A stretch of 62,949 nucleotides of DNA, taken from the NCBI GenBank assembly GCA_015660815.1, contig JACSDF010000006.1, forward strand, positions 1-62,949, written 5' to 3'. Position 1 is the stretch's first letter, and the number at the start of each line of letters is the position of its first letter. Under the pieces are notes generated by a model, which was not told the origin of the DNA, did not search any database, and was given only the letters and a program-made list of their open reading frames with translations. The DNA is from Actinomycetota bacterium (GTDB taxonomy: Bacteria > Actinomycetota > Actinomycetes > Nanopelagicales > Nanopelagicaceae). Positions 1 through 62,949 of this stretch are shown in pieces. Both the position numbers and the translations under genes were made by a program.

Positions 1-1212
1 ACGAGCCGGCAGACCTTGGAAAGCAACTTTTTCTTGTGCCATTGTTATCCAGCGATGCAGACCTTCATTCTCCGGAAATAAATCAAGAACTGCCTTGTCG
101 GTACGGTAAATATCTTTGGGGTCTCCAGATAATGCGACCCAGCGAAATGGACCTTTGCCTTCGCAAAAAAGCGGGCGAATATAGGCCGGAACGAAGCCCG
201 GAAAGGCAAAGGCACGTGCGTATCCACCTTGGCGTGCCTCATCGCGGATTGAATTACCGTAATCAAAAACTTCAGCGCCTTTATCCATGAAGCCAACCAT
301 GGCCTCAACATGCTTAGCCATAGAGTTTTGAGAGCGCTTAGTGAAATCGGCCGGATCATCTTTAGCCAGTTGGGCGGCGCTATGGACATCGACACCGATT
401 GGAATGTATGAAAATGGATCGTGGGCCGATGTCTGGTCGGTGACGATATCTATGGGAACATCCATTGAAAAAAGAAGCGGAAAGAGCTCTGCGGCATTAC
501 CAACTAACCCAACGGAAAGGGGAAGGCCAAGAGTTTTTGCTTTTAAAACGCGATCGATTGCATCATCGACTCCATCGGCAATCTCATCCAAGTATCTCGT
601 TTCAATTCGTTTTTCAAGACGAGATTTATCGACATCAATTATTAAACAGACTCCACCATTCATGGTCACTGCAAGAGGTTGGGCGCCCCCCATCCCACCG
701 CACCCGCCCGTTAAAGTCAGAGTTCCCTGCAGAGTTCCGTTAAAACGCTTTTGTGCAACGGCGGCAAATGTTTCATACGTGCCTTGCAAAATTCCTTGAG
801 TGCCGATGTAAATCCACGATCCCGCAGTCATCTGGCCGTACATCGTCAGACCTAAATGTTCTAAGCGCCGAAACTCTGGCCAATTAGCCCAATCGCCGAC
901 GAGATTTGAATTTGCAATTAAGACTCGCGGTGCCCACTCATGTGTTTGAAATACTCCGACAGGTTTACCAGATTGAACCAGCAACGTCTCATCATCTTTC
1001 AAATTAGTCAGAGATTTTACGATTGCATCAAATGCTGGCCAGTTGCGTGCAGCTTTTCCGGTGCCACCATAGACAACTAAATTTTCTGGGTGCTCGGCAA
1101 CTGCCGGATCTAAGTTGTTGTGCAGCATACGAAGTGCAGCCTCTTGTGCCCACCCTTTGGCCGTTAAGTTTGAGCCGGTCGCGGCGTGCAGGATTCGAGC
1201 AGGACTCGTCAT
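1..1212 (-). CDS. hutU: Urocanate hydratase (urocanase), C-terminus outside window
   Basis: Converts urocanate to 4-imidazolone-5-propanoate with tightly bound NAD+, the second step of histidine degradation in the cytoplasm. The reading frame is open from an ATG at 1212 to the left edge (404 codons), so about three quarters of the usual 550-residue enzyme is present. The translation carries stretches I recognise as urocanase: [13 protein letters not shown] near residue 46, [33 protein letters not shown] and [13 protein letters not shown], and near the edge [21 protein letters not shown]. No other hut gene is visible; hutH, hutI or a regulator could lie to the left. It has its own promoter-like hexamer and is separated from the MOSC gene by 40 nt. 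Confidence 0.95.
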
Positions 1213-1219
1213 ACAGGCA

Positions 1220-1225
1220 AGGTTA
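1220..1225 (-). promoter_or_regulatory. -10-like hexamer of hutU, leaderless arrangement
   Basis: TAACCT on the minus strand ends 7 nt before the hutU ATG and no Shine-Dalgarno is present between them, so transcription would begin at or next to the start codon. The same hexamer and spacing occur before argS. Confidence 0.45.
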
Positions 1226-1252
1226 TCGCTACGAGCATTCCCATGGAAAGCC

Positions 1253-1879
1253 TTACAAATTAAGGTTTTTGGCCCACTCTTGGTACTTCATTGAAAGCTC
1301 TTTTACCTGCGCAATTTCTCGCACTTTTGATCTTTCGCCGTTTTTTGCTGCATAAATATCGGCAATCGTAATTCCATGATCTGGAACTTTAATTACTTTA
1401 ATTGAATCTCCAGCCGTGATTTCACCTTCATGAATTATCCTCAAATATGTGCCAGGCCTGCCAGCAGCCATAAACTCTTTAATCAAATTCGGGCGTTGCC
1501 AAAAACCGGCAAAGACGCGACATGGGATTCGTGGTTGTGAAACTTCCAGAATTACCGAACCAATCTTCCACTGCTCACCGACAACGGCGGCATTCACATC
1601 AATTCCTAGCGTTGTTAAGTTTTCACCAAAGCGTCCATTATCGATACTGGTACCAATCTCATTTTCCCACCAGTCAGCATCTTCGCGAGCATATGCATAC
1701 ACTGCCTGGTCATATCCGCCATGGGCTTGTCTGTCGACAATAACATCATTGGCTACATGTTCTTGCGCAAATACAACGGGACCACTAACTGAGCGTTTAT
1801 CTATTCCGGTTTTGCCTTCGCTACCGGTCCAATCACCCTCATGAACCATTGCGGCGATGTTAATTGATAAGACTTTCAT
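1253..1879 (-). CDS. MOSC-domain protein (YiiM-like)
   Basis: A 208-residue MOSC (molybdenum cofactor sulfurase C-terminal) protein. The MOSC signature is visible: [24 protein letters not shown] around residue 54-77, [13 protein letters not shown], and the conserved cysteine in [12 protein letters not shown] near residue 119, with [13 protein letters not shown] after it. YiiM-type members handle molybdenum cofactor dependent N-hydroxylate reduction or sulfur carriage; the exact substrate here cannot be read from sequence. It starts 3 nt after the dppF-like stop codon, so it is probably the last gene of the peptide importer operon, although a functional link to peptide uptake is not obvious. 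Confidence 0.85.
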
Positions 1880-1882
1880 GAA

Positions 1883-2851
1883 TTAAATTTCTGGAAAGTG
1901 ACAGGCAACTTGCGAACTACCGACCTGTAAAAGTTCGGGTACTTCGGTGCGACATCTGTCCTGAGCTTTCCAGCAGCGAGTGTTAAACACACAGCCGGTA
2001 GGAGGATTTACGGGGCTAGGTAAATCGCCAGAGAGAATAATTCGCTCACGGGTTTTTTCAGTGCGTGGATCTGGTTGCGGTACGGCAGATAATAAAGCTT
2101 TGGTATATGGGTGGTGTGGCGTGGCATACAGGGCATTAGTTTCGCCAATTTCCATAATCTTGCCCAAGTACATAACAGCGACTCGATCTGAAATATGTTG
2201 GACCACGGATAAGTTGTGTGCAATAAAAACCATACTGATTCCATCTTGCTCTTGCAGATCTTCAAGCAAGTTAATTACCTGCGCTTGAATTGAAACATCA
2301 AGGGCGCTAACTGGCTCATCAGCGATAATAAAACGGGGTTTTAGGGCGATTGCACGGGCAATACCAATGCGTTGGCGTTGCCCGCCTGAGAATTCATGAG
2401 GATATCGATTAAAGTGCTCCGGGTTTAAGCCAACGCGCTCCATAAGCGATTGGACGGCAACCTTCAGACCGCCTTCAGGTTCAATTCCTTGAATTTCAAA
2501 GGGTGCCGAAATAATCTTGCCAATAGTTTGTCGGGGGTTAAGTGCAGTGTAAGGATCCTGAAAAATAATCTGCATTTGAGATCGAAGTGGCCGCATTTTG
2601 CTAGGTTTAAGATCGGTAATGTCTTGACCTTCAAAGATTAAACGACCAGAAGTAGGTTCATTTAATTTCAATATTGTTCGTCCAGCAGTTGTCTTTCCGC
2701 AGCCAGACTCACCAACTAATCCAAGGGTTTCACCGGCACGTAAATCAAAGGAGATTCCATCAACTGCCTTTACCACTTGGTGCTTGCGCTTACCACTTAC
2801 TGGAAAATGCTTAGTCAGGTTTTCAACCTTCAAAATCACTTCGTTACTCAT
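1883..2851 (-). CDS. Peptide ABC transporter ATPase, DppF/OppF type
   Basis: Cytoplasmic ATPase of a peptide/nickel-class (family 5) importer, 322 residues. Visible motifs: Walker [13 protein letters not shown] near residue 48, Q-loop [17 protein letters not shown], signature [13 protein letters not shown], Walker [13 protein letters not shown], and a switch histidine in [10 protein letters not shown]. The C-terminal OppF-type extension with [15 protein letters not shown] (four-cysteine pattern that holds an Fe-S cluster in some members) is present. Its ATG overlaps the dppD-like stop codon by one base (TAATG), with AGAGG as ribosome-binding site, so the two ATPases are translationally coupled and act as a heterodimer. 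Confidence 0.93.
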
Positions 2852-3885
2852 TAGCGGACCTCTTTAAGTTCTTCTTCAAAGAGGCGATCTCTAGTTGCTT
2901 CGGCAACATGGCAACGTGAAAGATGTGTTGGGCTAATACCCAATAAATCCGGACGTTCGGTAGCGCAGATATCACTGGCTGCATAGGTCGAGAATTCACA
3001 GCGAGGTTCAAATGCACAGCCAATAGGTAAGTTGATTAATGAAGGTGGCTGCCCCGGAATTGCCTTTAAGCGCTCAGAGCCATGCGTTGAAATACGTGGA
3101 ACTGATTTGAGAAGACCTAATGTGTAAGGCGCAGCTGGTTTATAGAAGACATCATCGGCCGATCCTTGCTCAACTATTCGCCCGGCATACATGACAGATA
3201 CTTTGTCGGCTACCTGTGCAACAACACCTAGATCATGGGTAATCAACAAAATACCCATATTGAACTCTTTTTGAAGTGAGGCTAATAAAATCAAAATCTG
3301 CGCTTGAACCGTCACATCTAAGGCAGTAGTTGGCTCATCGGCTATTAGTACACGTGGCGAGTTCATGAGAGCCATTGCAATCATGACACGTTGACGCATT
3401 CCACCTGAAAATTGATGTGGGTATTCATGAGCACGTTGATCAGGTTCAGCGATGCCAACTAGATCTAACATCTCAATAGCGCGCTTAAGCGCTTCTTTTT
3501 TCTTGCCAGGATTATGGACTAAGTAACCTTCAGCTAATTGATTACCGATTCGGTAATAAGGGTGCAGGGAAGACATAGGATCTTGAAAAATCATCGCTAC
3601 TGCGCGTCCTCGTGCCAATCGAATCTCTTCATCAGTTGCTGTAACTATGTCTAAACTGCTATCTCCAACTTTTAAATGTATTGAGCCAGAGAGTTGAGCC
3701 GACCCTTTTTTATGTAGACCCATCACCGATAGACCGGTAACGGTTTTACCTGAGCCCGATTCGCCGACAATAGCTACGGTTTCGCCTTCATTTAAAGTTA
3801 ATGAGACTCCGTCAACTGCCCGAACTAGACCATCATCGGTCGGGAAGGCAACATGAAGATTTTCAATTCTTAGAAGTTCAGCCAT
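2851..3885 (-). CDS. Peptide ABC transporter ATPase, DppD/OppD type
   Basis: Partner ATPase of the peptide importer, 344 residues. Walker [12 protein letters not shown] near residue 41, Q-loop [17 protein letters not shown], signature [14 protein letters not shown], Walker [13 protein letters not shown] and switch histidine [15 protein letters not shown] are all intact. The C-terminal family extension has [11 protein letters not shown] and later cysteines. The start codon overlaps the stop of the dppB-like permease by one base (TAATG), the same junction as used for dppF, which indicates strict co-translation of the membrane and ATPase parts. Confidence 0.93.
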
Positions 3886-4877
3886 TAGATCCTCACACGT
3901 GGATCAAGAACTGCATACAGCATGTCGACGATCAAGTTCATAACAATAACTACCGATGCCGCCAAAATCGTTGTTGCAAGTACAACCGGTAAATCAAACT
4001 CAAAGACCGATCGCAGCGTTAATCGGCCTAAACCTGGAAGGTTAAAGATAGTTTCAGTAATAATCGCGCCACCAATAAGTCCTGCAAAGTCCAATCCTGC
4101 CAGTGTAATGATAGGTGCGAAGACTGCCCGCATTGTGTGCTTAAATAAAACCGTGCGCTCTTTAACACCTTTGGCTCGAGCAGTACGAATGTAATCTTCG
4201 CCCAATGTTTCCAGAACCGCCGCGCGCGTAAATCGGGTATAGAGCGCAGCATAAGCAATCGCCAACGTAATCCACGGCAAAATAAAGTATTGGAAAAATT
4301 TAAAGGGATTTTCAAACAAAGACGTATAACCAACTAATGAGAGTGGAACTAGCTTCCATTTAATTGTGACCCAGATCAATAACGCTAATCCAGTAACAAA
4401 AGTTGGAAGTGATGTCCCCAATAAGACGAAGATAGAGCTCACTCTGTCAGGCCACTTATTCTTAAATCTAGCGGCGATAATGCCAAGGCTTACGCCAACA
4501 GTTAGCCAAAGAATTAGCGCCCCAAGTGCCAAGCTAATCGTGACTGGCAATGACTCGCGCAGTAGGTCTGTAACACATGCATTCTCATTGAACGAGTATC
4601 CGAATGATGGTGCTGGACAGTTAAAGGCGGCGCTACCTGATCCGTATGAGCGTCCAAAGAAAATTCCACTTAAGAAGAGTAGGTACTGCATATAGAGGGG
4701 TTTATCAAAGCCAAGTTTGATTCGATTGCCTTCAATTATCTGTTCAGTACAACGCTGTCCGCAGGATAAGGCCGCTGGATCAAAGGGAACAAGCGAGAAA
4801 ATTATAAAGACAACTGCCGAAACAACTAAAAGCGTAATGATTGCGAAGAGAATTCGTCGAAGCAGAAAATTCCGCAT
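3885..4877 (-). CDS. Peptide ABC transporter permease, DppB type
   Basis: Integral membrane permease with an N-terminal segment MRNFLLRRILFAIITLLVVSAVVFIIFSL typical of DppB/OppB and the EAA-type cytoplasmic loop in DYIRTARAKGVKERTVLFKHTMRAV. I place the start at ATG 4877, since AGAGGAG lies 5 nt upstream; a GTG two codons earlier sits almost on the ribosome-binding site. Residues about 65-85 form a periplasmic insertion with cysteines (FNCPAPSFGYSFNENACV) between the first two helices. The gene follows the binding-protein gene after 125 nt that contain a strong hairpin, so permease expression is probably lower than that of the binding protein. Confidence 0.93.
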   Translation of the reverse strand: MRNFLLRRILFAIITLLVVSAVVFIIFSLVPFDPAALSCGQRCTEQIIEGNRIKLGFDKPLYMQYLLFLSGIFFGRSYGSGSAAFNCPAPSFGYSFNENACVTDLLRESLPVTISLALGALILWLTVGVSLGIIAARFKNKWPDRVSSIFVLLGTSLPTFVTGLALLIWVTIKWKLVPLSLVGYTSLFENPFKFFQYFILPWITLAIAYAALYTRFTRAAVLETLGEDYIRTARAKGVKERTVLFKHTMRAVFAPIITLAGLDFAGLIGGAIITETIFNLPGLGRLTLRSVFEFDLPVVLATTILAASVVIVMNLIVDMLYAVLDPRVRI

Positions 4878-4914
4878 CGTCACTCCTCTCGCATCTCATT
4901 GAAGCTATACAGTC

Positions 4915-4965
4915 AAGTAAATACTCCTGGCGCTAATCGAAATCAGCGCCAGGAGTACTTTACTT
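4915..4965 (-). terminator. Strong hairpin between binding protein and permease genes
   Basis: TACTCCTGGCGCT (4922-4934) and AGCGCCAGGAGTA (4945-4957) form a perfect 13-bp stem with a 10-nt loop; flanking AAGTAAA and CTTTACTT extend it with a single bulge. No run of U follows, so it may act as a partial terminator or as a 3' stabiliser of the upstream binding-protein message rather than as a full stop. Confidence 0.7.
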
Positions 4966-5002
4966 CGTACTTCTTAACTTATTGTGCAGTATTGACGTGT
5001 GA

Positions 5003-6757
5003 TTAGTCGTTAACCCACATCTTGCCAAATGCTGGGTTGCCCTGAGGTACCCAGAAGAACACACCGCCTACTTGTGATCCCCAAACAAACTGAGCTTTAC
5101 CAAAGATTGTTGGCAATACCCAGAAGTTCTTCATAGCCTGCGCATCTAACGCCTTCCACATTGCAGCCTGCTTTTTACGATCAGTGGTCAACATCGCAGT
5201 GTTGACACCCTTTTCAAATGCGGCATAAGCAGGATCGCTGGTGTTCTGTGAGATGTTAAATCCACCGAATGATGCGAATAGCTCTGGAATAACTGTTGAT
5301 GCATTTGCCCAGTCTGCTCCCCAACCTGATGCTGTTATGTCACTCTGCTTGTCAGGGTTCATAACCGTTGGGTAGTAGCCGGATGCGATTGGATTAAATG
5401 TGACCTTGATTCCGGCACGTGCATATGCTGCAGTGTCGATTGGAATTGTGTCATTAAGTGTGACCGATGAACGAACGTCAAACTTAATTCCAGTCTCAGT
5501 TGCCTTCTTGTAATCTGCAGGACACTTGGTCTTAGCAGTTTCCATGAGAGCAAGAGCCTTAGGAATGTTTCCGGTTGGAATAAAGTCTGGGCTTCCTGGT
5601 CCTACGACCTTGGTAGGTGCATAGTCAGTTGCTAGCAATGGGCTAATTACACCTGTTGCAAATGAGCCCGCATATGTTTCTCCACCAGCATAGTCAAGCA
5701 AAGCCTTAGCGTTGCGTGAGTAGTACATAGCTTGACGGATTTCGATACATGGCATTGCCTTAACGTTAAATGCAAAGTAACGAGCATATGGATCTGGGTT
5801 ATTCATACGACGATTCTTAAATGCAGCATCAGAGAAGAACTTGTCATTGTTTGTTGACAGAGGCTCTGCAAAGTTAACGGCCGTTGGAATTGTATCTTCC
5901 AAAATAATCTGGTCGATAACTTCTTCGTCGTAGCCAAACATGATGATAACTTCATCAGGGTATGGAGTACGAACTGGGTCTGAAGCCTTCGACCACTTTG
6001 AGTTACGAACAAGCCTTAGCTGAGTCTTGCTATTTTCTGCGATCTTATAAGGACCCGTTGATTGTGGACGTAGGTCGTACTTATCACCTTTGTCTAACTT
6101 AGCTTGGACAGGAGATATAACTCCATACGTTCCAAGATAGTTAAAGTCGGCAACTGATTTATTGAGATTGAATGTAATTGTGCGGTCATCTTTTGAGCAC
6201 GATACTGCCTTCTTGAAGGCTGCTAATCCTGCTGGGTCCTTTACGTATGGACCTTTGAAAACCGAGTTTCCATCGGCATCCTTTGGAATATTTAACCAGG
6301 CTTGTAAGTAGCCAGGACCGTCGGTGATGACGTCAGTTGCGAAGACGCGTGAGACTCCATATTGAACATCCGTACACGTGATTTTTTTGCCATCTTCAAA
6401 AGTTGTACCTGGGCGAAGTGTGAACTTCCAGGTCTTAGCTGCATTGCTTGGAATACCAGTGTTAGTTGCAAGGTCGGCAACAAGAGTTGCACCAGCTGCA
6501 CCTGGAACTGGATTGTAAGCAACGAGTGTACGAGTCATGAATGAGTTCATAAAAGCCAAATCGCGCCCTGTGTAAATACGAGATGGGTCGTAGTGATCTA
6601 ATCGCGGAGTGTGCTCAAGAAAAGTGAGAATTCCACCAGTCTTAGGTTTAACAGCCGCGGAGGCAGATGGTGCACCAGCGACCAGTACGGCGCTGACGGC
6701 AAGTGCGCTTGAAGCAGTTATTACTGCAGCACGACGAAGAGCAGAGAGTTTGCTCAT
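5003..6757 (-). CDS. ABC transporter substrate-binding protein, family 5 (peptide type)
   Basis: Extracytoplasmic binding protein of 584 residues, the usual size for the SBP_bac_5 family (DppA/OppA). I choose ATG 6757 because AAAGGA lies 9 nt upstream; an in-frame ATG six codons earlier contains that same site. The N-terminus MSKLSALRRAAVITASSALAVSAVLVAGAPSASA is a Sec signal peptide with an A-X-A cleavage site and no lipobox cysteine. Family features include GGILTFLEHTPRLDHYDPSR, the TWKFTLRPGTTFEDGKKITCTDVQYG block and a C-terminal half with multiple cysteines. Substrate unknown; peptide-like by association with DppBCDF. It sits between dppC and dppB, an uncommon order. Confidence 0.93.
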   Translation of the reverse strand: MSKLSALRRAAVITASSALAVSAVLVAGAPSASAAVKPKTGGILTFLEHTPRLDHYDPSRIYTGRDLAFMNSFMTRTLVAYNPVPGAAGATLVADLATNTGIPSNAAKTWKFTLRPGTTFEDGKKITCTDVQYGVSRVFATDVITDGPGYLQAWLNIPKDADGNSVFKGPYVKDPAGLAAFKKAVSCSKDDRTITFNLNKSVADFNYLGTYGVISPVQAKLDKGDKYDLRPQSTGPYKIAENSKTQLRLVRNSKWSKASDPVRTPYPDEVIIMFGYDEEVIDQIILEDTIPTAVNFAEPLSTNNDKFFSDAAFKNRRMNNPDPYARYFAFNVKAMPCIEIRQAMYYSRNAKALLDYAGGETYAGSFATGVISPLLATDYAPTKVVGPGSPDFIPTGNIPKALALMETAKTKCPADYKKATETGIKFDVRSSVTLNDTIPIDTAAYARAGIKVTFNPIASGYYPTVMNPDKQSDITASGWGADWANASTVIPELFASFGGFNISQNTSDPAYAAFEKGVNTAMLTTDRKKQAAMWKALDAQAMKNFWVLPTIFGKAQFVWGSQVGGVFFWVPQGNPAFGKMWVND

Positions 6758-6882
6758 TGGCGTATGTCCTTTCATTGGGGGCGCAACGAAGACGCCAGTA
6801 AAGGTGAGTCAAGCAGAAAATGTCCGATTTGGGAATACAGATAAGAGATTTCTATGTAACGAGTTGCCTAAATATCACGGAT

Positions 6883-7848
6883 TTAGCGATCGGCCTTCGG
6901 ATCTAATGCATCTCGGAGAGCGTCACCAACAAGGTTAAAAGCTAATACAACAATCACTAATGAGCCTGCAGCTATGAGGAAGAAGCTAGGCATAACGGTT
7001 ACGTAACGCGTTGCATTTGAGAGCAAGATTCCCCATGTCGATGCTGGGGGTTGAACTCCAAGGCCTAAAAAGGAGTAAACAGCTTCTGCCGCTAGGTAAC
7101 CGGGCAATGAGAGAGAAACGACGACGATAACCGGCGCCCAAAGATTTGGAATGAGCTCTTTCGTGATAATTCTCCATCGGCCAGCACCCATTGCTTGCGC
7201 AGCGGTTACGAACTCACGCTCACGAAGACTTAGAACCTGCGAACGGATTAGCCGTGAAAATCCTGGCCAACCAAAAAATGAGAGAAAGAAAACCAAGAAA
7301 ATAATGCGAGCGCTATTTCCTTGTGCAATGCCTGAATCTTCAATTCGAGCAACCACTGGCTGATTGAGCGCAACAATCATGAAAAACGCTGGAAATGCTA
7401 AAAGAAAATCGGTGGTCCGACCCAAATAGTTATCGATTCGCCCCCTGAAATATCCGCCGATGATTCCGACAAATAATCCGATAGTTAAAGCGGTCACAGT
7501 TGTTAAAATCGCAATTAAAAAGGAAATTCGTGAACCGTAGAGGAGTTGCGCAAGAAAATCGCGACCTGTACCAGGGATTAAACCGAGTGGATGATCCCAA
7601 GTGAAGCCAACTTCAGGTATTCCACTGACATCTAAGACATCTAAATTCAAAGTATCTGGATCTACTCCGATAATTTTTGCAACAAGCGGGGCAAAGAGTG
7701 AGAGCAAAAGAATTGTAATACTCACAATTGCAGCGCCAACTCCGACTTTATTGCGCTTAAAACGCATCCAGGCAATTTGTCGAGGACTACGGCCCTGAAT
7801 TCCGCCAACATTAAGCGGGATTTGGGCAATCTCTGATTTCGGACTCAC
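6883..7848 (-). CDS. Peptide ABC transporter permease, DppC type
   Basis: 321-residue membrane permease. A cytoplasmic N-terminal tail (SPRQIAWMRFKRNKVGVG) precedes the first helix, followed by GTGRDFLAQLLYGSRISFLIA, the DppC hallmark, and the EAA loop REREFVTAAQAMGAGRWRIITKELIPN. It ends LVGDALRDALDPKADR, also characteristic. The start is a GTG at 7848 placed 7 nt after a TAGAGT hexamer, so this is probably the first gene of the importer operon and is read from a leaderless message. The binding-protein gene follows after about 125 nt that may hold a second promoter. Confidence 0.92.
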   Translation of the reverse strand: MSPKSEIAQIPLNVGGIQGRSPRQIAWMRFKRNKVGVGAAIVSITILLLSLFAPLVAKIIGVDPDTLNLDVLDVSGIPEVGFTWDHPLGLIPGTGRDFLAQLLYGSRISFLIAILTTVTALTIGLFVGIIGGYFRGRIDNYLGRTTDFLLAFPAFFMIVALNQPVVARIEDSGIAQGNSARIIFLVFFLSFFGWPGFSRLIRSQVLSLREREFVTAAQAMGAGRWRIITKELIPNLWAPVIVVVSLSLPGYLAAEAVYSFLGLGVQPPASTWGILLSNATRYVTVMPSFFLIAAGSLVIVVLAFNLVGDALRDALDPKADR

Positions 7849-7855
7849 GGCACCT

Positions 7856-7861
7856 ACTCTA
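7856..7861 (-). promoter_or_regulatory. -10-like hexamer of the dppC-first operon
   Basis: TAGAGT on the minus strand ends 7 nt before the GTG of the permease gene. A plus-strand TATACT at 7860-7865 partly overlaps it and could serve the divergent lipoprotein gene, giving a compact two-way promoter. Confidence 0.45.
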
Positions 7862-7926
7862 TACTTGGCATGTTGATTATGGCACCACTTCTGGTGTGGA
7901 TAAATATCAAGAGGGGTTTGACTTCT

Positions 7927-8469
7927 ATGAAAAATTCTCTGACTGCACCTAAAGTTGTTGCAACTACTTTTGCCCTGCTCTTGCTACTGACTGCATGTGG
8001 TGGTAAATCCACTGAATCGTCAACAACGGCTGAAGAGGAACAAGCTTTGACTGAAACCGTTGAAACCACCCCTCAAGCCACTGGTGGATTTGACGCCCCT
8101 GTGATTACTCCTGACAAAGTCAGCTACACGCTCTCATCCCCATCAAACTTTGAAACTGGACAATTCGCCGCTGGACAACTTCCAGGGCAACTCAATGAGA
8201 AATTTACAGTTTCAATTATTAATGATTCGGCTGCAGCTTTAGATCTAGCAACCTTAATTGTTCAAGGAAGTACTGCCGCTGGCGTCTGTGTCGATATTTT
8301 TGATGGCGACAACGCGATGGAAGGTGCACCAACTGATCCACTTGCGGTTGGAGCGACCAAAACTTTTGACTGGGGATTATCCTGTCCAGGTGCTGTCGGT
8401 GATGAGTTTACTGTCGTACTTTCAAATGCCGGCGTGAACATCGTAGAAGTAAAAGGCAAGCTAGCTTAA
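7927..8469 (+). CDS. Secreted lipoprotein of unknown function
   Basis: 180 residues from ATG 7927, with GAGGGG about 9 nt upstream. The N-terminus ends in a lipobox, ALLLLLTACGG, so the protein should be lipidated at the cysteine near residue 23 and held on the outer face of the membrane. A Ser/Thr/Glu-rich linker (about residues 26-50) leads to one globular domain of about 120 residues with a beta-sandwich look (KFTVSIINDSAAALDLATLIVQ, DEFTVVLSNAGVNIVEVKG). It resembles DUF4352-like extracellular domains, but I do not assign the family. In-frame ATGs at 7870 and 7879 would add a tail that spoils the signal sequence. It converges with the RNase H gene, 4 nt apart. Confidence 0.8.
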   Translation: MKNSLTAPKVVATTFALLLLLTACGGKSTESSTTAEEEQALTETVETTPQATGGFDAPVITPDKVSYTLSSPSNFETGQFAAGQLPGQLNEKFTVSIINDSAAALDLATLIVQGSTAAGVCVDIFDGDNAMEGAPTDPLAVGATKTFDWGLSCPGAVGDEFTVVLSNAGVNIVEVKGKLA

Positions 8470-8473
8470 TTTT

Positions 8474-9556
8474 TTAGCGCAGATGTGCCTGTTCATTAAG
8501 GCTTCGCAATGCGCGAAGGCCATCACTGGGCCAAATTGAAATCGTCGTGATTGAACATGGCGAAACATCGATGTGAAAAATCGAATCGGGTGGAGCACCG
8601 ATAGCTAACTTCGCCGCGGTTTTAATAGTTCCATTGTGGGTAACCACGGCAACTCGCTGGCCAGGATATGTGGCAACAATCGCATCTAATGCCGCATCAA
8701 TCCGTAAAGAAACTGCATCATATGACTCACCCTCTGGCACTGAAAATCCCGTTGAACTAACCCACGCTTGATAATCGGCTGGATACTTTTCTTTTACCTC
8801 GTCAATTGACATTCCATCCCAGATTCCAAAAGAGCATTCAATCCAGGATTCATCGAAATAAATCGGCAAACCAGTGGTCCTTGAAATTGCCTCGGCGGTC
8901 TGCTTCGTACGGTTAAGTGGTGAGGCAATTATGGTTTCTGGTTTTAGATTGGCAATCGCTGCTGCTACAAGTTCGGCTTGAGCTAATCCCTCTTCAGTGA
9001 GCTCTGGATTAAGCGGGCCATCACCTGAAAACTTCTTCATCGGCGTTAAAGGTGTCTCGCCATGGCGAACGAGAAAAATAGTCGTCGCTTTTTCTGCAGA
9101 TAACAAGCGTTCAGTTAGATAGTTTTTTCGAACTGAAATTATCTCTCCCCCGCCATCTTGTAAATCGAGGGCCTTATTCGCTAAGCGATCGGCATGAGAG
9201 TTTTCATCTCGAGGAATCCAGCTATAGGTTACAAGGGCAGGAGTATGTGCACTACGAGCATCTTGGGCAAGAGATCGCATATCGGCATGTTTTATCTGCC
9301 AACGGCCAGACATCTGTTCGACAACTAACTTACTATCCATCTTTACATCAACTGTTGCGTTCGGGTCTATCGCGTTAATCGCAGTTAAACCTGCGATAAG
9401 TCCGCTGTATTCGGCGACATTATTTGTTGCAACTCCAATGAAGTCATACAGCTCCGCAATTATTGAGCCACTTTCAGTTATAACAGCGCCATAGCCCGCA
9501 GGACCCGGATTGCCTCGCGAACCACCATCGGCAGTTAAAAGAAAGTGGCGCGCCAT
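8474..9556 (-). CDS. Bifunctional RNase HI / histidine phosphatase
   Basis: Two-domain protein of 360 residues, the same fusion as mycobacterial Rv2228c. Residues 1-130 are a type I RNase H: the catalytic acidic residues are visible in LTADGGSRGNPGPAGYG (Asp), NNVAEYSGLIAGL (Glu), KMDSKLVVEQMSGRWQIKH (Asp) and DENSHADRLANKAL (Asp). Residues from about 155 form a histidine phosphatase with FLVRHGETPLTPMKKFSGDG, ASPLNRTKQTAE, and VVTHNGTIK near the end. Such proteins remove RNA from RNA-DNA hybrids; the phosphatase half is related to CobC/alpha-ribazole phosphatase, which may matter because a cobalamin adenosyltransferase is also encoded in the window. It follows the zinc-ribbon gene after 4 nt, as in Mycobacterium. 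Confidence 0.93.
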   Translation of the reverse strand: MARHFLLTADGGSRGNPGPAGYGAVITESGSIIAELYDFIGVATNNVAEYSGLIAGLTAINAIDPNATVDVKMDSKLVVEQMSGRWQIKHADMRSLAQDARSAHTPALVTYSWIPRDENSHADRLANKALDLQDGGGEIISVRKNYLTERLLSAEKATTIFLVRHGETPLTPMKKFSGDGPLNPELTEEGLAQAELVAAAIANLKPETIIASPLNRTKQTAEAISRTTGLPIYFDESWIECSFGIWDGMSIDEVKEKYPADYQAWVSSTGFSVPEGESYDAVSLRIDAALDAIVATYPGQRVAVVTHNGTIKTAAKLAIGAPPDSIFHIDVSPCSITTISIWPSDGLRALRSLNEQAHLR

Positions 9557-9560
9557 TTAA

Positions 9561-10289
9561 TTAAACTCCGCGCACCAAAATGCAACGACACTCTTCGCAT
9601 CGAATAACTTCATCTTCGGCTACATCGATGATTCTTTTAAGTTCCACGGCGTTTATAGAAAGATGGCAACCATTGCAACTTCCAGCGATTAGCGCTGCCG
9701 CCCCAGTTCCATTATTTGATGTTCGAATTTTTTCGTATAGTGCAATTAACTCTTGGCTAACGGATACGAGAGTTTCACTTCGTTCTTTAGAAATTATTTC
9801 AAGCTCGGAGTTAAAGGCAGCGAGCGCATTTTCTTTGCGAATCTCAAGATCGACGATTTCCGTGGCAAAGTTTGCTTCCTGCTCACTCAGTTCGCTGATT
9901 CGAGCATTAATATCATCAATTCGCATCATTACTTCAAGTTCAACTTCTTCCAGCTCTGCTCTGCGCGCACTCAATGTTCCAACTTCATGTTGGAGTTGCT
10001 CTAGCTCCTTGGGAGTTGCTGAACCTCCATTGAGGCGAGCCTCATCGCGCGTTATGCGCATAACAATCTGTTCTACATCGGCCTCGGCTCGTAAGAGTTC
10101 GCGCTTTACGTCACTGAGTTCGGTCTGCGCGCCGATTCGAAGATCACGAGCGTTGTGCGACTTTGTTGTCACATTTGCTAAGAGAGCGTGTTCGGCGAGT
10201 GTTTGCGCCTTGTGGTTTAGCGCTGTTGTTCTTTGGTCAAGGCTGGCGGTGTTGAGAATCTGCCGTTGATCATGGGGGCTAGCCTTCAT
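9561..10289 (-). CDS. Coiled-coil zinc-ribbon protein (C4-type, Rv2229c-like)
   Basis: 242 residues from ATG 10289, preferred over a GTG five codons upstream because GAAGGAG lies 6 nt before the ATG. Residues about 25-175 form a long antiparallel coiled coil rich in Glu, Arg and Leu; the C-terminus carries a four-cysteine zinc ribbon, CNGCH and CEECRC. This family is conserved across Actinobacteria immediately upstream of the RNase H/phosphatase gene and is often proposed to bind nucleic acid, but its role is unproven. tRNA-Val lies 25 nt upstream on the same strand, so the two could share a transcript. Confidence 0.87.
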   Translation of the reverse strand: MKASPHDQRQILNTASLDQRTTALNHKAQTLAEHALLANVTTKSHNARDLRIGAQTELSDVKRELLRAEADVEQIVMRITRDEARLNGGSATPKELEQLQHEVGTLSARRAELEEVELEVMMRIDDINARISELSEQEANFATEIVDLEIRKENALAAFNSELEIISKERSETLVSVSQELIALYEKIRTSNNGTGAAALIAGSCNGCHLSINAVELKRIIDVAEDEVIRCEECRCILVRGV

Positions 10290-10314
10290 GGTCAACTCCT
10301 TCACGTACTTCTAG

Positions 10315-10386
10315 TGGGCGCTGAGGGTTTCGAACCCCCGACATTCTCGGTGTAAACGAGACGCTCTACCACTGAGCTAAGCACCC
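10315..10386 (-). tRNA. tRNA-Val (anticodon UAC)
   Basis: On the minus strand the sequence starts GGGTGCTTAGCTCAGTGGT and ends with the T-arm GGGGGTTCGAAACCC and acceptor AGCGCCCA. The seven acceptor pairs are complete (one T-G wobble), the anticodon stem CTCGT/ACGAG closes on loop TTTACAC, giving anticodon TAC for valine. The CCA end is not encoded. Total 72 nt. Confidence 0.96.
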
Positions 10387-10447
10387 GCGCACTCTTAACG
10401 AGCACTGGGGAATCTTACTTCAGCAGCAACGAAAAGGTAAATCCTCT

Positions 10448-10903
10448 TTATAGCGCTGCGATTGCAGCCTTGTAATCATCTATATTTCGTGCAACCCAGC
10501 CATTATTGACCTGCCAACGTAGAACTCCATCTTTGTCGATCACAAAACTTCCACGTATTGCACAGCCCTTAGACTCTTCAAAAACTCCATACGCTTTTGA
10601 AACCGCGCCATGTGGCCAAAAATCTGAGAGCACGGGAAATTTATAACCTTCTTGCTCGGCAAAGGCTCGCTGCGAGAACATATGGTCGCAAGAGATTGCA
10701 AGTAACTGCACTTCATCATTTTGAAAAGCTGATAAATCATCGCGTAGGGCGCAAAGCTCCCCAGTGCACGTTCCTGAGAATGCAAAGGGATAAAAAAGAA
10801 GTACTACTGCCTTCTCCCCTTTAAATGATGCAAGCGATACTTTCTCGCCATGCTGATTAACTAATTCAAAATCTGGGGCGCTCTGGCCAATTGTTAGTGT
10901 CAT
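10448..10903 (-). CDS. AhpE-like thiol peroxidase (one-Cys/Prx family)
   Basis: Reduces hydroperoxides in the cytoplasm. 151 residues, typical for the actinobacterial AhpE group. The peroxidatic motif is visible in FYPFAFSGTCTGELCALRDD near residue 37-56, with the catalytic cysteine in TCTGEL preceded by Pro and Thr; a second cysteine follows five residues later and another is at KGCAIRGSFVIDKDG. The N-terminus, IGQSAPDFELVNQHGEKVSL, is the standard AhpC/TSA opening. The ATG follows 7 nt after TAGATT, which overlaps the stop codon of the upstream DUF3052 gene, so it may be transcribed alone as well as with it, as in mycobacteria where the two genes are also neighbours. Confidence 0.92.
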   Translation of the reverse strand: MTLTIGQSAPDFELVNQHGEKVSLASFKGEKAVVLLFYPFAFSGTCTGELCALRDDLSAFQNDEVQLLAISCDHMFSQRAFAEQEGYKFPVLSDFWPHGAVSKAYGVFEESKGCAIRGSFVIDKDGVLRWQVNNGWVARNIDDYKAAIAAL

Positions 10904-10913
10904 AGATGTAAAT

Positions 10914-11306
10914 CTATCGTTTGCCCGACTTGCGTGCCACTAGACGTGTTGCGCTCCAATCAGGTGCCACCGAGATTGTTGAGGTTTGACTCAAGCCAGC
11001 AGTCGGAGCTGCATCTTGAATATCACTTGGTTCGACATGACCATCTCGATTGACTTTAGGTGTGAGGACCCAAATCGCACCATGGTCAGATAAATATGTG
11101 AGTGAGTCCATAAGCTCATCGACTAAATCACCATCTCCATCACGCCACCAGATGATTACGGCATCGACCACCTCTTGTGAATCTACATCTAGGAATTCGG
11201 TGCCGGTAATCGCCACAATCTGCTCTCGCACATTTGTATCGCAATCATCACCACGGCCGACCTCTAAAATAAGGTCACCTTTCTTAATCCCCATTCTGGC
11301 TGGCAC
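10914..11306 (-). CDS. DUF3052 family protein
   Basis: 130 residues beginning with GTG 11306; an ATG four codons in (11294) is the alternative. The N-terminal half [26 protein letters not shown] and the central [37 protein letters not shown] are the conserved body of DUF3052, an actinobacterial family (Rv2239c-like) without an established biochemical role. The C-terminal part, [30 protein letters not shown], is also conserved. It is divergent from aceE, an arrangement I recall from other Actinobacteria, and precedes the ahpE-like gene. Confidence 0.88.
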
Positions 11307-11366
11307 GGGCTAAGTCCACACAATCTGAGTGGGATATGCAAGAGGTTTTGAGCCTAGATTTTTCAT

Positions 11367-11395
11367 TTCGACTTACAGGGCAGTTCGGGCAGAAT
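11367..11395 (+). promoter_or_regulatory. aceE promoter candidate, leaderless
   Basis: A -35-like TTCGAC (11367-11372) and -10-like CAGAAT (11390-11395) are 17 nt apart; the aceE ATG starts 6 nt after the -10 element. The AGGGGC just before the ATG is too close to act as a normal ribosome-binding site. Confidence 0.45.
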
Positions 11396-11401
11396 AGGGG
11401 C

Positions 11402-14122
11402 ATGAGCGAAAACTTCGAAGCGCCCGACCAGATCATCGACCAGTTGGTCGATACCGACCCAGCTGAAACCGCTGAATGGCAGGCATCCTTTGATGCAGCG
11501 TTAGCCAATGCCGGACCAGTTCGTGCACGATATTTGATGCTCTCACTTTTAAAGCGCGCACACGAGAAAAATATTGGAATTTCAGCACTTCGTACAACTG
11601 ATTACATCAACTCTATCTCTCCTGAAAACGAGCCAGACTTTCCCGGGGATGAAAATATTGAACGGCGAATCCGAGCTATTAATAGATGGAACGCTGCGAT
11701 GTTGGTTCACCGTGCTCAACGCCCAGGTGTTGGTGTGGGTGGACATATCTCAACGTATGCCTCATCGGCCGCACTGTATGAAGTTGGATTTAACCACTTC
11801 TTCCGCGGGCAGGATCATCAAGGTGGCGGGGATCAAATATTTTTCCAAGGCCATGCAAGTCCTGGAATGTATGCGCGCGCATTTCTTGAAGGACGGCTAA
11901 ACGAAAACCAGTTAGATGGATTTAGACAAGAGCTTTCGCATCCATCTGGAAGTCTCTCCTCATATCCGCATCCACGTTTGATGCCGGATTTTTGGCAGTT
12001 CCCAACGGTGTCGATGGGAATTGGTCCACTGAATGCGATTTACCAAGCACGGTACAACCGTTATCTTCACAACCGTGGTTTCAAAAATACAAATGACCAA
12101 CATGTGTGGGCTTTCTTAGGAGACGGTGAAGTTGATGAGGTTGATTCACTCGGCGCAATTGGCCTTGCAACACGAGAGAAATTAGATAATTTAACTTTTG
12201 TTATTAACTGCAACTTACAACGTCTTGATGGACCTGTTCGAGGAAATGGAAAAATAATCCAAGAGCTCGAATCAATCTTCGGTGGCGCTGGATGGAATGT
12301 TATAAAAGTTGTATGGAGTCGTGATTGGGATCCACTTCTAGCCCAAGATCGTGAAGGCGCACTCGTTAAGTTAATGAACGAGACGCTCGATGGTGATTAC
12401 CAAACATTTAAAGCTGAGTCCGGCGCCTTTGTTCGCGAAAATTTCTTTGGCCGCGATCCTCGGACCGCGGCAATGGTTGCCGACTGGAGTGATGAGAAAA
12501 TTTGGAGTTTAAAGCGGGGTGGTCATGATTATAAGAAGTTATTTGCCGCCTATACCGCCTCCGTCCAGCACAATGGCCGGCCAACAGTAATTTTGGCTAA
12601 GACGATTAAGGGTTGGACTCTCGGTTCATCGTTCGAAGGCCGTAACTCCACTCACCAAATGAAGAAGATGAGCCTTGAGGATATTAAGGGTTTCAGAGAC
12701 ACGCTCCACTTGGAGATTCCAGATGAAGTGCTAGACAAGTATCTGCCTCCGTACTTTAAGCCTGCTGAAGGATCCGAGGAGGCTCAATATATAGCGCAGC
12801 GCCGTGCCGCTCTCGGTGGATCAATTCCACGTAGACGTTCGATATCAAGACCTCTTCCGCAGCCCGATGATTCAGTCTATGAATCCGTTAAGCGTGGTTC
12901 GGGACAACAAGAGATTGCTACAACTATGGCATTTGTTCGGATGCTAAAAGATTTAGTAAAAGATCCAGGTTTGGGATCTCGCATAGTTCCAATCATTCCC
13001 GATGAGGCGCGCACCTTTGGAATGGATTCACTCTTTCCGACGATGAAGATTTACTCACCAAGTGGTCAGCAGTACATGGCCGTTGATCGCGAACTCATGT
13101 TGTCGTACAAAGAATCAGTGACTGGCGTTATTTTGCATGAGGGAATAAATGAAGCGGGCTCCGTTGCCTCATTTACAGCAGTTGGGTCTTCATACTCTAC
13201 GCACGATGAGCCGATGATTCCGATGTATATCTTCTACTCAATGTTTGGTTTCCAACGCACTGGAGATGCATTCTGGGCGGCGGCCGATCAGTTGGTGAGA
13301 GGTTTTGTAATTGGCGCAACTGCCGGTCGCACAACGTTAAATGGTGAAGGTCTCCAACATGAGGATGGACATTCACATCTTCTAGCATCGACAAATCCAG
13401 CCGTCGTTGCTTACGATCCTGCATTTGCTTTTGAACTTGGTCACATCGTAAAAGATGGGCTCCGACGCATGTATGGCGAAAATAGTGAAAACGTTTATTT
13501 CTATATCACTGTTTACAACGAGCCATATATTCATCCAGCCGAACCAGAGAACTTAGATGTTGCAGGTCTGCTTAAGGGAATCTATCTGTATTCCCCAGCT
13601 AAAAATCAACGCAAGAAATCTGCACAGATTTTGGCATCTGGTGTGGGCGTTAATTGGGCGTTGAAGGCGCAAAAACTTTTGCGTGAAGATTGGGAAGTTG
13701 AGGCTTCGGTCTGGTCAGTTACCTCATGGAATGAGCTTCGACGAGATGGATTAAAAACCGATCGCCATAACCTTCTTAATCCAAGCGATAAGCGAAGTGC
13801 ATATATTGAAAACAAGCTATTTGGGCACACTGGTCCAGTAATTGCCGTCAGTGACTACATGCGCTCGGTTCAAGATCAAATTGCACCATGGATATCTGCG
13901 CCATTCATCTCCCTTGGCACCGATGGCTTTGGGTTATCGGATACACGAGGAGCTCTTCGTAGACACTTTAAAGTCGATGCCGAATCCATTGCAATTGCCA
14001 CCTTGCAGGAGTTAGAAAAACTCGGTCAGATTAAAATGAGCGTTGTGAAAGAAGCGATGGAGAAGTATCGTATTGATGACATCTCGGCAGCTGATGCCGG
14101 TAACACGGAAGGTTCAGGTTGA
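11402..14122 (+). CDS. aceE: Pyruvate dehydrogenase E1 component, homodimeric type
   Basis: Thiamine diphosphate dependent decarboxylation of pyruvate and transfer of the acetyl group to lipoylated E2 in the pyruvate dehydrogenase complex. 906 residues from ATG 11402, the size of the single-chain AceE found in Actinobacteria and Gammaproteobacteria. The ThDP motif runs from [17 protein letters not shown] to [13 protein letters not shown]; substrate-channel histidines appear in [24 protein letters not shown], and the pyrimidine-binding half has [22 protein letters not shown] place the start at 11402 ([14 protein letters not shown]) rather than 11336, which would run through the promoter. E2 and E3 are not in the window. 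glgE follows with a 3-base overlap. Confidence 0.96.
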
Positions 14123-15861
14123 TATCAAGAATTGCGATTAGCGATATCTCCCCCGCAGTATTCTTCGGGGGAGAATTTCTTCCCGTAAAGGCTATTCCTG
14201 GAGAACGTCTTTCCATAAGTGCGACAGCAGTAATTGAAGGACACGAAAAACTAACCGCTGAAATAGTCTTGCACTCCGATAACGGAAAAGTAGTCTCGCG
14301 CAGTGCAATGGTGGAAAATTGGCCCGGGTCCAATCGTTTTGTGGGTGAAGTTAAAATTCCAGCCGAAGGTAACTTCTTTTTTATAGTTGAAGCAGATAGC
14401 GTTTCGCAATACCGTACTGTCTTAGGTTCAAGTGAAAAATATCCAATCCGTGCCGATCGAGAACGCGCCCTTGTTGGTTCTTGGTACGAATTCTTTCCGC
14501 GCAGCGAAGGCGCAATAAAAAACCGCGATGGAACAGTTACGAGTGGAACTTTTAAAACAGCTGCTCATCGGATACCGGCAGTTGCTGCGATGGGTTTTGA
14601 TGTTTTGTACCTGCCACCAATTCACCCGATTGGCCTTTCGCACCGTAAAGGCGCAAATAACTCACTAACGCCGAAAGAAAATGATCCAGGTGTTCCATGG
14701 GCGATTGGAAGTTCCGACGGCGGCCACGACGCGATCAATCCAGATCTTGGAACTATGGTCGATTTTGAAAACTTTATTTCTGTAGCCAATAAAAATGGTA
14801 TTGAAGTCGCATTGGATTTGGCTTTGCAAACTTCGCCAGATCACCCATGGGTGCGCTCAAACCCACAATGGTTTAACAAGCGCCCTGACGGAACAATCGC
14901 TTACGCGGAAAATCCTCCTAAGAAATATCAAGATATTTACCCTCTTAACTTCGATGATGACTATGAAGGTTTGCGAGATGAAACCCTGCGCGTTATACGT
15001 CTATGGGTCTCAAAGGGAGTAAAGATTTTTCGAGTAGATAACCCACACACTAAACCCGTCCACTTTTGGCAGGATTTACTAGGGATTATGCGAATTGAGA
15101 GCCCAGAGGTCATTTTTCTAGCTGAAGCATTTACAGCGCCGGCCATGATGCATGCTCTTGGAAAAGCGGGATTTCACCAGTCCTACACCTACTTCACATG
15201 GCGAACAAGTAAATCTGAACTTATCGATTACGGTCGGGAAGTTTCAACTCAAACCGATGCATATTTTCGTCCAAATTTCTGGGTTAATACCCCTGATATC
15301 AATCCCTTCCATTTACATTCTGGTAATCCTGCAGTATTTGCGCTTCGTGCAGTCTTGGCATCAACACTTTCACCCTCGTGGGGCATGTATGCAGGTTATG
15401 AGCTTTACGAACACTTGCCATTTAAATTAGATGGTGAAGAGTATCTCGATTCAGAAAAATATCAGATTAAAATTCGCGACTGGGATGGTTCTGCTAAAAA
15501 GGGAATTACTCTGGCTCCCTTTATAAGTCAATTGAATAATATTCGAGCATCGAATCCCGCTTTGCTCCGACTTCGTAATTTGGTTTTTCATAGTACTGAT
15601 TCCGATTCCATAATTGCATATTCAAAGCGTGATGAAAACAATTTGATTTTAGTAGTGGTCAATCTCGATCCAAATTACGCACAAGGCACGATAGTTCATT
15701 GGGATATGAAGTCATTGGGAATTAACGGAGGAAATTTTGAGGTTGAAGATCTACTTGATGGCTCAAACTTTAACTGGTCACCTGACACGTATGTTTCTTT
15801 AGATCCGACACGGCCGGTTGGAAAAGTTGCACATATTTGCAGAGTGAAAATCCAAGTATGA
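14119..15861 (+). CDS. glgE: Alpha-1,4-glucan:maltose-1-phosphate maltosyltransferase
   Basis: Extends alpha-glucan chains with maltosyl units from maltose 1-phosphate (GH13 subfamily 3). 580 residues, clearly shorter than the roughly 650-700 of characterised GlgE; the catalytic core is complete, so loss is mainly in the N-terminal and helical-insert regions. The barrel is recognised from [40 protein letters not shown], the nucleophile in [14 protein letters not shown] (Asp) and the acid/base in [14 protein letters not shown] (Glu). It begins with TTG overlapping the aceE stop (TTGA), an unusual start, and its own stop overlaps the glgB ATG (ATGA), so all three genes are translationally linked. 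Confidence 0.9.
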
Positions 15862-17783
15862 GTTTCTTCTCGAAGTTTCTTAACAAAAAACAAGTTGAGG
15901 AAGTTGTTCCAGCAAGTTTTCTCAATCCAAACTCAACTCTGGGTGAACTTGACCTCCATTTAATCTCTGAGGGCCGCCATGAACAATTGTGGAAAGCGCT
16001 AGGCGCACATATTCGTCGTGATAATGAAGGCACGCTCCTCGGCACAGCATTTTCAGTTTGGGCTCCAAATGCCCGTGCAGTCTCTTTAATCGGAGATCAC
16101 AATTTTTGGGATAGAAATAGAAATCAGATGCTGCGCATAGGCTCTTCGGGTATCTGGGAGATTTTTGTTCCAGATATTGGAAGCGGCATCAAATATAAGT
16201 TTGCCGTTTGCGGAATCGATGGGCATTGGGTCGACCATGCCGATCCAATGGCACGAGCTACTCAAACCCCACCTCTGACAGCTTCAATTGTGGAGGAGTC
16301 CGAGTATGTATGGAGCGATGCAGAGTGGATTGAAAAACGTAGCGGGTTTCAATCATGGCGGGCTCCAATAACTACCTATGAAGTTCACTTAGGGTCATGG
16401 AGGTTAGGCCTGACGTATCGCGATTTAGCAGTTCAATTAGTTGATTACGTCAAAGAGCAAGGTTTTACCCATGTTGAATTTATGCCAGTGACCGAACATC
16501 CATACGGCCCGTCATGGGGCTATCAAGTTACCTCTTTTTTTGCACCTACATCACGTTTTGGCAATCCAGATGACTTCCGGTTTTTGATTGATGCTCTTCA
16601 TTCCGCCGGCATTGGCGTGATTCTCGATTGGGTACCGGCGCACTTTCCTAAAGATGAATGGGCGCTTGCAAAATTTGATGGAACTGCGCTGTATGAACAC
16701 TCAGATCCTAGACTTGGTGAGCATCCAGACTGGGGAACTCTAATTTTTAATTTCGGGCGTAATGAAGTCCGCAACTTTCTGGTAGCAAGTGCCCTGTATT
16801 GGTTGACGGAGTTTCATATTGATGGCTTAAGAGTTGATGCAGTTGCATCGATGCTCTACTTGGATTATTCGCGCGAAGAGGGACAGTGGTTACCTAACAA
16901 AAATGGTGGTCGCGAAAACTTAGAGGCGGTGCAGTTGCTTCAAGAGGCGACATCAACGGCGTATCGAACTCATCCAGGAATAATGATGATTGCCGAAGAA
17001 TCCACCGCATGGTCAGGTGTAACTCGCGAGACTTCTGCAGATGGCTTGGGCTTTGGTTTTAAATGGAATATGGGTTGGATGCACGACACTTTAAAATATC
17101 TGCAGCACGATCCAATTCACCGCAACTATCACCACAATGAAATTACTTTCTCAATTCTGTATGCCTGGAGTGAGAATTTTGTGTTGCCGCTCTCCCATGA
17201 CGAAGTTGTGCATGGAAAGGGTCAATTAGTAAATAAATTTCCTGGAGATCGTTGGCAGAAACTAGCAACATTGCGAGCACTCTATGGATATATGTGGGCC
17301 CACCCTGGCAAGAAGCTGCTTTTTATGGGAAGTGAGTTTGCCCAAAATGATGAGTGGAGTGAAAGCGCTGGTCTGCAGTGGTATTTAGCTGATTTTGATG
17401 AACATAGAGGAATTCAAAAAACAATTGCAGCACTCAACAATGAGTACATGGACACGCCCGCGTTGTGGCAAAAAGATACGTCCCCAGAGGGTTTTACGTG
17501 GCTAGTGAACAACGATGGCGCCGCTAATGTATTGGCTTTTACGCGTTGGGACGATGCATCTAATCCACTTGTTTCGGTGACAAATTTTTCTCCAATGCCT
17601 CATGAGCGCTATCAGCTGCCTTTTCCAACGGTCGGCACGTGGCGCGAAACCCTCAATACCGATGATTTAGCATTTGGAGGAAGTGGAATTTCGAACCAGG
17701 CGATAACTCTAAAAGATCCTAGTCACTTGATTGCACAAGTTGCTATTCCACCGCTTGCAACGGTTTGGTTTAAACGTTCTTAA
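15858..17783 (+). CDS. glgB: 1,4-alpha-glucan branching enzyme
   Basis: Introduces alpha-1,6 branches into the glucan made by GlgE or glycogen synthase. 641 residues from ATG 15858 (ATGA overlap with glgE); the track-type longer start would lie inside glgE. A CBM48-like domain occupies residues about 45-150 ([27 protein letters not shown]), then the GH13 barrel: [11 protein letters not shown], nucleophile in [19 protein letters not shown], acid/base in [12 protein letters not shown], and transition-state residues in [13 protein letters not shown]. The extra N-terminal module of some actinobacterial GlgB is reduced to about 40 residues. The 3' end overlaps the convergent MFS gene by 14 nt. Confidence 0.95.
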
Positions 17784-18954
17784 ATATTTTTGCAAAAAAT
17801 GGAACTGTAAGTAAGAGCAAAGCTGGAATCAATAATGCCAGAGAGAGTGAAAATGCTTGTGCAGTCCAAGCAATGATTAACCGCATAATGAAAACTGAGA
17901 TATTGTTTATGACGCCAATTTGACCTATTACAACACTCGACGGCAATTTAGAACGAATATTCGCGGCATTCATGATGCTTGGACCTAAAAATGATGAACC
18001 CAGGCCGGCAATAGTGAAAGTTATACTTAAAATAATTAGAGAGATTGTTTTATTTTCGATTCCAATAATTCGTGTTGCAAGAATTCCTATGAGAAAAGAA
18101 ATTCCGGAAATTAGCGATGCACTTTTCACTAAAAATTCCATAGAGAATTTAGAGTATAAGAGGTGAATTGTTAGCCTGCCTGTAATCATTGCAAAAGTGA
18201 AGAGAATATAAGGAAGCGTATGAGCTCCACCTTTTATGCCAATATCTTCCTTTACAAATATTGCCGCCCAATCTCCCACACTAAATTCAAGAAGGATTGC
18301 ACAAAATAGTCCACCTGAGACCATTCCATCGATTCTAAATCCTTTAAATAAGTCGGTGATTTTGTAATCAGTCTCAGAGTTCTGGTTAGGTTTAACTAAA
18401 CTTTCACTGAGTTTAGTTGTCGTAATCAACATAACAATTGAAACTAATAGCGAGAGAACAAGAATATGCATTTCGAGTGAAATCCGGTCAACGAGCAGCC
18501 CTGAAACAACTGCGGTGGCCAATGCCCCGCTGCTCCAAAAGCCGCTTAAAAGCGTTACTACATGCCTTTGTGTGCGATCTTGAAAACTAAAACCTTGGGC
18601 ATTGATTGAAACATGGAAGGCAGATATCCCGATTGCGTGAATTGTGATACTGATTAGAAAAACAAGGGTTGAACTCGTATTAGAAAGCACAATGAGACTA
18701 AGAGCCATCGAAACGGTTGCAATACGCATCACTAACTTAGCTCCATAATTATGCACAAGATGACCGGCCGTAAAGAGGGCTACAAGTGAACCTACTGCAG
18801 AGAAACTTATGAGAGATCCAAACTCGCCATTTGAAAGCGCTAAGTTTTCTTTTACCTCGGGAAAACGAGGGAGCCACGACATAATCAAAAATCCAAAAAG
18901 AAAGAAAATGAGCTTCAAATAATTGAGCTCCCGATTGGAATCTAAATTCTTCAC
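17770..18954 (-). CDS. MFS transporter, unknown substrate
   Basis: 394 residues with about 12 hydrophobic helices and a long loop with charged residues in the middle ([25 protein letters not shown]). MFS-type features: [32 protein letters not shown] after helix 2 and a second-half counterpart with [15 protein letters not shown]. The family closest by eye is the set of MFS proteins annotated as fucose/inner-membrane YbjJ-like carriers, but the substrate cannot be read. The gene is visibly more AT-rich, with many ATT/ATA and AAA codons, than its neighbours, which may mean late acquisition. It starts directly at the stop codon of the thioredoxin/TPR gene (1-base overlap), so the two are co-transcribed. 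Confidence 0.85.
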
Positions 18955-19814
18955 TAAAATAATGCGTTCGCAAGTGCGCTGCGTGCGGCAGCAAGACGAG
19001 AATCTGATGGATCGACAAGTGCAAAGAGTGCCACTAAATGCTCTCGCACTTTACTTCGATCATCGCCAGAAGTTTCTTTCACAACATGTATTAAGCGTGC
19101 AAATGCAGCCTCTACTCTGCCATTTACCATTTCCATGTCGGCCGCCATTAGTTGAATCGAAATATCACTAGGGTTTTGAACCGCTTGTTCAATCACTGTA
19201 GCTAGCTCTAGGCCATCGCTTCGAATGAGCAACTGGGTTTGAGCTAAACCTAACTTTGCAAAATTATCTGAAGGTTTGCGAGAGAGGAGTTTCTTATAGG
19301 CCGCTTCAGCAGAAACAAAATCTCCTGCTTCAAGAGCGATCATGGCCTCATCTTCTTCAGGCTCACTCACTTCAACTGGAGCAGCGCCAACGCCTTGTTC
19401 TGATGCAAGAGTCAAGACTTTATCGAGCACTAATCGAATCTGTGCTTCGGGGTAATTTTGTTCAAAAAGTGGAACCATCTGTTCGCCGATTAGAGCAATC
19501 GCATATGGAACGCTCTTAGTTTGAAAAGCTTGAGCCACGTTTGGTTCGGCATCTACATCTAAGCGTCCTAAAGCCCAACTGCCTTGATAGGAAACCTCCA
19601 AAGATCCAAGAAGTTTTACCATCTCCATTGACTCGGGCGAGCGAACAGACCACGCAATTACGATGACAGGTTTTTTGTGCGAGAGAGTTAAGATCTCGCT
19701 TGTTAAATTCGCCGCGGTAACCTCTAAACCGGGCAGTGGCCCAGCCGGTGCCGTCTTTGGTTTTCCAAGTGAACTTAAATCTACCGCTCGAGCAAAATTT
19801 GGCGGATTACTCAT
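18954..19814 (-). CDS. Thioredoxin-fold/TPR protein, CnoX (YbbN)-like, no CxxC
   Basis: 286 residues: a thioredoxin-like domain (about 30-140) followed by TPR-type helices (about 150-286). The segment KPVIVIAWSVRSPESMEMVKLLGSLE aligns with the thioredoxin active-site strand and helix, but the WCxxC motif is replaced by SVRSPES, so no dithiol redox activity is expected. The conserved cis-Pro region is KSVPYAIALIGEQ. This layout matches CnoX/YbbN co-chaperones, which hold unfolded proteins for GroEL/DnaK; function here is by family only. The ATG sits 6 nt after TAAGAT, so it probably starts its own transcript. Confidence 0.83.
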   Translation of the reverse strand: MSNPPNFARAVDLSSLGKPKTAPAGPLPGLEVTAANLTSEILTLSHKKPVIVIAWSVRSPESMEMVKLLGSLEVSYQGSWALGRLDVDAEPNVAQAFQTKSVPYAIALIGEQMVPLFEQNYPEAQIRLVLDKVLTLASEQGVGAAPVEVSEPEEDEAMIALEAGDFVSAEAAYKKLLSRKPSDNFAKLGLAQTQLLIRSDGLELATVIEQAVQNPSDISIQLMAADMEMVNGRVEAAFARLIHVVKETSGDDRSKVREHLVALFALVDPSDSRLAAARSALANALF

Positions 19815-19820
19815 TCTGCA

Positions 19821-19826
19821 ATCTTA
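19821..19826 (-). promoter_or_regulatory. -10-like hexamer before the thioredoxin/TPR gene
   Basis: TAAGAT on the minus strand ends 6 nt before the ATG at 19814; no ribosome-binding sequence lies between. It overlaps the 3' end region of the DUF4032 gene. Confidence 0.45.
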
Positions 19827-21050
19827 CTGTGCCTCGACATCAACCCCCGAATCGCGGCGATACGGCAAGATCTCTGTGACGTAGTTATCAGTGGCAAACT
19901 CAAGTCCAACATCGACTCCCCTCTGCTCGCTCAGATACCAGCGATTTTCAAGAATCTCATGGAACATCTGTGCATGTTCAACGCGACCGCGCATCGCCTC
20001 AGGAACTCGACTAATTGTTGGTTCAAATACTTCCAAGAACCACGTTTTAGCCATCTCAGTCACTGAAGCTCCTAACTTTTCTTCACGCGCGCAGTATCGA
20101 TCAAAAGATGCAAGTAGACGCTTGGCTTGCAACTCTTCAGTGTCTAATCCCATTAATTCGCGCAGACGTGCAGTGTGATATCCAGCTGCAACTAACTTAG
20201 GTTGAAAGGAGAGCATCTGTGTATCTCCATCGATAGTGATGGAAACTTCCTCTACAGCAAAACCTAAATCGTGCAGAGCGCGCATCGCTCGTTCAACGGC
20301 ATGGCGATCTTTAGGGTCTAACAGTTGACGCTCTTTTAGCGCAGCCCAGATGCGACGGTAACGTCTAATAACTGCTTCAGCGGCACGAACTGGATCCATC
20401 CCAGGATATAGAACTCCCGAAAGCGAAAGGTCTTCGAGTTCTGCGGCCACATTAAACATAGCGATATCTAAATCATGTTCGCGTTGACCGTCGCTGAGAG
20501 TTTTTTGAAACTCTCCAGTTTCAGCATCTACAAGATATGCGGCGAAGCCCTCGGCATCTCGCCTAAATAAAGTATTTGACAGCGAACAGTCACCCCACCA
20601 GAAACCAAGTAAGTGCAAACGAACAATTAATAGAGCGAGCGCACTTGCCATCGTGGTGATGTCATGGGCCGTTACCGAACCCGAGAGTAAAATTCGGTAG
20701 GGCAGTGAATATGGCAGAAAGCGCGTAACGATTGCACACGGAAGTTCTTCCCCATTTTCATCGGTCCGCCCTTCAACGACGGCGATTTGTTCGACACAAG
20801 GGGCGTGCACGTGTGTGAGTTCACGAAGGATTTTATACTCGCGATTAGCGAATTCACTGACCGTTTCCTTAACAGCATAGACTTGAGAATCAGGATCTTT
20901 TGTTGCTCGCACTAAACGAACAACGTGGCGGGATATACCTCTTTTTTCAGCTAAGGCTGGATCTTCTGGCCACTCTTCAAGGCTCAAATGCCACGGCAGG
21001 CCAGTGACGGCAGCGATTTCCTCGCCTAAGCCAGTAATACGTAGCGCCAT
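19824..21050 (-). CDS. DUF4032 protein with kinase-like N-terminal half
   Basis: 408 residues from ATG 21050; an ATG three codons upstream (21059) is possible. The N-terminal half resembles a lipopolysaccharide/protein-kinase-like fold: YAVKETVSEFANREYKILREL (candidate ATP-binding lysine and glutamate), LLIVRLHLLGFWWGDCSLSNTLFRRDAEGFAAYLVDAETGE, where GDCSLSNTLF stands at the catalytic loop (HxDxxxxN) position and VDAETGE at the DFG position. The C-terminal half is the DUF4032 part with GVDVGLEFATDNYVTEILPYRR at the end. Biochemical role unknown. Found throughout Actinobacteria as a single gene. Confidence 0.8.
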   Translation of the reverse strand: MALRITGLGEEIAAVTGLPWHLSLEEWPEDPALAEKRGISRHVVRLVRATKDPDSQVYAVKETVSEFANREYKILRELTHVHAPCVEQIAVVEGRTDENGEELPCAIVTRFLPYSLPYRILLSGSVTAHDITTMASALALLIVRLHLLGFWWGDCSLSNTLFRRDAEGFAAYLVDAETGEFQKTLSDGQREHDLDIAMFNVAAELEDLSLSGVLYPGMDPVRAAEAVIRRYRRIWAALKERQLLDPKDRHAVERAMRALHDLGFAVEEVSITIDGDTQMLSFQPKLVAAGYHTARLRELMGLDTEELQAKRLLASFDRYCAREEKLGASVTEMAKTWFLEVFEPTISRVPEAMRGRVEHAQMFHEILENRWYLSEQRGVDVGLEFATDNYVTEILPYRRDSGVDVEAQ

Positions 21051-21120
21051 AGAGACCATTCTTGCCTAACATTGTGTCGATTAGGTGAACTATGCGTCAC
21101 CTTTGATGTGATGCTGGATT

Positions 21121-21126
21121 TAGAAT
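21121..21126 (+). promoter_or_regulatory. -10-like hexamer before the AI-2E-family gene
   Basis: TAGAAT ends 6 nt before ATG 21133. The spacer AGGTAT is too short and too close to serve as a ribosome-binding site, so a leaderless message is likely. Confidence 0.5.
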
Positions 21127-21132
21127 AGGTAT

Positions 21133-22260
21133 ATGGCTATTTCTGGACGAGTTAAGAAGGTTTCTAAGCAGGCAGACACTGCACCACTACCTACATCAGA
21201 GTTTGGAACTCTCGGCGCCCCGATTAATAGAGCCCACCCCTTCTACTTCGGCTTCATTGCAACTTTTGGTGCCTTAACTGCCATCCTTCTAATGCGAGCT
21301 TTAGCAAGTGTGAGTCAGATATTTGTTCTCATTCTCATCGCTCTATTTCTCGCAACCGGGTTAAATCCTGCCGTTGAAGCGCTACGTGGTAAAAAACTAT
21401 CTCGTGCGATGGCGGTCACAATTATTTTTACTTCGGTAATTGCATTTGTTATTTTCTTTGCATTTGTCGTAGCGCCACCAGTTGTTACTCAAGGGACCCA
21501 GCTCATAAATAGAGCGCCTCAGCTACTCAATGATCTAACTAATTATGAAGCAATAAACAAACTCAATGAACAATTTGGACTAATCGATACTTTGCAAGCG
21601 AAATTGAAATCAGTAACTTCAGATGGCACGTTGCTGGTGACTACTTTTGGTGGTGTGCTCGGAGTCGGCAAAACTATCCTCTCTGGCTTCTTTTCTTTTC
21701 TGACTGTTTTAGTCTTAACGCTCTACTTCATAACTTCTTTGCCGCAAGCCATTGATTTGGGACTTTCACTAGTTCCAGCAAGCAGGCGAGATCGCGTTGG
21801 CAGATTAACTCATGCAATTATTGCCCGCGTTGGATCATTCGTTGGAAGCCAAGTAATTATCGCGATAATGGCGGCGGTTTTTGTCTTGATTCTCTCAATA
21901 ATTCTCGGTCTTCCTTCACCGTTTGCAATCGCGATGATTGTGTTTGTCTGTGGATTGATCCCCCTCATTGGCCACTTCATCGGCAGTTCAATAGTCACGA
22001 TAATTGCCTTAACACAATCGGTTCCGCTTGGACTCATTGCATTTGTTGCTTATGTTTTTTATGTGCAGATAGAAAACTATGTAGTCACCCCACGCATTAT
22101 GAAGAAGACTATGTCGGTGCCTGGTGCAGTAACCATCATCGCCGCGCTAATTGGATCATCATTATTGGGACTCGTCGGTGGACTTTTGGCCGTCCCAGTT
22201 GCTGCAGCAATTATCTTGATTCTGGATGAAGTAGTTATTCCTCGGGCGAAATCCTCTTAA
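21133..22260 (+). CDS. AI-2E family (YdiK/PerM-like) membrane protein
   Basis: 375 residues with about eight hydrophobic segments. The family pattern is clear: a cytoplasmic start, two helices (FIATFGALTAILLMRALASVSQIFVLILIALFLATGLNPAVEAL), a long central amphipathic region (about 120-165), and the C-terminal block VCGLIPLIGHFIGSSIVTIIALTQ then QIENYVVTPRIMKKTMSVPGAVTIIAALIGSSLLGLVGGLLAVPVAA. Members have been linked to export of autoinducer-2 or to Na+/H+ exchange, and the substrate cannot be deduced here. It converges with the hydrolase gene with a 4-base overlap. Confidence 0.88.
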   Translation: MAISGRVKKVSKQADTAPLPTSEFGTLGAPINRAHPFYFGFIATFGALTAILLMRALASVSQIFVLILIALFLATGLNPAVEALRGKKLSRAMAVTIIFTSVIAFVIFFAFVVAPPVVTQGTQLINRAPQLLNDLTNYEAINKLNEQFGLIDTLQAKLKSVTSDGTLLVTTFGGVLGVGKTILSGFFSFLTVLVLTLYFITSLPQAIDLGLSLVPASRRDRVGRLTHAIIARVGSFVGSQVIIAIMAAVFVLILSIILGLPSPFAIAMIVFVCGLIPLIGHFIGSSIVTIIALTQSVPLGLIAFVAYVFYVQIENYVVTPRIMKKTMSVPGAVTIIAALIGSSLLGLVGGLLAVPVAAAIILILDEVVIPRAKSS

Positions 22261-22967
22261 TACTCAAGGGGTAAATCTTCGATATCTCCGGTAACTATTG
22301 AAGTGATCTGCGATAGAACACGATGAACAAAAGGCTCTCCAAGCCATAAGTGTTTTGCGCCTTCAACCGCGATAACTCTCATTGAAGGAATTATTGAAAA
22401 ACGTTCACGTGCTTCGTCGGGTTTGAGAAATTCATCAAATTCAGGGACCAGCGCCGTAATCGATCGAGGATCGCTGTTCCAGTACAGCAAATCAGCCTCT
22501 ATTGTGGTTCGAAGTGGTGGACTCAAAAGAATTAGACCTTTGTGTCTAGGATCTTTGGCATGTCGAAGAGCTAAATCGGTTCCAAATGACCAACCGACTA
22601 CCCACACATTTTCTAATTTCAAAAAGTCAAAGCAGTATTCAAGCATTGCTTGAACATCTAACGCTTCCGCATCTCCATTATCGAATTCACCAGTACTTCG
22701 TCCGGCTTCACTTTCCGTCCCGCGAGAATTGAAACGAACAACGGTGATTCCAGCCATTGCCGGCAATCTGTTGGCTGCTTTCTTAAAAACATGGCTATCC
22801 ATCATTCCGCCAGCTGTTGGTAATGGATGCAAACAGAGAATAGCTCCACGTTTGGCCCCGAGAGGAGATGCAACTTCGCCGATGAGTTCTACACCATCAG
22901 TTGTTAGCACATGAAATGGTGTGCGAACTGAGGGCAAGACTGTACTGGGTCTAATAATCTCGGCCAT
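22257..22967 (-). CDS. Alpha/beta hydrolase
   Basis: 236-residue alpha/beta hydrolase of the small 'dienelactone hydrolase/YfhR-like' sort. The oxyanion region is ILCLHPLPTAGG, the nucleophile elbow is VVGWSFGTDLAL (Ser in G-W-S-F-G), and the catalytic histidine is probably that in VEGAKHLWLGEP near residue 205. The acidic partner is likely in the LVPEFDEFLKPDEARERF region. Natural substrate unknown. The ATG lies 7 nt after TACAAT and a divergent leaderless gene starts 39 nt away on the other strand. Confidence 0.85.
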   Translation of the reverse strand: MAEIIRPSTVLPSVRTPFHVLTTDGVELIGEVASPLGAKRGAILCLHPLPTAGGMMDSHVFKKAANRLPAMAGITVVRFNSRGTESEAGRSTGEFDNGDAEALDVQAMLEYCFDFLKLENVWVVGWSFGTDLALRHAKDPRHKGLILLSPPLRTTIEADLLYWNSDPRSITALVPEFDEFLKPDEARERFSIIPSMRVIAVEGAKHLWLGEPFVHRVLSQITSIVTGDIEDLPLEY

Positions 22968-22974
22968 GCTTCAA

Positions 22975-22998
22975 ATTGTATCGACACACGACTACGCT
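22975..22998. promoter_or_regulatory. Divergent pair of -10-like hexamers
   Basis: TACAAT on the minus strand (22975-22980) ends 7 nt before the hydrolase ATG, and TACGCT on the plus strand (22993-22998) ends 7 nt before the aldehyde dehydrogenase ATG at 23006. Each -35 region would have to lie inside or beyond the opposite -10, so the two promoters overlap and may compete. Confidence 0.4.
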
Positions 22999-23005
22999 TC
23001 TAACC

Positions 23006-24487
23006 ATGGCGACTAAACAAAGGCCCTCATTTGATTCGCATAATCCAATAAATGGAGATGCAATTGGTACGTATCCAATTTTTAGCAAAAGCGATATCGC
23101 CGATGTAGTAATCCGCGCACGCATTGCAACTGTGAAATGGCAGAGGATCGGTTTCAGTGCTCGCAAGCAGGTATTGCTCGCGTGGAGTTCTCTCATCATG
23201 AAACGCATAGAGCAGATCGCCGAGTTAATTAGCCGCGAAACCGGAAAGCCGATGAGTGATGCCAGGTTAGAAGTGAGTATCGCGGTAAACCACATTGAAT
23301 GGGCGGCGCGGCATGCCGACTCGATAATGCGAACTTCATTTCGCCGCCCTGGTTTATTAATGGCCAATATGGCGGCAACTGTTGAGCGCTCTCCACTTGG
23401 TGTAATAGGTGTCATTGGACCCTGGAACTACCCCATTTTTACTCCGGTTGGTTCGATTTCATATGCTCTAGCTGCGGGTAATTCCGTTCTCTTTAAGCCC
23501 AGTGAATACTCACCAGGTGTAGGAATGTGGCTCGAAGAGAGTTTTAATGAAGTTGCACCCTTTGCCGATATTTTCACGACCATCACAGGCTTAGCCGAAA
23601 CTGGCAGCGCACTGTGTGTAAGTGAAATCGACAAGCTCTCATTTACTGGCTCCACTCGAACAGCAAAGTTAGTAGCTGCCCAGTGTGCATCGGCAATGAT
23701 CCCTGTAGTTCTTGAGTGTGGCGGTAAAGATCCAGTAATCGTGGCCGCCGATGCCGATATTAAACGTGCAGTTGATGCAACGATGTGGTCTGCCATGGCT
23801 AATGCCGGTCAATCATGTATTGGTGCAGAGCGCGTATATGTTGATGAAAAAGTCGCCGATGAGTTTATTGCTCGTGCCGTTGAACTTGCTTCAACGATTC
23901 ACGCAGGTGGGCCAGGGGAAGGTAACTATGGACCGGCAACGATGCCTTCCCAGATTAAGGTTATTAGCTCCCATATTAAGGCGGCAATTGCAGATGGCGG
24001 TACATGCGTTTATGGAGGACCCCAATCGGTGAAATCGCCATACGTACAACCAGTTGTGCTAGTCAATGTTCCAGAAAGTTCGGTGGCGATGCGCGAAGAA
24101 ACGTTTGGTCCAATTATTATTATTAATCGGGTTGCAACAATGCGTGAAGCAATCGATCTTTCAAATGCATCGCGATTTGGCCTCGGTGCAAATGTCTGGT
24201 CTAAACGACAGGGAAAGAAAATAGCATCCCAACTTCAGTGCGGAATGGTTGCAATTAACTCCACTTTCGCTTTCGCAGCGATTGCTTCTGTACCTTTTGG
24301 CGGAGTAAAAGATAGCGGCTCTGGCCGAGTGCATGGTCCAGAGGGTCTCTTGGAATATACCTTCGCGCGGACGGTTGTACGTACTCGATTTCATTTGCCG
24401 CTGAAGCTTTTGAGTTTTAAGCGCCGCCCACGTGAAGATGCACTAGTAATTAAATTAACCAAACTGCTCAAAGGACGATTAAGTTGA
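23006..24487 (+). CDS. NAD(P)-dependent aldehyde dehydrogenase
   Basis: 493 residues from ATG 23006; a longer in-frame start at 22976 would include the promoter. Catalytic residues are intact: glutamate in VVLECGGKDPVIV and nucleophilic cysteine in WSAMANAGQSCIGAERVYV. The coenzyme-binding part shows GVIGPWNYP and the SFTGSTRTAK loop. The C-terminal FGGVKDSGSGRVHGPEGLLEYT is typical of class-3-like and succinate-semialdehyde-type enzymes. Asn of the oxyanion hole is in GPWNYP. The precise aldehyde is not readable. No pathway partner is adjacent. Confidence 0.92.
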   Translation: MATKQRPSFDSHNPINGDAIGTYPIFSKSDIADVVIRARIATVKWQRIGFSARKQVLLAWSSLIMKRIEQIAELISRETGKPMSDARLEVSIAVNHIEWAARHADSIMRTSFRRPGLLMANMAATVERSPLGVIGVIGPWNYPIFTPVGSISYALAAGNSVLFKPSEYSPGVGMWLEESFNEVAPFADIFTTITGLAETGSALCVSEIDKLSFTGSTRTAKLVAAQCASAMIPVVLECGGKDPVIVAADADIKRAVDATMWSAMANAGQSCIGAERVYVDEKVADEFIARAVELASTIHAGGPGEGNYGPATMPSQIKVISSHIKAAIADGGTCVYGGPQSVKSPYVQPVVLVNVPESSVAMREETFGPIIIINRVATMREAIDLSNASRFGLGANVWSKRQGKKIASQLQCGMVAINSTFAFAAIASVPFGGVKDSGSGRVHGPEGLLEYTFARTVVRTRFHLPLKLLSFKRRPREDALVIKLTKLLKGRLS

Positions 24488-24500
24488 AAGACAACTTGAA

Positions 24501-24812
24501 TTAATATCTAGGGGCGTTGCGTGTACGTTCAGTATTAGGTCTACGTTGATCTTTTTTAGACCAACATGCACTGTGCCAATGTCGGCGGCTCTCTTCATCA
24601 TCTTCTAACCAAGCAACAATGTGCGGAGTCGCAAGGGGAATCATCTGATCACATCCTGGACAGCGATATGGTTTATTTGATCCAGAACCAGTTAATTTGC
24701 GAACCGTATATAGGCCTTCTTGGTGCTCTTCAAAGCTTTGGTTCGATGTTGCCACATCACGGTCGTCTGACTTTGGCCGCCTATTTTTAGGATAGTTTCT
24801 GCGCGGACTCAT
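24501..24812 (-). CDS. Small zinc-finger-like protein, unknown function
   Basis: 103 residues with a basic N-terminus (MSPRRNYPKNRRPKSDDRD) and a basic C-terminus. The middle has RCPGCDQMIPLATPHIVAW and RRHWHSACWSKKDQRR: two CxxC-type and two His/Cys ligands that could bind one zinc ion. This short protein is conserved in Actinobacteria, where it is sometimes labelled an ATP/GTP-binding protein without support. Basic, cysteine-rich composition suggests nucleic acid or ribosome contact, which is inference. It is divergent from the ABC exporter, 41 nt apart. Confidence 0.8.
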   Translation of the reverse strand: MSPRRNYPKNRRPKSDDRDVATSNQSFEEHQEGLYTVRKLTGSGSNKPYRCPGCDQMIPLATPHIVAWLEDDEESRRHWHSACWSKKDQRRPNTERTRNAPRY

Positions 24813-24841
24813 GCCGATATTTTCTCACAGTATTGGCATAG

Positions 24842-24847
24842 TACAAT
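24842..24847 (+). promoter_or_regulatory. -10-like hexamer before the ABC-2 exporter operon
   Basis: TACAAT ends 6 nt before ATG 24854, a leaderless layout. Confidence 0.45.
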
Positions 24848-24853
24848 CGCACC

Positions 24854-25705
24854 ATGAATGCGATTGAAGTAACTGGCCTACGAAAGAGTTATGGATCTGT
24901 TCATGCGGTCAGGGGAATCGACTTATCAATTTCAGCGGGTGAAATCTTTGCTTTACTCGGACCTAATGGAGCAGGTAAAACGACCACAGTTGAAATACTG
25001 GAAGGCTTTCGAAGCCGTGATAGTGGAGAAGTCAGTGTCCTAGGTTTTGATCCCCGCAACGAAGGAAATGCTGCCCGTGAGTGGCGTAATCGAATCGGAA
25101 TTGTCTTGCAGTCAACGTCGGACTCAGGTGATTTAACGGTCGTTGAAACTATCGATCACTTCAGCGGTTACTACTCCAATCCTCGAGAAGTGGATGAGGT
25201 GATACATGCCGTTGGCTTGGATGAAAAAGCCGGTTCGCTCATCCGCAAACTTTCGGGAGGTCAGCGCAGACGTTTAGATGTCGCGCTTGGCATAGTTGGC
25301 AATCCAGAGCTTCTATTTCTCGATGAACCTACGACTGGCTTTGATCCAGAGGCAAGGCGCGCATTTTGGACTCTTATTGAAAACCTACGTGGAAGTGGCA
25401 CCACTATTGTGCTTACAACTCATTACTTAGATGAGGCAGAAGCGCTCGCTGATCGCGTCGCTGTGATAAATAACGGTCAGATAATAGAGATTTCAACGCC
25501 TTCTGAATTAGGTGGGCGCAGCACTGCGCAAGCTTTAGTCACATGGCGTGATGGAAGCGAAGTTAAGTCGGAAGCAACTGATAATCCCACAGCTCTAGTC
25601 AATAAAATGACTGCGATCTTTAATGGTGAAATTCCGGAACTCACTGTTACGCGCCCATCTTTAGAGGATATTTACCTTCGAATGATTGGTAAAACACATG
25701 AATAA
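24854..25705 (+). CDS. ABC-2 type exporter, ATPase subunit
   Basis: 283 residues of a DrrA/CcmA-type ATPase. Walker A GPNGAGKTTTVE near residue 38, Q-loop GIVLQSTSDSGDLTVVE, signature LSGGQRRRLDVALGI, Walker B LLFLDEPTTGFDPEARR, switch histidine in IVLTTHYLDEAEAL. The C-terminal 60 residues are a small regulatory extension usual for drug or lipid exporters. The last eight bases overlap the permease gene start, so both subunits are co-translated. Substrate unknown. Confidence 0.92.
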   Translation: MNAIEVTGLRKSYGSVHAVRGIDLSISAGEIFALLGPNGAGKTTTVEILEGFRSRDSGEVSVLGFDPRNEGNAAREWRNRIGIVLQSTSDSGDLTVVETIDHFSGYYSNPREVDEVIHAVGLDEKAGSLIRKLSGGQRRRLDVALGIVGNPELLFLDEPTTGFDPEARRAFWTLIENLRGSGTTIVLTTHYLDEAEALADRVAVINNGQIIEISTPSELGGRSTAQALVTWRDGSEVKSEATDNPTALVNKMTAIFNGEIPELTVTRPSLEDIYLRMIGKTHE

Positions 25706-26492
25706 GATTCCTAGCGCCATCTCACTCGGCATTCGACGCGGGGGTTTAGAGATTCGACAGTTTGCTAGGCAACGAGAGTCTGTTGTTTTTACACTTTTCT
25801 TTCCAGTAATTTTGCTGGCAATTTTTGGCTCGGTCTTTAAAGACACTATTGCCCCAGGAGTAACTTTTTCCCAGTACTTTACCGCGGGAATGATTGCATC
25901 TGGTTTAGTTAATACCGGCTTTCAAGCACTTGCAATCACAATTCCATTAGAACGCGACTTCGGAGCACTTAAGCGGTTGCGTGGAACACCAATGCCAGTA
26001 TCTAGCTATTTCATTGGAAAGGCCATTCTTGTCACAGTAAGTATGGTGATACAGATTTTCATGCTTTTTGTAGGCGGCCTACTCTTCTTTGGTCTTGAAA
26101 TGCCAACTGGTGCTGATAAATGGATTACTTTCGCCTGGTTGGTTTTACTTGGAAGTGCATGTTCGACCGCGCTTGGAATCGCATTTTCAATTATTCCAAA
26201 GAGTGGTCGTGGAGCATCGGCGGTTGTTTCGCCAATCGTAATAATTTTACAGTTCTTCAGTGGTGTATTTTTCATTTTCACACAACTCCCACCTTGGATG
26301 CAACAAATCGCTGCAATTTTCCCGCTTAAGTGGCTCACTCAAGGCATGCGATCGGTCTTTTTGCCAGATTCCTTTGCTACTCAAGAGATCGCAAAATCCT
26401 GGGAGAATGAAAAAACTTTTGTGGTCTTACTGGTCTGGCTCATCATTGGAATCTTCTTCTCGGTTCGTAAATTTAAGTGGGACCGAGATTAA
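25698..26492 (+). CDS. ABC-2 type exporter, permease subunit
   Basis: 264 residues with six hydrophobic segments and the ABC2 membrane signature. The N-terminal cytoplasmic part (SLGIRRGGLEIRQFARQRESVVFTLFFPVILLAIFGSVF) is followed by TAGMIASGLVNTGFQALAITIPLERDFGALKRLRGTPMPVSSYFIGK, a family hallmark, and FFSGVFFIFTQLPPWMQQIAAIFPLKWLTQGMRSV near the C-terminus. Start at 25698 (MNKIPSAI), which lies within the ATPase stop region; the in-frame ATG at 25686 is the alternative. The stop codon TAA overlaps a likely ATT start of the next gene. Confidence 0.9.
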   Translation: MNKIPSAISLGIRRGGLEIRQFARQRESVVFTLFFPVILLAIFGSVFKDTIAPGVTFSQYFTAGMIASGLVNTGFQALAITIPLERDFGALKRLRGTPMPVSSYFIGKAILVTVSMVIQIFMLFVGGLLFFGLEMPTGADKWITFAWLVLLGSACSTALGIAFSIIPKSGRGASAVVSPIVIILQFFSGVFFIFTQLPPWMQQIAAIFPLKWLTQGMRSVFLPDSFATQEIAKSWENEKTFVVLLVWLIIGIFFSVRKFKWDRD

Positions 26493-27138
26493 GCGCTTAA
26501 TCGCACTTGTTGTAGTTGCCGCTTTTCTTGCGCCTTCTGCCTATAGTGCAACTAAATCACCTACTCCAACCCCCAAAGCTACGGCGACTAAGAAAGCCAC
26601 GCCAACTAAGAAAGCCACGCCAACTAAGAAAGCGGTCGTAAAGAAGAAAGTTGTAACCAAAAAGAGTAAACAACGCATCTCCCCTTCACCCTCTCCAAAA
26701 TGGCCACCCGTTGGTTTCAAATCCAGCGGTGAAGTTTTTGCCAAAATTCCGAATACAAAGGAGTTAATTGGAACGGCATCAAATGATAAGAAATTAGCTA
26801 ATGCCCTAGCTCAAAAAGTAGATGGAGTGCCGGTCTGTGAGAAATTCTCGTGTGGTGCAATTCAACTTGCATCCCTCAATGGCTGTACTTGGTGGGAAGT
26901 CAATGCCAAGTTATCAGGTGAAACATCGGCAGAAGATGCGACAAGGAAAACTTTTGGAACTATCCGAGCGTTAGTAAGGGCGACTGCGCCAAAAGAAATT
27001 GTGACTGTTCTGCTTGTCAGTCAAGAACCACTCGAACTCAAGCACCGGGTATCGGGGATTTCTGCCAACTGTCATCATGATGCTCCAAGTGAGAAAATTC
27101 CAAGTTCAATATATACAGCGATAATAATTAGCGATTAG
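26488..27138 (+). CDS. Secreted lysine-rich protein of unknown function, possible ATT start
   Basis: Read from 26488 the protein begins as a textbook Sec signal peptide (MKRLIALVVVAAFLAPSAYSA if ATT is read as Met), then a Thr/Pro/Lys-rich linker encoded by an 18-nt direct repeat (26587 onward; KKATPTKKATPTKKAVVKKK), then a folded domain of about 140 residues with cysteines in VCEKFSCGAIQLASLNGCTWWEV and SANCHHDAP. No ATG, GTG or TTG lies in frame near that signal peptide; the closest are TTG 26447, TTG 26420 and ATG 26408, inside the permease gene, and each would put a polar stretch before the hydrophobic core. ATT overlaps the permease stop by one base. The basic linker could contact cell-wall polyanions. 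Function unknown; start uncertain. Confidence 0.7.
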   Translation: MKRLIALVVVAAFLAPSAYSATKSPTPTPKATATKKATPTKKATPTKKAVVKKKVVTKKSKQRISPSPSPKWPPVGFKSSGEVFAKIPNTKELIGTASNDKKLANALAQKVDGVPVCEKFSCGAIQLASLNGCTWWEVNAKLSGETSAEDATRKTFGTIRALVRATAPKEIVTVLLVSQEPLELKHRVSGISANCHHDAPSEKIPSSIYTAIIISD

Positions 27139-27700
27139 CTCCAGGGACCCACAGTTGATCGCCAATATCTTTATTCACATGTCGCGCTAAAACAAAGAGC
27201 AGATCTGAACAACGATTTAAATACTTTGCAGTAATTGGACTAACTCCACCACCAAAAGCGTGAATTGCAGCCCATGTGCAACGCTCTGCACGGCGCACAA
27301 CGGTGCGAGCGACATGAAGATGTGCAGCAGCTGGTGTGCCTGAAGGCAAAACAAATGAGCGCAATGGCTCTAATTCGCTGTTGTATGTATCGATTGCCTC
27401 TTCTAAAAATGTAACTTGTGATTCAAGAACGCGAAGTGGTTCAAAGGCGGGCGAGTCAACCACCGGCGTGCATAAATCTGCTCCAACATCAAAGAGATCA
27501 TTTTGAATTCGCACTAACAATGCGCGCACATCTTCACTTAAATTTGCTGTAGCAAGCACTACCCCGATCGAAGAGTTAGCTTCATCCACGGTGGCATACG
27601 CTTCAAGGCGCGGATCATTTTTCGATGTTCGGCTCATGTCGCCTAATGAGGTCGTTCCATCATCGCCGGTCTTGGTATAAATACGCGTCAAATTAACCAT
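27128..27700 (-). CDS. Cob(I)alamin adenosyltransferase, PduO type
   Basis: Transfers the 5'-deoxyadenosyl group of ATP to cob(I)alamin, producing coenzyme B12. 190 residues, usual for PduO-type enzymes. The ATP-binding N-terminus RIYTKTGDDGTTSLGDMSR, the middle motif AYATVDEANSSIGVVLA, and the C-terminal VARTVVRRAERCTWAA and NRCSDLLFVLARHVNK blocks are all present. The ATG lies 6 nt after TAGGCT, giving a leaderless message. The 3' end overlaps the secreted-protein gene by 11 nt. No B12 biosynthesis genes are near, so the cell may convert imported corrinoids. Confidence 0.93.
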   Translation of the reverse strand: MVNLTRIYTKTGDDGTTSLGDMSRTSKNDPRLEAYATVDEANSSIGVVLATANLSEDVRALLVRIQNDLFDVGADLCTPVVDSPAFEPLRVLESQVTFLEEAIDTYNSELEPLRSFVLPSGTPAAAHLHVARTVVRRAERCTWAAIHAFGGGVSPITAKYLNRCSDLLFVLARHVNKDIGDQLWVPGANR

Positions 27701-27706
27701 GCCTAT

Positions 27707-27722
27707 AGCCTATAAGTAGACT
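27707..27722. promoter_or_regulatory. Compact divergent promoters of adenosyltransferase and murA
   Basis: Two -10-like hexamers lie 4 nt apart: TAGGCT on the minus strand (27707-27712), 6 nt before the adenosyltransferase ATG, and TAGACT on the plus strand (27717-27722), 6 nt before the murA ATG. Only 28 nt separate the two start codons, so each -35 falls inside the opposite gene. Confidence 0.45.
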
Positions 27723-27728
27723 GCGTCC

Positions 27729-28988
27729 ATGGCATCTCTCGATCGTTTCCGCGTTACGGGAGGAGCTAGTCTGCGTGGAGAAGTGACTGTCACTGGAGCT
27801 AAGAACTCCGTTTTAAAACTGATGGCGGCATCGATTTTAGCCGCGGGTACGACCACCATTGAGAATGTGCCAGAGATCGCCGATGTCGACATCATGTCAG
27901 ATCTTTTGACGCGCTTAGGTTGCACGGTAATCCACACAAAAGATTCTGTGACAATCGATGTTCCAGAAAAACTAGGATACCGAGCAGATTATGATCTGGT
28001 GCGAAAAATGCGTGCCTCTATAAATGTTTTAGGTCCACTTGTCGCTCGTATTGGTAGAGCAGAGGTAGCGCTACCTGGTGGGGATGCAATTGGATCGCGA
28101 GGCTTGGATTATCACATCAAAGGTTTAGAGGCACTGGGTGCGAAAGCGCATATTGAACATGGATATGTAATCGCCGAGGCAGAAGATGGATTAATTGGGA
28201 GCTTTATAGAACTTGATTTTCCAAGTGTTGGTGCGACAGAGAATATAATGACGGCAGCAGTATTAGCCAAGGGTGTAACAATTATCGAAAACTCTGCGCG
28301 AGAGCCAGATTTAATCGATCTCGGCGAATTCTTAATATCAATGGGTGCAAAGATACAAGGTCTTGGAACTCCACTAATCACAATCACTGGAGTGGAAAAA
28401 CTGAATCCCACAACTCATGTAACAATTCCTGATCGCATTATTACTGGAACTTGGGCATTTGCTGCGGCAATGACACGAGGTGACATCACAATCCATGGAG
28501 CGCGTGCTAAGGATTTAGAACTGCCCCTTGAAAAACTCGTCAGCGCTGGTGCGATTGTCACATCAACTTCTGACGGAATACGTGTTCGAATGGATTCAAG
28601 GCCACACGCTATCGATGTAGCAACTCTTCCCTATCCAGGCTTTCCTACAGATTTGCTTCCTATGGTTATCGCCCTGAACTCGATTGCCGTCGGTCACTCT
28701 TTAGTTACTGAAAATGTATTTGAATCTCGCTTTATGTTCGTCAACGAACTTATACGTCTTGGAGCGCAGATCTCGGTCGATGGCCATCATGCATCAATCG
28801 AAGGGGTCCCGGAGCTATCTGGGGCGCCAGTTGAGGCCACCGATATCCGTGCCGGTGCGGGTTTAGTTCTAGCAGCGCTCGTAAGTGAGGGTGAAACAAC
28901 TATAGATGGCGCCTTCCATGTAGATCGTGGATATCCTAACTTTGCTGAGCAACTTGTCACCCTAGGAGCGAAAGTGAGCCGTGAATAA
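27729..28988 (+). CDS. murA: UDP-N-acetylglucosamine 1-carboxyvinyltransferase
   Basis: First committed step of peptidoglycan synthesis: transfers enolpyruvate from PEP to UDP-GlcNAc. 419 residues, full length. Recognised from [22 protein letters not shown] (conserved KN pair at residues about 22-23), the [44 protein letters not shown] block, and the C-terminal [41 protein letters not shown]. At the position of the fosfomycin-reactive cysteine (loop after [18 protein letters not shown]) an aspartate is seen rather than cysteine, as in several Actinobacteria, so fosfomycin insensitivity is predicted. The TAATG junction couples it to glpX. Confidence 0.95.
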
Positions 28989-29908
28989 TGCCTCCAATTC
29001 CAGATCGCAACTTAGCCCTTGAACTAATTCGCGTAACAGAGACTGCAGCGATTGCTGCAGCGCCGTGGGTAGGTCGTGGTGAGAAAAATTTAGCTGATAA
29101 AGCTGCAGTCGAAGCAATGCGCGAAATGATTAATACAGTTGATATGGCAGGTGTTGTAGTTATTGGTGAAGGTGAAAAAGATGACGCTCCGATGCTCCAT
29201 AATGGTGAGAACGTCGGAAATCAGCAAGGGCCATCATGTGATGTTGCAGTAGATCCGATAGATGGGACCTCATTAACTGCAAATGGAATGAATGGGGCTA
29301 TTTCCGTGATTGCCTTATCGCCTCGCGGAACTATGTTTGACCCTAAGACTTCTTTTTATATGAACAAAATTGTCACTGGGCCAGAGGCCGCGCATGTCAT
29401 TAACATACAAGCAACAACCGCCGAGAACATACATGCAGTTGCAAAGGCAAAAAATTTGGCGGTTAGCGACGTTACAGTAGTAGTACTAAATCGTCCACGC
29501 CATCAGCAGTTAATTGCAGAGATCCGTGCTGCCGGTGCGCGCATCCGCTTAATTCAAGATGGTGATGTTGCAGCGGCAATTGAAACTGCACGACCTAACA
29601 CTGGCATTGATTTATTGATGGGCATCGGTGGCACTCCAGAAGGTGTAATTGCTGCCGCTGCAATGATTTGCTTAGGTGGGGCTATCCAAGGTCAGTTATT
29701 CGAAGATGGCAAGCCAGTGGGTGCAATTTTGTACACCAAGGATCTTGTGAACTCCGAAGATGTTTTCTTAGCGGCAACTGGAATAACCGATGGTGAGTTA
29801 ATCAAGGGAATTCGCTATACGAGTTTTGGTGCCGTGAGTCAGTCAATCGTGATGCGTGGTCAGTCAAAGACAGTTCGTGTAATTGAAACCGAACATCACT
29901 TAAAGTAA
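28988..29908 (+). CDS. glpX: Fructose-1,6-bisphosphatase class II
   Basis: Gluconeogenic hydrolysis of fructose 1,6-bisphosphate. 306 residues. Metal-binding and catalytic motifs of GlpX are present: [14 protein letters not shown] (first acidic cluster), [17 protein letters not shown] (DPIDGT signature near residue 83), and [26 protein letters not shown]. Overlaps the murA stop by one base, so translation is coupled. It converges with atpC with only one base between the stop codons, leaving no room for a classical terminator. Confidence 0.95.
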
Positions 29909-29909
29909 G

Positions 29910-30164
29910 TTACTTGCTCACAGTTTCAGTCAGAATAGAGACTCGATTATTCGATACTGATATGAAGCCACCACTAACAGTAAATTCAGTGGTGCTTCCA
30001 TCAATACCTTTTATGCTCACAGCACCATCGACAAGTACTCCAAAGAGCGGCGCGTGATCGCTCAAAATTCCGAGATCACCTTCCACGGTACGGGCAGAGA
30101 CAAATGATGCCTTCCCAGACCAGACTCGCTCTGTTGGAGATACAAGTTCGACGTTTAGTGTCAT
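29910..30164 (-). CDS. atpC: ATP synthase epsilon subunit, short form
   Basis: 84 residues, covering only the N-terminal beta-sandwich (MTLNVELVSPTERVWSGKASFVSARTVEGDLGILSDHAPLFGVL...). The two C-terminal helices that in most bacterial epsilon subunits (about 120-140 residues) can insert into F1 and block hydrolysis are absent. The beta-domain contacts gamma and the c-ring, so coupling should be retained while epsilon-mediated inhibition should not. Stop codon lies one base from the glpX stop; the start follows the atpD stop by 7 nt. Confidence 0.93.
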   Translation of the reverse strand: MTLNVELVSPTERVWSGKASFVSARTVEGDLGILSDHAPLFGVLVDGAVSIKGIDGSTTEFTVSGGFISVSNNRVSILTETVSK

Positions 30165-30171
30165 GTTTTAC

Positions 30172-32516
<2,345 letters not shown>

Positions 32517-32519
32517 GGG

Positions 32520-34160
32520 TTACTTCTTCACCGCCGGCGGAACATACTTTGTAATCTGCTCAGCACCTTCGCCATCGAGGGCTTCAGCTGGTGCATCATT
32601 GACTACAGCAGCTGCTGAACTTTTGAAGATTTTTTTGAAATCATCTACGGCGCTCTGCATCTTTGCAACGGTGTCATCTTCGAGCAACTTCGTCTCTGCG
32701 ATAACCGTGAAGATGTCTTTGCGTTCGCGGCCAATGAACTCTAGGAGTTCGGCCTCAAAGCGACGGATGTCGGCAACTGCAACTGAATCCAGCGCACCTG
32801 AAGTACCGGCCCAGATTGAAACAATCTGATGCTCAAGAGAGTACGGTGAGTACTGACCCTGCTTTAGGAGCTCAACCATGCGCGCACCGCGCTCAAGTTG
32901 TGCCTTTGAGGCGGCATCTAGATCTGAACCAAATGCTGCGAAGGCTTCGAGCTCACGGAACTGTGCCAAGTCAAGGCGTAGACGACCAGCGATCTTCTTC
33001 ATAGCCTTTGTCTGAGCAGAGCCACCCACGCGTGAAACCGAGATACCTACGTTAATCGCTGGACGAACTCCTGCGTTAAATAGATCTGTTTCAAGGAAGC
33101 ACTGACCATCGGTAATTGAAATAACATTTGTAGGAATAAAAGCTGAAACGTCATTTCCTTTAGTTTCAATAATTGGAAGACCGGTCATTGAGCCGCCACC
33201 GAGTTCATCGGAGAGCTTTGCACAACGCTCTAATAAACGTGAGTGTAAGTAGAAAACATCTCCAGGATATGCCTCGCGACCTGGTGGGCGACGAAGCAAC
33301 AATGAGACTGAACGGTAAGCCTCGGCCTGCTTTGAAAGATCATCAAAGACGATAAGTACATGCTCGCCGTTGTACATCCAGTGCTGGCCAATTGAAGAGC
33401 CAGTGTATGGAGCTAAATATTTAAATCCTGCTGGGTCGGAGGCTGGAGATGCAACGATTGTTGTGTACTCCATCGCGCCGGCCTCTTCGAGTGCGCCCTT
33501 AACTGCAGCGATCGTTGAACCTTTTTGCCCGATAGCAACATAGATACATTTAACTTGCTTCTTCTTATCTCCAGATTTCCAGTTTTCCTTCTGGTTAATA
33601 ATTGTGTCTACCGCAACGGCAGTCTTACCAGTCTGGCGATCGCCAATAATTAACTGGCGCTGTCCGCGACCAATAGCGGTCATCGCATCAATTGCTTTGA
33701 TTCCAGTTGCGAGTGGCTCTTTTACAGGTTGGCGCTGAACTACAGAGGGAGCCTGAAGTTCAAGTGCTCGTCGTGCATCGGCTTTGATCTCACCTTTGCC
33801 ATCGATCGGACGGCCTAGAGGATCAACCACGCGACCTAAGAAGGCATCGCCTACTGGTACAGAGAGAATTTCACCTGTGCGGCGAACTGATGTTCCCTCT
33901 TCAATTCCTTCGTAACCACCCAAGATAACAACGCCGATTTCACGTACGTCGAGATTGAGTGCGAGGCCAAGTGTGCCGTTTTCAAACTGCAACAACTCAT
34001 TTGCCATTGTTGATGGCAGCCCTTCAACGCGCGCGATTCCATCGCCTGCTTGGCTAACGGTTCCGACTTCGTCGCGAGCTGCAACGCCTGGATCGTAAGA
34101 CTTAACAAAGTTCGCTAAGGCTCCCTGGATTTCGGCCGGGTTGATCGTGAGGTCTGCCAT
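32520..34160 (-). CDS. atpA: ATP synthase alpha subunit
   Basis: Non-catalytic nucleotide-binding F1 subunit, 546 residues. P-loop [16 protein letters not shown] near residue 170, arginine-finger region [12 protein letters not shown], and the conserved [30 protein letters not shown]. The C-terminus extends about 35 residues past the usual end ([38 protein letters not shown]), a feature shared with actinobacterial alpha subunits where an extended tail suppresses ATP hydrolysis in mycobacteria. Confidence 0.97.
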
Positions 34161-34172
34161 GTATTTCTCCCT

Positions 34173-35000
34173 TTATTTGCTTCCGACTACGGCGCGAGCG
34201 GCCCCAGCCAAACGATTTGAAACAGTTCCATCAACTAACTCATCTGCAAACTTGACTGAAACTCCACCGATTACTGCCGGTTCAATCTCAATATTGATAC
34301 GTACGGGCTGACCTACCTGATTATTAAGTGCGGTAGATAAACGTTCTTGTTGAGCAGCGCTAAGCGGTGCAGCTACGCGGACCAGTGCAATCACGCGATT
34401 ACGGCGTGCGGCAAGAGCGTGGGCATAGTCATCAAAGGCTGATTCAATGCTGCGTCCACGCCATGTGTTTGCGAGCTGCGAAACCAGCTTCACAGTCGAA
34501 CCAGATGCACCCTTAAGAATCTCGCTAACGAGTGTTGCTTTAGCAAGCTTTGCATCCGATGTCAGTGCCTTGCGAAGTTCGGCTGAGCCGGCAATCGCAC
34601 GTGAGGCGGTAAAGATTTCATTTTCTACGCGATCGAGTTCGCCTGCAATATTGGCAGCTGATGCTTCTGCCTCAATAGCTAACTGCTCAATCACAAGTAC
34701 AAGATCCTTTGGAGCAGACCAACGCATCGCAGATATCTCGGTTGTAATGCCAAGTGCCAATGCGCCAATTTTTGAGCCGAATAACTCAGTAAGAAATGCC
34801 GACTTAGATTTATCATCGCGAGAAGAATCAGTTAGAGCGCGACGCACTGCGATATTTGTATCCAGAACATCGGCGACAAAGAAAAGTTCAGCGCTCAACG
34901 TAGATGCCTTTGATGCATCTACTCCTTTTACGGCAGCATCTAAAGCCGCGCGCGCAGTCACGAGTGACTGACGGCTGCTGCCTCCGAGGTGAGCTCTCAT
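34173..35000 (-). CDS. atpH: ATP synthase delta subunit, long actinobacterial form
   Basis: Peripheral stalk protein linking F1 to subunit b. 275 residues, longer than the roughly 180 of most bacteria and like the actinobacterial form, but not fused to a b-type domain. The N-terminal helical domain carries the extra length; the C-terminal part RVAAPLSAAQQERLSTALNNQVGQPVRINIEIEPAVIGGVSVKFADELVDGTVSNRLAGAARAV is the canonical delta domain. Confidence 0.94.
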   Translation of the reverse strand: MRAHLGGSSRQSLVTARAALDAAVKGVDASKASTLSAELFFVADVLDTNIAVRRALTDSSRDDKSKSAFLTELFGSKIGALALGITTEISAMRWSAPKDLVLVIEQLAIEAEASAANIAGELDRVENEIFTASRAIAGSAELRKALTSDAKLAKATLVSEILKGASGSTVKLVSQLANTWRGRSIESAFDDYAHALAARRNRVIALVRVAAPLSAAQQERLSTALNNQVGQPVRINIEIEPAVIGGVSVKFADELVDGTVSNRLAGAARAVVGSK

Positions 35001-35020
35001 CTTTTACTGCTTCCTTTTCT

Positions 35021-35560
<540 letters not shown>

Positions 35561-35591
35561 TTAAGTTTCAATTAGTGAAATCGAATATGTT

Positions 35592-35795
35592 TTAGAGAAC
35601 GAATGCGAGAACGAGGCCGAAGAGTGCAAGGGCTTCAGCCAGTGCGAAGCCAAGGAATGCGATTGGCTGTAGGACGCTACGTGCCTCTGGCTGACGTGCG
35701 ACGCCGTTGATATATGCGGCGAAGATTAGACCAGTTGCGATTCCGGGACCGATTGCTGCGAGGCCAAAACCAACGAGGTTAAGTGTGCCTTCCAT
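35592..35795 (-). CDS. atpE: ATP synthase c subunit
   Basis: 67-residue proteolipid, two helices forming the rotor ring. Helix 1 is glycine-rich ([26 protein letters not shown]), the polar loop is RQPEA, and the ion-carrying glutamate is in [15 protein letters not shown] of helix 2. The Q/E-S/T pattern of sodium-binding rings is not present, so protons are the likely coupling ion. Short compared with the 75-85 residues of many bacteria. Confidence 0.96.
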
Positions 35796-35814
35796 TTTTT
35801 CTCCTTATTTCCTA

Positions 35815-36600
35815 TTAGTGTTCGTCGGCAAGGGCGCCGGCGATATAGAGAGCTGCGAGCAGAGTAAAGATGTACGCCTGCAGCACTTGAACCATGAATT
35901 CAAAGAAGGTCAACACAATGCCTACAGCGAAGGCAAATGGGCTGATCAACTTTAAACCAATAACTCCTTGGAGAAGATGTTCTCCACCCAAGATAAACAC
36001 GAGCAACAACAAGTGGCCCGCAAACATATTTGCAAATAAACGAAGTGCGAGCGTTAATGGACGCACGACAAAAAAAGTTAGAATTTCTAGAGGAGTGATG
36101 AGAATATATGCCGCTTTTGGTACGCCTGGCATAAACATGATCTCTTTGAAGTATTTGAGTGCACCTTGTTTACGAATTCCAACATAGTGAAAAACGAGGT
36201 AAACGGTTAGCGCTAATACATAAGGAAAAGATATGCGTGACATTGTTGGAAACTGCAAAAGTGGAACAATTCCGAAAACATTGTTAACTAAAATGAATGT
36301 GAAGAGTGTAAAGAGGTAGGGCACAAAACGCAGAAAGTCATGTCCAATTACATCTTTTGCTAATTCATTTCGTACAAAACCATAAACAGATTCGCCAGCG
36401 AACTGAAGCTTCGAAGGAACAACTGCAGCTTTTCGCGAAGCAAGTATGAAAAATACTGAGATAAGAATTACTGAAAAGAAAACTAAAAAAATTGGTTTAG
36501 TTGTATAAGCGTTATCACCAAAGATTGGTGGGAGTTCAAAATCGGAGCTGCTCGGTGGGACGAAGCCACCACCTGTGCCAGAACGCAGTAAATCGCGCAC
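35815..36600 (-). CDS. atpB: ATP synthase a subunit
   Basis: Membrane stator with the two proton half-channels, 261 residues. The essential arginine is in VRPLTLALRLFANMFAGHLLLLVF; the C-terminal helix ends FEFMVQVLQAYIFTLLAALYIAGALADEH. Start is GTG 36600, since AAGGAG lies 6 nt upstream; the overlapping ATG 4 nt before is out of frame. Confidence 0.96.
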   Translation of the reverse strand: MRDLLRSGTGGGFVPPSSSDFELPPIFGDNAYTTKPIFLVFFSVILISVFFILASRKAAVVPSKLQFAGESVYGFVRNELAKDVIGHDFLRFVPYLFTLFTFILVNNVFGIVPLLQFPTMSRISFPYVLALTVYLVFHYVGIRKQGALKYFKEIMFMPGVPKAAYILITPLEILTFFVVRPLTLALRLFANMFAGHLLLLVFILGGEHLLQGVIGLKLISPFAFAVGIVLTFFEFMVQVLQAYIFTLLAALYIAGALADEH

Positions 36601-36653
36601 TCATAACTCCTTCAAATGTTGAGAACGATGGTTACAACTGGAAAGACGAGGGA

Positions 36654-36659
36654 AGCCTA
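36654..36659 (-). promoter_or_regulatory. Candidate atpB operon promoter (-10)
   Basis: TAGGCT on the minus strand, the same hexamer as before the cobalamin adenosyltransferase and 55517 genes, would start a transcript about 47 nt before the atpB GTG. It lies just downstream of an intrinsic terminator, which supports a separate start for the structural atp genes. Confidence 0.35.
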
Positions 36660-36698
36660 TGGCAGAGGCGGCCAGGTTGAGAAATCGGAATGCCCGCT

Positions 36699-36726
36699 AA
36701 AAAAGTGGGGCGGCTCACTCCCGCCC
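36699..36726 (-). terminator. Intrinsic terminator inside the atp cluster
   Basis: On the minus strand GGGCGG, loop of 7, CCGCCC, then CACTTTTTT. The stem overlaps the stop codon of the 62-residue AtpI-like gene. It should reduce read-through from the wecA-atpI unit into atpB. Confidence 0.7.
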
Positions 36727-36903
36727 GAAGCGCAGCCATACGAGATAAATAGCACCACTGATACCCACTAAGAGGCCAAGCAAAGTGAAGTAGCCCTGAT
36801 TGAGCCATTGGTCGAGACCGTATCCAATTCCGCCCCAGAAGAGCAGGCCAGAAAGGAGGTAGCCAAAGATCGACCACATAGCGTTCTCTTCGCGCTTTGC
36901 CAT
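36715..36903 (-). CDS. Small two-helix membrane protein, AtpI/AtpZ-like
   Basis: 62 residues with two hydrophobic helices (SIFGYLLSGLLFWGGIGYGLDQWL and YFTLLGLLVGISGAIYLVWLRF), separated by a short loop GLDQWLNQG, a pattern of AtpZ-type (F0F1-ATPase subunit, putative) proteins. Located between the AtpI-like gene and atpB. Members may help assemble the c-ring or carry Mg2+/Ca2+; not shown here. A GAG-rich site precedes the ATG. Confidence 0.75.
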   Translation of the reverse strand: MAKREENAMWSIFGYLLSGLLFWGGIGYGLDQWLNQGYFTLLGLLVGISGAIYLVWLRFGRE

Positions 36904-36913
36904 CCAGGGCTCC

Positions 36914-37327
36914 TTAAGCTTTCGTATCCGGGAGAGGTAAATGTAGGCGAAGTTTCATGAAACTGGCAATCTCGCCCCACAGCCAGGAGATTGTGAGTAA
37001 AACCGCCGTAATTCCAAAAGCTGTTCGGCTGATTGTGGCCCGGTCGGTGAACTTAGCAATTGCCCACAGCAATAGGCCTAAGGCAAAAAGCTTGGCAAAG
37101 TAAGAAAAGAGCGCCATAGCCATAGTGGAGATTGGATCTAAGTTCCTAGTCATCCGTGAAACTGCGATGTGAATAATAAAGAATATTACGACTACGAATT
37201 GGGCCAGAAGTGCGCCATAAAAACCACTGAGTCCGCTCAGAATCGTAGCTACAGTAATTGCAACAACACTGACTGCCAGCGTTGGAAAGAAGGCGCCTCT
37301 CAGCAAGCGCGATTCATTGCTACTCAT
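36914..37327 (-). CDS. atpI: ATP synthase protein I-like membrane protein
   Basis: 137 residues with four hydrophobic helices (about 12-35, 38-58, 68-92, 98-118). Position at the head of the atp cluster, after wecA, is that of AtpI in Actinobacteria. The helix MAMALFSYFAKLFALGLLLWAIAK carries the conserved Lys. Start overlaps the wecA stop (ATGA). AtpI assists c-ring assembly in other bacteria. Confidence 0.82.
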   Translation of the reverse strand: MSSNESRLLRGAFFPTLAVSVVAITVATILSGLSGFYGALLAQFVVVIFFIIHIAVSRMTRNLDPISTMAMALFSYFAKLFALGLLLWAIAKFTDRATISRTAFGITAVLLTISWLWGEIASFMKLRLHLPLPDTKA

Positions 37328-38403
37328 ACAAATACCTTTTTTCCAATTTTAGAAACCACTACTGTCACAAAGAATAGAAATACTGCAGTAATCAAGGCTA
37401 CCCACCACGGTGCAAATGCTAATACTGTAACTGGAAAGGCAATCATTGCCGTCCATAAATAGAGAATCGAAGCTGTTTTTAACTGTGAGTTTCCGGCGCT
37501 CAATAACCGGTGGTGCAAGTGTTGATTATCAGGTGCAAACGGAGATTTACCGGCTTTGACTCGACGAATAACTGCAAGCAATAAATCCACCAAGGGAATT
37601 GCAAGAACTGCAAATGGCAACAACAGTGGCAAGAGAGTTGGACCGGCAGACTCGGCCGCGATTGCATTAGGGTCGACCTGGCCGGTTAATGTAATGGCAG
37701 CAGTTGCTAGTAAGAGTCCGAGCAACATTGAACCGCTGTCACCCATGAAAATTCTTGCTGGGTGTGCATTATGTGGCAAGAAACCAATGCAGATTCCGAC
37801 AAGAACTGCCGTTACCAATGAAGGGGTACCCGCACGACTAAAGCCGTATTCAACGGCCAGTAAATATGCGAAAGCAAAAAATGCAATCCCGGAAATCGCC
37901 ACTATTCCAGCGGCAAGGCCATCCATGCCATCGATAAAATTAACTGCGTTAATAATTATCACTACTACAAGGACAGTAAGTAACTGACCAATACTGGGCG
38001 GCAAAGTAATTACTCCATTGATTGGGAGCCAAAGAATCTGAATTCCATACATCAGTAAAATACTCGCTGCAAAAACTTGGCCGGCAAGTTTAGTAAGGGC
38101 ATCTAGTTGGAAGCGATCATCTGCCATGCCCAATAAAACGATGACCGTAGAAGCCAAGAAAATACCTTGAGATTCGTGGCCAAAGGATTTACCAACAAGC
38201 GGAAGATGATTCACAATCATGAAAGTCACCGTCATTGCCAACCACATTGCAACGCCACCCCAGCGGGCAGTTGGAACCGTGTGAATGTCGCGCCCACGAA
38301 TCTGCGCTACCGCTCCAAATCGAATCGCTTGGGTGCGTACCAAGGGAGTAATTGAGTAACACAACGCTGCGCAAATAAACAGTGTTACCAAGTACTCTCT
38401 CAT
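37324..38403 (-). CDS. Undecaprenyl-phosphate N-acetylglucosaminyl 1-phosphate transferase (WecA/MraY family)
   Basis: Polytopic enzyme of about 11 helices that moves a sugar 1-phosphate onto the lipid carrier, starting teichoic, arabinogalactan or other surface glycan synthesis. 359 residues. Family signatures: the cytoplasmic DDRFQLDALTKLAGQ (Asp pair), NAVNFIDGMDGLAAGI, PARIFMGDSGSMLLG, and the C-terminal histidine motif PDNQHLHHRLL. The actinobacterial equivalent sits in front of atpI, as here. Starts 8 nt after glyA. Confidence 0.93.
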   Translation of the reverse strand: MREYLVTLFICAALCYSITPLVRTQAIRFGAVAQIRGRDIHTVPTARWGGVAMWLAMTVTFMIVNHLPLVGKSFGHESQGIFLASTVIVLLGMADDRFQLDALTKLAGQVFAASILLMYGIQILWLPINGVITLPPSIGQLLTVLVVVIIINAVNFIDGMDGLAAGIVAISGIAFFAFAYLLAVEYGFSRAGTPSLVTAVLVGICIGFLPHNAHPARIFMGDSGSMLLGLLLATAAITLTGQVDPNAIAAESAGPTLLPLLLPFAVLAIPLVDLLLAVIRRVKAGKSPFAPDNQHLHHRLLSAGNSQLKTASILYLWTAMIAFPVTVLAFAPWWVALITAVFLFFVTVVVSKIGKKVFV

Positions 38404-38411
38404 GAGATCAA

Positions 38412-39671
38412 TTAAGCCTGATAAATTGGGAAGCGCGCAGTCAATGCATGGACTTCAGTTTTTATCTGCGCATGCACACTGGGTTCATCGCTTGCAATGG
38501 CACGTGAAATTAAAGTAGCAATCTGCTTCATCTCAGCGACGCCCATACCTTGGGTGGTTGTCGCTGGTGTGCCAACACGAATTCCGCTTGTAATTCCAGG
38601 CTTCTCTGGATCATTTGGAATTGAGTTCTTATTCATGACGATACCAGCCAACCCACAGCGTTCATCGGCCACTTTGCCAGTAACGCCGGTGCTGCGAATA
38701 TCCATCAGAGCTAAATGAGTTTGAGTTCCGCCAGATACAGCACGCATACCTTCAGCCTCGAGTGATGCGGCTAAGGCTTGTGCATTCACAATTACATCCT
38801 TGGCATATTTTTGATATCCAGGAGTTGCGCACTCAGCTAACGCCACGGCTTTGCCGGCGACTGCCGACATGATTGGCCCACCCTGAATTCCAGGGAAGAC
38901 AGCCTTATCTATTGCGGGGCCGTGTTCGGCCTTAGCCAAAATCATTCCACCTCGAGGGCCACGCAGAACTTTGTGCGTAGTAAATGAAACAACGTCGGCG
39001 AATGGCACTGGAGATGGAATCGCTTTTCCGGCGACTAATCCAATGAAGTGCGCGGCATCTACCCACATGATTGCGCCGACTTCATCGCAAATCGCACGAA
39101 TCTTTTCAAAATCAATGAGTGAGGGATATGCCGTTGCTCCTGAACAGATCATCTTTGGTTTAGTCGCAATCGCTTTTTCTCTAAGTTCATCATAATCAAT
39201 GAGCTCATTATCGGCGCGAACGCCATAAGACTCAACGTTAAACCACTTACCGGAAAAGTTAACCGCTGATCCATGTGTTAAGTGTCCACCGTGCGGCAAC
39301 GACATCGCCAGAATGGTGTCACCTGGTTTAGTAAAAGCTTGATAGACCGCGATATTTGCACTTGCTCCTGAGTGCGGCTGAACATTCGCATGCTCGGCTC
39401 CAAACAAACTCTTTGCGCGCTCTATTGCAAGAGCCTCTGCCTTGTCCACTTCTTCGCAACCACCGTAATACCGTTTACCTGGATAACCCTCAGCATATTT
39501 GTTGGATAGCGTCGATCCCATCGTCGCTAATACGGCACGCGAAGTAAAGTTTTCGGAGGCAATTAACTGAAGATTAGTTTGTTGACGCTTAAGCTCAGAT
39601 AAAAGAACTGCAGCAATCTCTGGATCTTGTGCAGTGAGAGCTTCAAAATCTGGGCCATAGAATGTAGACAT
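38412..39671 (-). CDS. glyA: Serine hydroxymethyltransferase
   Basis: PLP enzyme converting serine and tetrahydrofolate to glycine and 5,10-methylene-THF. 419 residues. Seen: LQLIASENFTSRAVLATMGS, YPGKRYYGGCEEVDKAE, VDAAHFIGLVAG, PLP lysine in DVVSFTTHKVLRGPRGG, and TGKVADERCGLAGI. The ATG is 6 nt after TAAGAT, with TGGAGT in between that could double as a weak ribosome-binding site. Confidence 0.97.
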   Translation of the reverse strand: MSTFYGPDFEALTAQDPEIAAVLLSELKRQQTNLQLIASENFTSRAVLATMGSTLSNKYAEGYPGKRYYGGCEEVDKAEALAIERAKSLFGAEHANVQPHSGASANIAVYQAFTKPGDTILAMSLPHGGHLTHGSAVNFSGKWFNVESYGVRADNELIDYDELREKAIATKPKMICSGATAYPSLIDFEKIRAICDEVGAIMWVDAAHFIGLVAGKAIPSPVPFADVVSFTTHKVLRGPRGGMILAKAEHGPAIDKAVFPGIQGGPIMSAVAGKAVALAECATPGYQKYAKDVIVNAQALAASLEAEGMRAVSGGTQTHLALMDIRSTGVTGKVADERCGLAGIVMNKNSIPNDPEKPGITSGIRVGTPATTTQGMGVAEMKQIATLISRAIASDEPSVHAQIKTEVHALTARFPIYQA

Positions 39672-39677
39672 ACTCCA

Positions 39678-39683
39678 ATCTTA
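39678..39683 (-). promoter_or_regulatory. -10-like hexamer before glyA
   Basis: TAAGAT on the minus strand ends 6 nt before the glyA ATG and overlaps the end of the tsaC-like gene, so glyA-wecA-atpI may form their own unit. Confidence 0.4.
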
Positions 39684-40325
39684 TAGCGCGATAGCGCTAG
39701 GTACGATCTTTTGAATCTCCTCCAATGAGATTGCCCCAACTCTTAGCACGCGCACACCAGTTTCATCGGCCTCAATGACTGTTGATGAAGGACCTTTACG
39801 CAGATTTCCATAATTAAACTGAAAAGCTAAATCTGAGTCTAAAACAAAGATATCGCTCAAAGCTTTTGGTCCTGGACGGCCAACGCGCCCACCACTAGCA
39901 ATTGCTAAGGGGCCAGTAACTTCCAGTAAAGCCTTTGCAAATTTACTTCTTGGCACACGAATACTCACACGATCTAATTGATTTGAATCTCCCAAATCCC
40001 AACTCAACCCAGTTTGCGGGCGAAGATTCATTGACAACATGCCGGGCCAAAACTTCTTCATGAGCGCGGCTATTTCTGGAGTTATTTCACGCACAACCCC
40101 TTGTGCAGTTTTTGCACTACCTACGCCAACTTGAGCAGCGGTAAATAAAGTGTCCCCGCGCAACACATGCATTGCTCGTACTGCATCGTGCTTAAATGCA
40201 TCACAGGCAAATGCATAACTATGTTCAAGTGGAATAGCAATGATGTATCCCTCAGAAATAGCTTTTACGGCTTTTTTGACATGACGAGAAATTTCACCGG
40301 ATTTTAAATCTATCTCTTTACCCAT
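39681..40325 (-). CDS. L-threonylcarbamoyladenylate synthase (TsaC/Sua5 family)
   Basis: Makes threonylcarbamoyl-AMP for the t6A37 modification of tRNAs reading ANN codons. 214 residues, the single-domain (YrdC) form without the Sua5 C-terminal domain. The N-terminal AISEGYIIAIPLEHSYAFACDAF stands at the position of the usual P-T-D-T-Y-G-L motif and is diverged; the MKKFWPGMLSMNLRPQ block and RVSIRVPRSKFAKALLEVTGPLAIASGGRVGRPGPKAL are recognisable. Divergence of the first motif and of S-A-N-x-S to S-G-G-R-V weakens the claim of full activity. Context downstream of prmC, as in many Actinobacteria, supports the call. Confidence 0.85.
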   Translation of the reverse strand: MGKEIDLKSGEISRHVKKAVKAISEGYIIAIPLEHSYAFACDAFKHDAVRAMHVLRGDTLFTAAQVGVGSAKTAQGVVREITPEIAALMKKFWPGMLSMNLRPQTGLSWDLGDSNQLDRVSIRVPRSKFAKALLEVTGPLAIASGGRVGRPGPKALSDIFVLDSDLAFQFNYGNLRKGPSSTVIEADETGVRVLRVGAISLEEIQKIVPSAIAL

Positions 40326-40327
40326 AT

Positions 40328-41176
40328 CTACTTCCTAACCGCACTTGTCCAACGAGGGCGTCCAACGAGGTCATCATGGAGTGTAATACTCTCAAAATCT
40401 AGGGCTAAATCCTCTGCAATAGAAACTGCTTGTGTTTCGGTATGTTCAATAACTAAAACTCCACCGGACTTTAGCAATCGAGTAGCTGCAGCGATAAATA
40501 CTCTTGGTAATTCCATTCCAGTAGGACCGCCAAATAAGGCTGAGTGTGGCTCAAAACTAGCTACATCGCGGGGCAATAGTTGTGCGTCGGGAATATATGG
40601 AGGATTAGCAATAACTACATCGCATTTAATTCCTGGCAAAACATCGGCAACATCGCCTTCAACGACTCGGACGCTTTGCGCGATTACCGAGACATTTCGC
40701 TTGAGCCAAAAAACCGCCTCGGGTGAATTTTCAACTGCGATCACGCGCGTGTCAGGAGCTTCAGTTGCGATAGCAAGGGCCAAGGCACCAGAGCCTGCAC
40801 CTAAATCGATAACACTCACAGGTGCAGGTAAGTTTTTAATATGCGTCAAAACCGCATCAACTAGAAGTTCGGATTCGGGTCGTGGAACTAAAACACCAGG
40901 ACCAACTTCAAGCTCTAAATAGCGAAAGGGTGCCAGGCCGGTTAAGTATTGAAGTGGTTCGTGGTTAATCCTTCGATCTAGGAGCGAAAAGAACTGCGCT
41001 TCAATGACCTCATCGTCGTTGACTGCCTCTAAAGTTGTTTCAACGAGGACAGAGTTATGCAGATCCATTCGAGAGATCCCGAGAACATGAGCCAATAAAT
41101 GCTCGGCATCGACTTCAGAGATCCCAGATTCTGCTAACTCAGTTTTGGCACCACGCAGTAAAGCCTTTATGTCCAT
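40328..41176 (-). CDS. prmC: Peptide chain release factor N5-glutamine methyltransferase
   Basis: Methylates the Gln of the GGQ motif in release factors 1 and 2, using S-adenosylmethionine. 282 residues. The SAM site is VIDLGAGSGALALAIA and the substrate-binding signature is DVVIANPPYIPD. The N-terminal helical domain (about 1-85) and RINHEPLQYLTGLAPFRYLELEVGPGVLVPRPESELLV are typical. The target RF1 gene is immediately upstream, 6 nt away. Confidence 0.95.
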   Translation of the reverse strand: MDIKALLRGAKTELAESGISEVDAEHLLAHVLGISRMDLHNSVLVETTLEAVNDDEVIEAQFFSLLDRRINHEPLQYLTGLAPFRYLELEVGPGVLVPRPESELLVDAVLTHIKNLPAPVSVIDLGAGSGALALAIATEAPDTRVIAVENSPEAVFWLKRNVSVIAQSVRVVEGDVADVLPGIKCDVVIANPPYIPDAQLLPRDVASFEPHSALFGGPTGMELPRVFIAAATRLLKSGGVLVIEHTETQAVSIAEDLALDFESITLHDDLVGRPRWTSAVRK

Positions 41177-41182
41177 GAAGAG

Positions 41183-42265
41183 TTACTTTGTATGTGCTAA
41201 ACGGGCAGCTTTATCGGCATCAATGAGAGCTTGAATCATGTCATCTAGATCGCCATTTAAGACGGCATCTAAATTATTAGATTTGTAATTTACACGGTGA
41301 TCACTAATACGGTTTTCAGGATAGTTGTAGGTACGAATTCGCTCGGATCTATCGACCGTACGAACCTGGCTTTTACGCTCGGCAGATGCTGCCGCTTCCT
41401 GTGCCTCTTGGGCGGCAGCTAACAAGCGAGCTCTAAGAATTCGAAGCGCTGACTCTTTGTTTTGCAGTTGACTCTTTTCATTTTGGCAGGAAACAACGAT
41501 TCCCGTTGGAACGTGAGTTAAGCGAACTGCCGAGTCAGTTGTATTAACCGACTGCCCGCCAGGGCCAGATGAGCGAAAAACATCTACGCGCACATCATTC
41601 ATATTTAACTCAACATCGATCTCTTCGGCTTCGGGCAAGATTAAGACGCCAGCGGCCGATGTATGAATTCTTCCCTGGCTCTCGGTTTCGGGAACGCGTT
41701 GAACGCGGTGGACTCCACCTTCAAATTTTAATCGTGCATAAGGTGACTCTCCAGGGGCGGGAACACCCTTTGACTTAACGCCTACGGAGATATCTTTGTA
41801 ACCACCCATCTCACTTTCCGTGGCATCAATAATTTCAACTTTCCAATTATGGCGTTCGGCATATCGCATATACATCCGCAGTAAATCTCCTGCAAAGATT
41901 GCAGATTCATCTCCGCCAGCACCAGCCTTGACCTCCAAAATAACATCGCGATCATCGTTGGGGTCTCGCGGAAGCAGCAACTCCTCCAACTTCTCCCCTG
42001 CAATAACTGCCGTAACTTCAAGGGCTGGTATCTCAGTTGCAAAATCCGGATCTACTAACGCTAGCTCTTTAGCCGCGGCTAAATCATCCTCTGCCGACTT
42101 CCACGCTTTGAAACCGGCGACTACTGGCCCCAACTGGGCATAGCGTCGTCCAAGTTTGCGCGCATTGTCTTGATTATCGTGAATCGTTGGATCGGACATT
42201 GTGGCTTCGAGTTCGGCATATTCGCGAACCATCTCATGTGCTGATGCAAAGCGATCGTTGCTCAT
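41183..42265 (-). CDS. prfA: Peptide chain release factor 1
   Basis: Recognises UAA and UAG stop codons. 360 residues. The catalytic GGQ is in [18 protein letters not shown] near residue 234, and the codon-reading tripeptide lies in the preceding domain ([17 protein letters not shown]). The N-terminal coiled coil and C-terminal [34 protein letters not shown] are canonical. It begins 48 nt after the rpmE terminator. Confidence 0.97.
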
Positions 42266-42312
42266 GTGGCCTCTCCTTTTCCTTAACTCGTTATTTTGAA
42301 CTTATTTGAGAA

Positions 42313-42360
42313 ATAAAAAAACCGCGGTCGCAACCGTTAAGGCTGCGATGCGGTCTCTTT
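42313..42360 (-). terminator. Intrinsic terminator after rpmE
   Basis: On the minus strand ACCGCATCGCAGCC, loop TTAAC, GGTTGCGACCGCGGT, then TTTTTTA. The stem has one bulge. It ends the rho-rpmE unit just before prfA. Confidence 0.8.
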
Positions 42361-42366
42361 AAAAAG

Positions 42367-42615
42367 CTACTTTGCGTCTGTGGTTGAAATCGCAGCGTTC
42401 TCTTTGTTAGCGAGTTTTCCGAAGCGCTCTTCGAACTTAGCTACACGTCCACCAGTATCTAGGATGCGCTGCTTGCCGGTGTAGAACGGGTGGCATACAG
42501 AACAAACTTCAACATAGATTGAACCGCTTGCAACAGTTGAGCGAGTAACAAACTTCTCACCACAACCACACGTTACTTGGGTCTCTTTGTACTCTGGGTG
42601 GATCTCTGGCTTCAT
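42367..42615 (-). CDS. rpmE: 50S ribosomal protein L31
   Basis: 82 residues from ATG 42615, chosen because AAGGGAAG lies 6 nt upstream and the mature protein begins MKPEIHPEYKETQVTCGCGEKF; a longer frame to 42702 has no support. It is the zinc-binding (C+) form: CGCG near residues 16-19 and CSVCHPFY near 37-44. The C-terminal tail (FGKLANKENAAISTTDAK) is longer than in E. coli. rho-rpmE is a widely conserved pair. Confidence 0.96.
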   Translation of the reverse strand: MKPEIHPEYKETQVTCGCGEKFVTRSTVASGSIYVEVCSVCHPFYTGKQRILDTGGRVAKFEERFGKLANKENAAISTTDAK

Positions 42616-42724
42616 AGTTCTTCCCTTTTTAATGTTTGGATCTCGGCTAGCGAGTGAACCAAACGGATCGGTTAACGTGGATAAGAGTAGGCCAAAGCCC
42701 AATTTTTATGAAATTTACGCCTAT

Positions 42725-44278
42725 TTACTTACTGTCATCAGGCCCAGAAGTTGTCTTCTGGATCTGCATCAAGAACTCAACGTTGGACTTAGTGCCCTTC
42801 ATCTTCTCAAGGAGAAGTTCGAGCGCTGCCTGTGGTTCAAGTGCGTGAAGTACGCGGCGTAGTTTCCAGACAATGTTGAGCTCTTCAGAACCCATAAGAA
42901 TTTCTTCCTTACGAGTACCAGATGCAACAACGTTGACGGCTGGGAAGATGCGCTTATCGGCAAGACGACGATCAAGAATTAACTCCATGTTTCCAGTGCC
43001 CTTGAACTCTTCGAAAATAACTTCATCCATTCGAGAGCCAGTGTCAACGAGTGCTGTAGCAAGAATTGTTAACGATCCGCCATCTTCAATATTACGAGCG
43101 GCACCGAAAAACTTCTTAGGTGGATACAAGGCAGCTGAATCAACACCACCGGAAAGGATTCGACCTGATGCTGGCGCTGCGATGTTGTAGGCGCGTCCCA
43201 AGCGAGTGATTGAGTCGAGTAGAACAACAACATCGTGACCAAGTTCGACCAGACGCTTTGCGCGCTCGATGGCAAGTTCGGCAATAGTTGTGTGATCATC
43301 TGCGGGACGATCAAAAGTTGAAGCGATAACTTCACCTTTAACTGATCGCTGCATATCCGTAACTTCTTCAGGGCGTTCATCAACTAGAACAACCATCAAG
43401 TGACACTCTGGGTTATTGGTTGTGATGGCATTTGCAATCGCTTGAAGCACCATTGTCTTACCGGCCTTTGGCGGCGAAACAATAAGTCCACGTTGTCCTT
43501 TACCAATCGGTGCAATCAAATCGATGACACGAGTAGTTAAGACATTTGGTTCGGTCTCAAGTCGCAGACGCTCCTGCGGATACAGTGGAGTTAATTTTCC
43601 GAATTCAACGCGGTTACGCGCCTCATCGGGGCTCATTCCATTAACGGTTTCAAGCGTAATAAGTGCATTGAACTTCTCTTTGCGCTCACCTTCGCGAGCT
43701 TGGCGAACTTGACCTGTAACGACATCACCTTTGCGCAGTCCGTTGCGGCGAACTTGTTGCAGAGTTACATACACATCGTTTGGTCCTGGCAAGTATCCAG
43801 ATGTGCGGATGAAGCCGTAGCTATCGAGAATATCTAACAGCCCGCTTACAGGTACTAAGACATCGTCCTCACTCAGAACTGGTTCACGCTCTTCGCGTGG
43901 CGCACGGTCGCGATTGTTGCGATCACGGTTGCGATCACGGCCACGACTTCTGTCATTGCGATCGTTGCGGTTTCCCCGATCATTGTTGCTCGATGGTGCC
44001 TCATCATCTGAGCCATCATCTGAATCTTGACTGCTGTGAGCTGCCGGCTTGCTCTCTTTCTTGCGGCTGTTACGTGCCTCGCGGCGCGCTTCACGTTCGG
44101 CTTTAGCAGCTTCGCGATTCTTAGCCTGTAAATCGGCGATCGCTTCCACTAATGCATCTTTCTTCATCTTCGCTGCACCCTCGACACCTAGTTGCGTTGC
44201 AACTGTTTTTAACTTTGGCAGGGTCATTGCGGCAAGCTCTGGACTTTGTGAACGTACTGGCTCTTCTGTTGTTGTCAT
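42725..44278 (-). CDS. rho: Transcription termination factor Rho
   Basis: Hexameric RNA helicase, 517 residues. After a SAP-like N-terminal domain ([36 protein letters not shown]) comes a low-complexity Arg/Asp/Asn insert (about 70-135) usual in Actinobacteria, then the RNA-binding core ([26 protein letters not shown]), P-loop [14 protein letters not shown], Walker [18 protein letters not shown]-loop/R-loop region [20 protein letters not shown]. The 5' leader of about 150 nt to thrB may carry an autoregulatory site. Confidence 0.97.
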
Positions 44279-44433
44279 CTGTTTCTTTTCGCTATTGGTC
44301 TATGGGCCGATTTATATAACCCGTTAAACCGTGGATTGTTGTTAAAACTATCTGATGTGTTACTGGCCGATTTAAAAGGCCTAGCAGATGGGTAAATGCT
44401 AGCAGTGCCTATGGCCAAGGACAAAATTGCCAA

Positions 44434-45357
44434 TCAAACTATGGCCGCTCCCCCGCGCGATACCCCGAGTGCCATTGTTGTAAAACTATCTCCGGCGGCG
44501 CGGGTGAGCTCTTCAACCTCAATATCTCCCCCCGTATGAAGGACGAGAACACTAGGACCTGCACCTGAGATAAAGGCTGCAACCCCGGCGCGACGAAGCT
44601 TCATAAGGAGCTCAAAAGAGCTCGGCATGGCCTCGGCCCGATAAGACTGATGCAAGAAATCCTCCGTCGCTGTAAATAGAAGATCTGGTCGCTCTTGCAA
44701 TGCATGGACTAATAGGGCTGCATGTGCGGAGTTTTTAACTGCGTCGGCGTGTGTAATTAATTCGGGCAGCATTTTTCGCGCCTTTGCAGTTGATACAGAT
44801 GTCGAAGGAATAAATACCACAGCGCTTATTCGCGGATCCACCACCAACTGCACTGACAATGCGACGTCGTGTCCATGTTGTTTTTCCTGCCACGCAATAG
44901 TCGCCCCTCCATAAATTGCCGCAGCAACATTATCTGGATGGCCTTCCATTTCAGTTGCTAAGTTCAACACATCATCGTTACTCATCCGCTCGTTGCCACC
45001 TAATACAAGTGCGCGCGCCAATGAAAGTCCACCGACGATGGCACTTGCTGAAGATCCGAGACCGCGGGAATGTGGAATGACATTTAAAGCCCGAAGTGCA
45101 ACTCCTCTTGGCTTTCCACCTAGGAACTCAAAACCTTTATACATCGCCTTAATCACTAAGTTTTTTTCAGTTCGAGGTAGGTCATCAGCGCCTTCACCAG
45201 TTACATCGACATCAATAATCGCCTCATCGAGAACTTGTGCAATGTATCGATCGTGCATTGCAAGTGCTAATCCCAAACTATCAAAACCGGGACCTAAGTT
45301 GGCACTTGTTGCAGGAACTTGCACCTGCATCGCTTGGGCTTTGAAAGTTGGTTTCAT
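44434..45357 (-). CDS. thrB: Homoserine kinase
   Basis: GHMP kinase phosphorylating L-homoserine in threonine synthesis. 307 residues. Substrate motif VQVPATSANLGPGFDSLGLAL at residues about 12-32, ATP motif IPHSRGLGSSASAIVGGLSLARAL near 93-116, and C-terminal AFISGAGPSVLVL. It starts 1 nt after thrC and is the last gene before rho. Start at 45357 (MKPTFKAQAM) is kept; the internal ATG 10 residues on is less likely. Confidence 0.96.
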   Translation of the reverse strand: MKPTFKAQAMQVQVPATSANLGPGFDSLGLALAMHDRYIAQVLDEAIIDVDVTGEGADDLPRTEKNLVIKAMYKGFEFLGGKPRGVALRALNVIPHSRGLGSSASAIVGGLSLARALVLGGNERMSNDDVLNLATEMEGHPDNVAAAIYGGATIAWQEKQHGHDVALSVQLVVDPRISAVVFIPSTSVSTAKARKMLPELITHADAVKNSAHAALLVHALQERPDLLFTATEDFLHQSYRAEAMPSSFELLMKLRRAGVAAFISGAGPSVLVLHTGGDIEVEELTRAAGDSFTTMALGVSRGGAAIV

Positions 45358-45358
45358 T

Positions 45359-46444
45359 TTATTTAAGCCCTAGAGCCTTTGCGGCAGCCTTCACATTGAC
45401 CGGAACGACAACTGGGTTTTTGGCGGTTTCTAGAGCATGAGAAATATCCTTTAAACCATGTCCAGTAACGGTAATTACGATTGTCTTATCTTTAGCTAGC
45501 TTGCCAGCTTTTTTGTATTTAATAAGTCCAGCTAATCCTGCAGCTGAAGATGGCTCAACAAAAATACCCTCTTTAGCGGCGATTAAACGGTAAGCGGCAA
45601 GGATTTCCCGATCGGTAACGCTATCAATAACGCCTCCAGAAGAATCACGCGCATCTATAGCCTGCCTCCATGAAGCTGGATTTCCAATTCGAATTGCCGT
45701 TGCAATTGTCTCTGGATTCTTAACAATTTTGCCCTTCACAATCGGCGCCGAACCCGCCGCCTGAAATCCATACATTGCAGGTAGACGCGCTGACAGGCCA
45801 TCTTTGAAGTACTCCTTATAGCCCTTCCAATAGGCGGTGATGTTTCCAGCATTGCCGACAGGGAGTGCGTGAATATCGGGAGCGTTGCCTAACATATCTA
45901 CAACTTCAAAAGCCGCAGTTTTTTGACCCTCAATCCGAAATGGATTTACTGAATTTACAAGTGCCACTGGGTAATTTTCTGATAATTCGCGGGCAATCGT
46001 TAAGCAATCATCAAAGTTTCCATCTACTTGCAAGATAGTAGAACCATGAATTACAGCTTGTGCGAGTTTGCCCATTGCGATTTTACCTTGAGGGATAAGG
46101 ACTGCTGGAACCATGCCAGCTTTAACGGCATAAGCGGCAGCCGATGCCGATGTATTTCCGGTAGATGCGCAGATAACGGCTGTGGCACCATCTTCGGCCG
46201 CCTTTGAAATCGCCATTGTCATTCCACGATCTTTAAAGGATCCCGTTGGATTTAATCCTTCGTACTTAATCCAGACATTATTATCTAATAACTCTGAAAG
46301 GAAGGCTGCGTGGATGAGCGGTGTACCGCCTTCGCACAAGGAGATAATCGGAGTCTTCGCACTCACTGGCAGACGATGGCGATACTCCTCTATTACTCCG
46401 CGCCACTGATGTGCGCCTTTTTTTCTTCCACCAAATATCACCAT
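45359..46444 (-). CDS. thrC: Threonine synthase
   Basis: PLP enzyme converting O-phosphohomoserine to threonine. 361 residues, the short actinobacterial class. PLP lysine in [20 protein letters not shown] near residue 69; phosphate-binding [33 protein letters not shown]. Directly follows hom (no gap), precedes thrB. Confidence 0.96.
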
Positions 46445-47740
46445 TTACGAAACCGCACCTTCGACACGAATAGCAGATTCAACTTTTGTAACGATCTCCA
46501 TTGACTCAAGTTTATTAAGACAAGATGTAAGTGCCGCTTCAGTTGCACTATGAGTAACAACGATAAGTTCGGCATCTTTACCAATACCGGCCTGACGAAC
46601 GGTTTGAATTGAAATACCTTCACTGGCAAAGGTTTGCGCGATTGAAGCTAAAACCCCTGAAATATCGGCAACATGCAGACGCACAAAGAATTGGGATTTA
46701 ACTTCGCTCATGGGTGCAATATCTAAATCAGCATAATCTGATTCACCGTAACCGACGGTTGAGTAAGCCCGATGGCGAGTAACTGCCACTAAATCGCCCA
46801 GGATTGCCGATGCCGTTGGTGCCCCACCTGCTCCACGTCCGTAAAACATTAACTCTCCTGCCGCCTCTGATTCAACATAGATGGCATTAAATGCATCGCG
46901 CACCGAAGCTAAAGGATGTGAATGAGGAAGCATGACTGGATGCACGCGAACCGATATTTCATCCTTAACCGTTATCTCTGCGATCGCTAGAAGCTTGATG
47001 ACGGCATTCATCGCCTTTGCTGCGTTGATGTCCGCGATTGAAATCTTTGAAATTCCCTCACAATAAACCTCATCAATTGTTACGGTGCTATGGAAAGCTA
47101 AACTGGCAAGAAGCGCGGCCTTCGCTGCAGCATCAAAGCCTTCAATATCGGCAGTTGGATCGGCCTCGGCATAACCCAGAGTTTGAGCCTCTTTCAGAAC
47201 GTCGGCAAATTCTCGGCCTTCCTCATGCATCTTAGTTAAAATATAATTTGTTGTTCCATTAACGATGCCCATTACACGTGTAATTTGATCTCCAGCTAAT
47301 GACTCGCGCATTGAGCGGATGATAGGAATCGCCCCAGCAACGGCGGCTTCGTAATACAAATCAACTTTCGCGGCATCGGCTGCATTAAAGAGTTCGTGTC
47401 CATGCGTTGCTAGCAAGGCTTTGTTCGCAGTTATAACTGATTTCTTATTTTTAATCGCCTCTAAAATCAAGGTACGCGCCGGCTCGATTCCACCCATTAC
47501 TTCAATAACAATATTAATTTCGGGATCGGTCACTATTGAGTGCAAATCGCTCGTAACCATTGCCGCATCTATGCCCTCACGTGGGGTATTGCTGCGCACG
47601 CCAACTCTTTTCAATACCAACAGTGCACCTGATCTATCCGAGAGTTCTTGGCGATCTGATTGCAGCAGGCGGGCCACTTGGCTGCCGACAACACCTGCGC
47701 CAAGCATGCCAATTGAGATAGTTTTTAAGCCTGCATCCAT
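46445..47740 (-). CDS. hom: Homoserine dehydrogenase
   Basis: Reduces aspartate semialdehyde to homoserine. 431 residues from ATG 47740; upstream in-frame codons overlap lysA and encode no family sequence. NAD(P) motif SIGMLGAGVVGSQVARLL near residue 9, catalytic core INIVIEVMGGIEPARTLILEAI, NGTTNYILTKMHEEGREFADVLKEAQTLGYAEADPTADIEGFDAAAKAALLASLAF, and a C-terminal ACT domain (about 350-431, QFFVRLHVADISGVLASIAQTFASEGISIQTV) that would sense threonine. Confidence 0.96.
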   Translation of the reverse strand: MDAGLKTISIGMLGAGVVGSQVARLLQSDRQELSDRSGALLVLKRVGVRSNTPREGIDAAMVTSDLHSIVTDPEINIVIEVMGGIEPARTLILEAIKNKKSVITANKALLATHGHELFNAADAAKVDLYYEAAVAGAIPIIRSMRESLAGDQITRVMGIVNGTTNYILTKMHEEGREFADVLKEAQTLGYAEADPTADIEGFDAAAKAALLASLAFHSTVTIDEVYCEGISKISIADINAAKAMNAVIKLLAIAEITVKDEISVRVHPVMLPHSHPLASVRDAFNAIYVESEAAGELMFYGRGAGGAPTASAILGDLVAVTRHRAYSTVGYGESDYADLDIAPMSEVKSQFFVRLHVADISGVLASIAQTFASEGISIQTVRQAGIGKDAELIVVTHSATEAALTSCLNKLESMEIVTKVESAIRVEGAVS

Positions 47741-47774
47741 GCGGGTTATTCTTTCACAGATGAGAGTTACGGCG

Positions 47775-49082
47775 TTAAATATCCAATCTAAGTAGATCGG
47801 CCTCAGTCTCGCGGCGCACAATAATGCGGGCTTTTCCATTATTAACTGCAACAACAGGCGGTCGAGGAACATGATTGTAATTACTCGCCATACTTCGTCC
47901 ATATGCACCAGTTGCGGGGGTTGCCAGTAAATCACCTGGTGAAATATCGCTCGCTAAATCAATATCGCGAATCAGAATATCGCCAGTTTCGCAGTGTTTT
48001 CCGACTAATCGAGAGGAAACTGGGGCTGCAGTACTAGTGCGATTTGCCAGAACCGCAGTGTATTCGGCGCTATATAGGGCGGGGCGAATATTTTCACTCA
48101 TTCCACCATCAACCGATATGTATCGACGCGTGTCGCCATTTTCTAGAAGTACATCTTTTATTGTGCCCACCTCATACAGCGTAAACATTGTTGGGCCAAC
48201 AATTGCTCTACCTGGTTCGATTGAGATCTGAGGTATTTTTAATTTATACATTGCGCAATTCTTTGCAACAGCGGCCGCAAGGGCATTCATTACAACCGAT
48301 GGTTCTAACTCTTCATCGCCTGGCAGATAATGAATTCCGTAGCCTCCGCCTAAGTCAAGCTCGGCAAGTTCAACACCAAAGGCATCTCTATATTTAGCTA
48401 GAAGTGCGATAAGTCGCTGCGCACTAATCTCAAATGAATCTGTATCTAAAATTTGAGAGCCTATGTGCGCGTGAAGACCTCTGAGATCAAGTGAGGGATA
48501 TGTGAGAACCACTTCAATCGCACTCCATGCCGCACCGCTTGCAATTGAAAAGCCGAATTTCACATCCTCATGGGCAGTGGCAATAAATTCATGAGTGTGA
48601 GCCTCTATGCCAGGAGTTAAGCGAAGTAAGATCTTTTGAATTTTTCCATGCTTTAGTGCAGCTGCAGCGACTCTTTCGATTTCAACCAGAGAGTCCACCA
48701 CAATGCATCCCACACCAACTGAAACTGCTTTATCGATTTCAGTTAAAGATTTGTTGTTACCATGAACCTGAATTACTGATGGTTCAATCTCCCCCGCTAA
48801 TGCAACTGCAAGTTCTCCACCTGTGCATACATCGATTCCGATTCCTATATCTTTAATCCAACGTGCAACCTCCGTGCAGATAAATGCCTTGGCGGCGTAG
48901 TACACAGTGCCTGCATCGTTGCCAAAGGCCTTCTTTAATTCACGATCCCAATTACTTGCACGCAGACGAAAATCAGCCTCATCCATAACAAACACTGGAG
49001 TACCAAACTCTCGCGCTAAATCAGTTGCGGAGAGGCCAGAGATTGAAAGCTCATCACCTAAAGAAACACTAGAGGACCACAC
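47775..49082 (-). CDS. lysA: Diaminopimelate decarboxylase
   Basis: Last step of lysine synthesis, PLP-dependent. 435 residues from GTG 49082: GGAGAGGA lies 7 nt upstream, and this GTG follows the argS TAG by 2 nt; longer in-frame starts run into argS. PLP lysine in GTVYYAAKAFICTEVARWI, glycine motif LDLGGGYGIHYLPGDEE, catalytic cysteine in HCETGDILIRDIDL, and PGDLLATPATGAYGRSMASNYN. Confidence 0.95.
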   Translation of the reverse strand: MWSSSVSLGDELSISGLSATDLAREFGTPVFVMDEADFRLRASNWDRELKKAFGNDAGTVYYAAKAFICTEVARWIKDIGIGIDVCTGGELAVALAGEIEPSVIQVHGNNKSLTEIDKAVSVGVGCIVVDSLVEIERVAAAALKHGKIQKILLRLTPGIEAHTHEFIATAHEDVKFGFSIASGAAWSAIEVVLTYPSLDLRGLHAHIGSQILDTDSFEISAQRLIALLAKYRDAFGVELAELDLGGGYGIHYLPGDEELEPSVVMNALAAAVAKNCAMYKLKIPQISIEPGRAIVGPTMFTLYEVGTIKDVLLENGDTRRYISVDGGMSENIRPALYSAEYTAVLANRTSTAAPVSSRLVGKHCETGDILIRDIDLASDISPGDLLATPATGAYGRSMASNYNHVPRPPVVAVNNGKARIIVRRETEADLLRLDI

Positions 49083-49084
49083 AA

Positions 49085-50749
49085 CTACATCCTCTCCGGA
49101 GCGCTCACGCCCAACAGATCTAAACCATTGGCTATTACTATTTTCGTTGAAGTACACAGTAGTAGTCGAGCCGTATGAAGCGCAGTTGGATTTTCTTCAC
49201 CCATCGGAAGTACACGACAATCAGCGTAAAAACCATGATATGTACCAGCTAAGTCCTCAAGGTAACGCGCGATGCGATGAGGCTGCCGCAGTTGTGCCGC
49301 AGCAGCCACTACACGCGGAAACTCTGCGAGCTTGCCGAGTAGTTCGTTTTCTCGATCATGGTTTAACTGCGACGGATCAAACTCATCTAAATTTACGTTG
49401 ATATTCAATTCGGCAGCATTTCTCAAAACCGCCGCGATTCGCGCATGAGCATACTGAACGTAGTACACCGGGTTTTCATTTGTATTTCGTTTTAGGATAT
49501 CGACATCCATGACCATAGGCGTGTCAACGGGATACCTAATCAATGTATACCGCGCTGCATCAACACCAACTTTTTCAACTAACTCTTCCAAAGTGATTAT
49601 TGTGCCTGCACGTTTCGAAAGTTTTACCTCTTGTCCGCCCTCCATAATCTTTACTAGCTGACCAATCAATACATGAATGTTGTATTCAGGATCATCACCA
49701 GCACATGCAGCAATGGCTTTTAAACGCCCTATATAGCCATGGTGATCGGCACCTAACATATAGATACAAATATCAAAACCCCGCTCGCGCTTATTTATGT
49801 AGTAAGCAGTATCAGATGAAAAATATGAAGGCGAACCATCAGACTTTGTTAAAACTCGATTCTTATCATCGCCAAAGTCAGTTGTACGCAACCAAATTGC
49901 CCCTTCTTCTTCATAAACATGACCTTGCTTCCGAAGTATTTCGATTCCATGTTCAACAGCGCCTTGGGCGTGAAGTGAGCGTTCAGAAAACCAAATATCA
50001 AAGTGCGTTCCTAAAGTATCCAGTACACGCTGCTGATCTTTTAACTGAAGCTGATAAGCGGCTTCACGAAAGGCGTCTCGTTGTTCACCTTCAGGAAGTG
50101 AGAGCAATTCAGGATTTTTGGCAACAACCTCTTTGGCAAGATCGCCAATATATTCACCTTTGTAACCATCCTCTGGAATTGGCTTACCGAGTGCGGCCGC
50201 CTCTACCGATGCACCAAATAGCTCCATCTGGTTTCCACGATCATTTATATAGAACTCGCGTGTGACGTCGGCACCGGCCGCGCTAAGGACTCGGCCCAAT
50301 GCATCTCCTACAGCTGCCCACCGCGTGTGCCCTAAATGCAAAGGGCCTGTTGGATTAGCGCTTATAAACTCAAGATTTATGCGTATTCCGGCCAGTTCAT
50401 CTCCATGCCCAAATCCCTTGCCCGCAGTGATTATCGTGGAGACAAGTTCGGCTTGATTAGCGCGATTGAGAGTGATGTTTATGAAACCTGGCCCAGCTAT
50501 TTCAAGCCCGGAAATTCCATTAGCTCCCTTGAGGTGTTCGCAAATAATCTGGGCTATCTCCCGCGGATTCATACCCGCTGCCTTGGCTAGTTGAAGGGCA
50601 ACTGATGTGGCGTAATCGCCATGATCGCGGTTCTTGGGCCGATCTAAAACGACAGATGAAGGTGGCTCACATGAGATTTCTCCCGAAGCGATAGCTCGAT
50701 TAATGGCCGCTTGGATGGCCGATTCGAGCCCTTGCAGTTGTGATGACAT
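49085..50749 (-). CDS. argS: Arginyl-tRNA synthetase
   Basis: Class I synthetase, 554 residues. HIGH-type motif in NPTGPLHLGHTRWAAVGDAL near residue 125 (HLGH), N-terminal Add-1 domain with VVLDRPKNRDHGDYATSVALQLAKAAG, MEGGQEVKLSKRAGTIITLEELVEKVGVDAARY (KLSK for KMSK), and C-terminal YLEDLAGTYHGFYADCRVL. It heads the long minus-strand chain and is read from a leaderless start. Confidence 0.97.
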   Translation of the reverse strand: MSSQLQGLESAIQAAINRAIASGEISCEPPSSVVLDRPKNRDHGDYATSVALQLAKAAGMNPREIAQIICEHLKGANGISGLEIAGPGFINITLNRANQAELVSTIITAGKGFGHGDELAGIRINLEFISANPTGPLHLGHTRWAAVGDALGRVLSAAGADVTREFYINDRGNQMELFGASVEAAALGKPIPEDGYKGEYIGDLAKEVVAKNPELLSLPEGEQRDAFREAAYQLQLKDQQRVLDTLGTHFDIWFSERSLHAQGAVEHGIEILRKQGHVYEEEGAIWLRTTDFGDDKNRVLTKSDGSPSYFSSDTAYYINKRERGFDICIYMLGADHHGYIGRLKAIAACAGDDPEYNIHVLIGQLVKIMEGGQEVKLSKRAGTIITLEELVEKVGVDAARYTLIRYPVDTPMVMDVDILKRNTNENPVYYVQYAHARIAAVLRNAAELNINVNLDEFDPSQLNHDRENELLGKLAEFPRVVAAAAQLRQPHRIARYLEDLAGTYHGFYADCRVLPMGEENPTALHTARLLLCTSTKIVIANGLDLLGVSAPERM

Positions 50750-50755
50750 CTGACA

Positions 50756-50761
50756 AGGTTA
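50756..50761 (-). promoter_or_regulatory. -10-like hexamer of the argS unit
   Basis: TAACCT on the minus strand, 6 nt before the argS ATG. Confidence 0.45.
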
Positions 50762-50805
50762 CCCTCAGAGAGTTAATTCACGTTACTTAAATATTAGGTT
50801 AGACG

Positions 50806-50926
50806 TGAAATTTCATTGATTTTCCTAATGACCTTTCTAGTGATTTCCACTAACGTAAGCCATCAGAATCACCCTCCTCATCTGGGCAGAATTCCTTTGC
50901 CCTGGGGTGTTTCTCCTTTCGAAAGG
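50806..50926 (+). promoter_or_regulatory. Dyads upstream of the xylose operon
   Basis: Three short inverted repeats fill the argS-xylF interval: TGAAATTTCA (50806-50815), TAGTG/CACTA separated by 5 nt near 50836-50850, and the perfect 12-mer CCTTTCGAAAGG (50915-50926). The last one contains the GAAAGG ribosome-binding site of the binding-protein gene, 10 nt before the ATG. One or more could be the operator of a sugar-responsive repressor; no regulator is encoded nearby. Confidence 0.35.
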
Positions 50927-50936
50927 TGTTTCATAT

Positions 50937-51981
50937 ATGACAAAGCGCCGCCTCGCGATTTATCGCACTTACAGGTTGCTCAAGTGCTGACGACGCAGCA
51001 GATGCGTTCGTCGGAGTAATCCTTCCCGATGCAGCATCATCAAACCGTTGGGAAACTGCTGACCGCGGATTCCTTCAGGCGGCATTTGATGCAGCAGGAG
51101 TTAAAGTAGATATTCAAAATGCAAACGGCGACGTAGCTGCATTCGCAACTATTGCTGACCAGATGCTTACTGCTGGTGCAAAGGTTCTTATTCTTGTAAA
51201 CCTAGATTCAGATTCAGCTAAGGCTGTTCAGGATAAGGCCGCTGCACAAGGCGTTAAGACGATTGACTATGACCGTCTAACACTTAATGGTTCAGCTTCA
51301 TATTACGTTTCATTTGATAACGAAGCCGTTGGTGTAATCCAGGGCGAAGGCATCAAGGCATGTCTAGAAGCTGCCGGAAAAATGAAGGCGAACATCGTGT
51401 ACTTAAACGGTTCACCAACAGACAACAACGCAACTCTTTTCAAGGCTGGATATGACTCAGTGCTTCGTCCAATGATCGATGCAGGGGACTACACACTCGT
51501 TGATGACACAGCTGTCCCAGATTGGGATAATGCAAAGGGTGGAGTTATTTTCGAACAGCAACTTTCAAAGGCTGGCGGAAAGCTCGATGCAGTTGTATCA
51601 GCTAACGAAGGTCTAGGACTTGCAGCAATTGCAGTTCTTAAGAAGAACAAGCTAAATGGCAAGGTCTGTGTATCTGGACAAGATGCAACTGTCGATGGAT
51701 TGCGTGCAATCCTTTCAGGTGACATGTCAAATACTGTCTACAAGGCAATCAAGGCTGAGGCCGAAGCTGCAGCAGCACTTGCTATCGCTCTGCTTAACGG
51801 CGAAGAGGCAACAACAGCTACTGGTTCTGTAAATAACGGAACCATGGATGTGCCTTCAGTCCTCTTGGTACCAGTTGGAATCACAAAGGCAAACGTTAGT
51901 GCAGTCATCGCAGATGGCTTCCAGACACGTGAAGCTGTTTGTGCCGACATCGAGGACCTCTGCGTAGCTAACGGACTCTAA
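50937..51981 (+). pseudogene. D-xylose-binding protein (XylF-like), disrupted in the signal peptide
   Basis: The ATG at 50937, with GAAAGG 10 nt upstream, opens MTKRRLAIYRTY and ends at TGA 17 codons on. The mature protein is in the +1 frame: IALTGCSSADDAADAFVGVI starts from about 50965, and the frame is then open to 51981. A lipobox (LTGC) is present but the hydrophobic core expected between MTKRRLA and ALTGC is missing, so a non-multiple-of-three deletion has joined two frames. No ATG, GTG or TTG lies in the mature frame before 51163. The rest is XylF-like: DYDRLTLNGSASYYVSFDNEAVG, SGQDATVDGLRAILSGDMS, TVYKAIKAEAEAAAALAI. Either a recent mutation or an assembly error; the intact body favours one of these over old decay. 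Confidence 0.75.
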
Positions 51982-52002
51982 TATCCGTAACGGCTAGTCA
52001 GT

Positions 52003-52053
52003 AAAGAACAATGGTTGCGGCTCGGGGTAAATACCCTGAGCCGCAACTTCTTT
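52003..52053 (+). terminator. Strong hairpin after the xylose-binding protein gene
   Basis: GTTGCGGCTCGGGG (52014-52027) pairs with CCCTGAGCCGCAAC (52034-52047) with one G-U pair, loop TAAATA, followed by TTCTTT that can also pair with AAAGAA upstream (52003-52008). It separates the binding-protein message from the ATPase and permease. Confidence 0.8.
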
Positions 52054-52109
52054 ACAATGATTTTTAAACTCAATCAATCCAAGAGATCTAAAGAATTGTA
52101 GGTATTTGA

Positions 52110-52874
52110 ATGAGCACACCAATTCTCTCTTTGCGGGGAGTTAATAAATCCTTTGGGCCGGTCCACGTTCTTCGCGATGTCGATTTTGATATTTCCGCAG
52201 GTAAAGTGACTGCACTTGTTGGAGACAACGGTGCAGGAAAAAGCACGCTTATTAAATGTATCGCCGGAATTTATACTCCGGACCACGGAGAATTTCTCTT
52301 TGAGGGCAATAAAGTTAATATCACAGGCCCCCGAGATGCCACTGCCCTTGGGATTGAGATCGTGTATCAAGATTTAGCGTTGTGTGACAATTTAGACATA
52401 GTTCACAATATGTTTCTGGGTCGTGAAAAAAAGCGCGGCTCAGTTTTAGATGAGACCGGCATGGAATCTCTTGCCCGTAAGACGTTAGATGGTTTGAGCG
52501 TGCGAACAGTGAAATCAATTCGCCAGACGGTATCTTCTTTATCCGGTGGTCAACGACAGACCGTGGCGATTGCGCGAGCAGTGCTGTGGAACAGCAAAGT
52601 CGTGATTTTAGATGAACCAACCGCAGCTCTCGGTGTGGCTCAAACCGAGCAGGTTTTAAATCTTGTACGACGTTTAGCCGATAATGGTTTAGCAGTTGTG
52701 CTAATTAGCCACAATTTAAACGATGTATTTGAGGTCGCCGATAATATCGCCGCACTTTATTTAGGCCAGATGGCGGCGCAGGTTGATAAGAATGAAGTCA
52801 TTCCAAGGCAAGTCATTGAGTTAATTACTACTGGAAAGTCCGCTGGCGTAGAGAGTGCAGGTGCAAAGAAATGA
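52110..52874 (+). CDS. xylG: Xylose-type sugar ABC transporter, single-domain ATPase
   Basis: 254 residues, one nucleotide-binding domain, whereas E. coli XylG has two. Walker A GDNGAGKSTLIKC near residue 39, Q-loop GIEIVYQDLALCDNLDIVHNMFLG, signature SSLSGGQRQTVAIARAVL, Walker B VVILDEPTAALG, switch histidine in VVLISHNLNDVFE. The half-size form (FrcA-like) must act as a homodimer. There is no clear ribosome-binding site before the ATG; about 60 nt separate it from the hairpin. Overlaps the permease gene by 4 nt (ATGA). Confidence 0.9.
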   Translation: MSTPILSLRGVNKSFGPVHVLRDVDFDISAGKVTALVGDNGAGKSTLIKCIAGIYTPDHGEFLFEGNKVNITGPRDATALGIEIVYQDLALCDNLDIVHNMFLGREKKRGSVLDETGMESLARKTLDGLSVRTVKSIRQTVSSLSGGQRQTVAIARAVLWNSKVVILDEPTAALGVAQTEQVLNLVRRLADNGLAVVLISHNLNDVFEVADNIAALYLGQMAAQVDKNEVIPRQVIELITTGKSAGVESAGAKK

Positions 52875-54106
52875 GTTCTCCAACAACTGCCGATACTTCT
52901 ACTGACAATGCAACGTTAAAAGGTGCAATGCAGGACTACTGGTCCAGAATTAAGGCCGGAGATATCGGTTCATTGCCGGCAGTGCTTGGCTTAGTGGCGC
53001 TATGTATCGTATTTGGCTCAATGTCGAGCGTTTTCTTAACTCCGGGAAATTTTGCAAATCTATTAACTCAAGCCGCAGCAGTAATAGTTATTGCCATGGG
53101 CCTGGTATTTGTACTCCTCCTTGGAGAAATCGATTTATCGGCTGGATACACAGCAGGTGTGACTGGCGCGGTTCTAGTTATTCTCATTACTAATCACGAT
53201 GTGCCGTGGTACTTGGCACTCCTGGCTGCAATTTTTGTTGGTGTGGTTTTAGGTTTTGGTCTCGGAACTTTAGTTGCCCGACTCGGAATTCCATCCTTCG
53301 TTGTAACTCTTGCCGCTTTCTTAGCTTTCCAAGGAATATTGCTTCTACTGGCCGGTGAGGGTGGAACGATTCGTCTGGAAGATAAGACTATTTTGGCGGT
53401 TGAGAACTCAAATCTCACACCGACGCTTAGTTGGATTTTCTTTTTCTCGGTGTCGGCAATTTATGTACTAACTGGGCTTAATCGAATGAACGCTCGCCGA
53501 AAAGCTGGTTTGAAATCTGAGCTTAAAAAACTTTGGATATTAAAGACCGCTGGACTCTTAACTATTACTGGAATTGCCGTCTTTGCGCTCAATGTTGAGC
53601 GTAGCAATAACCCTGACTTAGTAAGCCTCAAAGGTATTCCATATGTGGTTCCAGTAATTCTTTTAATTCTAGTTATCGGAACTTTCGTGCTTGGTCGCAC
53701 TGCATTTGGCCGACATATTTACGCAGTAGGTGGAAATGCCGAAGCTGCACGTCGAGCCGGCATTAACGTCAAGCGAGTTCGGATCGCAGCTTTCATGATC
53801 TGTTCTGGTCTCTCTGCTATTGCAGGAATGATCTTTGCATCTCGTCAAAACTCGGTATCTCCAACAACAGGCGGCAGTTCGACACTTCTTTATGCAGTAG
53901 GCGCGGCAGTCATCGGCGGTACCTCGTTGTTTGGCGGTAAAGGAAAGATGCGCGATGCAATCCTTGGCGGTCTCGTCGTTGCCGTTATTGACAACGGCAT
54001 GGGACTTTTGGGATATGCCGCTGGAATCAAGTTCATTGTTACCGGTCTGGTCCTCTTAGTATCTGCAGGAGTTGATGCGATTTCACGAAGAGGTGCGAGC
54101 GTTTAG
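52871..54106 (+). CDS. xylH: Xylose-type sugar ABC transporter permease
   Basis: 411 residues with about 10 helices. The BPD_transp_2 pattern is clear: VIVIAMGLVFVLLLGEIDLSAGYTAGVTGAVLV, VARLGIPSFVVTLAAFLAFQGILLLLAG, GRTAFGRHIYAVGGNAEAARRAGINVKRVRIAAFMICSGLSAIAGMIFASRQNSVSPTTGGSSTLLYAVGAAVIGGTSLFGGKGKM. The long insert RRKAGLKSELKKLWILKTAGLL between helices is typical of XylH rather than RbsC. Stop codon lies inside the bidirectional terminator. Confidence 0.92.
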   Translation: MSSPTTADTSTDNATLKGAMQDYWSRIKAGDIGSLPAVLGLVALCIVFGSMSSVFLTPGNFANLLTQAAAVIVIAMGLVFVLLLGEIDLSAGYTAGVTGAVLVILITNHDVPWYLALLAAIFVGVVLGFGLGTLVARLGIPSFVVTLAAFLAFQGILLLLAGEGGTIRLEDKTILAVENSNLTPTLSWIFFFSVSAIYVLTGLNRMNARRKAGLKSELKKLWILKTAGLLTITGIAVFALNVERSNNPDLVSLKGIPYVVPVILLILVIGTFVLGRTAFGRHIYAVGGNAEAARRAGINVKRVRIAAFMICSGLSAIAGMIFASRQNSVSPTTGGSSTLLYAVGAAVIGGTSLFGGKGKMRDAILGGLVVAVIDNGMGLLGYAAGIKFIVTGLVLLVSAGVDAISRRGASV

Positions 54107-54122
54107 CTTAGGCTAAACGCTC
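54097..54122. terminator. Bidirectional terminator between xylH and xylA
   Basis: GAGCGTTTAGC, loop TTAG, GCTAAACGCTC: a perfect 11-bp stem that contains the xylH stop codon and lies 8 nt from the convergent xylA stop. No U-run on either side. Confidence 0.7.
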
Positions 54123-54130
54123 CACACTAA

Positions 54131-55288
54131 TTAGCTCTGAACTCCCATTAAGTGCTCGAGTGCTAACTGGTCAATGGCTTCGTATCCATAACCACGTGTA
54201 CCTGCCGCTTCAACATCGAATGAATCATCATCAAGATCTCTCCATGTTTGACCGCTGCCAAGAGTTGGCTCGTTCAGCCCTGGGATATTTGATTCGGCCA
54301 TCGCTGCAATAACTCTTGCATCGGCGCGGAAAGCGAGCGCGCGCTCTTTGAGCGCTAAGTACGTCCGCATATTTGCTGTTGCTGATTCCCACACACCTTT
54401 ATCGCTTTCAGTGCGAGCGGGCTTATAGTCAAAGTGCTTCGGTCCGTCGTATTTATATCGCTCAAGTAAATCAACTAAGAAGAATGCAGATTTTAAATCA
54501 CCATGACCAAAGACTAAATCTTGATCAAACTTTGGACCGTGTTGTCCATTTAAATCTATGTGGAAGAGTTTCTTCTGCCACAGGGCTTGTGCAATTCCAT
54601 GCACGAAGTTAAGTCCTGCCATTTGTTCGTGACCAACTTCGGGATTTAAACCAACGAGCTCTGGTCGATCCAAGGTATAAATAAATGCGAGCGCGTGACC
54701 AATGGTCGGCAAGAAGATATCTCCACGGGGTTCATTTGGTTTAGGTTCAATTGCAAATTTAATGTCATAACCATTGTCGGTTACGAACTCACCTAAAGTA
54801 TTAAAGGCTTCGCGAAAACGATCAAGTGCAACGTAGGAATCCTTGGCTCCATCGGATTCAGCGCCTTCCCGTCCGCCCCAGCAGACATAAGTTTTGGCGC
54901 CAAGTTCGACTGCAAGTTCGATATTTTTCATTACTTTACGCAGTGCAAAGCGGCGAATATCTTTATCATTTGAAGTAAATGCGCCATCCTTAAAGACTGG
55001 ATGAGTAAATAGATTCGTTGTAGCCATCGGTACTTTCATGCCGGTCTCATCCAGCGCCTTCTTAAAACGATCGATGTGGGTGCGTCGTGCTCCTTCATCG
55101 CTGCCAAAGGGAATTAAATCATCATCGTGAAAAGTCACTCCATGAGCACCTCTTGCCGCTAACTCATTAACGGTACGAACTGGATCCAAAGCAGCACGCG
55201 TGGCATCGCCAAAGGGGTCTCGCGCCTGCCAACCAACGGTCCAAAGCCCGAAAGTGAATTTATCTGCAGGTGTGGGTGTTAGTGACAT
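54131..55288 (-). CDS. xylA: Xylose isomerase
   Basis: Converts D-xylose to D-xylulose with two divalent metals. 385 residues, class I actinobacterial size. Catalytic histidine and acidic pair in [13 protein letters not shown] near residue 52; metal/substrate residues in [25 protein letters not shown] (Glu, Lys), [24 protein letters not shown] (Glu, His), and [35 protein letters not shown] (Asp residues). Faces the transporter genes tail-to-tail, giving a uptake-plus-isomerisation locus without a visible xylulokinase. Confidence 0.96.
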
Positions 55289-55401
55289 GGCTTCGTGCCT
55301 TTCGATTTCGCGGGCAATGGCTGCGTTTGGTACTTCGCTAACTTACCTCTAATCTTGGGACCTATCCATTTAAGGGCACTAGCGGCTTTTGTATGGGTTG
55401 A

Positions 55402-55482
55402 GCGGGAGTGGTGAAATGGCAGACACGCAGGTCTTAGGAACCTGTGTCTTCGGACGTGAGGGTTCAAGTCCCTTCTCCCGCA
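55402..55482 (+). tRNA. tRNA-Leu (anticodon UAG)
   Basis: GCGGGAG at 55402 pairs with CTCCCGC before discriminator A at 55482. The D-arm, a class II variable arm (TGTCTTCGGACGT) and T-arm (GAGGGTTCAAGTCCC) are evident. The anticodon stem CAGGT/ACCTG closes on loop CTTAGGA, giving anticodon TAG for CUA/CUG leucine. CCA is not encoded. Confidence 0.95.
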
Positions 55483-55504
55483 CACTGATTGTTTAATTGC
55501 CTAC

Positions 55505-55510
55505 TAGGCT
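55505..55510 (+). promoter_or_regulatory. -10-like hexamer before the 111-residue gene
   Basis: TAGGCT ends 6 nt before ATG 55517; the spacer TAATTT has no ribosome-binding site. Confidence 0.45.
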
Positions 55511-55516
55511 TAATTT

Positions 55517-55852
55517 ATGGCTAAACAATCTGTAGCAAAAACCAAAAAACTCGCCGCCGAGGCCAAGCGATCTGGCGCTGCTCGTCGAGCGGAAAAGAAA
55601 GTGCGAGATACTGCAACTACAACAGATAATGATCATGAATTAGATAGATATGAAGCTGTAGATGGCCCTTGGCGTGAACTTGGTTTAGGTGCACCTGCAC
55701 GACGTGCGCTCATCGATGACGGTTTATTTACGTTGAGTGATCTTCGCAAAACCTCTCTCGCCGCCATAAAAGAGCTTCACGGGATAGGACCAAATGCGAT
55801 TAGAGTTTTAGTTGCAGAGATGAAAAAGGCCGATCTCTCCTTCAGGAAGTAA
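55517..55852 (+). CDS. Small basic protein with helix-hairpin-helix C-terminal domain
   Basis: 111 residues. Residues 1-40 are a Lys/Ala-rich tail (MAKQSVAKTKKLAAEAKRSG), and about 50-108 form an RNA-polymerase-alpha-CTD/HhH-like domain: LGLGAPARRALIDDGLFTLSDLRKTSLAAIKELHGIGPNAIRVLVAEMKK, where ELHGIGPNAI is the hairpin. Such domains bind DNA minor groove without strict sequence demands. A nucleoid-associated or DNA-repair accessory role is inference. No partner gene is adjacent. Confidence 0.75.
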   Translation: MAKQSVAKTKKLAAEAKRSGAARRAEKKVRDTATTTDNDHELDRYEAVDGPWRELGLGAPARRALIDDGLFTLSDLRKTSLAAIKELHGIGPNAIRVLVAEMKKADLSFRK

Positions 55853-55896
55853 TCTTCTAACCACTCTTAATTAAGATAGCGCCAACTCTTGAGATC

Positions 55897-56349
55897 TCAA
55901 ACCGCCGATCGCACGAAAATCAGCGTGGCCGCCGAGGCAACTGGAGTCGAATATCCAATTCGCGTGACGGAGGCGCTCACCCGGATAAGACCCGGATAAA
56001 TGGGTGGGCAACTCGTGGGATCCCATTGGGGTACCAGTGTCACACCCCGTGGGTCTTTCACTGGTGCCGGTGCTACCTGCAAGAACGTAGTTATATCCCG
56101 ACAACTTGGTTCGGTAGAAGCTGGCGAGCGTACGGCTCGCGCACCTTCTATCTGCTGATTGACAATCTGTGTTGCGGTCGCAATCGTGGTATTCATACCA
56201 GAGTCCTTAACTGGGCTAATCGTCAGTGCAATGTAGGAGATAAGCAGCGCTCCAAGAAGAAACATCGAAACCACAATCGTAATTACACCAAACGCACGCT
56301 TGGAACTACGCACTTCTCCGATGGCTGGTTCTAAATGGTTGACCTTCAT
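55897..56349 (-). CDS. Membrane-anchored extracytoplasmic protein, likely target of the adjacent regulator
   Basis: 150 residues not assigned to a family. A cytoplasmic N-terminus (about 20 residues) is followed by one transmembrane helix (FGVITIVVSMFLLGALLISYIALTI, about 20-44), then an external domain of about 105 residues with two cysteines in PSCRDITTF and PTSCPPIYPG that may pair. The layout recalls minor pseudopilins, but the GF(T)LIE cleavage motif is missing. AAGGG precedes the ATG. About 110 nt upstream is a copy of the operator-plus-promoter unit found before the regulator, so the two genes are probably co-regulated. Confidence 0.7.
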   Translation of the reverse strand: MKVNHLEPAIGEVRSSKRAFGVITIVVSMFLLGALLISYIALTISPVKDSGMNTTIATATQIVNQQIEGARAVRSPASTEPSCRDITTFLQVAPAPVKDPRGVTLVPQWDPTSCPPIYPGLIRVSASVTRIGYSTPVASAATLIFVRSAV

Positions 56350-56455
56350 CCCTTAACCTGCCCTACTTGTTCGCCACTACTGAAGAATCTCTGACTTATC
56401 CTGACCAGTCATTCCTAATAGTTAAACTTGACCATTTGTATAGTCTCTGTGGATG

Positions 56456-56487
56456 TATCTTACAGTTAGACTTCACAAATTGTAAAG
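56456..56487 (-). promoter_or_regulatory. Operator copy A with overlapping promoter
   Basis: On the plus strand TATCTTACAG (56456-56465), 5 nt, then CTTCACAAATTGTAAAG (56471-56487), an interrupted palindrome. On the minus strand this reads as a -35-like TTTACA (56481-56486), 18 nt, and -10-like TAAGAT (56457-56462), pointing at the 150-residue membrane protein gene with a leader of about 100 nt. Confidence 0.6.
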
Positions 56488-56559
56488 ATATTTTGTAATG
56501 TTATTTTTTTGGTACCAGAAAAAGAGCTGTCGAAATCCCGTACCCACATAGTGCGACTA

Positions 56560-57861
56560 TCAGACCTTAGATCCCAAAAGTGTCTTCGATTCTTCCTGGG
56601 ATGCCGCTGCGGTAGCAGAGAGAGCTTTTTCGTAGGCGTCAATTGCCCGCTCCTGTAAACCCATCTCCACAAAAACCCTGGCAACCTCTCCCCAATATAC
56701 GGCCACTTCCTTCGAAGGTTCCATATCCACTGCATGCTGTAGTGCGAGTTCTAATTGAATCTGCGACTCTTCAACCATGCCTAACTTAAAGAGGACCTTT
56801 GCCTCAAGGCAGAGCAACCTAGCCCTTGGACCAGGAACATCTTTTGGTAACTCAGTTAAGCCTTTCCGAACAAACATCAAGGCATTGGAGGGATTGCCTC
56901 GGAGTAGTTCGACCTCAGAAAGAGTTAGGCAGGCATAGGCTGCAGGGACAGAATGGTTCTGTGAAGTGAAATGGATGTAGGCGACTTCTGCAAGATTGTG
57001 AATCTGATCCAAATCCGGGTTAGGCAATTCCAATAAAATCCTTGCAGCGTTATTATTCAATGCGGGCACAACATCATTGAGCTCGGCCACCTTGGACCAA
57101 TGGAGAGCATTTGTGATGTGGTGAAGCGCAAGGGAGAGGTCGCCTCGGCTCTCGGCCAGCATGGACGACTGCCATTGTGACTGAACCATCGCTTTCGGAG
57201 ATTTACACGCCTCGGCCAGCTCCAGAGCCTGTGTAACTAATTCGGAAGCTCGATGTGTGTCTCCGCGGTGAAAATGACAACTTGCTACGAGGCAGAGCAG
57301 TTCAACGACCTCAGTCTCAGGCCAAGCGGTTGCAAACTCCCGCAACATTTCCTCACCTCTCTGAGCCCCCATCCCGAAATCCCCAGATCGAAAGCAGACT
57401 CTGACAATTTCATTTCCAATACGGACGCGGAGCTCAGGAGCCGCTTGGGGATGATCATCAAAGAGGCGTTCAAGTTCATCCAGAACGCCCTCAACTTTAC
57501 CTTGCCGAACCCGCACCTGGATGAGCACTACCGCGGCAGCAAGTCTGGCGCCATTGTGATCTCTACTCGAATCAATAATTTGTCTTGCGTAATTTTCGGC
57601 ATCATCTAGATTGCCAGAACTCAAGGCTACTTGAGCCACATTTAAGCTCCAGTCAACCTCTTGATCTCCCTGATCAATGATTAACTCTGCGACCGAGACA
57701 CCCAAACGAGAAGCAAACTGGTCGACCAATTCCGGCTTTGGCTTTCTTTTTCCAGCTTCCAATAGTGAAATATAACTGGCCGCTGAAATACCATCAGCTA
57801 ACTCGGCTTGGGTTAGACCAGCCGCCTCGCGCAGATTTCTTAATCTAGTGCCAAAATCCAT
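56560..57861 (-). CDS. XRE-family HTH regulator with TPR-like C-terminus (RRNPP-like)
   Basis: 433 residues from ATG 57861, chosen because AAAAGGAAG lies 5 nt upstream; longer starts run through the promoter. Residues 1-60 are a Cro/CI-type HTH (FGTRLRNLREAAGLTQAELADGISAASYISLLEAGKRKPKPELVDQFASRLGVSVAELI). From about 70 to 425 there are repeated 34-36-residue helical pairs with TPR spacing (LSSGNLDDAENYARQIID, CHFHRGDTHRASELVTQALELAE, VFVEMGLQERAIDAYEKAL). Size and order match NprR/PlcR-like RRNPP receptors, whose TPR groove binds a re-imported peptide; NNNAARIL near residue 320 offers Asn residues of the kind that contact peptide backbone. Divergent from a 51-residue exported peptide. Codon use looks more GC-rich than the neighbours. 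Confidence 0.85.
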   Translation of the reverse strand: MDFGTRLRNLREAAGLTQAELADGISAASYISLLEAGKRKPKPELVDQFASRLGVSVAELIIDQGDQEVDWSLNVAQVALSSGNLDDAENYARQIIDSSRDHNGARLAAAVVLIQVRVRQGKVEGVLDELERLFDDHPQAAPELRVRIGNEIVRVCFRSGDFGMGAQRGEEMLREFATAWPETEVVELLCLVASCHFHRGDTHRASELVTQALELAEACKSPKAMVQSQWQSSMLAESRGDLSLALHHITNALHWSKVAELNDVVPALNNNAARILLELPNPDLDQIHNLAEVAYIHFTSQNHSVPAAYACLTLSEVELLRGNPSNALMFVRKGLTELPKDVPGPRARLLCLEAKVLFKLGMVEESQIQLELALQHAVDMEPSKEVAVYWGEVARVFVEMGLQERAIDAYEKALSATAAASQEESKTLLGSKV

Positions 57862-57883
57862 TGGACTTCCTTTTCTCTTTGAA

Positions 57884-57921
57884 TTGGTATATCTTACAGC
57901 CAATCTTTACAAATTGTGAAG
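57884..57921. promoter_or_regulatory. Divergent operator-promoter region, copy B
   Basis: TATCTTACAG (57890-57899), 5 nt, CTTTACAAATTGTGAAG (57905-57921). For the regulator (minus) it supplies -35 TTCACA (57915-57920) and -10 TAAGAT (57891-57896), 18 nt apart. For the peptide gene (plus) TTGGTA (57884-57889) and TACAAA (57908-57913), also 18 nt apart, are candidates. The palindrome overlaps both promoters, as expected for autoregulation. Confidence 0.6.
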
Positions 57922-57937
57922 GCCATTAGGGAGAATT

Positions 57938-58093
57938 GTGAAGAAGATAATTGCCGTAATCCTGACCGTTGCGTTCTTGGCCGCATCGCCTGCACAGGCA
58001 GCTCGCAAAGACGTGAAAACTCCATCCACTGATGGCGGAATAGTTATGACAACTCAATCCGTTGGTGGCGGAATTTGGTGCTGCTTAGTCTAA
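57938..58093 (+). CDS. Small exported peptide, candidate signal (Phr/SHP-like) precursor
   Basis: 51 residues starting at GTG 57938, with AGGGAG 4-5 nt upstream. Residues 1-21 form a Sec signal peptide (MKK, hydrophobic core IIAVILTVAFLAA, then SPAQA and predicted cleavage after Ala21). The mature 30 residues begin ARKDVKTPSTDGG and end with the hydrophobic SVGGGIWCCLV. Divergent from the HTH-TPR regulator, 76 nt between start codons, sharing an operator. By analogy with RRNPP circuits it may be secreted, trimmed and re-imported to act on the regulator. Alternatives are a toxin-like or bacteriocin-like peptide or an envelope peptide. Too short for the ORF survey, so easily overlooked. Confidence 0.7.
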   Translation: MKKIIAVILTVAFLAASPAQAARKDVKTPSTDGGIVMTTQSVGGGIWCCLV

Positions 58094-58164
58094 ATCTGGG
58101 CATTTCACCGCGCAACTATTTTTAGGGGGAAGGCTCCACATGTTGATAAGTGGGTCGTTCATTG

Positions 58165-58204
58165 GGCAAGAAACCTTTGTAGCGCGCAGCAAAGGTTTCT
58201 TGCC
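58165..58204. terminator. Perfect 15-bp hairpin downstream of the peptide gene
   Basis: GGCAAGAAACCTTTG (58165-58179) and CAAAGGTTTCTTGCC (58190-58204) form a perfect stem with a 10-nt loop TAGCGCGCAG. No U-run on either strand. It lies between the peptide stop and the convergent DUF305 stop, so it could end both transcripts. Confidence 0.6.
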
Positions 58205-58275
58205 TGCAAATTCACCCACGCCTTGGTTATTAACTAAAGGACACATAACAAGTGCAAAGATATTAACCAACGCTT

Positions 58276-58911
58276 TTAACTAAGTCGGGCAATCATCGCC
58301 TTCATCTGCTCGATTTGCGCGGTTTGGTCCCGAACAATATCTTCCCCAAAACGTTTAATCTCAGAGTTTTTTGCATCTTCAATCATTTGGCTCATATGGA
58401 TAGCTCCATCGTGGTGATCCGTCATTCCTTTTAGCCACAAGAGATCAAAGTTTTTTCCACTCGCAGCATTTAAGGTAGAGAGTTCGGCTTCGGTGAGCAT
58501 TCCACCCATTGAACCCCCCATCGAGTGTCCCATCGAATGTCCCATGCCGCTACCGACATTAGCTTGATCAAGCCATGACTCCATTTTAATTATCTCGGCA
58601 GATTGTCCTTCTTTAATATCTGTGGCTAATGCAATTAATTCAGCGTCCTTCGATTTCGCTATAGCCACAATCGACATATCTATCGCCTGTTGATGATGCG
58701 GAATCATCATTTCAAGAAACATAATGTCAGCACCCGACAGATCCGATGAGCCATTATTATGATTTGAACCCATCATTCCAAAGCCTTGCATGCCGAAAAA
58801 ACCACGCTCATTGTCGCGCGACATCCCCATGTTCACAATAATGATAAGCAGAATGACGATAATTCCACTCAAAATTCCGGTCTTCTTATCAATATTGATC
58901 TGCATGCGCAA
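58276..58911 (-). CDS. DUF305 family protein, membrane-anchored, Met/His-rich
   Basis: 211 residues. N-terminal signal anchor (KTGILSGIIVILLIIIVNMG, about 10-30), then the ferritin-like DUF305 domain with two repeats of the H-H pattern: FLEMMIPHHQQAIDMS near residue 66-82 and WLKGMTDHHDGAIHMSQM near 160-178. Between them is a metal-binding-looking stretch MGHSMGHSMGGSMGGM. DUF305 proteins are often encoded with copper-handling genes, so metal binding in the periplasm-like space is plausible but no copper gene is adjacent. Confidence 0.9.
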   Translation of the reverse strand: MRMQINIDKKTGILSGIIVILLIIIVNMGMSRDNERGFFGMQGFGMMGSNHNNGSSDLSGADIMFLEMMIPHHQQAIDMSIVAIAKSKDAELIALATDIKEGQSAEIIKMESWLDQANVGSGMGHSMGHSMGGSMGGMLTEAELSTLNAASGKNFDLLWLKGMTDHHDGAIHMSQMIEDAKNSEIKRFGEDIVRDQTAQIEQMKAMIARLS

Positions 58912-59013
58912 CCCTTCAAACTAGTTAGTTAAAGAGTACTCCTATTGATTGATGACACTAAACAAATCAGGCTTTGTCGGTTTTAAAAGGGGGTTATGGG
59001 ATACTCTGATTTT

Positions 59014-59703
59014 ATGAAAACGGAAGAAGCGGCAAATCAAATAGCTTCAGGTGACTCACCAATCCGCGTTCTTGTAGTTGATGATCACCCAATTTTTAGA
59101 CTGGGTGTCTGCGAGCGGATTAAAGCTATTGGCGGGCGCGTGATTCTAGTCGGAGAGGCTAGTGATGGTTTTACCGCCCATTCATCGGCTGCTGCGTTGC
59201 GGCCAAACGTAATTTTGATGGATCTGAATATGCCAGGCATATCGGGAGTTGAGGCCACTCAAAATATCAAAGCGGATTTTCCTGAGATCCACATTATTAT
59301 CCTTTCCGCTGATGACAACATGGAGGATATTCAGTTAGCGCTCAATGCAGGAGCTAGTGGATATTTACTTAAATCAGTCACCGGACCTGAATTGCGAGAG
59401 GCTATCTTAAATGTCGTTCAGGGAGTACCTATTTTCTCCTTAAAAGTGGTCCAAGGTTTGTTAACCGCCCAGACTCAATCCCTTGCTACTTCCAGCCTTC
59501 TGTCTAGAGGCGAGGTAGATATTCTTGCTATGGCCTCCATCGGAGCGAGCGACAAAGATATCGCTAGAGCGCTCTCTATTAGTAAGCGCGACGTGGGGTC
59601 AAGTAACCGCACAATCTCCCAAAAATTGGGCGCTTCATCGCGCACTGAAGCAATCACTCAAGCTATTCAAGATAAAATAATTAAAAGCCCTAAAAATTAT
59701 TGA
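59014..59703 (+). CDS. NarL/LuxR-type response regulator, orphan
   Basis: 229 residues from ATG 59014; an ATG six codons earlier (58996) with AAAGGGGG just before it is the alternative, but TACTCT (59002-59007) lies between and fits a leaderless start. The receiver domain has VLVVDDHPIFRLG (acidic pocket DD), phosphorylation site in VILMDLNMPGISG, and the conserved lysine in GYLLKSVTGPEL. The C-terminal HTH (LSRGEVDILAMASIGASDKDIARALSISKRDVGSSNRTISQKLGASSRTEAITQ) is LuxR-like though its first motif is diverged. No histidine kinase is adjacent. Confidence 0.88.
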   Translation: MKTEEAANQIASGDSPIRVLVVDDHPIFRLGVCERIKAIGGRVILVGEASDGFTAHSSAAALRPNVILMDLNMPGISGVEATQNIKADFPEIHIIILSADDNMEDIQLALNAGASGYLLKSVTGPELREAILNVVQGVPIFSLKVVQGLLTAQTQSLATSSLLSRGEVDILAMASIGASDKDIARALSISKRDVGSSNRTISQKLGASSRTEAITQAIQDKIIKSPKNY

Positions 59704-60704
59704 TAAGCGTATCTTCTAAGAGATTTAGAAAATCTGCGGTGTCTCCGAGTATGCACAATAATATTTAATATGATAACGAAAGCTACGACGAAGAATTGCA
59801 CGTAAAACGAACCAAGAATCATTTTCACATAGCCAAGCGAAGGAATGGTCTGTACAACTCTATTGACTTCTAAATTTCCATCTACAGTATAAGAAGCACT
59901 GAGAGCCTGACCTGCTTTAGGGGGTACGGATATAGTCACTTCTCCGTTAACGCCGGGGGCTGAAATTTCGCTAACTTGGATCATCTCAGACTTACCCGAA
60001 AATGCATCATGCATACTTACAAAATCATTTACAACTAATGCGGATGCAGGTGCCTCTTCTGCAATAAGTAGATCTCCTCTTTGAATTCCAGCGACCTCGT
60101 AACTTGTTGTGGCTGCAGTGACTTCCATTTTTAGAAAAGTATGTAAAGCGGAAGGCAGAAGTATTGAGAAGAGAATTAAGGTGATATAAATAATGTTAAA
60201 AGCATGCATCCAATCGAAATGAAATCCAATCGCTACATACTTTTCTTCAACTTTGCGGTCGTCAAGAATAATCGCACGCTTCTTTTCGATCACTTCCTCT
60301 GGGTTTGTGCGGCTAATAACAGGATTGACAGGTTGCCCATCCTGATCTAACCGTCTAGAGATGAGATCCAACGTCTGGCTGATCCGCAAAAGAACATGTT
60401 GTTCATTCAAATGCGCGTTCTCAAGAGAGGGAACCTCTGAATAGCTCTGTTGCTTTGTGCCACGAGAATCATCACCCGTATAAATGTTAATAACAGAACC
60501 AAGTGATTGAATCGGTTCGTTTCCGGTTTTCGGTGAGGTTTGCGGTTCCTCTGATTGAATCTGGGTCGCCGCTAAATCTGTAAGTTCGTCCAACTCTGAT
60601 CGCTCAACTATAACCGCGCCAGGTGGCATATAGATGGTCATTCTTTGACCTTGAGCTTCATCTTCGGGCTTCTTTTGACTTGATGGGGGAGGTGCATCAG
60701 TCAT
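59697..60704 (-). CDS. Membrane protein with signal-peptidase-I-like outer domain, catalytic serine motif absent
   Basis: 335 residues from ATG 60704 (GAGG 9 nt upstream); a GTG at 60719 is the alternative. The first 150 residues are a polar, Pro/Gln-rich cytoplasmic region. One helix (FNIIYITLILFSILLPSALHTFL, about 172-194) is followed by an outer beta domain (about 195-295) and a second helix (YVQFFVVAFVIILNIIVHTRRHRRFSKSL). EVAGIQRGDLLIAEEAPASALVVNDFV and VNRVVQTIPSLGYVKMILGS resemble S26B signal peptidases, but the S-M-x-P serine and the usual lysine/histidine are not seen. The 3' end overlaps the response regulator by 7 nt. Family call is tentative. Confidence 0.6.
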   Translation of the reverse strand: MTDAPPPSSQKKPEDEAQGQRMTIYMPPGAVIVERSELDELTDLAATQIQSEEPQTSPKTGNEPIQSLGSVINIYTGDDSRGTKQQSYSEVPSLENAHLNEQHVLLRISQTLDLISRRLDQDGQPVNPVISRTNPEEVIEKKRAIILDDRKVEEKYVAIGFHFDWMHAFNIIYITLILFSILLPSALHTFLKMEVTAATTSYEVAGIQRGDLLIAEEAPASALVVNDFVSMHDAFSGKSEMIQVSEISAPGVNGEVTISVPPKAGQALSASYTVDGNLEVNRVVQTIPSLGYVKMILGSFYVQFFVVAFVIILNIIVHTRRHRRFSKSLRRYAYQ

Positions 60705-60755
60705 ATTACCGAACCTCACATTCGCTTAAATATGCTCCTTCTAGAACGCACACGT

Positions 60756-61433
60756 TTAACTAATTTCCTTAAGTATACCTGGAGTTGTAGCTAACTTGAG
60801 CGCGACTCCAGGCGTTGGGTCAAAGATTTCGATTTGGTATGGCAAATTTTTAAAGGCAAGATACACATGCAACGGGGTGGTCTTTGCATAAAAAACAATC
60901 GAGCCATCTGGGTTAACAGTACTTACTCCAGTATTAGATTCTGCCGCCTTTTGCATCGTTGCATAAGCGTTTGGATCGGCATATGTACCGATAATGCGAT
61001 ACTTTTCCGTCGTATCTTCTACGCCTTGACCACCAGGAAGGTAACGAATGAAATTTTGATCCTCGGCTAAGTTATTGAATGCATACTTAGCCCCTGCTGA
61101 CGCTCCAATCCAAAAAACTGAGATTCCAGTGGATTTTACAGCAGAAATTAATTCAGTTTCGGAAAGTGCAGTCTGTCCTGACGTAATTAGATTCACTGCA
61201 GCAGGCACAGTTGCAGACCCATCTGGCTGGACAAGAGACAAGCTGACCGATCTGGAACCTGAGAATGCAGCCAAGGTGATTGAAAAAGTTAACAATGAGA
61301 AAAATATCGCCACTGCTGCGTATTTTAAAAACTGTAATTTGCGCCTATTTCGAGCCCCTTGATCAACTGTAATTATTCGTTCTACAGGAATGGCTCGATC
61401 TATTCGCTCTACTCGATCTGTTGGATTCACCAT
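60756..61433 (-). CDS. Single-pass membrane protein, unknown external domain
   Basis: 225 residues, not assigned to a family. A cytoplasmic part of about 33 residues rich in Arg (RVERIDRAIPVERIITVDQGARNRRKLQ) leads to one helix (FLKYAAVAIFFSLLTFSITLAAFSG), then an external domain of about 165 residues (SETELISAVKSTGISVFWIGASAGAKYAF; KYRIIGTYADPNAYATMQKAA; SIVFYAKTTPLHVYLAFKNLPYQIEIFDPTPG). It follows the collagen-like gene by 19 nt and precedes the signal-peptidase-like gene, so the three form an operon. Confidence 0.75.
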   Translation of the reverse strand: MVNPTDRVERIDRAIPVERIITVDQGARNRRKLQFLKYAAVAIFFSLLTFSITLAAFSGSRSVSLSLVQPDGSATVPAAVNLITSGQTALSETELISAVKSTGISVFWIGASAGAKYAFNNLAEDQNFIRYLPGGQGVEDTTEKYRIIGTYADPNAYATMQKAAESNTGVSTVNPDGSIVFYAKTTPLHVYLAFKNLPYQIEIFDPTPGVALKLATTPGILKEIS

Positions 61434-61452
61434 TATGAATTAGTTCCTCCGT

Positions 61453-62949
61453 TTATCCGTTTGCGGTCTCACTGGCTTTTATGTACCAGGTAGTTCCTTC
61501 TGATCCAGTATTGCCGCCCTTGTTGCTGGCGTCACAAGCGCCCCACGTAATTTGGCCACCGATTCTTATACAGACTGGCATGCCTGTTCCGCCGCCTCCA
61601 GCAGGACCGGCAGGTCCTGTTGCCCCAGTTGGGCCGGCAGGTCCTGTTGCACCAGTTGCACCAGTATCACCCTTGACGCCCTGTGGGCCAACAGCACCAG
61701 TTGCACCAGTTGGGCCAATTGGGCCCATTGCACCAGTTTGGCCCGTTGCACCAGTTGCACCAGATGCACCAGTTGCACCAGTTGCACCAGTTGCACCAGT
61801 TAAGCCGATTGGGCCTTGAATACCTTGAATACCTTGAATACCTTGTGCTCCGGTTTCACCTTGAATACCTTGTGCTCCTGCCGCTCCTGCCGCTCCTGCC
61901 GCTCCTGCTTCACCAGGTGCTCCAGGTGCTCCAGGTGCTCCAGCGTCACCTCTAATTCCCTGTGGACCCACGGCTCCGGCTGCTCCAGTGGCACCCTGTG
62001 GGCCTTGCATTCCATCTAATCCCTGTTTCCCATCAGCTCCAGTGGCTCCGGTGGCTCCAGTGGCTCCGGTGGCTCCAGTGGCTCCGATAGCTCCAGTTAA
62101 TCCTTGTATACCTTGTATACCTTGTATACCTTGTGCACCAGTCGAACCGGTATCACCCTTGATTCCCTGTGGTCCAATAGCTCCCGCTGCACCAGTTTCG
62201 CCGATTGGGCCTTGAATGCCTTGAATGCCTTGCGCGCCAGTCGCACCGGCTGAACCAGTCGCTCCCGTTAATCCAATCGCACCTTGCACCCCTTGAATAC
62301 CTTGTAATCCTTGGGCGCCAGTAGCACCGGTTGCGCCAGTATCACCGGTTAATCCCTGAATTCCTTGCAATCCTTGGGCTCCAGTAGCACCTGCTAATCC
62401 TTGTATTCCTTGCGCTCCCGTTAATCCTTGTATTCCTTGCGCTCCAGCGGCACCAGTCGCACCAGTTAAGCCAGTCTCACCTTGTACTCCTTGCGCTCCA
62501 GCGGCACCGGTTAATCCTTGTATTCCTTGCGCTCCAACGGCACCGGTTAATCCTTGTATTCCTTGCGCACCAGTAGCACCGGTTGATCCAGTCGCGCCAG
62601 TAGCACCGGTTGATCCAGTCGCTCCAGTATCACCCTGCGCTCCAGTTGCTCCGGTTAATCCCTGAATTCCTTGGGCACCAGCTAAACCTTGTATTCCTTG
62701 GGCTCCATTAGCTCCTGTCGCACCAGTTAATCCTGTCGCACCAGTTAATCCTTGTATCCCTTGTATCCCTTGTATTCCTTGCGCACCAGTAGCACCGGTT
62801 GATCCAGTAGCACCGGTTGATCCAGTAGCACCCTGCAATCCTTGTACACCCTGCGCACCAGTAGCACCGGTTAATCCTTGCAAACCTTGTAAACCTTGTA
62901 AACCTTGTAAACCTTGTAAACCTTGTAAACCTTGTAATCCTTGTAAACC
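61453..62949 (-). CDS. Collagen-like Gly-X-Y repeat protein, N-terminus outside window
   Basis: The frame is open from the right edge to TGA-region stop at 61453 (498 visible codons). About 430 residues are uninterrupted Gly-X-Y triplets dominated by [12 protein letters not shown] and GLQ, in a few longer repeat units ([22 protein letters not shown]). The run ends in [16 protein letters not shown], followed by a C-terminal domain of about 45 residues with two cysteines ([25 protein letters not shown]). Bacterial collagen-like proteins form triple helices on the cell surface. The start, any signal sequence and total length are not visible. The upstream 9-nt repeat TTTACAAGG (GLQ) at the right edge runs off the window. 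Confidence 0.9.
61860..62949 (-). repeat. Tandem Gly-X-Y codon repeats
   Basis: Nine-nt units dominate. The clearest run is at 62884-62949, plus-strand TAAACCTTG repeated six times (GLQ). Others are plus-strand TGCTCCTGCCGC-type units at 61876-61905 and repeats of GGCTCCAGT near 62040-62090. Such units allow slippage, so repeat number may vary between cells or be mis-assembled. Confidence 0.8.

Follow-up and report, generated by a model that had tools for sequence, protein, structure and literature searches.

The stretch of DNA analysed here (the window, 62,949 nt) belongs to a 1.59-Mb actinobacterial assembly that is 98% complete, and it carries a divergent gene pair. Encoded on the minus strand at 56560-57861 (ATG at 57861) is a protein of 433 aa with an XRE-type HTH followed by TPR repeats, which we propose to be an intracellular peptide receptor. 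On the plus strand, at 57938-58093, lies a propeptide ORF of 51 aa (MKKIIAVILTVAFLAASPAQA/ARKDVKTPSTDGGIVMTTQSVGGGIWCCLV, the two parts being split at a vertical bar), whose GTG start at 57938 is immediately preceded by AGGGAG. The interval of 76 nt between the two genes (57862-57937) contains a palindromic operator, CTTTACAAATTGTGAAG, at 57905-57921. An earlier note on this DNA had described this layout, and we recovered every element of it in place. The closest counterpart is found in a sister genome of the same genus (G037, represented by loci L002/L041), with a regulator 86% identical to that of the window. Downstream of the peptide gene both genomes have an inverted repeat, in the window GGCAAGAAACCTTTG...CAAAGGTTTCTTGCC at 58165-58204 (20-nt arms, 90% complementary), possibly a terminator. 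Further on, the window encodes a DUF305 protein whose N-terminus includes a hydrophobic stretch (58276-58911), of which an apparent remnant (by eye) lies elsewhere in the sister genome, and a long ORF of collagen-like Gly-X-X repeats that runs off the window end (61453-62949).

A second copy of the operator, CTTCACAAATTGTAAAG, is located at 56471-56487, upstream of a minus-strand ORF of 150 aa (55897-56349) whose product has, by eye, a single membrane segment at its N-terminus. Exact matches to CTTNACAAATTGTNAAG in the whole assembly are limited to these two sites. Allowing two mismatches added four sites to the assembly search, no more than in the reversed control, and a wider regulon was rejected, with no exact operator beyond the two. 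At the equivalent position between regulator and peptide, CTTTACTATTTGTAAAG is present in four loci with regulators 59-61% identical (L037-L040), and the second operator copy occurs, with changes, in the sister genome. Each window operator overlaps a promoter-like sequence on the minus strand: TTCACA-18-TAAGAT for the regulator (57891-57920) and TTTACA-18-TAAGAT for the 150-aa ORF (56457-56486). The region has four such promoter-like sites against a mean of 2.7 in shuffles, which is not significant alone. A third, degenerate copy of the promoter-operator repeat (72%) lies beside the second operator, at 56412-56443. Of 100 genomes searched, two contain the 150-aa ORF: that of the window and the sister genome, which are the two with a close regulator. 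The ORF had no match in Pfam. Its differences between the two genomes fall 10/13/8 by codon position, with no codon signal, so that its coding status is uncertain and we downgraded it from a firm to a candidate target.

The regulator matches HTH_31 (1.9e-12)/HTH_3, TPR_12 (1.6e-12), TPR_2, TPR_8 and TPR_14 over the Pfam cut-offs. To our knowledge, an N-terminal XRE HTH such as this one is present in all RRNPP receptors but Rap. An AlphaFold model computed with 78 sequences (mean pLDDT 91.1, pTM 0.79) predicts the HTH followed by eighteen helices, that is, nine TPR-like helical pairs. The top Foldseek rows for this model were Rap with CSF and the PlcR-PapR7-DNA complex (3u3w, E 5e-7). With VIA-align the highest similarity was to Rap-CSF (4gyo, Z 29.0 over 348 residues), followed by phage Rap-peptide complexes (Z 27-28) and phosphatase F, a Rap protein, with its peptide (27.1); apo NprR (5dbk) gave 25.5 over 349 residues, NprR-NprX 23.2 and AimR about 21. 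The TPR superhelix that the earlier note had postulated is thus predicted by the model, closest to peptide-bound Rap and near PlcR and NprR. The fold by itself is no proof, since unrelated TPR proteins score close, at Z 24-26 (APPBP2 25.6, MalT 25.1, LGN 25.0). In a sequence-profile search of the PDB the best natural match was PlcR (2.4e-16), covering the HTH and the first TPRs (profile positions 1-184); three designed TPR proteins outscored it.

The first 21 codons of the propeptide ORF (57938-58000) encode a putative signal peptide with a KK start, a hydrophobic core and an AQA-A site, recognised by eye and by hydrophobicity. Its Sec export is predicted from this site and from a rule of thumb for hydrophobicity and charge. 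The proposed signal region is the core GGGIWCC (58064-58084), which corresponds to GGGQWCC in the sister genome (L041) and to GGIWCC in L221, a member of the window's family. The "hydrophobic C-terminus" first ascribed to the peptide is therefore better termed a GGxWCC core. At the equivalent place, the sister genome encodes MKKIIAVILTVSFLAVMPAQAANPDRKVVTTNSPGGGQWCCDAIPA: 18 of the 21 signal-peptide residues and GGGxWCC are the same and the frame is intact through WCC, with a different tail beyond (GGGQWCC followed by DAIPA). In L221, GGIWCC stands at the very C-terminus, in the ending STIPGGIWCC. The window propeptide also contains an in-frame tandem duplication (58014-58074; 28-nt copies at 33-nt spacing, 82%; two-copy family D3), which could be chance. 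No Pfam or NCBIfam model matched the window peptide over cut-off, and the peptides of eight relatives gave weak matches to the same collections, none over cut-off.

Between the window and the sister genome, the peptide has 12 replacements and 1 silent change over 42 aligned codons, and the regulators 61 and 63, respectively (Fisher p = 0.003 for the contrast). The 150-aa ORF shows a similar replacement excess (p = 0.0025), so weak coding constraint and fast divergence look alike for this peptide pair. A clearer coding pattern is found in L037-L040, where the divergent peptides have the endings AAGCCG, NGCC, AQGCCG and AQGCCG. Their dN is 0.28-0.50 and their dS 1.9-3.7 in four of the six pairs (not estimable in two): these peptides are under purifying selection. 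The peptides of L060 and L062 differ by 6 silent changes versus 1 replacement. Pairs with L071 were left out of the Jiangella codon comparison, its downstream peptide being a non-orthologue.

Relatives were collected with an alignment of twelve regulators, and we named the best 80 of at least 555 loci. In these 80 we looked, up to 700 nt away from the regulator, for ORFs of 28-90 aa that begin with basic residues, contain a hydrophobic stretch and carry CC among the last 17 residues (hereafter CC peptides). Such an ORF is present at 65 of the 80 loci, compared with 5 of 148 equal-size windows elsewhere in the same loci, and four of these five look like true peptides further off or second copies. 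Under a stricter rule, which asked for a divergent ORF within 600 nt and for CC among its final 8 residues, the counts were 39/79 versus 13/1348 strand-windows elsewhere and 0/395 dinucleotide shuffles. The peptide ORF is thus kept beside homologous regulators, one of the observations on which the earlier note had made its proposal depend; together with the predicted TPR superhelix, it supports the RRNPP-like reading proposed there.

The orientation of the peptide relative to the regulator differs by clade. Among the 65 CC peptides of the best 80 loci (of at least 555), 41 are divergent and upstream, 17 convergent and downstream, and the others codirectional (6 downstream, 1 upstream), so a shared-promoter artefact does not explain the association. 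When the window peptide and two second copies are counted in, 54 of 68 peptides have CC as their last two residues. Tails also differ by clade, for instance PGDFCC in Jiangella, DVIDCC in Nonomuraea, DIPLCC in Streptomyces and DGWCC in Nocardioides, and one genome (G596) has three regulators, each with a different CC tail. An EamA-like transporter gene (by eye) is convergent to the regulator in 13 loci, which belong to two distant groups: L037-L040 and nine Jiangellaceae.

Using a profile built from 78 regulators (threshold E 1e-30), we found relatives of the regulator in 99 of the 394 genomes sampled from the class, the peptide having been examined in part of these, and in 38 of the 396 sampled from the phylum. 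The system is therefore not special to streamlined planktonic actinobacteria, to which it had initially been ascribed. Within the genus of the window, full-length matches occur in the window's own genome and in the sister genome only. Matches were also found in 29 records of a plasmid collection (a CC ORF is present at three of the six loci inspected and absent from the other three) and in five loci of viral contigs, where they are confined to the HTH or its vicinity. In addition, an unannotated faecal phage record (MT836207.1) encodes, at 86-1069, a relative of the Streptomyces regulator with 34% identity across 78% of the length.

By our rule, 15 of the best 80 regulators (of at least 555) have no CC peptide. 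A second sample was drawn as 60 places from the class search in three score tiers; four duplicates were dropped, leaving 56. CC peptides were present at 8/16, 8/20 and 2/20 loci by tier, a total of 18/56, mostly beside closer regulators; the 38 regulators without one include 18 of the 20 most distant. The CC rule fades as regulator distance grows. CC-negative loci were kept in the analysis, and we re-examined 37 of the 38 from the second sample. At four Streptosporangium-like loci the divergent peptides end in GWVYPG, SPWQWPI, GPWGYPI and GPLNNAE, and single loci have peptides ending in LDWPWI and SIEWP. The precursor at L261 comprises three tandem VGGSWPT repeats; these SWPT repeats and the duplication in the window peptide recall the tandem pheromone propeptides described in the available text of PMC11343458. 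Four Streptomyces-like loci share a common signal peptide with variable tails. Many of the re-examined loci showed nothing convincing, and some had another signal-peptide ORF.

Relatives from other classes of the phylum often lie beside a short divergent ORF with a signal peptide and an aromatic-Pro tail, namely 15 of 25 versus 0 of 428 strand windows; this count is descriptive and no independent test, because the motif was first noticed in those same loci. These ORFs have about 29 aa, retain few residues after the signal peptide, and end in SGYPWPK, AGFPWPK, ANWPHH, ANWPKH, APWPPCC, APWPHCC and similar sequences; 4 of the 15 contain Cys. What is conserved in the tails is Cys-Cys or aromatic-Pro rather than general hydrophobicity, which corrects the first reading. 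We consider it probable that the window pair belongs to a large Actinomycetota family and that this family has at least two kinds of peptide, Cys-Cys and aromatic-Pro.

We believe (with a probability of about 0.8) that the window pair is a signal-receptor pair working like the RRNPP circuits of Firmicutes, strict membership of which would require peptide binding. The peptide would be made as a propeptide, exported by Sec and cleaved after AQA. The C-terminal part around GGxWCC would then be released, return to the cell through an Opp-type importer and be bound by the regulator's TPR domain. A complete importer of the Opp/Dpp type is encoded in the window, as previously pointed out (1883-7848, minus strand; two oligo_HPY ATPases, two BPD_transp_1 permeases and one SBP_bac_5), and is a candidate for this route; SBP_bac_5 and oligo_HPY genes, parts of such importers, are also present on contigs C16 and C37 of the assembly. 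Opp-type importers are common, so the importer is permissive and not specific evidence. Peptide binding may alter the hold of the regulator on the palindromic operators, which overlap the promoters of the regulator and of the 150-aa ORF as well as the peptide leader. Repression by the free regulator, relieved by the peptide, would be expected because the operators sit inside the -35/-10 spacers, the sign being a guess.

RRNPP receptors and the system described here have in common a TPR protein of 250-500 aa, with an HTH in most, next to a small propeptide, whose secretion is predicted in the actinobacterial case; the modelled fold, the placing of a conserved motif towards the propeptide C-terminus and the presence of importer genes are also alike. 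Differences are the phylum (RRNPP comprises Rap, Rgg, NprR, PlcR and PrgX, from Firmicutes), the low identity in structural alignments (8-17%), the Cys-Cys or aromatic-Pro tails of the actinobacterial peptides, and the downstream position of 23 of the 65 CC peptides in the best 80 loci (of at least 555). NprR of the Bacillus cereus group, with an HTH, nine TPRs and a length similar to that of the window regulator, aligns with the model over 349 residues, as given above; there is no close relation in sequence (identity 12-13%), and the phosphatase role of NprR is not expected in the window regulator. PlcR shares the XRE HTH and is the best natural profile match, but its chain is shorter (293 aa), and the tail of its peptide PapR is unlike GGxWCC. 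Within Actinomycetota, the NsdA family of Streptomyces (NCBIfam NF053720) consists of TPR regulatory proteins of similar length with many copies per Streptomyces genome; the window regulator, however, reaches 34.9 bits where the cut-off is 75 and so falls outside the family by this model, and a whole-genome search of G000 with this model gave no match at E 0.001.

According to the available text of PMC10075063, a large survey, Actinomycetota typically use small-molecule signals and Firmicutes peptides, and an RRNPP receptor is expected to have about 250-500 aa. By the criteria given there the window pair agrees in size (433 aa), HMM-detectable TPR repeats, adjacency (76 nt) and small propeptide (51 aa, within 10-100 aa); its Sec export is predicted by rule of thumb. 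RRNPP sensing is described in Firmicutes in the accessible portions of PMC10075063 and PMC13220807, and the RRNPP_detector survey, as presented in the former, covered Firmicutes and viruses. A review of actinobacterial quorum sensing (PMC4748050) treats cyclic or modified peptides and gamma-butyrolactones, its main text, as far as available, being without RRNPP. Our search of the open-access literature, which left preprints and most subscription papers outside, found no actinobacterial system of an RRNPP-like kind. The system thus looks like an undescribed actinobacterial variant of RRNPP-like signalling with new peptide classes.

We weighed three other explanations. Vicinal Cys residues can bind Cu(I), and the Cys-Cys peptide might be a secreted copper- or thiol-binding peptide, with the regulator controlling metal homeostasis. 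In 18 loci (e.g. L049, L106, L067) the regulator is followed by CopD-like genes in the same orientation, and in 12 by CopC-like genes, all named by eye, and the DUF305 gene adjoins the peptide of the window. However, CopD-like neighbours are also found at loci without a CC peptide (L067, L090, L091, and L106, with the tail YGWGWPG), the CC loci of Jiangella, Streptomyces, Nocardioides and Nanopelagicales lie outside CopC/CopD clusters, Cys is missing from 11 of the 15 aromatic-Pro peptides, and in the sister genome the neighbour of the peptide is not DUF305. We consider this role very unlikely.

A second possibility, which we also regard as very unlikely, is that the small ORF encodes an antimicrobial or modified peptide (RiPP) and is under local control by the XRE protein. 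Such a product would agree with the small size, signal peptide, variable core and Cys tail, and an ABC-transporter-like cluster (named by eye) occurs at 8 loci, in scattered positions. Nevertheless, no conserved modifying enzyme was recognised by eye among the neighbour clusters common to at least three loci, the aromatic-Pro ORFs would leave a product of a few residues, and the TPR domain of the regulator is Rap/NprR-like. Finally, the small ORF could be a conserved envelope protein that merely lies beside an ordinary autoregulated XRE-TPR repressor: the functional link within the pair is one that we infer, and the regulator could sense something else. Against it, the peptide is upstream or downstream of the regulator depending on the clade, yet remains close to it, and G596 holds three pairs with different tails; we find this the least credible of the three.

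Returning to peptide signalling, it is likely, at a somewhat lower confidence than for the RRNPP-like reading of the window pair, that the loci represent a phylum-wide and undescribed superfamily of intracellular peptide receptors in Actinomycetota with pheromone chemistries of their own, some genomes having several orthogonal pairs. Its chemistries would be three: the C-terminal vicinal Cys-Cys, the minimal aromatic-Pro and the tandem-repeat precursors. If so, an aromatic-Pro signal of about five residues would be released by signal peptidase alone, and the RRNPP mode would either be older than Firmicutes or have been transferred beyond them. For the streamlined freshwater bacterium of the window, the pair would be a means of cell-cell communication.

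On plasmid pSMg1-1 of Streptomyces sp. Mg1 (L122), the CC peptide is an annotated CDS (WP_008741297.1, hypothetical protein) beside the regulator WP_008741298.1. Beyond the CC peptide and one more small gene, this locus encodes a BTAD regulator (WP_008741295.1), which is of a kind known to control antibiotics; with short synthetic peptides, peptide control could therefore be tested directly in Streptomyces. Near the regulator in seven Streptomycetaceae loci (L053, L059, L061, L069, L072, L080 and L082) we also observed a second small signal-peptide ORF with a tail containing NNTG or NNT, and the Mg1 locus has a second hypothetical CDS in the matching place.
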